From a virus, in IMG/VR virus record IMGVR_UViG_3300000236_000001, positions 1 to 26,877 of that record: a DNA stretch of 26,877 nt. One strand, given 5' to 3'. The notes under the pieces are model-generated. The model was not told the origin of the DNA and did not search any database. It saw only the letters and a program-made list of their open reading frames with translations. Of this stretch, positions 1 through 26,877 are shown piece after piece (position 1 is the stretch's first letter; every line of letters begins with the position of its first letter). A program made the translations under genes and the position numbers.

Positions 1-2068
1 CATAGGTGACGTTCGTACCGGTGACGACCGGGGCCGTGTTTGTGAGGGCAGTCACGCCGAGGGTGTAGTAATCCTGCTCGATGGTTATCTCGTCGTTCAC
101 TGATGCCATGACAAGCTGTCCTGCCGAAGTGAACTTCGGAGTCCCCGCCACGACGGTGACAAGCGCCGAAGTTTCATCTGTTGGCTCGTTCATCGGGAGG
201 GTGATTCTCCCAACTGTGTCTGACACGAAAGCGTCCCAGAAGTGCGTACCGTAGCAGGATGCCTGCCCGGTGACCGACGATGTGCCTCCGCAGTTCTTCA
301 GGTGGCCATTGAGTTCCGCCGTGACGATGGCGTCGGCCCCGTCGCCGTATACGTGTTCATATGTGTTGCCCTTGTCGGAGTTGAGCGTTGATATGGCACC
401 TGTCCTCGTTGGCACCACATAGATGCGCTGGAAGCGGAGATTTTGGTTGTTCCCCGAGCTGACAAAGATGTATCCCATCGCATTCGCCGAGCCGCCGTTG
501 AGCTGAGCGGCTTTCGTGCCCATGTTGCGGAACGTGCACCTGGCAGAACTTCCGGCATTGAGGATGCCGGTGTACGGATGCACGTTGGCGATTGTTCCTC
601 CGAGTCCGAAGGTAATCCCGTCAATCATGATGTTCGAGCACATCGAGGCCACGCTTACAGCGTACACGCCCACTGTCGTCGTCGCCCCGACATACCTGTC
701 GCAGTAGTCGAGGTCGGTCACAGTGCAGTCGAAGCATGTCGTAAATGTAATCCCTTGGTTGAATGCACGGCATCCATCCAGCACGATACCCGTCGATTGC
801 GTGATCTGGTACGCCCTGCCGCTATTACGTACGAACGCTATGACCCCTGCATCGCAGTTGGTGAACTCCTGCCCGATGCAATAGCTGATGTTCACCGCAT
901 GGTCGCTTGAACCTGCTTGCTCGCGCTCGAATCTCCACTTATCTATCGTTCCGCCCGCAAAGTCTGATGACAGCGTTAGCGCCGGAATATCCGTCGAGGC
1001 GCTCGTGCTGACCCCGCCGTCGTACAGGTCGAGCGGGGATGCGCACTCGGCGATATTCACCGTCTCGAAGGTGGCGACATGGTGGAGCTTCACGTAGTAC
1101 GGCTGGAGGAAATACAGGTACCAGTCGGTTGCGATGTTCTCGATGTCGATGTACCCAGCAGAGGTCGTCGCGAAGTCGGGCCGCGTTGCCAACGTCGCGT
1201 GCGGTATCGCGTTGGTCGCGCGGGCGGCTGTTGTGCATTGCCTCCCGAAGATGTTCGGAACCCTGATCTTCATCCCCGCCGAAGGGACATGGCCCACCGC
1301 CGTCGTTCCGTTGTGCCCGATGGTGATGCTCCCGTTTGTTCCCATGAGGACGAACTTGGAGCGGGCGTCGGTGCCGAGGTTGGTGGTAGTCATGATGGCG
1401 GCGGAGATTGACGGGTAATAGTCCCAGTCTTCGTCTGACGACGGACTGGCCACCTTCGATATCCACACACCGGGAACGTATGCCGTCGCCGAACCATTTG
1501 TCGGACACTGGACAACCTGGCCCGCCATCCCTGTCGTCGCCCCGAGGTCGAACCAGCCGCCGCGTACAGTGAAGTCCCCGAGGCGCGGCACGGTGATCGC
1601 TATGCCTTGGTCGTGGACCACCTCGATCCATCCGACCACATCGGCACCTGCTGCCGTCGCGGTTATCCCTGACAAGGCGCCAGCAGAGAACGTCCCGCCT
1701 GTCACCTCACGCAGCTTGATGAATCCTGTTGCGCCTATGGTGGTCGACGGAGTAGAAGTGAGCGATGCCCAGAATCCAAGGAAATATCCCGATACACCGC
1801 CCTGCGTGATGGTCGTTCCGATTGCGGCAGTGCCTGATCCACCAGTAATGGCAAGCCAGCGCACTTTCGTACCGTCGATTGTGTAGCCGCCACCGAGGGT
1901 TGCCGAAATAGTGACATTGCTGAGCGAGCCGAGCATCGAGGCTGGAGCATTCGCGTGCCAACGCGAGTCGGTGCGTATGGTCAGACGACCGCCGTTGCAC
2001 GTCCATGCCTCGCCGGCGGTGCGGGCGGTGCCTCCGTCAAGGTATGTGTTGGCGGTGATCGTTGCCAT
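1..2068 (-). CDS. Tailspike/appendage-like phage structural protein, C-terminus cut by window edge
   Basis: The frame opens with ATG at 2068 (MATITANTYLDGGTARTAG) and stays open for 689 codons to the left edge, so the C-terminus is missing. A GGGAG ribosome site lies about 9 nt upstream, and the start follows the holin stop by 3 nt, which puts it in the same transcription unit. The first ~230 residues are rich in Gly, Thr and Ser with alternating hydrophobics. From about residue 380 to 560 short repeating units with buried Ile/Val/Phe and turn Asn/Gly/Cys look like a right-handed beta-helix. I recognise the N-terminal sequence as a recurring phage structural type but cannot attach a proven function. 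Its place after the lysis genes suits a tail appendage, spike or head fibre. The structural class is reasonable; the exact role is inference. Confidence 0.7.
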   Translation of the reverse strand, partial: MATITANTYLDGGTARTAGEAWTCNGGRLTIRTDSRWHANAPASMLGSLSNVTISATLGGGYTIDGTKVRWLAITGGSGTAAIGTTITQGGVSGYFLGFWASLTSTPSTTIGATGFIKLREVTGGTFSAGALSGITATAAGADVVGWIEVVHDQGIAITVPRLGDFTVRGGWFDLGATTGMAGQVVQCPTNGSATAYVPGVWISKVASPSSDEDWDYYPSISAAIMTTTNLGTDARSKFVLMGTNGSITIGHNGTTAVGHVPSAGMKIRVPNIFGRQCTTAARATNAIPHATLATRPDFATTSAGYIDIENIATDWYLYFLQPYYVKLHHVATFETVNIAECASPLDLYDGGVSTSASTDIPALTLSSDFAGGTIDKWRFEREQAGSSDHAVNISYCIGQEFTNCDAGVIAFVRNSGRAYQITQSTGIVLDGCRAFNQGITFTTCFDCTVTDLDYCDRYVGATTTVGVYAVSVASMCSNIMIDGITFGLGGTIANVHPYTGILNAGSSARCTFRNMGTKAAQLNGGSANAMGYIFVSSGNNQNLRFQRIYVVPTRTGAISTLNSDKGNTYEHVYGDGADAIVTAELNGHLKNCGGTSSVTGQASCYGTHFWDAFVSDTVGRITLPMNEPTDETSALVTVVAGTPKFTSAGQLVMASVNDEITIEQDYYTLGVTALTNTAPVVTGTNVTY

Positions 2069-2071
2069 TTA

Positions 2072-2482
2072 TCAGTGTCTCCCGACGACACCTTGCGCCT
2101 TTTCGTACGTTCGGTACCCCGACAGTCCGAGTATCCCAGTTATCACCGGCCAGAGGTCGCCGAGCTGGATGTCCGGCGACGGCACCCCGAAGGTGACGAG
2201 CACCGGCGCGATGACGTAACTATAGAGTATCACCAGGGCACCGATCCAGAGGATTGCCGGCCTGGCCCCCGCAATGAATATATTCGGGCTGGCGGCTTCG
2301 GCCTTGAGTATCTCCACCTGCCCGTTCATCGCCTGCGATTCAAGTTCGAGCGCCTTTGCTTCAAGCTCCGCCTTCTTCTCCGCCGATATGTCCCCGGTGA
2401 TCGCCGCGCGGATGTCCTTCGCCAGCGTTCCGGCCCCGGTCATTATCGACCCAATCCCCGACAGGTCAACGCCTAATCCCAT
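2072..2482 (-). CDS. Holin, 3TM (GTA-holin-like) family
   Basis: This 136-aa protein starts with ATG at 2482, 1 nt after the endolysin stop, with GAGG 6 nt upstream. Residues 1-30 are a Gly-rich amphipathic segment. Residues about 34-65 are a charged helix rich in Glu, Lys and Ala. Two hydrophobic segments follow, around residues 75-97 (ARPAILWIGALVILYSYVIA) and 104-120. The ARP motif just before the first clear membrane segment and the overall layout match the 3TM holins found in gene transfer agents and many phages. Holins form inner-membrane lesions that release the endolysin to the peptidoglycan and set lysis timing. The M15 endolysin directly upstream supports this. The family assignment is by motif and context only. 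Confidence 0.75.
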   Translation of the reverse strand: MGLGVDLSGIGSIMTGAGTLAKDIRAAITGDISAEKKAELEAKALELESQAMNGQVEILKAEAASPNIFIAGARPAILWIGALVILYSYVIAPVLVTFGVPSPDIQLGDLWPVITGILGLSGYRTYEKAQGVVGRH

Positions 2483-2483
2483 C

Positions 2484-2927
2484 TTATGCCTCCTCGAAGT
2501 GCGGTCCGTCTTTGTTCTTCCAGCGCCCGCCCCATACTAGGCCATGCGCCTCGCCTATCTCGCCCATCCTGCTCCATACCTGAACAGGAGCGGCCCACCA
2601 CGTCACCCCGTGACGGAGCGGCACCAGGTCTATCGCCTTGCCGAGCAGGTGCTTTGATTCCAGCGTCCAGGTGATCGGCTTTGCCGCATCCTCGTCGCCA
2701 ATCTCCCACAACCCGGCGGCGGCGTACATGGCTTTGACATCCTGCACTGGCATCCTGCCCCTGGAATAGTAGGCCATCTGCGCAGTCAAGTCGCGCAGCG
2801 TCTCCGAGATACCAATGCCGTCAACCCCGAGCGCCTTGAGCTTTTCGTCGGCACGCATGGCCTCGATTGCCTTCCGCGCCTTTGCTTCGACCGCTGGATC
2901 GAGCAGGTTGAGTGCAGTTTTCAACAT
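2484..2927 (-). CDS. Endolysin, M15 zinc peptidase
   Basis: A 147-aa protein starting at ATG 2927 (MLKTALNLLDP). That codon shares one base with the stop of the upstream gene (TAATG), so I prefer it to the longer open frame reaching 2981, whose extra 18 residues lie inside that gene. The zinc-binding signature of M15 D-Ala-D-Ala/L-Ala-D-Glu peptidases is clear: SKHLLGKAID around residues 91-100 gives His93 and Asp100, and KDGPHFE around 139-145 gives Asp140 and His143. The WGG motif before the second ligand is also typical. It should cut peptide cross-links in peptidoglycan at the end of infection. No signal peptide is visible, so export would depend on the adjacent holin. Length is normal for a single-domain phage M15 enzyme. 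Confidence 0.9.
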   Translation of the reverse strand: MLKTALNLLDPAVEAKARKAIEAMRADEKLKALGVDGIGISETLRDLTAQMAYYSRGRMPVQDVKAMYAAAGLWEIGDEDAAKPITWTLESKHLLGKAIDLVPLRHGVTWWAAPVQVWSRMGEIGEAHGLVWGGRWKNKDGPHFEEA

Positions 2928-3277
2928 TATTTCAGCAGCCCTATGAGAGCCACGACAACCAGCCCCGCGAACTGCAACCACTGGATACGCATCAATGATT
3001 TTGCCCGCTCCTTCTCCACTTCAAGTTCCTCCTTGGACTTGCCTACACTTTCTAGGTATTCATCGAGCGCCGCTGCCCCATGGCACGTAGATTTACGCAT
3101 TTCCATACATGAGGTGACGGTCTTTTCAATCTCGTCCACCCTTTCTACCAATTCGACTACCTCCGACCGCTTCCCGTTTGTCTTGTCCGGCCCCCACCAG
3201 TCCATCGCGTGCGATGTAACTTCGGTCCAGAGCTTTGCAATGCGGTCTCGTGCGTCCTTGTCTATGCACTCATTCAT
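2927..3277 (-). CDS. Coiled-coil, C-tail-anchored membrane protein, XhlA-like lysis accessory
   Basis: A 116-aa protein starting at ATG 3277 (MNECIDKDARDRIAKLW). Residues about 38-92 are highly charged and heptad-like (VVELVERVDEIEKTV, then KEELEVEKERAKSLM), predicting a coiled coil. The last ~18 residues (QFAGLVVVALIGLLK) form one membrane segment ending in Lys. That layout is shared by haemolysin XhlA-type phage proteins that sit beside holins and endolysins. The stop overlaps the endolysin start by one base, indicating coupled translation. It could assist the holin or act as a small spanin-like or tail-completion protein. Sequence similarity was not checked, so the lysis role rests on architecture and position. 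Confidence 0.55.
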   Translation of the reverse strand: MNECIDKDARDRIAKLWTEVTSHAMDWWGPDKTNGKRSEVVELVERVDEIEKTVTSCMEMRKSTCHGAAALDEYLESVGKSKEELEVEKERAKSLMRIQWLQFAGLVVVALIGLLK

Positions 3278-3335
3278 CAGTCAACCTTTCACCGCGCCCG
3301 GCAATCATGACGTAATTGCGTAAGGATCCACAGTT

Positions 3336-3542
3336 TCATCCCCTCAATTCCGAAATTCTGTCCCTTGCCTGCTGTCTTGTCAGTGCGACATCCTCCGGCA
3401 CCGCCTTGCCTGTCTCCGCCTTGCGCGCCGCATACCAGTCTGTCGAGGCAAGGCGTGCAGTCAGCGTTGCAATCTCGGCCAGCCTGTCGGCCTCAATTTT
3501 CTCGGCGTCCAGAGTCGCCTGCGTCTTTCCTGTCAGTATCAC
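3336..3542 (-). CDS. Small phage tail-fibre-associated protein
   Basis: A 68-aa protein starting at GTG 3542, overlapping the preceding stop by 4 nt (GTGA), with a GAGGTG ribosome site about 5 nt upstream. It is almost entirely helical and charged. The central part, TDWYAARKAETGKAVPEDV followed by an Arg-rich RQQARDRISEL tail, resembles the short C-terminal helical domain of many tail-fibre assembly and tail accessory proteins, which carry a conserved TDWY/R-E-G/P-E-V pattern. It follows the tail-tip gene, where fibre chaperones are commonly encoded. A chaperone or fibre-accessory role is likely but unproven. A 58-nt gap separates it from the next gene and contains nothing I can support. Confidence 0.6.
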   Translation of the reverse strand: MILTGKTQATLDAEKIEADRLAEIATLTARLASTDWYAARKAETGKAVPEDVALTRQQARDRISELRG

Positions 3543-3817
3543 GGTGTCACCTCTTGATAGTCTTTGGTGTCCCAGTCGGGTACGGCTTGCCAGTCACCGC
3601 AATAACGCCTGGCGGTTATATATAACTCACCGTCAACTCTGGCTGCTTCGATGATTGCATACCCCGTTGATTCAAGCAGTTGTGGTTGATCCCATGCAAC
3701 ACAATCTTTCGGGAACTCATAAAGCTCATCATCAAGCTTGAATGAATCTTCGCTTACATATTCAAATACCGAGTCATATTCATTTGTAGAAATACACTTG
3801 TTCCATTTTATTTTCAC
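3539..3817 (-). CDS. Hypothetical acidic protein downstream of tail-tip gene
   Basis: A 92-aa protein if read from GTG 3817, or 95 aa from GTG 3826. I prefer 3817 because it forms a 4-nt GTGA overlap with the tail-tip stop and lies 8 nt after AAGG, whereas the upstream GTG sits only 2 nt after its purine run. The product (MKIKWNKCISTNEYDSVFEY) is acidic and aromatic-rich, with no membrane segment and no motif I can name. The end overlaps the next small gene by 4 nt. Its position between the receptor-binding protein and a fibre-accessory protein suggests a fibre chaperone or a host-range accessory. The function is unknown. Confidence 0.6.
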   Translation of the reverse strand: MKIKWNKCISTNEYDSVFEYVSEDSFKLDDELYEFPKDCVAWDQPQLLESTGYAIIEAARVDGELYITARRYCGDWQAVPDWDTKDYQEVTP

Positions 3818-6800
3818 CAGGTCCACCTTCCTGTAGCAACATAACTTATCCTTGCGGACATCCCATTGTTAGGCCCAATAGCATAAAGCTGCGCCCCAGA
3901 CGAGCCCATTGGAGCATACCCACCCCAAACGATGCCAGTGGTATAGTTGTCAGGGGCGGAAACAGCCAGTACATAATTAGTTGTAAAAGCCACAGGAAAC
4001 GAAACGGCGGCGCTTCCGTAATAGGCCGACCCACCGCCCGAGCTTATGGATATTTGTCCTGTCACGCCCCAGCATATTTGCGTGCCATTATAAAAACGCA
4101 CCCAGTCAAGCCCTGAAGAGTGGACCCCCATACCCTTTGTGTCTACATCATTTACAAAGAACTCTGCCGGGCCACGAAGGTATAAATTGGTTTTTCCAAC
4201 AACACTAGCCGTCCTGCTTACACTGTCCGCGTCCCTGATTTGAAAATGCCACGCATGAGTGCCTGTTATGTACGGGCTATCATCTCGCAACCCAAACATT
4301 AGCATATTTCGTTGGTGAAACTCATCATGTGTTCGTATGGCTACTGCTGTGTTTGGCCAGTCATCATATTCAGAACCGTTACTATTAAACTTGTCTACCC
4401 TTAGTTTTACAAACTCAGGATTGCTCTTTCTTCCCAGCGCCTTCTGGATTACCGTTCCGTCCCCGAATGTCAGGTCTGTACCATCATTGGAGACAATCCC
4501 CGCGCCGACAGTAGGCACAAGCCCGTTGCTCAGCGTTATGCTCCCCGAGTTTTTGGCATACAGCACCCCATTGCTCGCCTTGACGTACTCATCCCCCGTT
4601 CCATCCTTGATGGACAGGCCGTACATCGAACCCTGGATGATCGTCCAGTAATCCCCGGTGATATGGTTCGCGACGCCCTGGAAAGCGACGGTGATGTCAA
4701 GATCGATGGCAACCTGCGCATACGCCGCGATGACCCCGTGTGCTACTGGCGCACCTGGCCCTGACCCGGTGTCGGCGGTGTGTTGCCAGCGCCGTGTCTC
4801 GGTGTTTGAGCGGATCGCGCGTGAGCAATAAGGAGGGAGGAAGATTTCAAGCGAATAACCTTGGCTCTGAGGGAAATACAACCTCTCATTGACGTATGCC
4901 GCAGTTCTGCGGTCCATAGAATGTGGCATTGTTATAGTAGTGAACGTTCCGTTTGCTATGTCGAAGATTTCAAGCAAGGTGCCGCCATTCTCCGGGAAAT
5001 ACAACCTCCCATTAACGTGTACCATAATACTGCGATACATCGAGTGTGGCATTGTTATGGTCGTAAACGTTCCGCTTGCTATGTCGAAGATTTCAAGCGA
5101 ATAACCTTGGCTCTGAGGAAAATACAACTTCCCATTGACGTGTACCATGGCCCAACGATACATCGAGTGTGGCATTGTTACAGTAGCATTAAACAGGCCG
5201 CTTGCAATGTCAAAGATTTCAAGACGATTATCATTGCTCTGTGGAAAGTATAGTTTCCCGTCGACGTGCGCCATGGTGTAGTAGTCCGCCGAACTCGGCA
5301 TTGTTACAGTAGCGTCAAACAGGCCGCTTGCTATATCGAAGATTTCGAGCGAGGTACCCCCGTACTGAGGAAGGTATAGCTTCCCGTTGACGTGTGCCAT
5401 GGTCCAACGGTATGCCGAGTGAGGTATTATTAAAGTAGTGTCAAATGTTCCACTTGCTATGTCGAAGATTTCAAGCAAATCGCCATTGTGCTGAGGAAAA
5501 TACAACTTCCCATCGACATGCTCCATGGCATTGCGAAGTATCGGATTCGGCATTGTTATGGTCGTAAACGTTCCGTTTGCTATGTCAAAAATTTCAAGAT
5601 AAGTACCACCGCTCCTAGGAAAATACAGCTTCCCATTGACATGCGCCATGGTCATGCGGTACATCGAATGAGGCATTGTTATGGTAGCGCTGAACTGGTT
5701 ACGCGCTTTTTCTTTCAGAGACTCGGCACCCGTCTCCATATCAATGACATAAGCATCGGCGCCTGATTCTTCCGACGTCCAATATAACATTTCACTCAAT
5801 CCCATCGCCGCCCGCAACGCCTCGGTTGAACCGAAGGCGGTACGGAGCGAGGTGAGTTGCGTTCGCGTCGGCAGTACCCAATCTGTCATGCCGCCGAGCG
5901 TCGATGCCGCCGCCGCTGCTACCGCATTATCCCACCCGGAGACCTCAAGATCAGAATTGGCAGCCTCAAGATTTGTCGGAAAAATCTTTCCGCCCGAAGG
6001 CCCGATGTCCCCGGTCTGCGCGTCCGTGATTGTGGCAATAATGGTGCCAGCAACCACTCCGTCTTCCACTACTGCAAGATCGTTGTTCCCGTCTCCGGTG
6101 AATCCTTTGGATTGGATGCCGGTCTGATCCTTTATCCCGACACGACAGTTTTCCTCCGCACCAGCTCCGGTCTTGAGCGTGCCAAGGATGGATACTTCCT
6201 GCGCCGCGAGCGACCCGATAAAAGCGCTTGATGCCGCTATCGACCCGAACACTCCATTTGCCGCCACGATAAGCCCCGAGTCTCCGCCCGTCGGGTTGTC
6301 CACAACCCATGGTTGTATGTCCGGCATTGCCGTATTCATGGCGTTGGCGTATCCAGACATGGAGCTTGTGTAGGTAATCCATCCACTGCCCGTGTAGTAC
6401 TGAAGAAATCCGCCGCCCAGCGCGACAGTGTTTTTATCAAAGTAGTAGTCCCCGGCAATCAATTCACCCGAAGGTGCAGACAGAAGCGAACCCCAATATA
6501 TCGCGGCTGTGGATGGGTCTGCAGACACCGCGCAGTTTTTCTGCGCTATCATCGTGACCAGTCCACCAGAGGCATACATCGAGATTTTTATGGCGGCAAC
6601 AAAAAGCGTATCCAAGCCAACTACCATTGCTACCGGTACGTGGTATGTATGGCTCGCCTCATCAATATCGCCTATATAATCGTCAACGTAATCAACTCCA
6701 TTGTGCGAGATCGCAATCACAAACCTGCCGGCATACGCATTCATATTCTGGTTGTATCCATATACCACCAGGTCTTGAGGGCTCAATTCTCCGAGTCGGT

Positions 6801-8805
6801 TCCTCAATATGCTTCCTGTCGATATGACGAGTATTTTCGCTGCGGCTTCAATGGCATTGACCTGGCCCTGATTCGATGCAACTATCTGCGTCCAATCAGC
6901 CCAACTGAAGTCCTCATTCCATGTCCTTGGCGTGATGGCGACATAGACTGTATTGTCGGCTGCTATGAGCTGGTCTCCAACCTGATACGGAACCATCAGA
7001 TGTGGATACATCGTATTGTAATCCAGCGTCCTCGAAGCTTGTACTGAAGGCGAAACGCCTCCGCTGCTCTCTGATGTGAATGCAAAGGACAGGTTATAGA
7101 TTGCCTCCTCGGAAGCCTTGAACGCAACGTTCCATGTAGCCTTCCTTGCATCATACTTGAACGAGGTGCTGTCTATGCGCATATCGACATTCACCCCGGA
7201 CCCCTGCCGACTCTCGGTAAGCCTCACGATTGAGCCAGAGCGCGCGAGAAGAAGTGGCATGTTGCACTCGAACTCATATGTTTTTCGCGGAGCCGACAAT
7301 CTTCTTGCTGCGATTTCAAGCCAGGCGAGATCGAATGCTTTCAGAACAGTTGTCGCCCCATCCCACACGGAGATTTGATTCTTGGTGACATACTTGTTCT
7401 CGAAGTCAGCGTATTTTTTCCCATACAGCGCTTCCGAGGCGGCATTCGAGATCAGCGACTTTATTGCTTCCTTGTAGGTAATCGGTTCGCCATAGATGAC
7501 CAAGCGCCTGATCCAGTCCTGCGTGAGTGTGCCCTTGTCCATATGTAGGATTGCGGTATCCCTGAGGGCTGTTATATTGAAGCGGTCGAGAACGCCAGTT
7601 CCATTGTGGACAAAGATGTATGAAATGTTCTTCGCTCCGACAACTTCGTACTTCTCGGCTTCTCTCTGCGTGATAGGAACTCCGCTGGTTGACGTTAAGG
7701 TTGGCGCGCCCCCCGAGGCAACGGATGGCGTGTTTGGATTGACGGAGTATTTGCACTTGTAGATCACGTTATCGTCATACAGCTCAGGCATGTCTTCTGG
7801 GTCACTGAGATCAAGGAACGCGCCACCATCCTTGATGTATCCATACTCGTTTGAATTGGGATACATCCATAAAGCGCACATGCCCAGCTTCTCGTATCCT
7901 GACATCTCAAGAGAAAGATTATTCTTTATGCTCTCGGTGTTATCGCCATGATTGATGCTGTTGAAGTGGTCATTGGTGAATGTCGCAGAATTGGGGTCCA
8001 TTATGTATAAGCGCGAACTACCAAAGTAGAGCGTGTGTCCAGAGAACGACGCAACGCCGTGAACCGCCTCAGCAAGATCGGCAATTTCTGACCAACAGCT
8101 TCCGTCTATCGGCGCGTATTGTATCGGTATGAGAATTTCCTGCCCAATAATGTTTATCAAGCCGTCTGGATCGCCAAGGGCGACGATCTTGTGTACCAGC
8201 GAGTGTGCCGTGTCGGACGGCGCGCAGATATAACAGCCCTCAAAATATATCGTTTGTTCGACCCACTGCCCGCCGAAAAACACACGAGTCCCTTTGGCCT
8301 CTTTATCTATGAGTAGCTTGGCGTAATCCGCCGCCTCTATGCTAACCTTATTTGTATTGCCGGCACCAACCTCTTCCCTGAACCCTTTTTGCCCGATCCT
8401 TCCAACAAATAGTTCGACCTCCACCCCCGGGTACTCATCGAGGGACACAATAACCTGTATTGCCCTTCCGGGCCGAATGTTCCCCCGTCCATCAGCAAGA
8501 ATCGGGCCGTTGTAGGCGTGTATGTTTGGATTGTACGAAGCATTCGGAACATGCGATGAGTATCGGTGGTCAAAGTTGTTCAATTCGAGCGATATGGTGT
8601 TCGAGCAGGCGCGCCCGTTTGTTCCCTCAGCTTTGTCGCTGAAGGAGAACGAGACTATATCTTCATGGGGGATTCCTACGAACGCACCAGTCCCGGGGAA
8701 GTCTATGGATACAGACACGTTTGGCTTTGCATCTTGCCGCCAGAACACATCGGCGAACCCAGCTGGCAGCGCGGCCCCGTTCTTGTCAATGCCTATAAAG
8801 ACCAT
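3814..8805 (-). CDS. Giant tail-tip/receptor-binding protein with DUF1566 and Kelch-like propeller
   Basis: A 1663-aa protein starting at ATG 8805, with GGGGG 5 nt upstream. Residues 1-600 look like a baseplate-hub or tail-tip protein (IDFPGTGAFVGIP, then a beta-rich region with WCP-free hub-like folds). Residues ~600-930 are fibre-like. A DUF1566/Lcl_C domain begins near 939 (DIGPSGGKIFPT, DWVLPTRTQLTSL, YWTSEE). It is interrupted at about 1035 by seven 41-42-aa Kelch-like repeats to about 1321, then its final strand resumes (CSRAIRSNTE). The C-terminus, ending YVATGRWTW, resembles gp53-like tail-fibre tips. It should hold the tail end together and contact the host surface. It follows the tape measure, the usual position for tip proteins. 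The hub assignment is by position and general look; DUF1566 and the propeller are visible motifs. Confidence 0.8.
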   Translation of the reverse strand: MVFIGIDKNGAALPAGFADVFWRQDAKPNVSVSIDFPGTGAFVGIPHEDIVSFSFSDKAEGTNGRACSNTISLELNNFDHRYSSHVPNASYNPNIHAYNGPILADGRGNIRPGRAIQVIVSLDEYPGVEVELFVGRIGQKGFREEVGAGNTNKVSIEAADYAKLLIDKEAKGTRVFFGGQWVEQTIYFEGCYICAPSDTAHSLVHKIVALGDPDGLINIIGQEILIPIQYAPIDGSCWSEIADLAEAVHGVASFSGHTLYFGSSRLYIMDPNSATFTNDHFNSINHGDNTESIKNNLSLEMSGYEKLGMCALWMYPNSNEYGYIKDGGAFLDLSDPEDMPELYDDNVIYKCKYSVNPNTPSVASGGAPTLTSTSGVPITQREAEKYEVVGAKNISYIFVHNGTGVLDRFNITALRDTAILHMDKGTLTQDWIRRLVIYGEPITYKEAIKSLISNAASEALYGKKYADFENKYVTKNQISVWDGATTVLKAFDLAWLEIAARRLSAPRKTYEFECNMPLLLARSGSIVRLTESRQGSGVNVDMRIDSTSFKYDARKATWNVAFKASEEAIYNLSFAFTSESSGGVSPSVQASRTLDYNTMYPHLMVPYQVGDQLIAADNTVYVAITPRTWNEDFSWADWTQIVASNQGQVNAIEAAAKILVISTGSILRNRLGELSPQDLVVYGYNQNMNAYAGRFVIAISHNGVDYVDDYIGDIDEASHTYHVPVAMVVGLDTLFVAAIKISMYASGGLVTMIAQKNCAVSADPSTAAIYWGSLLSAPSGELIAGDYYFDKNTVALGGGFLQYYTGSGWITYTSSMSGYANAMNTAMPDIQPWVVDNPTGGDSGLIVAANGVFGSIAASSAFIGSLAAQEVSILGTLKTGAGAEENCRVGIKDQTGIQSKGFTGDGNNDLAVVEDGVVAGTIIATITDAQTGDIGPSGGKIFPTNLEAANSDLEVSGWDNAVAAAAASTLGGMTDWVLPTRTQLTSLRTAFGSTEALRAAMGLSEMLYWTSEESGADAYVIDMETGAESLKEKARNQFSATITMPHSMYRMTMAHVNGKLYFPRSGGTYLEIFDIANGTFTTITMPNPILRNAMEHVDGKLYFPQHNGDLLEIFDIASGTFDTTLIIPHSAYRWTMAHVNGKLYLPQYGGTSLEIFDIASGLFDATVTMPSSADYYTMAHVDGKLYFPQSNDNRLEIFDIASGLFNATVTMPHSMYRWAMVHVNGKLYFPQSQGYSLEIFDIASGTFTTITMPHSMYRSIMVHVNGRLYFPENGGTLLEIFDIANGTFTTITMPHSMDRRTAAYVNERLYFPQSQGYSLEIFLPPYCSRAIRSNTETRRWQHTADTGSGPGAPVAHGVIAAYAQVAIDLDITVAFQGVANHITGDYWTIIQGSMYGLSIKDGTGDEYVKASNGVLYAKNSGSITLSNGLVPTVGAGIVSNDGTDLTFGDGTVIQKALGRKSNPEFVKLRVDKFNSNGSEYDDWPNTAVAIRTHDEFHQRNMLMFGLRDDSPYITGTHAWHFQIRDADSVSRTASVVGKTNLYLRGPAEFFVNDVDTKGMGVHSSGLDWVRFYNGTQICWGVTGQISISSGGGSAYYGSAAVSFPVAFTTNYVLAVSAPDNYTTGIVWGGYAPMGSSGAQLYAIGPNNGMSARISYVATGRWTW
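4843..5700 (-). repeat. Seven tandem 123/126-bp Kelch-like propeller repeats
   Basis: Within the tail-tip gene, the block MPHSMYR..MAHVNGKLYFP recurs seven times. The Met/Ile codons opening the units are at about 5676, 5553, 5427, 5301, 5175, 5052 and 4929, giving spacings of 123 or 126 bp. Constant parts are HVNGKLYFP and LEIFDIA.G.F. Variation concentrates at two residues after MYR and in the 5-6 residues after LYFP. Copies 5 and 7 share the identical loop QSQGYSLEIF, indicating a recent duplication or conversion. Copy 7 stops at LEIF. Confidence 0.9.
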
Positions 8806-8819
8806 ATGACCCCCGTGCG

Positions 8820-8848
8820 ATTATCGCATAAAGGTGGAAAATTTTCCA
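8820..8848 (-). promoter_or_regulatory. Candidate promoter of tail-tip gene built on palindrome
   Basis: On the minus strand TGGAAA (8848-8843, inside the palindrome) is followed after exactly 17 bp by GATAAT (8825-8820). The predicted start near 8813 leaves an 8-nt leader containing GGGGG before the ATG at 8805. The -35 is a poor match to sigma70, so an activator or repressor could act through the palindrome. The same spacing recurs at 15648-15676. Confidence 0.45.
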
Positions 8849-8850
8849 CC
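8833..8850. repeat. 18-bp perfect palindrome, intergenic copy A
   Basis: GGTGGAAAATTTTCCACC, flanked here by AAA and TTT so the symmetry extends to 24 bp. It lies in the 109-bp gap between the tape-measure and tail-tip genes. It is one member of a dispersed family (see 8895, 15661, 25481 and 25521). It is most likely a protein-binding site. Confidence 0.85.
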
Positions 8851-8894
8851 TTTTTCTGAATAAAAAGAATTAGACAAACTAGAGATTTTAGAGT

Positions 8895-8912
8895 GGTGGA
8901 AAATTTTCCACC
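8895..8912. repeat. 18-bp perfect palindrome, intergenic copy B
   Basis: A second exact GGTGGAAAATTTTCCACC, ending 2 bp from the tape-measure stop (8917-8915). On the minus strand it is followed by ACTCTAAAATCTC, close to the ACTCCAATATCTC that follows the copies near TerS. The repeat unit is therefore about 31 bp and includes a non-palindromic side. It has no good -10 at 17 bp (AATCTC). Confidence 0.85.
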
Positions 8913-8914
8913 TT

Positions 8915-11900
8915 TTACCCACTCATAGCATTCGAAGCGTTCAGTCTCTCCTGGAGCTGGTCGAGTATATAATCAACTGAAACAATCCTTCCGCCCTGAA
9001 CATCGGTGATAGCGTCGGACCCTATGTAAAAATTGAAGTACATATCCGGGGCCCGAACCGCCTCGGTGCTGCTGTTGGCCCCGGTTTCATTCTGCTGTAC
9101 TTCCTGAAGCACACTCATTCCGGTGGCTTCTACTTGTTCGATATTTATGGCTTGCAGCTCGGTTGTTCCAAACTGGGTAAACGCATTCTTTCCACCCTTT
9201 CCATCATATCTATTATCATCAGAGTCATCCCAGAACGTTACTTGTTTAGTCCAGAACTGCAATAAACCATATACGATGTTTTCAATTGAAATGCCAAGCA
9301 TGACTATAGTATCAAGGAGAAACTCCATTACCGGAAGTACGAAGTTGTATATTTCTATAAACATATAAAGCAGAGCCTCTACGGCAGGAAGGAGTGCCTG
9401 GAATATCGGAAGCATTATCTGGCCAAGGGTCTGGCCGAGGATGCCAAAGATTCCAAGCAGGGGAACAAGGGCCTGGTCAAGGGTGGGCTCTATGACGGCC
9501 AGCATTCTTCCAAGAATTACATTCATGCCATTCATGAGTGTCTGGAATGATTTTGACTTTGATAAAATAAACATGAAGAAGTTAATTACTTCACCCGTGA
9601 TACCCCCAAGGCCGGTTGTCGCCTTGTCTCCTGCTCCCACCTCGCCATCGCCATTCGTGTCGCTACGCGCCTTCTTCTCGAACAAGAAGCTTCCGATACC
9701 TTTCAGGCCATCGCCAATGAGTGATAAACCACTCATGAATAAATCGCCAATACCCTTACCGACCGTCTCCATGGATATTTTGCCATCAGGAACGGCGGTA
9801 TATGCTCCAAGCTTTTTATCGAATTTATAGTCTTTTGTACTTTTGGCCCAAGCCTGTACGTTGTCATTTGCTGTTTTTATCATTTTAGGTATTCCAACGA
9901 GGGATTCTCCAAGCTTCACCATGTCGCGCCAAAACTTGGTGCTACTTTTGCCAGCCTCTCCCCCAGACTCGGGTTTTTTAGCAAACAGATATTCAAGCAC
10001 CCTACCCAGCCCGTCAGAAACGCCGTCGCCAATCTCGTCCCCGGCCTTGAATGCGCCGCCAGACTCAAGCCATTTCTGGAACTGTATGCCGTCCATGGAG
10101 GATAGAAAGTTTTCGTATTTCTGTCTGTAGTACAGGGCGTCAATAAGGCCATTGGTCGATTCAATCGCGTCTTTGTTGTTATGCAATTCAGGTAAATTAC
10201 TCAGGTCTTTATGAAGCTGTGCAGCCTTTTGTGCCAACTGTCTTGCCGCACTTGCGTGTTCGCCTAATACCATGGCCTTCTCTTCGCCAAACGCATCCTT
10301 TGCCGATTTTGCCGCTTCCTCGAACACGTCAAAGGTTTTCTTCAAGCTTTCAAAGACGGCCTTGTCCCCCGGGCTGAGTAGGCCACCTTCGAGCAATGGC
10401 CTGAGCGTCTTGAACATTTCGGCGTCTATTTTTCCGGACATGCCAGAGACGAACATGGACAACGGAGACATTTGGTCCATACCCTTGCCGAGCGTCCCCC
10501 CTCTGACTGAAAACTCACCTGCTGAATAAAGAATTTCTGAGCGAGACATTGGCATGGATAAAAGCTTTTGCATTGCATCAATACTTCCTGCGGCAATACC
10601 CAGGGTTCCAGTGTTTATCCCCGTGCTGGGCGTCTCGAATTTAACCATTCCGAAAGCACTGGCAAACCGGTCCCCCGTCAGGCTTGGCAGCATATCGAGC
10701 AGCGCCTTGTTTACTCTCGCGGCGTCTTCGCCAGAAACGCTTCCTTTTAGCTTGGTAGCTGTAGAAGTAAACTCCGTGCCCTGCAATGATGGAAGCACTG
10801 AGAGTATCTCGTCTGTCGCTCGCCGCCTGTCATCACTGTCTATTGCTTGGAACTTGTTATATTCATCTGCTTTATTAAACTTCGATGGATCGACCGGTGG
10901 TTTCCCGAGAACACCAAATGCAGTGCTGATAGTTTTTTGTGAAGCAGCCCTTGCCTTGTCATATTCCTCCAGCTTCACGTCAATCCTCAGGCCGTTTAAT
11001 TCTTTTACTGCCTCTGCGAGATCAAGCGTGCCTTTAACGCCTGTTTTGACAAAGTTCTTTATCATCTCTTCGAGCTTTGCAGTTCTGTCTGAAGCAGTGG
11101 TTGTTGCTATCCCGGCGGCGGCAAGTTCTTTCGCATACAGCTTGGATTTAGCCGCGATTTCTTTGTATGCCCTGAGTTCATCATCCCATTCCTTCTGAAG
11201 GTTTGGTTCCGCCAGCACCTTATCGCCTGGCTTTTTTATTCCGGCGTCATTAAGAGTCGATTCATACCTTCCGGCGTATTCATTAAAAAAGTCAGCAAAG
11301 GCTTCTGTGGCTCCATTCACTGCCTTGTCCAGTTCGGTAGTACGCTTTCCTTCTCCAAGGGCTTTTTTTCTTGCGTTATTGCCAACTTCAACTACGGCCT
11401 TGTTGTATTTCTCTACCCAGTTCGACGGATCAACCACGTCAAGGGCATCTGCTACCATGTCAGCAACTATAGATGCCGCCTCGCTCTTCAAATCCTCCTT
11501 AAGTCTCGTTGCCTCGTCGTCTCTGAATGTTGCGGCTTTATCTGCGGCCAGCGGCATGGCACCACGAGCCGATACTGCAAGGTCGCTATACTGACTCTTT
11601 ATTTCATTAAGCTTCTCTTCCACGGCCTTCGCTATCTCGCCGGAGAGCGTGAATGATTCGGGAAGAGTATATGTCATCCCCCGCTGGTGTACTTCCCTGT
11701 CTTCACCTATTGGCTTCGTAAGTGCGCCTTTGGCGTTTTGTGGTAGTGCTGCCTTGAGAATGTCGCCCACGTTTTTCCCGTATTCACCACGGAGCCCTTT
11801 TGCCAATGCCTCGAAGTTTCTAACGCTATCCTTACCCCCTGAGAGCGCATTTATAAATAATGTTATCTGGGCAACATCTGCCTCTCTCTGGCTGGCGAAT

Positions 11901-14839
11901 GAATCCAAATCAGCCCTCAAAGCAGCCGCTCTATCTTCGCTTGCTTTTTCATACGCATCTATTTTCGCCTGAAGCTCAGCGGCAACTGCGGATGTCCTCG
12001 GGTTTATTGTGGTGTCCACCGCAACGGCAATGCGCTCCCTGGCTGCTTTCTCTGCATTCTTTTTTATCACGGTAACAATAGCTATAATGGCCCCAAGCGC
12101 AAGTATGCCAACAAGTATCGAGCCGAGCAGTGCCATGGACCCGCCGGCACCAATGGCTGTAGCGCTTCCTATATTCGGCATCGCTTCGGTTCCAGCCGAC
12201 ACAACAACCTTCCCGTCATACGCCACTTCCTTGAGTACGAGTTCCCCTGCGTTTTTTGCAAGCGGACTATTAGCCGCCAGCTTCATAGCCCTTCCCCTGG
12301 CCATATCAAGCGAGATGGTGGAGATAGCTCTTGAAGCAAGGGACAGCGCTCCGACAAGTCCAAACAAACCAGCGACGACCGTGCCTATAATGGCAACAGA
12401 CGAAAGCATGGTGGCACCAAACTCCCCGGAAGACACTATTACTTTAAGGAACCTGTTCTTCATGTCTACAAGCGCGGTCTGGAATGGGATGAATGCTTCG
12501 CCAATTTGCGATGTTGTCTGCTTGAGCCGCTCATTCGCAGCATTCAGTTGCACGGCATTTCTTGCATACCCCTCTGTTGCGGCGTCGAGCTGGACATTCA
12601 GTTCGCCAAGAAAGGTGTTTGTAGTAGTGAAATTCTTGAAAAGCTCCATGGCATTCTCAAGGCCAAAGATTGCTTCCTGTGCTTGCGAGCGCCCCGTGAG
12701 TCCCTTGAAGCTACCCTGAGTGCCCAGCACTTCGTCAACGTAAACTTCGAGAGCTTTGACCGCCTCTGCTACCCCGCCGGATTTATCTATGAAGTCTTTT
12801 CCGTTTGCGTATCCTTTCTTCTGGTAGAACTCTGACATCTTCGCGTTTGGAGAAAGAATGGATACGAAAAATTGCTTCAGCTTGTTCGCGGCCTCGGAGG
12901 TGTTTCCGACAACACCAGCGGCGGCGGCGATAGAGGCATACAGTTCCTCGATGGATATTCCCAGGTTCTTCGCAGTAGGGGCCATTGTCTGCATGGCATC
13001 GCCAAGCTCTGAAAGTTCCAGGGTTCCAACCTGGGCTGCGGCGGCGGACAGGTTGCCTATGCGGATCATGGCCGCCTCAAAGGCATCCTCGTTCTTGCTG
13101 CCAGCAAGGTTGCCGTAGTATGTCTTTGCTACCGCAACCATTCCTTCCATGTTCTTCGCGGCCCCGCCAAATCCTACAGCGGCCATCTTCGCAGACGTTG
13201 TGACTATCTTCATCTTGTCAGCAACTTCAGGGAAGGCCGAGGCGGCATCATAAAGGACGGATGCCAATTCCTCGTACGCCACGCCATATTTCCCGGAGAG
13301 CTTGTACAGCTCTTCGCTGTAGTGGGCGACCTCCGCCGTCGATGACGCCCTAGGCTGACCAGAGACTATCGGCTGAACCTTTCCGATGGATTCCATCCTG
13401 CTTGCAGCCTGGGCGACCGTTGCTTTTATGCGGTCATTCATCATTCTGGTGTAATTGCTCAGCATGTACGAAATCGTGATGAGCCTATAGCCAACAGCGT
13501 CAACGCCCTTCATCAATTCATCGCCAAACCTGGACTGGCTTTTCTCGATGTTTCTCGATATTCCATGGAACTTGCTTGTGATTCCGCTGAACAGCCTGGC
13601 CGCAAGTCCTGTCGCCTTTTTTACTTCGGGGTCGTCGTATGGAACCGTAATGGGCGCATTCGCATCCACGCTGGTCATCTGCCCTTTCAGAGCATTCGTA
13701 CCCAGGCTTCTGAACTGGTTGTTCATTTTGGTTCTGACTTCTTTGTTCAACTGATTCTGCAATTTTTGGATGTCACGAATTGAGCTGGCAAGAATGCTCC
13801 GTTGCTCTTTTGCGCTTTTTGAAAAAAAGTCTTCTGGTAGTTTTATATCCTCGATGCCGGGGAATGATTTTTGCCATTGCTTGATTGTTGATTCAGACCC
13901 CTCAGACAGCACTGCCGCATATCCACGAATGAGCTTGTTCGACTCGTCGTAGAACATTTCCTTGCGCATCGCACCGGTTGCTGCTTTCCCGGTAAATCTT
14001 TTCATCTGACCGGATTCATCCTTCAACCACGTGGACGTGTATCCGTGCAGGTTCTCAACCATTTCTTTTCCGAGCGCCTGCAGGTTCTTGGCGAGCATCG
14101 TGTTGTTTGGCTTGACGCCTTCAAGGGCGCGCGCGATCTGGTCTTTCAGTCCTTTCGGAACAACATCAAGGCCCTCGTACGTCTTGGCCATAAGACTGGT
14201 AAAACCTTCGAGCTGAGTCCTGAACTTATCCGTTGCCATTCGTTGCCAGCTATTTTTGTTTCCAGTGTCTCCGCCGAGAGTGCCGAGCATCCTCTTCAGG
14301 TCGCTATATTCGTTGTCGCTGGTAAACGTATTGATTATTGCTCTGTCTATTTTGGTCAACGCCCTCATGGAGGCGGCGGCGTTTTCCTTGGAACTCATTG
14401 TTCCGGTGCCCTTCACCTGTGCGGCCATCGACGACGCCATTGCTGCCAGATTCTTGAACTGCTGGGTGACAAACTCGTAGTTCTTTCCAACACCCATAGC
14501 CATGTCAATCGAGCCTATCGCCCTCTTGAGCGGATCGGTCTGATTGGACTGGATTTTCTTCATTACGCTCTGGCCGTAGAGCTCCTGCGCCTGAGCCGGG
14601 GCCTTTGCGGGCTTTGCGGACTTGTCCATGACCTGAGCCAGGCGCTCGAGGGCCTGAGTCATAAGGTTGATGTTGTCACCGAATGTTTTTGATATAGTGC
14701 CGAGCGAGGCGTTTGTGTTTCTTGCCAGGGTTTCGAATTGGGAAGATGCGCCGGTGACAAACTTTGACAAATCCTGCATCGCGGAAGATGTGTCTGTGTT
14801 CATCTTCAGCAAGATGTCTATTGTTGACTGTTTGCTCAC
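8915..14839 (-). CDS. Tail tape measure protein (TP901-type core)
   Basis: A 1974-aa protein starting at GTG 14839, overlapping the chaperone stop by 4 nt, with GGGAGG 5 nt upstream. The N-terminal ~500 residues are helical and charged with a Pro/Ala linker (KPAKAPAQAQ). Residues ~500-725 (YEELASVLYDAASAFPEV to RSQAQEAIFGL) match the TP901/PhageMin_Tail core of tape measures. Hydrophobic segments occur near 810-835, near 900-923, and in a long cluster at 1786-1870, as expected for a protein ejected into the host envelope. It sets tail length during assembly and leaves with the DNA. At roughly 0.15 nm per residue a tail near 300 nm would be expected. No lysozyme or peptidase domain was recognised in it. 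Confidence 0.95.
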   Translation of the reverse strand: MSKQSTIDILLKMNTDTSSAMQDLSKFVTGASSQFETLARNTNASLGTISKTFGDNINLMTQALERLAQVMDKSAKPAKAPAQAQELYGQSVMKKIQSNQTDPLKRAIGSIDMAMGVGKNYEFVTQQFKNLAAMASSMAAQVKGTGTMSSKENAAASMRALTKIDRAIINTFTSDNEYSDLKRMLGTLGGDTGNKNSWQRMATDKFRTQLEGFTSLMAKTYEGLDVVPKGLKDQIARALEGVKPNNTMLAKNLQALGKEMVENLHGYTSTWLKDESGQMKRFTGKAATGAMRKEMFYDESNKLIRGYAAVLSEGSESTIKQWQKSFPGIEDIKLPEDFFSKSAKEQRSILASSIRDIQKLQNQLNKEVRTKMNNQFRSLGTNALKGQMTSVDANAPITVPYDDPEVKKATGLAARLFSGITSKFHGISRNIEKSQSRFGDELMKGVDAVGYRLITISYMLSNYTRMMNDRIKATVAQAASRMESIGKVQPIVSGQPRASSTAEVAHYSEELYKLSGKYGVAYEELASVLYDAASAFPEVADKMKIVTTSAKMAAVGFGGAAKNMEGMVAVAKTYYGNLAGSKNEDAFEAAMIRIGNLSAAAAQVGTLELSELGDAMQTMAPTAKNLGISIEELYASIAAAAGVVGNTSEAANKLKQFFVSILSPNAKMSEFYQKKGYANGKDFIDKSGGVAEAVKALEVYVDEVLGTQGSFKGLTGRSQAQEAIFGLENAMELFKNFTTTNTFLGELNVQLDAATEGYARNAVQLNAANERLKQTTSQIGEAFIPFQTALVDMKNRFLKVIVSSGEFGATMLSSVAIIGTVVAGLFGLVGALSLASRAISTISLDMARGRAMKLAANSPLAKNAGELVLKEVAYDGKVVVSAGTEAMPNIGSATAIGAGGSMALLGSILVGILALGAIIAIVTVIKKNAEKAARERIAVAVDTTINPRTSAVAAELQAKIDAYEKASEDRAAALRADLDSFASQREADVAQITLFINALSGGKDSVRNFEALAKGLRGEYGKNVGDILKAALPQNAKGALTKPIGEDREVHQRGMTYTLPESFTLSGEIAKAVEEKLNEIKSQYSDLAVSARGAMPLAADKAATFRDDEATRLKEDLKSEAASIVADMVADALDVVDPSNWVEKYNKAVVEVGNNARKKALGEGKRTTELDKAVNGATEAFADFFNEYAGRYESTLNDAGIKKPGDKVLAEPNLQKEWDDELRAYKEIAAKSKLYAKELAAAGIATTTASDRTAKLEEMIKNFVKTGVKGTLDLAEAVKELNGLRIDVKLEEYDKARAASQKTISTAFGVLGKPPVDPSKFNKADEYNKFQAIDSDDRRRATDEILSVLPSLQGTEFTSTATKLKGSVSGEDAARVNKALLDMLPSLTGDRFASAFGMVKFETPSTGINTGTLGIAAGSIDAMQKLLSMPMSRSEILYSAGEFSVRGGTLGKGMDQMSPLSMFVSGMSGKIDAEMFKTLRPLLEGGLLSPGDKAVFESLKKTFDVFEEAAKSAKDAFGEEKAMVLGEHASAARQLAQKAAQLHKDLSNLPELHNNKDAIESTNGLIDALYYRQKYENFLSSMDGIQFQKWLESGGAFKAGDEIGDGVSDGLGRVLEYLFAKKPESGGEAGKSSTKFWRDMVKLGESLVGIPKMIKTANDNVQAWAKSTKDYKFDKKLGAYTAVPDGKISMETVGKGIGDLFMSGLSLIGDGLKGIGSFLFEKKARSDTNGDGEVGAGDKATTGLGGITGEVINFFMFILSKSKSFQTLMNGMNVILGRMLAVIEPTLDQALVPLLGIFGILGQTLGQIMLPIFQALLPAVEALLYMFIEIYNFVLPVMEFLLDTIVMLGISIENIVYGLLQFWTKQVTFWDDSDDNRYDGKGGKNAFTQFGTTELQAINIEQVEATGMSVLQEVQQNETGANSSTEAVRAPDMYFNFYIGSDAITDVQGGRIVSVDYILDQLQERLNASNAMSG

Positions 14840-15135
14840 CGTCGCCTCCCTGGTTTTCTGTAAGAATCCATCTTCTCTTTTATGAATGCCATAAAAACCA
14901 TCTGCAGCACTTCCATTGCCTTTGCGGAGCGTACTGGCAACGGCCTGAACGGGTCAATGTTCAGGCTACCGTTTTCACGATTTACTGCAAGAAGAAACCG
15001 GGAGATGACGCCATACCATTTCCCGGCCTCAGCCTTGAATCTTTCAGGGACCCTCCCTCCAGAGAGTATAATCCTGGCTATTCTTTCGAGGCTTTTGCGC
15101 TCCTCCTCTGAAAATTTACCATGTTCGACATCCAT
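14836..15135 (-). CDS. Tail assembly chaperone, -1 frame extension (T-like part)
   Basis: A 99-codon frame overlapping the end of the upstream chaperone gene by 58 nt in the -1 frame. Its first codon, ATG 15135, directly follows an in-frame TGA and has no ribosome site, so independent starting is unlikely. The first 8 codons lie upstream of a slippery heptamer at 15117-15111. Translation through the slip would join residues 1-171 of the upstream frame to the last 91 codons here (from SEEERKSLERIARIILSGG), giving about 262 aa. This is the G/GT arrangement of lambda-like tail chaperones, which bind the tape measure and recruit tube subunits. The stop overlaps the tape-measure GTG by 4 nt. Confidence 0.8.
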   Translation of the reverse strand: MDVEHGKFSEEERKSLERIARIILSGGRVPERFKAEAGKWYGVISRFLLAVNRENGSLNIDPFRPLPVRSAKAMEVLQMVFMAFIKEKMDSYRKPGRRR

Positions 15136-15623
15136 TCAGACGTGAGATACGCCATGGCGGTGGTTGACTGCATATAGATGTCACGGACCTTCTCTACCGG
15201 CGCTTGCTTCCCGTCTACGGTGAAGGAAGAGCCAACGATGCAGTTTGCGACAAGATCCATGAGTTCTCTTTCTCTTGCCCGCTGTTTTACTACGGCCTTT
15301 TCTGCTCTTTCGACCTGCTGCTCCGGTGGCAACTTGGCAAGTATTTCGCCGGCAACCTCGTCGCCCTGCAGAAGCACGGCCTCGCTGGTCGTGGGCTCCC
15401 GCATGAAGACGTACTCTTCGTGCGAGCGGCCTTCCAGCCATTCCGCGTACGCCTTCTGCAGCTTCTCCCGAAGGGCGTCGCGCTCTTCGTCGGTTGGCTG
15501 CTTCTTCAGCTTCGCCACTTCCTCGTCAAAATACTGGTCGAAGGTTTTCTCCATGGCGGCGAAAATCTGTCCGGTGAAGATTTTCCTCGAAAAAAGCCCG
15601 ATCTCCCTGTCTTTCAGTTCCAT
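15078..15623 (-). CDS. Tail assembly chaperone, zero-frame product (G-like)
   Basis: A 181-aa protein starting at ATG 15623, with GGAGG 5 nt upstream. The sequence is almost all helix-forming and charged (MELKDREIGLFSRKIF, KKQPTDEERDALREKLQKAY), with a Glu/Lys/Arg-rich middle and no membrane segment. Its place between tail tube and tape measure, and the overlapping -1 frame that continues for 91 codons past a slippery site, identify it as the short tail assembly chaperone. The short form ends at TAG 15080-15078 after residue 181. Similarity between chaperones is usually low, so the call rests on position and frameshift structure. It follows a 108-bp gap with a palindrome-linked promoter candidate. 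Confidence 0.85.
   Translation of the reverse strand: MELKDREIGLFSRKIFTGQIFAAMEKTFDQYFDEEVAKLKKQPTDEERDALREKLQKAYAEWLEGRSHEEYVFMREPTTSEAVLLQGDEVAGEILAKLPPEQQVERAEKAVVKQRARERELMDLVANCIVGSSFTVDGKQAPVEKVRDIYMQSTTAMAYLTSEWMSNMVNFQRRSAKASKE
15111..15117 (-). other. Programmed -1 ribosomal frameshift site A AAT TTT
   Basis: On the minus strand the heptamer AAATTTT lies in register X XXY YYZ with the 15623 frame: AAT is codon 170 and TTT codon 171. Slipping back one base enters the downstream open frame 10 codons before the zero-frame stop. The heptamer obeys the canonical -1 rule, and the location is where tail-chaperone frameshifts occur. Confidence 0.8.
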
Positions 15624-15647
15624 CGTGTCCTCCGTGTTCTATCAATC

Positions 15648-15676
15648 CTTATACAAGAATTGTGGAAAATTTTCCA
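15648..15676 (-). promoter_or_regulatory. Candidate promoter of chaperone/tape-measure genes built on palindrome
   Basis: On the minus strand TGGAAA (15676-15671) is followed after 17 bp by TATAAG (15653-15648). The predicted start near 15641 gives an 18-nt leader holding GGAGG before ATG 15623. It has the same geometry as the element at 8820-8848. Confidence 0.45.
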
Positions 15677-15703
15677 CCTTTTTGTGGTGGAAAACTTTCC
15701 GCA
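15661..15703. repeat. Palindrome copies C (17/18) and D (degenerate)
   Basis: Copy C, TGTGGAAAATTTTCCACC at 15661-15678, differs from the consensus in one outer base. Copy D, GGTGGAAAACTTTCCGCA at 15686-15703, differs at three positions. Both lie in the gap between tail tube and chaperone. Confidence 0.75.
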
Positions 15704-15705
15704 AC

Positions 15706-15727
15706 TGGGGAGGGTTGCCCCTCCCCA
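15706..15727 (-). other. GC-rich hairpin with GCAA tetraloop after tail-tube gene
   Basis: Minus-strand RNA can form a perfect 9-bp stem (TGGGGAGGG with CCCTCCCCA) closed by GCAA, a GNRA loop, starting 4 nt after the tail-tube stop. No T-tract follows, so it is not a standard terminator. A 3' mRNA-stabilising or attenuating hairpin after an abundant structural gene is plausible. Confidence 0.55.
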
Positions 15728-15731
15728 TTGA

Positions 15732-17354
15732 TTATGCGCTATATCCGTCGTCGCGGGGCAATGCAGAGTATGTCGCCGTAGAAGCCTTGACAGCAACGTC
15801 ATCGTACACACTGATCTCGATAGCCTTGTGGACGCCGGGCGTTTCAGCGAGTGTGAACTTCGGAGAAACGGTAGGCTCGTCCGGGCCAGAGATGTTGGCA
15901 CCACCCTCGGTGTAGTACGCCTTCTGGATGTCAACGATGATCTTGTAAGGAAGGCCACTGGAGTCGGCGCTCGTAACCTGTTCTCCGAGCGGGCCATCGG
16001 CAATCTTGGTGATGAACTCAAGCCGGATCTTCATTGGAACACCGGCCATCATGCGGTCGCGTCTCAACTTCGAGAAGCGGCTGGTGAAGCGGCTGCTCAG
16101 GTCAAGTGAGAACGACCGGCTTGTCGGATTCACTTCTGACGAGAACATTGACCCGTTCATGCCGAACACGGCTTCGCCGATCTTGTTGTCGCCCGAAAGG
16201 GTGAACTCCGTCACTTCGTCGTACTGCTCTTCCGAGATCGACCACTCGGCTGAGTTGAGGGTGCCCGTTGCGGTGAAGATGCTCTGGAGCTTGTCTGCGC
16301 CGACAGGGGTGTCCATGAAGGTCAGGATCGTCGCCGTCCTCGAGCTGATGGTAGAGGTGTACTTGTAAACCCTCGTTACACCCTCCGGGTCAACAGCGCG
16401 GACGTACAACTCATGGCCTGCGGCACCAGTTACGTCAGTGGGAACGTCAACAACGGTGTCGCCATTGGTTCCTGTATAGGTCGTACTGCCAGCTCCGGTG
16501 GGAAGCGCGTCGTACGGAGTAATCATGCCGTCCATGTACAGGTAACCATGTACGAAGCGGAAGTACTCCATGGCCGATATCGGGATGGATGGGTTCATTT
16601 CCCATTCCATGATGTTACACGTGTAACCGTTGTAAGCATCATCGACAGCCGAAGGCGAGCCGCCGCCATACAGCGTCGCGTCGAGCAGTATCTCATTCGA
16701 TGCAAGTGTCGTGTCTGTGATTTTTGCATACACAACAGCCCCGCATCCACTCTCTACGAGCTTTGCCACCTTGCCATTGAACTCGTCGTTTGCGGTTATG
16801 ACGCCAGCAGGGAGTGTCAGTACTCTGGTTCCGCCAACATAGTCAATGACGACGCCATGGGCGATCACGTCCTGAATGTTCTCCTTGAAAGCCGGCCCAT
16901 CACTCTCGAACATGATGTAGTCTTCGGCTTTTCCAGAGAGCTTCCAGGTCCCTATCTTGTAGTTCAGATACAAGGCCCGCTCGAGAAGGCGGTCAATCTC
17001 GACGGTTGCCGACGGGAGGTTCGCGCATTCTCCGGCACCCATCGGGGTGAAACGGTGCTTCTGCTGGACGCCAGAGGCGGTAGGGTCGTCTTCTGCGCCG
17101 AGGGCCATGTAGAACAGCAACTTCGCTACGTCGGGGGTAACGTAGGAAGAAAAGCTGCCATCAGCCTTGAATGACATGATTGCCATGCTGGTGTCGCCGG
17201 ACGCGCCAACAAGCGCTTCCGAGCCCTTGTAATTCGGTGTGCCCTTGAACCCTTCCTGGGTAAAAGGCAGTCTGACGCGAGGGCTGCTCGCTGTTCTCCA
17301 GGAACTCGTGAGGCCAATCTGGAACCTCGAATCCTGACCTGATATGATACTCAT
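15732..17354 (-). CDS. Major tail (tube) protein
   Basis: A 540-aa protein starting at ATG 17354 in a 4-nt ATGA overlap with the terminator gene. The beginning (MSIISGQDSRFQIGLTSSW, then GASGDTSMAIMSFKADGSF) resembles the Phage_tube_2 type of siphovirus tube proteins, with alternating beta strands throughout. Residues ~290-360 (TVVDVPTDVTGAAGHELYV) are a Thr/Val-rich segment that may be an inserted Ig-like domain. At 540 aa it is longer than the usual 200-300-aa tube proteins but fits the larger class. Position between tail terminator and tail chaperone supports the call. It should polymerise into the tube around the tape measure. No sheath gene is seen, consistent with a non-contractile tail. 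Confidence 0.75.
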   Translation of the reverse strand: MSIISGQDSRFQIGLTSSWRTASSPRVRLPFTQEGFKGTPNYKGSEALVGASGDTSMAIMSFKADGSFSSYVTPDVAKLLFYMALGAEDDPTASGVQQKHRFTPMGAGECANLPSATVEIDRLLERALYLNYKIGTWKLSGKAEDYIMFESDGPAFKENIQDVIAHGVVIDYVGGTRVLTLPAGVITANDEFNGKVAKLVESGCGAVVYAKITDTTLASNEILLDATLYGGGSPSAVDDAYNGYTCNIMEWEMNPSIPISAMEYFRFVHGYLYMDGMITPYDALPTGAGSTTYTGTNGDTVVDVPTDVTGAAGHELYVRAVDPEGVTRVYKYTSTISSRTATILTFMDTPVGADKLQSIFTATGTLNSAEWSISEEQYDEVTEFTLSGDNKIGEAVFGMNGSMFSSEVNPTSRSFSLDLSSRFTSRFSKLRRDRMMAGVPMKIRLEFITKIADGPLGEQVTSADSSGLPYKIIVDIQKAYYTEGGANISGPDEPTVSPKFTLAETPGVHKAIEISVYDDVAVKASTATYSALPRDDGYSA

Positions 17355-17818
17355 CTTCTCTGTACCTCCATCGTAACTTCGAGATAGGATTCGGCAACGC
17401 GAATTTCCTGGTTCCCTCTATTTATCGGCGTGTAGTATACACGCTCGACAACCTTCGCTCTACACCCGCGCCCCCCGAGTGAGCGATCGGCCTGAATAGC
17501 CTCACGAATTGCAGCATTGTACCTGTACGTCTTCTTCGTGGCCTTTGAGCCGTCGTAAAGAGACATGACGCGCAGGCTGCATGTATTCTCATCCATAGCG
17601 CGATCTTTCACAACATCCTTCGACTCATCAACAAAGACGCACGCCGCCGGGTAGCGCCTTATGTCAGACGGGTCTATGTACTCGTCGTCAATCACGGTAA
17701 ACATTGGAAGCAGAACGCCAGGATTCTCCAGCTCTATCTGGGCCAGGTACGCCGGCATTACGCTTTTCAGATATTCGATTACGGCGTTTACAGCCTTCTC
17801 TTCAAGTATGACTATCAA
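17351..17818 (-). CDS. Tail terminator/completion-like protein
   Basis: A 155-aa protein read from TTG 17818, which overlaps the previous stop by 4 nt (TTGA). No better start is present nearby, and the first residues (MIVILEEKAVNAVIEYLKS) form a helix as in known tail terminators. The middle is beta-rich with RRYPAACVFVDESKD, and the end is AESYLEVTMEVQRR. The pattern of N-terminal helix, central strands and final strand, ~150 aa and located directly before the tail-tube gene, is typical of tail-completion proteins that cap the tube and join it to the head. Sequence-level identity with a named family was not established. Confidence 0.6.
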   Translation of the reverse strand: MIVILEEKAVNAVIEYLKSVMPAYLAQIELENPGVLLPMFTVIDDEYIDPSDIRRYPAACVFVDESKDVVKDRAMDENTCSLRVMSLYDGSKATKKTYRYNAAIREAIQADRSLGGRGCRAKVVERVYYTPINRGNQEIRVAESYLEVTMEVQRR

Positions 17819-18573
17819 GAAACTTCCCCTATCCTTCTGCCGAGCTGATTGACTATATCAACAAGTATCGGCTCGACATAGATATTCGACTGGTCGTAAA
17901 CGATCGCATCTATCTCGTGCATAAACGGAGATGCAATTACGCTGAGGCTTTTGAAGAAAAGAAATCTCTCGCTGTCAGGGGTTGAACCAAGAGACTCCCT
18001 TACTTCGCTCAGCTTTTGGGCTTTCAGGCCGCCACGATTGAAGGTGCTGCGCTGCTGCCTTGTGTATTTTTTGTCGTACATTTTTTGCGCGCGCTTGTTC
18101 TGTCTTTCCTCTATTGCCGCTTTCCTTTGTATCACGAGTGGCGCAAGCGCCTCTGAAAGAAGCGCCCTCTCGAATGGTATTACCAGGAACTTTCCGCGTG
18201 GCGTCCACCTGTCGCTGCCCTCGACTGTCACTCCAAGTTCCCTGGCATACAGCAGCGGGTGGGCAAATTCTATCAACAGGGAATTGTGTCCTTTCGCCCT
18301 TTTATCAATCCTTGAGGTTATGCTTTTTCTCATTCCGTCTACTACGTCCTGCTCCTGCCACCCTTCGTGCTGCTCTCCTGCTGGATAGCTCGGGTACACG
18401 ACGCGTTCCATGTATTTATGAATGAGCGGCATGGACGACGACCGTATCCTCTTGAATCCTTTATCTGCCGCATCCGCTATGACCTTATCTGATTCAGTGC
18501 GGACCTTTCTTTGAAGCGTCTCAAGCTTGTGATAAGGCGATGTTGTATACCTGAAGGAAATAAGTGAACTCAT
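17815..18573 (-). CDS. Neck/head-tail joining protein (HK97 gp10-like position)
   Basis: A 252-aa protein starting at ATG 18573 in a 4-nt overlap with the connector gene. Features seen: a charged helical start (HKLETLQRKVRTESDKVIADAADKGF), a central stretch HPLLYARELGVTVEG followed by RWTPRGKFLVIPF, and a basic helix-rich segment with KKYTRQQRSTF. Minor neck proteins of the HK97 gp10 class sit exactly here, between the gp6-like connector and the tail terminator, and often start with a helix followed by a beta region. The protein is longer than most gp10 relatives (about 130-150 aa). It could instead be a head-completion or minor capsid protein. The role is inferred mainly from order. Confidence 0.5.
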   Translation of the reverse strand: MSSLISFRYTTSPYHKLETLQRKVRTESDKVIADAADKGFKRIRSSSMPLIHKYMERVVYPSYPAGEQHEGWQEQDVVDGMRKSITSRIDKRAKGHNSLLIEFAHPLLYARELGVTVEGSDRWTPRGKFLVIPFERALLSEALAPLVIQRKAAIEERQNKRAQKMYDKKYTRQQRSTFNRGGLKAQKLSEVRESLGSTPDSERFLFFKSLSVIASPFMHEIDAIVYDQSNIYVEPILVDIVNQLGRRIGEVS

Positions 18574-19250
18574 CGCATTGAGTACGGCGCGAGCCGCTCC
18601 GCGACGTGAGACGGCATGGCGATCTCATACTGGACCGCGGACCCCTCGAATGAATACCCGCGCTCTTTCTTGACAATACCAGCCCCGCCGGACGCAAAGC
18701 GCGCTCTCAGCCAGTTGACATATTCGACGCACGCGCCCTCGAGGTCTTCTGGCATGGGTTCGCCGTTGTAATCCTCCCATGTGGTTGTCCTGATACGGAA
18801 AACCGTTCCGTCGAACCATGTATCGCCGGATTCGTAGTCGTCCGGCGCTTCTCCGCGATGATCGACCCTTGTATACCCATTGTCCATGACAACGCGATAC
18901 GCCGCCTCTGCGTAGTCGTTTTTTGCACCAAGGTAGATGGTTGACCGTTGCGGTATCCACTTGTAATCGGTCAGCTCGGTGTCATCACCGAAGACGTAGG
19001 ACGTGTCATACCGCACTGAGGTGATTGAAAGGACTGGTTTCCTTCTGACGATAATCTTGCCATCGCCATAGGAATCGAAGAACATCGGTTCGGTGTTCCT
19101 GATGACGGGCCACCCGCAATAATTGATTATGGCCGCCGAAGCGTACTGGATGACGCCCGGGAGTTCTGTTTCCGGCGAGTCTTCTGCAGTTACGTGCATT
19201 AACGACGCGCACGTCTTGACGCTCACAAGTGCCGATGCGGGGAGGCCCAT
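18570..19250 (-). CDS. Head-tail connector (gp6-like adaptor)
   Basis: A 226-aa protein starting at ATG 19250, 3 nt after the stop of the 46-aa gene. The start (LPASALVSVKTCASLMHVT), followed by an acidic stretch and a helix VIQYASAAIINYCGWPVIR, then RKPVLSITSVRYD and a C-terminal helix ACVEYVNWLRARF, matches the layout of HK97 gp6/SPP1 gp15 adaptors, in which a helical N-terminal part is followed by the typical R-P-V-xS-I-x-V motif. These proteins form a ring below the portal and receive the tail. Position after capsid and before neck and tail terminator agrees. Confidence is high for the class, moderate for exact family. Confidence 0.75.
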   Translation of the reverse strand: MGLPASALVSVKTCASLMHVTAEDSPETELPGVIQYASAAIINYCGWPVIRNTEPMFFDSYGDGKIIVRRKPVLSITSVRYDTSYVFGDDTELTDYKWIPQRSTIYLGAKNDYAEAAYRVVMDNGYTRVDHRGEAPDDYESGDTWFDGTVFRIRTTTWEDYNGEPMPEDLEGACVEYVNWLRARFASGGAGIVKKERGYSFEGSAVQYEIAMPSHVAERLAPYSMR

Positions 19251-19253
19251 GTT

Positions 19254-19394
19254 TTATTCCTTGTCCTTTTCGACACGGGCTTCCCTGTCGAAATACCCCT
19301 TGGGACGGAGGCTGTCCTTCTTCTCTTCCTTCTCTTCCTTCTTTTCCATCCCAGCCTTGTTGTAGCTGGCCCTTCGATCAAGAATGCTTCTCAT
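19254..19394 (-). CDS. 46-aa highly charged protein
   Basis: A short frame from ATG 19394 to TAA 19254, too short for typical ORF cut-offs but supported by GGAGG 5 nt upstream and 3 nt spacing to the next gene. The product begins MRSILDRRASYNKAG and then has a run of Lys and Glu (EKKEEKEEKKDSLRP) before GYFDREARVEKDKE. It is not hydrophobic and has no known motif. It sits between the candidate decoration gene and the connector, right behind a terminator-like hairpin whose T-tract abuts its ribosome site. Small charged proteins here could be head-completion factors, capsid cement, or unimportant. Function unknown. Confidence 0.65.
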   Translation of the reverse strand: MRSILDRRASYNKAGMEKKEEKEEKKDSLRPKGYFDREARVEKDKE

Positions 19395-19404
19395 CGGTTC
19401 CTCC

Positions 19405-19457
19405 AAAAAAGGGCGTCCTCACCAGAGAGGACACGGGTTTCCCCAGCTCAGACGCCC
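19405..19457 (-). terminator. Intrinsic terminator/attenuator between capsid and connector genes
   Basis: On the minus strand GGGCGTC (19457-19451) pairs with GACGCCC (19417-19411), followed at once by six T (19410-19405). A competing inner hairpin GTCCTC/GAGGAC shares part of the right arm. It could end most transcription after the capsid genes while letting some continue; the T-tract runs into the next ribosome site. Confidence 0.6.
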
Positions 19458-19468
19458 CACGATTCGGG

Positions 19469-20056
19469 TTAGACGCCGATCACCGGGCAGTTTATTGCCT
19501 GAATGGTAGCGGCGTTCGTGATGTTGTTCAGGGAGAGAATCATTGGCTCACCCATTTCGTTCGAGCCAAAATAGCCATTCTCTTCCGAGAACACGGTCGT
19601 GACGCTGGCTGGGATGGCGACCTGTTCGTGGCCATCGCTGACAACACCAAAGAAACACACAGCAGAACCCTTGGGGAGTTCGGCGGTGAGATTTGCGGTC
19701 AGGGTGACCTCGTACTCGCCGGAGACAACGGCGCCGACTGCACTCACGATGTACTTCTCGTGCTTGCCGCTCGGCATCTTGATCGCCAGGATGTCGTTTG
19801 CAGCCATCGTGGCCACTGGGACCTCGGTGTCGAGAAACATGAACTTCGCCTGGCCCGCAGCAGCCACCTGGCTTACGCGGTACTTGGCGAGAACCTGCAT
19901 GACGGTCAGTGTCTGGGCAGTCGCGGCGGTCAGGATGGCCATGCGCGTGACGATGACGCGGCCCCGGAGAGAGCCCGGGTCAAGCAGGTACTGGATCGCG
20001 GTGCCTGCGGCTGCGGTCTTGGCACCCATGCGTTTCCACTGGATTACTGGCAGCAT
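19469..20056 (-). CDS. Possible capsid decoration/head protein
   Basis: A 195-aa protein starting at ATG 20056, 3 nt after the major capsid stop. It is Ala/Thr/Val-rich with a beta-strand pattern (GRVIVTRMAILTAATAQTL, KYIVSAVGAVVSGEYEVTL) and few charges, as in proteins that coat the capsid shell. The C-terminus NNITNAATIQAINCPVIGV is neutral and hydrophobic. A gene in this slot of HK97-type modules commonly encodes a decoration or head-stabilising protein. I do not recognise the family, so this is a positional suggestion. A terminator-like hairpin follows, which would keep it in the same high-level transcript as the capsid gene. Confidence 0.5.
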   Translation of the reverse strand: MLPVIQWKRMGAKTAAAGTAIQYLLDPGSLRGRVIVTRMAILTAATAQTLTVMQVLAKYRVSQVAAAGQAKFMFLDTEVPVATMAANDILAIKMPSGKHEKYIVSAVGAVVSGEYEVTLTANLTAELPKGSAVCFFGVVSDGHEQVAIPASVTTVFSEENGYFGSNEMGEPMILSLNNITNAATIQAINCPVIGV

Positions 20057-20059
20057 CTA

Positions 20060-21391
20060 TCAGCTCCTTCCTGCGGTCTTGAGGAACACCGAGCGGTCGG
20101 TCCTCACCACCTTGAATCCATCGCGCTTGCGGAAGCGGATGAATTCTTCGCCGTTCAGGAGGTTCGCCTCGGTTTCCCGGTACGTCCTGAGTTCGATGCC
20201 CATACGGTTACCGTGCCAGACATCCTGGAGGTTTCCGAACCACGCAAACTTCTCGTTTTCGTGTACATCGAATATGCCTTTCATGGTCGGCACCTCGATA
20301 TAGGGCTTGCCAGCGATCATGCCGGGCCGTCCGCCTTCCTGCGGGGGAATCCAGGCGTAGTCGCCGATCTGGTTTTTGTGTGCGGCTATCCAGCTCACGA
20401 AGTCTTCCGAAACAAGCCATACACCCTTCACGCGGTCCTGTACCGGCACCTTGAGGGGGGCCTGCGTCAGGTCTTCGAGCGTGATGCTCATTGGGCTTGC
20501 GCCAGAGACAACGTGTTCTTTGGCGCCCGAGGCATTGAAGACTCCGACGAACGGATCACTGTTGGCGAACAGGCACTGGTAGTCGAACTCCTGGCCATAC
20601 AGCTCGGAGAACATCTCGAGGAACAGGGTCCCGATCTGCACGTTGACCTGAATATCGTCCTGGAACAGGTCGTACCAGGGTATCCAGCCGGCGAGAGTCT
20701 GGCATGTCAGTTCGACACGGGGGCCAAAGGATGGCTTGCCAGCCTCGCGGTAATTCGGGAGACCCTGGGTATTGGTGTGCCAATACAGGTGACCGTTGTA
20801 GCGGTCGAGGGTGGGCCAGGAGATTGTGTTGCCCGCCATGGGGATGGTACGGACCTTGCCCATGAGCGCCGACTGGAGACCGGCGTAGCGCATGAGTTCG
20901 CGTTCGTAGATGGTATTGATGACGTACTGGCCGTCCGTAGTACCACCGAAGGGCGAACCGACCGGATCGCGCATTACGAACCGGCGACCATCCTTGTCGT
21001 ACCGGATATTGCGCGGGTCAGTCCATTCCTGGTCGCTGGCAGTTCTTGTCTGCGGAGTCGAGCCGAGTTCGGCGACGCGATCAAACTCCTTGCGAAACTG
21101 AAAGGAAACGAGCTTTCCGACTTCTGCGAGCATGGCAGTTTTGTCCAGCTCCTTTGGCTCTTCCTTTTTCTCTTCGAGGCTCTTTTTCAGACCCTCGACC
21201 TGCACCTTGAGCGCTCCGAGCTCCGCTTCGTTGGAAGCTGCAAGTTCTTCAATCGCGTGAGCGGCAGAATCAAGCAAAACCTCTTTTTCGGACAGGTACG
21301 TTTTTACCTGTTCGGTGTCAGAGAATCCTGCTGATTCGACGCGCTTCGCGGTTTTTAGCGACTCAAGGAGTTCTTCGTACTTCTTAGGCAT
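20060..21391 (-). CDS. Major capsid protein, HK97 fold, with N-terminal delta/scaffold region
   Basis: A 443-aa protein starting at ATG 21391, with AAGGAG 6 nt upstream, 3 nt after the protease stop. Residues 1-95 form a charged coiled-coil region (YEELLESLKTAKRVESAG, LGALKVQVEGLKKSLEEKK), as in the delta domain used as internal scaffold and removed by the prohead protease. The remainder has the HK97-type mix: YVINTIYERELMRYAGLQS, then WPTLDRYNG, FLEMFSELYGQEFDYQCLF, and the final strand EEFIRFRKRDGFKVVRTDR followed by AGRS. It builds the icosahedral shell. Protease directly upstream, portal and terminase before that, support it. The cleavage point is not visible. Confidence 0.92.
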   Translation of the reverse strand: MPKKYEELLESLKTAKRVESAGFSDTEQVKTYLSEKEVLLDSAAHAIEELAASNEAELGALKVQVEGLKKSLEEKKEEPKELDKTAMLAEVGKLVSFQFRKEFDRVAELGSTPQTRTASDQEWTDPRNIRYDKDGRRFVMRDPVGSPFGGTTDGQYVINTIYERELMRYAGLQSALMGKVRTIPMAGNTISWPTLDRYNGHLYWHTNTQGLPNYREAGKPSFGPRVELTCQTLAGWIPWYDLFQDDIQVNVQIGTLFLEMFSELYGQEFDYQCLFANSDPFVGVFNASGAKEHVVSGASPMSITLEDLTQAPLKVPVQDRVKGVWLVSEDFVSWIAAHKNQIGDYAWIPPQEGGRPGMIAGKPYIEVPTMKGIFDVHENEKFAWFGNLQDVWHGNRMGIELRTYRETEANLLNGEEFIRFRKRDGFKVVRTDRSVFLKTAGRS

Positions 21392-21394
21392 TTG

Positions 21395-22033
21395 TCACTC
21401 CTTGCCTGGCAAAAAAAATTGAAAGCCGCTCAAGGGCTTTAGCTGCTTTGTCTTTGGCGCATCCGTTGCAAAATCAACGAGCGCGAATGGATTTGCTGGA
21501 ACATTGCAAATCGAAAACTCGAACAGTTCCTGTTTCTTGAACCTGTACCCATCAATGATGGTATGGCCTCCGTCGCGATGCTCTATTGTCTCATACTCCA
21601 GCGGGAAAAATCCAACGGAGCCAGCCTTGATTGCTCCGAAAGAAATCAGCCGTTGAATCTTCGAGCCAAAATCGTCAACCTCCGGCGGGCTGAACTTGAT
21701 ATTGCCGTTCAGCACGGGTGCCTTCTGCATATCCTTTGCATAACCAATGGCCGGGATGGAATGATTATGCGCCCACAGAATTACGTTGTTTTTCTCATAC
21801 CTGTCGAGTACCCAGCCCTCCTGCTCGATTACATCGCCGTATGAGTCAATGTCATCCGTCGAGAATGTGAAGTGGAAGGCATCATCATCCTTCTTCTCGA
21901 AGGAGACCGAAGAGCCTCGAAAGACCTGAATCTCTTCCTTCAGGTTCCCCTTCTTCGTGGAGTTGTCCAGAAAAAACTGATACAGCTCCTCCCCTGAAAG
22001 ACTTCTTATCATCCCCTTTGTTCTCAGGAACAT
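21395..22033 (-). CDS. Prohead protease (HK97-type, S78/U35)
   Basis: A 212-aa protein starting at ATG 22033, where AAGGAG lies 7 nt upstream. It overlaps the portal gene by 149 nt, which is long but supported by that ribosome site. Family signs: strand FHFTFSTDDIDSYGDVI, then WAHNHSIPAIGYA near 87-99 with candidate catalytic His89/His91, GAIKAGSVGFFP near 133-144 with Ser139, and LFEFSICNVPANPFAL near 170-184, the typical end motif. It cuts the delta region from the capsid protein and is then destroyed or released. The capsid gene follows immediately. The ~25-residue N-terminal part lies in the portal overlap and may be a non-catalytic extension. Confidence 0.9.
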   Translation of the reverse strand: MFLRTKGMIRSLSGEELYQFFLDNSTKKGNLKEEIQVFRGSSVSFEKKDDDAFHFTFSTDDIDSYGDVIEQEGWVLDRYEKNNVILWAHNHSIPAIGYAKDMQKAPVLNGNIKFSPPEVDDFGSKIQRLISFGAIKAGSVGFFPLEYETIEHRDGGHTIIDGYRFKKQELFEFSICNVPANPFALVDFATDAPKTKQLKPLSGFQFFLPGKE

Positions 22034-23081
22034 CTTCTTTCTCCTTTGCCTTGACGAGTTCGTCGCCGCCGTCTACTGGCGGATAGTGAACCAATTCCCT
22101 TGCCTCGTTTGGTGTGAACAGGGAACCCTGTATGTCGGCGACAAGCCGCTTGTGCAGGTCGGCTTCGTCCTCTTGAAGTTCCGGTATGACGGTATGGTCG
22201 AACTCAGCCCGCATATTGAGCAAGCCATACCTGTTGAAAAACTTGGTCTTCAGTTCGCCTTCCCAGAAGGCATGAAGCGGGATCAGCGTCTGGCTCCACA
22301 GGGCCTTGTACTGCTCGTTTGAATCCTTCCCTGAAAGGGCGGTTTTTTCCGTGGTTGCGTTCGCCACCTTCAGCGGAATGCCGTACTTCGTCAGGATTGA
22401 AACCTTGTTCCTGTCCGAGACATCAAAATACTGGATCAGATTTTCATTCAGGGCCTGGAAGTTCGTGCCCTGCCCTATGACTGCGATACGCTTGTCGCCC
22501 TTCGAGCGCCCGTACTTCTGTTCCCACATATCGACCAGCTCCCTGGCCTGAACGGGGGTTATCCGCTGCTCTGTCTTCAGTATCCCCTGTGGTATCGCGG
22601 AATCATTGAGCCGCTTCAATGTCTCCCTGTTCACAGACCAGTCTTGCTCGAGCTCCATGGCCAGCGCGGCTACTGGCGGGACGCCACGATTCGGGTTCCA
22701 GATATTCGGCTCAAAGACATGGATGAACTCATCGTCTCGCATGGGTATGCGCTGGCCGTCATCGTTGTTGAAGAACCATGATTTTGTATACGCCTCATAC
22801 TCAACGCGCCGGGGTGAAAGGACAGAGATTTCTGTCGGGAAGCCGGACTTTCCACCAAACCACCAAAAGAACTCACCCTCGATGTCCCACCACATCGACG
22901 AAAGCCACCACAGCGCCGTCGATGACAGCTCATTACCCAGGGTGGCGCTCGGCGAAGAGAACAGGTCGTATACCGGGCCAGAATCGACGAGCTTGGTTTT
23001 CTTGTAAAGGTTCAATGGAGACCGGGCGAGGTTTCTTGCGCGGATCGAAACTGCGATATTGACCCAGTTGTTCTGCAGCAT
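21885..23081 (-). CDS. Portal protein (HK97 type), true start probably upstream
   Basis: From ATG 23081 the product has 398 aa. The segment NWVNIAVSIRARNLARSPLNLYK matches the family helix near the start of HK97 portals (WV-x-A-x-R-A-x-N-x-A-x-P-x-Y). Later TEKTALSGKDSNEQYKALW and the wing/clip region are also typical. The frame stays open ~40 codons further upstream with no ATG, GTG or TTG: ATT 23207 lies 6 nt after GGAGG, and CTG 23201 overlaps the TerL stop by 4 nt (CTGA). The natural start is therefore likely one of those. The C-terminal ~50 residues overlap the protease gene. The portal forms the dodecameric ring through which DNA enters. Confidence 0.88.
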   Translation of the reverse strand: MLQNNWVNIAVSIRARNLARSPLNLYKKTKLVDSGPVYDLFSSPSATLGNELSSTALWWLSSMWWDIEGEFFWWFGGKSGFPTEISVLSPRRVEYEAYTKSWFFNNDDGQRIPMRDDEFIHVFEPNIWNPNRGVPPVAALAMELEQDWSVNRETLKRLNDSAIPQGILKTEQRITPVQARELVDMWEQKYGRSKGDKRIAVIGQGTNFQALNENLIQYFDVSDRNKVSILTKYGIPLKVANATTEKTALSGKDSNEQYKALWSQTLIPLHAFWEGELKTKFFNRYGLLNMRAEFDHTVIPELQEDEADLHKRLVADIQGSLFTPNEARELVHYPPVDGGDELVKAKEKEDVPENKGDDKKSFRGGAVSVFSGQLHEEGEPEGRDSGLSRLFGLLREEG

Positions 23082-23197
23082 CGGGTCTTTGATCTTGCCC
23101 CTTGGGGATGTGACATCAAAGTCCTCGTAGCCGCCAAGTATTTTCCCGCCAAGAGTCGTGAGTATTGATTTTTCAACGGCATTGTAAATTGAGCTGG

Positions 23198-24685
23198 TCA
23201 GGCTAATATGACACCTCCGTCGAACGCAAACTCATGGAAGCCAGTCAGTGCGTCCGGCGCATCGTCGTGTCTGTTCTTGCCAACGCGCAGGAATTGCATA
23301 AGGTCAAAAGAAAACACAGGAAAGCGCTCTTCCCATCCGGCTGGCATAAGAATCCGTTCCTGCACAGCAGCGGAATTGGAGATAATCCTCGTCTCCTTGT
23401 TTGACGTTTGGTAGCTCTCTTCTATATAAACCATATACCGCTGTTTTTCAAGTATTTCTTTCAAATCTCTTGAATATGCAGCGCCGCCCGAGTTTGATTC
23501 TACGCGAATCTCCTTTACGCCGTCAAGTATCGACGCGCTTGCGACCATCGGCAATGAAACATCGACCGGCTCCTTGGTATACACAACGTCGGTCACGTAT
23601 GCGTAGTTGCCGGAGACGACTCCAAAAATGGCGCATAGGTAATTGTCGCCCTGATCCGCGGTATCAACAAAGCATATCGCCCTCTCGAAGGAGTCCGTGC
23701 CATTCTCATCCTTCGGGAGGGTGGAGTACGTCTTGAAGTTCTGATACAAAGCGCCGGCTGGGCGGATGATGACCTGATTATAGTTCGCCTCGAAGATTGT
23801 CGGGTCCATGAAGATTTTCTTCGAGGCGTAATCCGTCGGCGAAAGGATGTCGTCACACAGGTAATCGTTGCCGTCAAAGGCTGGCATTACCAGATGAAAA
23901 AACCTGTTGTACTCTTTCTGTTCCTTGTCATTCTTGTTATGCTCGAACGCGTCCGTGAGGTCTCCGTTTGGCCATCTCGTGTGAACGATGATTATCTTCG
24001 CTCCGGCTTCCGTCCTCGACAACAAGGTATTCATCACCCACGAGTTGATCTTCTCCATTGCTGGCGCATTGAACGCCGTCTCGGAGTTCTTTACCGGGTC
24101 GTCAACGATCAGCCAGTCCGCACCCTTACCCGTCGCAGTACCACCTGGCCCCGTGCCTATGTATGAAAAGTACGACCCCTCAACCGCCCACCTCGAAACG
24201 CTCTTGTCGTTCCCCTTCAGCTTTGTATTCGGAAAAATGTCTGAATAGACGAGGGAGTACTGGGCTTGCGGAGTCTGTCCTATGGTGTCCCTGACGTACC
24301 GCGAGATGTCCGCAGCCGCATCGTCGTTGTAGGAGCCGGTGACGAACTTTGTTTTGATGCTTCTTCCAAGGACCCACGCCTCAAACAGGACCATCGTCCT
24401 CGTCTTGCCGAAACGAGGTGGCATGTTGATGATTATCCTTCTGCAGACCTCAAGCCCCGCTAGGTCCTCGTCTGGTTCGATGAACCGCCATGGCTCACCC
24501 CCGCGCCTCACCAACCGACCGTCATGAACCCCTTGCAAGGCATTGCACAGCATCTTCAAGTGCGCCCTGTCTGGCTTGTAGAACTCTGGGTCCGACGTAA
24601 CGCAGAACTCCCAGAACGAACGCCTCGACAATGAAATGCGCACCAAGAGAAACTTCTCAAGGTCTTCGCGATTCAGCTGGATCAT
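23198..24685 (-). CDS. terL: Terminase large subunit
   Basis: A 495-aa protein starting at ATG 24685 in a 4-nt ATGA overlap with the preceding small gene. The ATPase half has a Walker A-like PPRFGKT at 89-95 and Walker B LIVDDP near 192-197, with a coupling motif HTRW near 235-238. The nuclease half has Asp341 (CFVDTAD), Glu396 (IRVESNSGG) and Asp474/475 and Asp478 (RHDDAPDALTG), matching the RNase H-like acid cluster. It packages DNA into the procapsid and cuts the concatemer, binding the portal encoded next. The stop TGA overlaps a CTG that may begin the portal gene. Length is at the usual size for this family. Confidence 0.95.
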   Translation of the reverse strand: MIQLNREDLEKFLLVRISLSRRSFWEFCVTSDPEFYKPDRAHLKMLCNALQGVHDGRLVRRGGEPWRFIEPDEDLAGLEVCRRIIINMPPRFGKTRTMVLFEAWVLGRSIKTKFVTGSYNDDAAADISRYVRDTIGQTPQAQYSLVYSDIFPNTKLKGNDKSVSRWAVEGSYFSYIGTGPGGTATGKGADWLIVDDPVKNSETAFNAPAMEKINSWVMNTLLSRTEAGAKIIIVHTRWPNGDLTDAFEHNKNDKEQKEYNRFFHLVMPAFDGNDYLCDDILSPTDYASKKIFMDPTIFEANYNQVIIRPAGALYQNFKTYSTLPKDENGTDSFERAICFVDTADQGDNYLCAIFGVVSGNYAYVTDVVYTKEPVDVSLPMVASASILDGVKEIRVESNSGGAAYSRDLKEILEKQRYMVYIEESYQTSNKETRIISNSAAVQERILMPAGWEERFPVFSFDLMQFLRVGKNRHDDAPDALTGFHEFAFDGGVILA

Positions 24686-24879
24686 ACGAAATCAGCGCCC
24701 CTCAAATGCAGTATCACGCCATGCACATTGACCAGATATGTCATTTCATCAGCCGCCCAGTCGAACTCCGGCGAAACCCCATACCCCATGTCTCTTGGCG
24801 TTTTCCCTGGCGGAATCGTCGCATGTATCTTCCCCTCGAAAACAGACTGCCCATACCTGAACTTCTTCTTCAAAACCAT
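24682..24879 (-). CDS. Small hypothetical protein between TerS and TerL
   Basis: A 65-aa protein from ATG 24879, overlapping the TerS end by 10 nt and the TerL start by 4 nt. The product starts MVLKKKFRYGQSVFEGKIH and has an aromatic, beta-rich mix (DWAADEMTYLVNVHGVILHL), with no membrane segment. The start lacks a strong ribosome site, so it is probably translated by coupling to TerS. I do not recognise it. Its tight packing on both sides argues that it is a real gene, possibly a packaging accessory. Function unknown. Confidence 0.6.
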   Translation of the reverse strand: MVLKKKFRYGQSVFEGKIHATIPPGKTPRDMGYGVSPEFDWAADEMTYLVNVHGVILHLRGADFV

Positions 24880-25418
24880 GGGTCGCTCACTAGCCTTTCT
24901 GCTCCGAACTCGAGCAGTCCGTCTGTGCCTTCTGGATTTTCTTCATCTTCCTCTTCAATTTTTTCTCTTCTCTTGCCTTGCGCCGCACTTGCTCTCTTGT
25001 TCCTGGCAAATATATCCTCTCCCCTGGTGTCAACCACAGCCTGTATGATCTCACCCCTTCGCCCTTCTTCAATAAATCTTCCTGGATCTCTCGGTGTAAG
25101 CTCAGCGTGTCCACCCATAGCCCCCTTCAATATCGTCGTCTCAAGCTCCCTCAAGTCGTCATCCGACAACTCGTCATACCCATTCCCAAACCGCCCCGTC
25201 GCCACCGCCATCGGCTGAACAGGCTTCCCATACTGGTACTCCGTCAAATACCTCGTCGCTTCCATCCCCAACCTGTTCTTCGGGTCCAATGCCCTGCGCG
25301 CCGCCGCTCTGATTATTGCTTCCTCAAGTGTTACCGCCTCAAGACGCCCGTCTACATCTACATGCGTCTCCTCAGAGAGTACCTTGTCAATTATTGCAGC
25401 TATGCTCTTCACCTTCAT
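24870..25418 (-). CDS. Probable terminase small subunit
   Basis: A 182-aa protein starting at ATG 25418 (MKVKSIAAIIDKVLSEE). An in-frame TAG lies two codons upstream, so no longer start exists. The N-terminal half is helical with a basic segment (IIRAAARRALDPKNRLGME) that could carry the DNA-binding helix-turn-helix of TerS. The C-terminal half is charged and acidic (KRREKIEEEDEENPEG), then ends in EFGAERLVSDPWF. Position directly before TerL, separated only by a small overlapping gene, gives the call. TerS binds the pac or cos site and triggers packaging. No ribosome site precedes the ATG, and the mRNA may be leaderless. Sequence similarity of TerS proteins is low, so this is mostly contextual. 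Confidence 0.65.
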   Translation of the reverse strand: MKVKSIAAIIDKVLSEETHVDVDGRLEAVTLEEAIIRAAARRALDPKNRLGMEATRYLTEYQYGKPVQPMAVATGRFGNGYDELSDDDLRELETTILKGAMGGHAELTPRDPGRFIEEGRRGEIIQAVVDTRGEDIFARNKRASAAQGKRREKIEEEDEENPEGTDGLLEFGAERLVSDPWF

Positions 25419-25425
25419 ACACTAA

Positions 25426-25454
25426 ACCATAGCACATGCTTCAACGCTTGTCTA
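25426..25454 (-). promoter_or_regulatory. Leftward promoter for structural operon
   Basis: Minus strand: TAGACA (25454-25449), 17-bp spacer, TATGGT (25431-25426), preceded by TGC, an extended -10. The predicted start, about 7 nt downstream at ~25419, is directly before the TerS ATG (25418-25416), so the message would be leaderless. Confidence 0.6.
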
Positions 25455-25464
25455 ATCATTGCAC

Positions 25465-25543
25465 ATGGAGATATTGGAGAGGTGGAAAATTTTCCACCTT
25501 TTGACTGGAGATATTGGAGTGGTGGAAAATTTTCCACCTTTTT
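25465..25543. repeat. Two tandem 40-bp units with 18-bp perfect palindromes (copies E and F)
   Basis: The palindrome GGTGGAAAATTTTCCACC occurs at 25481-25498 and 25521-25538. Each is preceded on the plus strand by TGGAGATATTGGAG plus one variable base and followed by T4-T5. Unit length is 40 bp, located 27-90 bp upstream of the leftward promoter. Without the shared flank this would be a simple palindrome; the shared flank shows the repeat is larger and oriented. Confidence 0.9.
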
Positions 25544-25567
25544 AGGGAGGGCGGAAAATTTCACGGA

Positions 25568-25632
25568 GGGTTGGGTTGGCGAAAATTTTTGGAGAGGCAA
25601 GGGTTGGATGAGCGAAAATTTTTACGGAGAGG
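25568..25632. repeat. Two diverged A/T-core repeats next to palindromes
   Basis: GGGTTGG then GCGAAAATTTTT then GGAGAGG occurs at 25568-25597 and again at 25601-25632. Another relative starts at 25552 with GCGGAAAATTT. They keep the AAAATTTT core but have lost the TTCCACC arm, so they look like half-sites of the palindrome family. The surrounding 25419-25877 stretch has no supported gene. Confidence 0.65.
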
Positions 25633-25679
25633 TAACTTCATAGGAAGGCAGGAAAGCCGTTCTGCGGCATGTAAAGTAG

Positions 25680-25708
25680 TTGACGCAGTGCTTGCGGCGT
25701 GCTATATT
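25680..25708 (+). promoter_or_regulatory. Rightward promoter P1
   Basis: TTGACG (25680-25685), 17-bp spacer, TATATT (25703-25708); close to the sigma70 consensus. Predicted start near 25715. TTGAC at the -35 and GTCAA at 25716-25720 form a wide inverted pair around the promoter. It reads toward the three small plus-strand genes. Confidence 0.6.
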
Positions 25709-25817
25709 CTATATTGTCAAGCGGACAGCACGGAAGTGCAACGCGGCATGGCATGGTCATCGACAGTAATAAGGGCGGGGTTGCGCGGAGTTGGTCGCGC
25801 GTTACAAAATACTAACA

Positions 25818-25836
25818 TACCACGTGGTGGTATAAT
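25818..25836 (+). promoter_or_regulatory. Rightward promoter P2, extended -10
   Basis: TATAAT at 25831-25836 preceded by TGG gives an extended -10, so the lack of a good -35 is acceptable. Just upstream TACCAC (25818-25823) and GTGGTA (25827-25832) form an inverted repeat that overlaps the -10, a possible regulator site. Predicted start near 25843. Confidence 0.6.
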
Positions 25837-25840
25837 ACTT

Positions 25841-25860
25841 AAGTGAACAATTGTTCACTT
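25841..25860. promoter_or_regulatory. Perfect 20-bp palindromic operator at P2 start
   Basis: AAGTGAACAATTGTTCACTT is perfectly symmetric and covers the predicted transcription start of P2, 4 bp after the -10. A dimeric helix-turn-helix repressor bound here would block initiation. It also contains TTG 25851, an alternative but unlikely start for the first small gene. Confidence 0.7.
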
Positions 25861-25877
25861 CATTAAGGGAGGCGCCC

Positions 25878-26177
25878 ATGTTAAGCGCCAGTGTTGTAGT
25901 TGATATGTTCGACGCCTATGAGGATGCCGACATTATCGAAGCGATAATGGAAGATGTTGTTACTTGTACTAGCACAGGCAGCAAGGGTTCCAATTTCAGG
26001 GTAATTAAGGGCTACCTTGACGCGCTTGACGCGGTTGAACGCGGACACTGGCCTGATGCCGGTGAACCGCGTTCTTTCAAGTCACGTAGCTGGCTCGTAC
26101 GGCCATACTTGTCTGAGGGCTTGCGCCGTCGGTACACCGACATGGCGCGCGCCGAGAAGCTGGAAGGGCTTATATGA
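25878..26177 (+). CDS. Small hypothetical protein, first gene of rightward operon
   Basis: A 99-aa protein. I choose ATG 25878 because GGGAGG lies 6 nt upstream; a TTG at 25851 is in frame but lies inside the operator palindrome. The product begins MLSASVVVDMFDAYEDADI and contains an acidic first third, then NFRVIKGYLDALDAVERGHW, and a basic end (SEGLRRRYTDMARAEKLEGL). It has no membrane segment and no motif I recognise. The gene contains three hairpin-forming inverted repeats of its own: CATTATCG/CGATAATG at 25931-25949, GAACGCGG/CCGCGTTC at 26037-26074, and GTCGGT/ACCGAC at 26128-26141. Likely an early phage protein under P1/P2. Function unknown. Confidence 0.65.
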   Translation: MLSASVVVDMFDAYEDADIIEAIMEDVVTCTSTGSKGSNFRVIKGYLDALDAVERGHWPDAGEPRSFKSRSWLVRPYLSEGLRRRYTDMARAEKLEGLI

Positions 26178-26480
26178 TATATAAGGTCTATGACAGCAGC
26201 GGCGACATAGTGGACACTGTGGAGTGTACACTATCGCTTGACAGCACGGCCATGATAGTCGGCCGTGCCCGATACCCGGTAGACCTATTTCAGGAAGTCT
26301 ACCATATCGGTGAGAGTGTCCATAAACCGTATAGGTTTTGGACACTCAATATCGACCATATCCTTGCCGCGGAGATAGCGGCAGGATATGTAGCATATAG
26401 TATGCAATCCACAGAATATGACGGATTGCATACATACGAACTATAATTTTGTCGGCGCGGCGCGGAACTTCCGCGCCGAC
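26169..26480 (+). repeat. Array of eight consecutive inverted repeats with mostly 9-10-nt linkers
   Basis: Hairpins at 26169-26185, 26207-26234, 26244-26268, 26278-26303, 26314-26347, 26357-26390, 26400-26433 and 26451-26480. Stems are 7-14 bp; two carry one bulged T and one a single G-A mismatch. From the second to the seventh hairpin the linkers are 9, 9, 10, 9 and 9 nt. All but the last lie within or overlap the 90-aa frame, and the first encloses its start codon. Confidence 0.8.
26174..26446 (+). CDS. Small hypothetical protein overlaid by hairpin array
   Basis: A 90-aa frame from ATG 26174, in a 4-nt ATGA overlap with the preceding gene. The product starts MIYKVYDSSGDIVDTVECT and has alternating hydrophobic and polar residues, a helix-like DHILAAEIAAGYVAYSMQS, and an acidic/aromatic end. 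There is no membrane segment and no motif I know. The start codon lies in the hairpin CTTATAT/ATATAAG, and six further stem-loops cover almost the whole coding length. The overlap argues for coupled translation; the hairpins could also mean that the RNA or DNA structure is the selected product. Both readings remain possible. Confidence 0.55.
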   Translation: MIYKVYDSSGDIVDTVECTLSLDSTAMIVGRARYPVDLFQEVYHIGESVHKPYRFWTLNIDHILAAEIAAGYVAYSMQSTEYDGLHTYEL

Positions 26481-26520
26481 AGGGTTATAGAACTAGCGCG
26501 TATAGTGCAAGGGGAGTTGT

Positions 26521-26721
26521 ATGAGAAAGAACCTGAGGAAAAGAATCGCGGAGGCATCATGGTACATAGAATGCACCAAATCGGCCTTCCGCCAGGTGTT
26601 CATTGCCCGGCGGTTCCCGCCTATGGCGTTCGAAGATGATCCATTGCCGGGGCACTATACGGCGCCGCGGACCTGGGCAACGTTCAAGCGTATACGCGAT
26701 GATATGCTAGACTGGCAATAA
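26521..26721 (+). CDS. Small basic hypothetical protein, last gene of rightward operon
   Basis: A 66-aa protein from ATG 26521, with AGGGGAG 5 nt upstream. The first 30 residues are basic and helical (MRKNLRKRIAEASWYIECTK), then RQVFIARRFPPMAFEDD and a final helix WATFKRIRDDMLDWQ. Net positive, so nucleic-acid binding is possible but unproven. A competing frame at 26418-26639 has no ribosome site and starts inside a hairpin, so I reject it. Weaker inverted repeats occur inside this gene (26560-26578, 26609-26621, and the palindrome GCGTATACGC at 26688-26697). Confidence 0.6.
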   Translation: MRKNLRKRIAEASWYIECTKSAFRQVFIARRFPPMAFEDDPLPGHYTAPRTWATFKRIRDDMLDWQ

Positions 26722-26728
26722 CAGGACA

Positions 26729-26752
26729 TGACCGGAGCGTATGCTCCGGTCA
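26729..26752 (+). other. Perfect 10-bp hairpin after last small gene
   Basis: TGACCGGAGC (26729-26738), loop GTAT, GCTCCGGTCA (26743-26752). No T-tract follows, so it is not a standard terminator. A second bulged stem, TGCCGT/ACGGCA at 26774-26793, lies between it and the terminator. Confidence 0.7.
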
Positions 26753-26808
26753 GGGGGCGTATGTTTAGAACGGTGCCGTACAGCGTAACGGCATGGCGAT
26801 ATGAAGCG

Positions 26809-26840
26809 ATACCCGGCAAGTGAGCCGGGTATTTTTTTTT
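26809..26840 (+). terminator. Strong intrinsic terminator of rightward operon
   Basis: Perfect 9-bp stem ATACCCGGC (26809-26817) with GCCGGGTAT (26824-26832), a 6-nt loop, and nine consecutive T from 26832 to 26840. Confidence 0.92.
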
Positions 26841-26877
26841 CCTACCAGCCACCAGCCTACCAGCCTACCAGCCAGCC
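26841..26877. repeat. Short tandem CCTACCAGC repeats at window end
   Basis: The last 37 bases consist of three CCTACCAGC units mixed with CCACCAGC and CCAGCC remnants. No coding potential is visible. It may continue beyond the window. Confidence 0.7.

Follow-up and report, generated by a model that had tools for sequence, protein, structure and literature searches.

RNA viruses and RNA phages generally have structured coding RNA, with selected local pairing (for an overview, see PMC6563262). The locus described here is comparable to such RNA in being a coding sequence with apparently selected local pairing, but it belongs to a DNA phage, is limited to one gene and consists of a row of simple local hairpins. 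The closest precedent that we found is the coding palindromes of Nematomorpha mitochondria, perfect inverted repeats that lie in functional genes, are gained and lost between species, and are possibly kept by template switching (PMC6649704). In both systems the inverted repeats are perfect, lie within functional genes and have arms that are unrelated from one repeat to the next, both arms being coding, and both systems show gain and loss (PMC6649704). However, the nematomorph palindromes reach up to 284 bp and occur in many organelle genes, whereas those described here measure 7-20 bp and are arranged in tandem in one gene of a dsDNA phage. The palindromic elements of Rickettsia (as described in PMC6649704) also lie inside reading frames, but they are copies of one mobile repeat, whereas here every arm differs. 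Template switching is a documented maker of perfect RNA hairpins (PMC8794818) and acts on coding inverted repeats of yeast (PMC8604942). These hairpins and repeats share with our locus the Watson-Crick-perfect stems, and their mechanism is able to produce such stems in a single event, but neither a genome-wide excess nor the recorded base-pair asymmetry is seen here.

A search of the phage literature in open-licence papers found no similar array. In Geobacillus phage GBK2 (L017, 13135-13397), six perfect hairpins of 7-8 bp with different arms lie mostly within the beginning of a gene for a minor structural protein; this stretch was rejected as a similar array, its P of 3e-4 for the gene start corresponding to about chance as the best of many windows. 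In Lysinibacillus phage vB_LspM-01 (L019), an unannotated stretch (28051-28489) holds eight or nine 7-9 bp hairpins and, behind them, an apparent tRNA T-arm (fold of 28100-28560, z -4.4).

Genomic context and coding status of gene 2

The window, i.e., the whole stretch of 26,877 nucleotides analysed, extends from base 1 to base 26877 of a virus record 45,355 bases long. Judged by its gene content, the virus is a tailed phage: the - strand carries the genes for terminase, portal and the major head and tail proteins, and the + strand, further to the right, carries small genes and genes of replication type. The hairpin array sits in the first + strand operon, composed of a promoter-like site, three small genes and a terminator (Table 1). 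The operon is predicted to be early and, because the promoter-like site lies upstream and the terminator downstream, the array is predicted to be contained in a single + strand transcript. Downstream of the promoter-like site and ahead of gene 1, a near-perfect palindrome (AAGTGAACAATTGTTCACTT, 25836-25865) likely represents a repressor site.

Table 1. Position and properties of the operon elements and of the eight hairpins (window coordinates).
Feature	Position	Strand	Remarks
Promoter-like site	25680..25708	+	TTGACG-17-TATATT, TG before the second hexamer (extended -10); 10/12 consensus matches, consensus match only
Gene 1	25878..26177	+	99 aa; 31% / 33% identity to L003 / L005
Gene 2	26174..26446	+	90 aa; carries the hairpin array; start overlaps gene 1 stop (ATGA); 44% identity to L003 protein
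Hairpin 1	26169..26185	+	7 bp; spans gene 2 start codon
Hairpin 2	26202..26237	+	4+5+5 bp; 2-nt bulge and one mismatch
Hairpin 3	26244..26268	+	8 bp; single array stem largely kept in relatives (7/8, 6/8 pairs)
Hairpin 4	26269..26310	+	6+7 bp; outer CCGATA/TATCGG, inner GGTAGAC/GTCTACC
Hairpin 5	26314..26347	+	9+5 bp; one bulged T
Hairpin 6	26357..26390	+	8+5 bp; one bulged T
Hairpin 7	26400..26433	+	11 bp; perfect
Hairpin 8	26441..26490	+	20 pairs; starts in last gene 2 codons, extends beyond stop
Gene 3	26521..26721	+	66 aa; ORF
Terminator	26808..26840	+	Intrinsic, predicted; closes operon

No PHROGs or Pfam family matched genes 1-3, a tblastn search against phages and plasmids gave nothing credible, and protein searches of phage, plasmid and genome collections returned no relatives. 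Scans of viral contigs yielded just two relatives, L003 and L005, both of which carry the locus beside terS, with a terS-like gene, gene 1 and gene 2 in the same order as in the window. The start-stop overlap of genes 1 and 2 is kept in all three sequences, and the L003 protein is the nearest relative of the gene 2 protein. Structure prediction, with two or three sequences, reached a mean pLDDT of 55 and 48, too poor for a fold search. Since the divergence of gene 2 between L003 and L005 is mainly synonymous (31 codons differ synonymously, 13 non-synonymously), gene 2 is, on the sequence comparison, a real coding gene, the second of the presumed early operon. In L005, two extra A in an A run (4139-4155) put gene 2 out of frame as compared to L003; this 2-base insertion is either a real frameshift or lesion, or a sequencing error.

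The original prediction, which was made from the window alone, allowed for a structured element coexisting with a reading frame or for a frame that is merely incidental. The former stands, as the frame encodes a protein that is conserved in the relatives, and the latter had to be abandoned in view of the identity to L003 and of the mainly synonymous differences between L003 and L005. A noncoding structured RNA, acting as a protein sponge or in packaging with an incidental frame, might still be suggested by the strength of the structure (z -10.5, see below) and by the absence of any matching known protein family, but the frame conserved in two relatives, the gene 1 overlap kept in all three sequences and the lack of an Rfam match all speak against it; such an RNA appears largely refuted by the conserved frame, and we consider it very improbable. 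Rfam returned just matches to miRNA models and to rnk_pseudo below gathering scores, none of them on 26169-26490. With no match at gathering score a known RNA family was rejected, and with none near that score either the element may rightly be termed undescribed.

The hairpins and their statistical support

All eight inverted repeats that had been predicted are present with the predicted arms and coordinates, except that hairpin 8 had been given too short (Table 1). A comparison of the arm sequences confirmed that all of them differ, so that structure is present without shared sequence, and the shared unit sequence that characterizes a repeat family (REP, CRISPR-like, or mobile palindrome) is lacking. 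The array had also been described as near-periodic, with linkers of 9, 9, 10, 9 and 9 nt. The arithmetic is right for the arms as originally drawn, and a count based on composition puts the chance of the 9-nt linkers at ~2e-5, a value calculated post hoc, after the linkers had been seen. The even spacing is not robust, however, because two stems extend into linkers in the minimum-energy fold, hairpin 2 through GCGA/TCGC (26202-26237, p 0.75) and hairpin 4 through CCGATA/TATCGG (26269-26310, p 0.95). Once these flanking helices are counted the regular spacing vanishes, the linkers between hairpins 2 and 8 in the best fold being 6, 0, 3, 9, 9 and 7 nt.

The + strand RNA of positions 26150-26500 folds at -163.7 kcal/mol, compared to -102.3 +/- 5.8 in dinucleotide shuffles (z = -10.5). 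Because the stretch is coding, the permutation of synonymous codons, in which the protein and the codon usage stay fixed, is the fairer control; with it, gene 2 folds at -114.3 compared to -76.9 +/- 5.6 (z = -6.7), none of 200 permuted sequences being as stable, and with codons drawn from the phage's own usage z is -5.1. The two kinds of control proposed or suited for this stretch, shuffles and codon permutations, thus both fold less well than the real sequence, and the claim that the repeats exceed chance is upheld. The codon controls gave far milder values for the neighbouring genes (gene 1, z -2.4; gene 3, z -1.7). Among perfect hairpins with arms of 7 or longer and loops of 3-20, gene 2 contains five that do not overlap and that add up to 43 bp; this stem total was reached in none of 40,000 codon permutations, and five hairpins were reached in one. 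In a fold scan across the 45-kb record, the segments starting at 26201 and 26251 rank top. The array is real, statistically extreme and local to gene 2.

In 26 kb of other coding sequence of this phage, 23 stems were seen against 22.9 expected by permutation. Because the other genes match the expectation, the excess belongs to one gene rather than to the genome at large, and a genome-wide palindrome tendency was rejected. This bears on the origin of the hairpins, since they might be functionless coding palindromes generated by template switching during replication (quasipalindrome correction) and tolerated by a flexible small protein: such a process would need a local hotspot confined to one 273-nt gene. 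The spread over many genes that is seen in the nematomorph type was likewise not found, there being no excess elsewhere. That type also calls for perfect inverted repeats beyond chance, given the protein, in a conserved and expressed frame; the excess and the conserved frame are present here.

Comparison with the two relatives

Both relatives fold significantly better than their dinucleotide shuffles (z -4.7 in L003, -4.3 in L005); for the whole of gene 2 in L003, the codon control gave a weak z of -1.7. Their hairpins are located in the first third of gene 2; both share CGACATACTC/GAGTATGTCG, and L003 also has ATACCATCAAGTG/CACTTGATGGTAT. By permutation, the L003 arms of 10 and 13 bp have a P of 7e-4 (longest arm) and 0.009 (total), and the gene 2 hairpins of L005 a P of 0.012. 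When the stems of the window are projected on L003 and L005, most helices keep 0-5 of their 7-9 pairs, and positions are thus gained and lost between relatives, as in the nematomorph type. The original prediction had named homologues that lose the pairing while keeping the protein as evidence against a structured element; the window's own stems are indeed mostly lost, but other significant hairpins occur in the same gene. Hairpins in gene 2 are common to all three sequences; the array itself is not, and its stems turn over.

Covariation could be judged across three sequences only, the helices of the window being mostly absent in the relatives and the relatives' stem displaying one two-sided change. 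This change, from A-T to G-C on both sides, is found in the second stem of L005 as compared to L003; in the same stem of L005, two A-T pairs have become A.C on the + strand. Between L003 and L005, the longest series of codons without a change (13 codons, P 0.01) lies across the junction of genes 1 and 2; within codons 1-16 of gene 2, the two sequences differ only by two synonymous codon changes, both in the loop of their first hairpin, the stem being unchanged. As hairpin 8 does in the window, a GC-rich hairpin follows gene 2 in the relatives; 11 of its 13 pairs are kept in both, with changes inside. After gene 2, a conserved frame of ~30 codons (...GAGNTAPCTMQARYTLNRSRIKRVK, read by eye) is present in L003 (2067-1980, - strand) and L005 (4280-4370); it overlaps the GC-rich hairpin in both and possibly encodes a small protein.

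Pair types and strand symmetry

Hairpins 1-7 contain no G-U pair in 80 bp (P ~5e-4), compared to a G-U share of ~9-10% in shuffled or random synonymous sequences, even among the most stable of these; in hairpin 8, + strand G-U pairs are present in the outer part. For gene 2, folding of the - strand is as favourable as that of the + strand (-118.3 vs -114.3). A structured mRNA should tolerate G-U pairs on the transcribed strand and fold better as + than as - strand, and neither is seen in hairpins 1-7. The strand symmetry and the absence of G-U fit an action at the DNA level or an origin by template switching as well as they fit RNA, and because of them our confidence in a role of the mRNA is kept low. 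In the comparison with L003, the stem codons are less conserved as amino acids than those elsewhere in the gene (19/53, 36%, vs 21/37, 57%; P 0.056), as if the pairing had bent the protein, or as if the hairpins had settled in its looser parts.

Purely Watson-Crick stems are what template switching predicts (PMC8794818), and the equal folding of both strands, the lower conservation of the stem codons and the positional turnover, which resembles that of the nematomorph coding palindromes (PMC6649704), point in the same direction. In addition to the confined hotspot that it needs, however, this origin has to accommodate the compensatory change in the L003/L005 pair and stem 5' bases without G/U bias (35/80, by eye), unlike the asymmetry reported for intrastrand switching, and we regard it as doubtful.

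Perfect, strand-symmetric stems would also be expected of a DNA-level cis element: phage DNA that is single-stranded or supercoiled would extrude hairpins or cruciforms, and these would serve in replication, packaging or recombination, close to terS and to a possible origin. The array lies ~0.75 kb from the start of the terS-like gene, just before an AT-rich, repeat-bearing non-coding stretch, and L003 has DnaA-box-like words and hairpins in the same place. Yet arms and loops are without a common motif, the positions are not kept in the relatives, and the G-U pairs of hairpin 8 exist solely in the + strand RNA; the origin role of the AT-rich stretch and the use of the array as DNA are themselves putative. 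Such an element seems unlikely to us.

Possible function of the array

We favour, with a probability of roughly 0.42, the explanation that gene 2 carries a locally selected coding hairpin array that most likely acts in the mRNA, through stability or translation. A local constraint is favoured because the effect is local, the coding control was passed, and hairpins recur in gene 2 of the relatives. The two-sided A-T to G-C change, the unchanged codons across the junction of genes 1 and 2 and the G-U pairs of hairpin 8 also speak for this explanation; the poor retention of the array's own stems in L003 and L005, the two A.C changes and the strand symmetry speak against it. The sequence of gene 2 would be under a second, local constraint, under which it folds into seven to eight strong local hairpins in a row and which would act on the mRNA transcribed from the first early operon. 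The transcript would fold while being made, and the hairpins might alter the expression of gene 2 (and of genes 1 to 3 together) by changing how stable the mRNA is or how fast it is translated. As the individual stems are replaced from relative to relative and hairpins nevertheless remain, selection would act on the state of being hairpinned and not on one fold recognized by a ligand. We tentatively suggest that selection keeps this hairpinned state, the codons being tuned so that nearly the whole message forms a row of hairpins of one helical turn each. A role in decay or translation of the mRNA is our plainest guess.

Neither start-codon occlusion nor translational coupling was retained as the specific mechanism: the start codon of gene 2 lies in hairpin 1, but opening of the gene 2 ribosome-binding site costs 11.2 kcal/mol here and 6.5 in the relatives, no outlier among the 3-16 of other genes. 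A CsrA-type sponge was also rejected, since the eight GGA words in 322 nt are, by eye, not regularly located in loops. The roles originally proposed (titration of a protein, packaging, and protection from nucleases) received no direct support.

If the array is selected, 273 nt of a DNA phage hold two codes at once, and the structure has been maintained through the replacement of every stem, a kind of structure to which ordinary covariation tests would be blind; coding DNA might then hold nucleic-acid information that is missed by searches for conserved structures limited to intergenic regions. If it is mutational, the nematomorph coding palindromes would have a counterpart in a bacterial virus, and template switching could be tested on a compact system.

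Other elements of the phage genome

A palindrome with the core TGGAAAATTTTCCA is present in 14 copies in the 45-kb phage, many of them in intergenic gaps, with 0 expected in the window by shuffling. The copies are located at 8835, 8897, 15663, 25483 and 25523 of the window and between 1275 and 18178 of L002 (9 copies), and the core also occurs in L003 and L005. Most copies read GGTGGAAAATTTTCCACC in this phage and in L003, and TTATGGAAAATTTTCCATAA in L005; because the palindrome flanks changed together, the set appears operator-like, with lineage-specific arms.

The non-coding stretch at record positions 26840-27570 (L002 840-1570) is AT-rich (40% GC) and has tandem repeats. It comprises a CCTACCAGCCAG repeat, in which assembly gaps lie, recurring GGTTAC words, the hairpin word CGGCGCTATCGC twice and the TGGAAAATTTTCCA-core palindrome three times, and is a possible replication origin. 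The DnaA-box-like words of L003 (1850-1920) occupy the equivalent position. Finally, two adjacent genes at L002 4322-5505 have related C-terminal stretches (WRLPSKEELNAMY...YWSSS...VRLV) and differ most in one short, aromatic-rich segment; their products are possibly diversified surface proteins.
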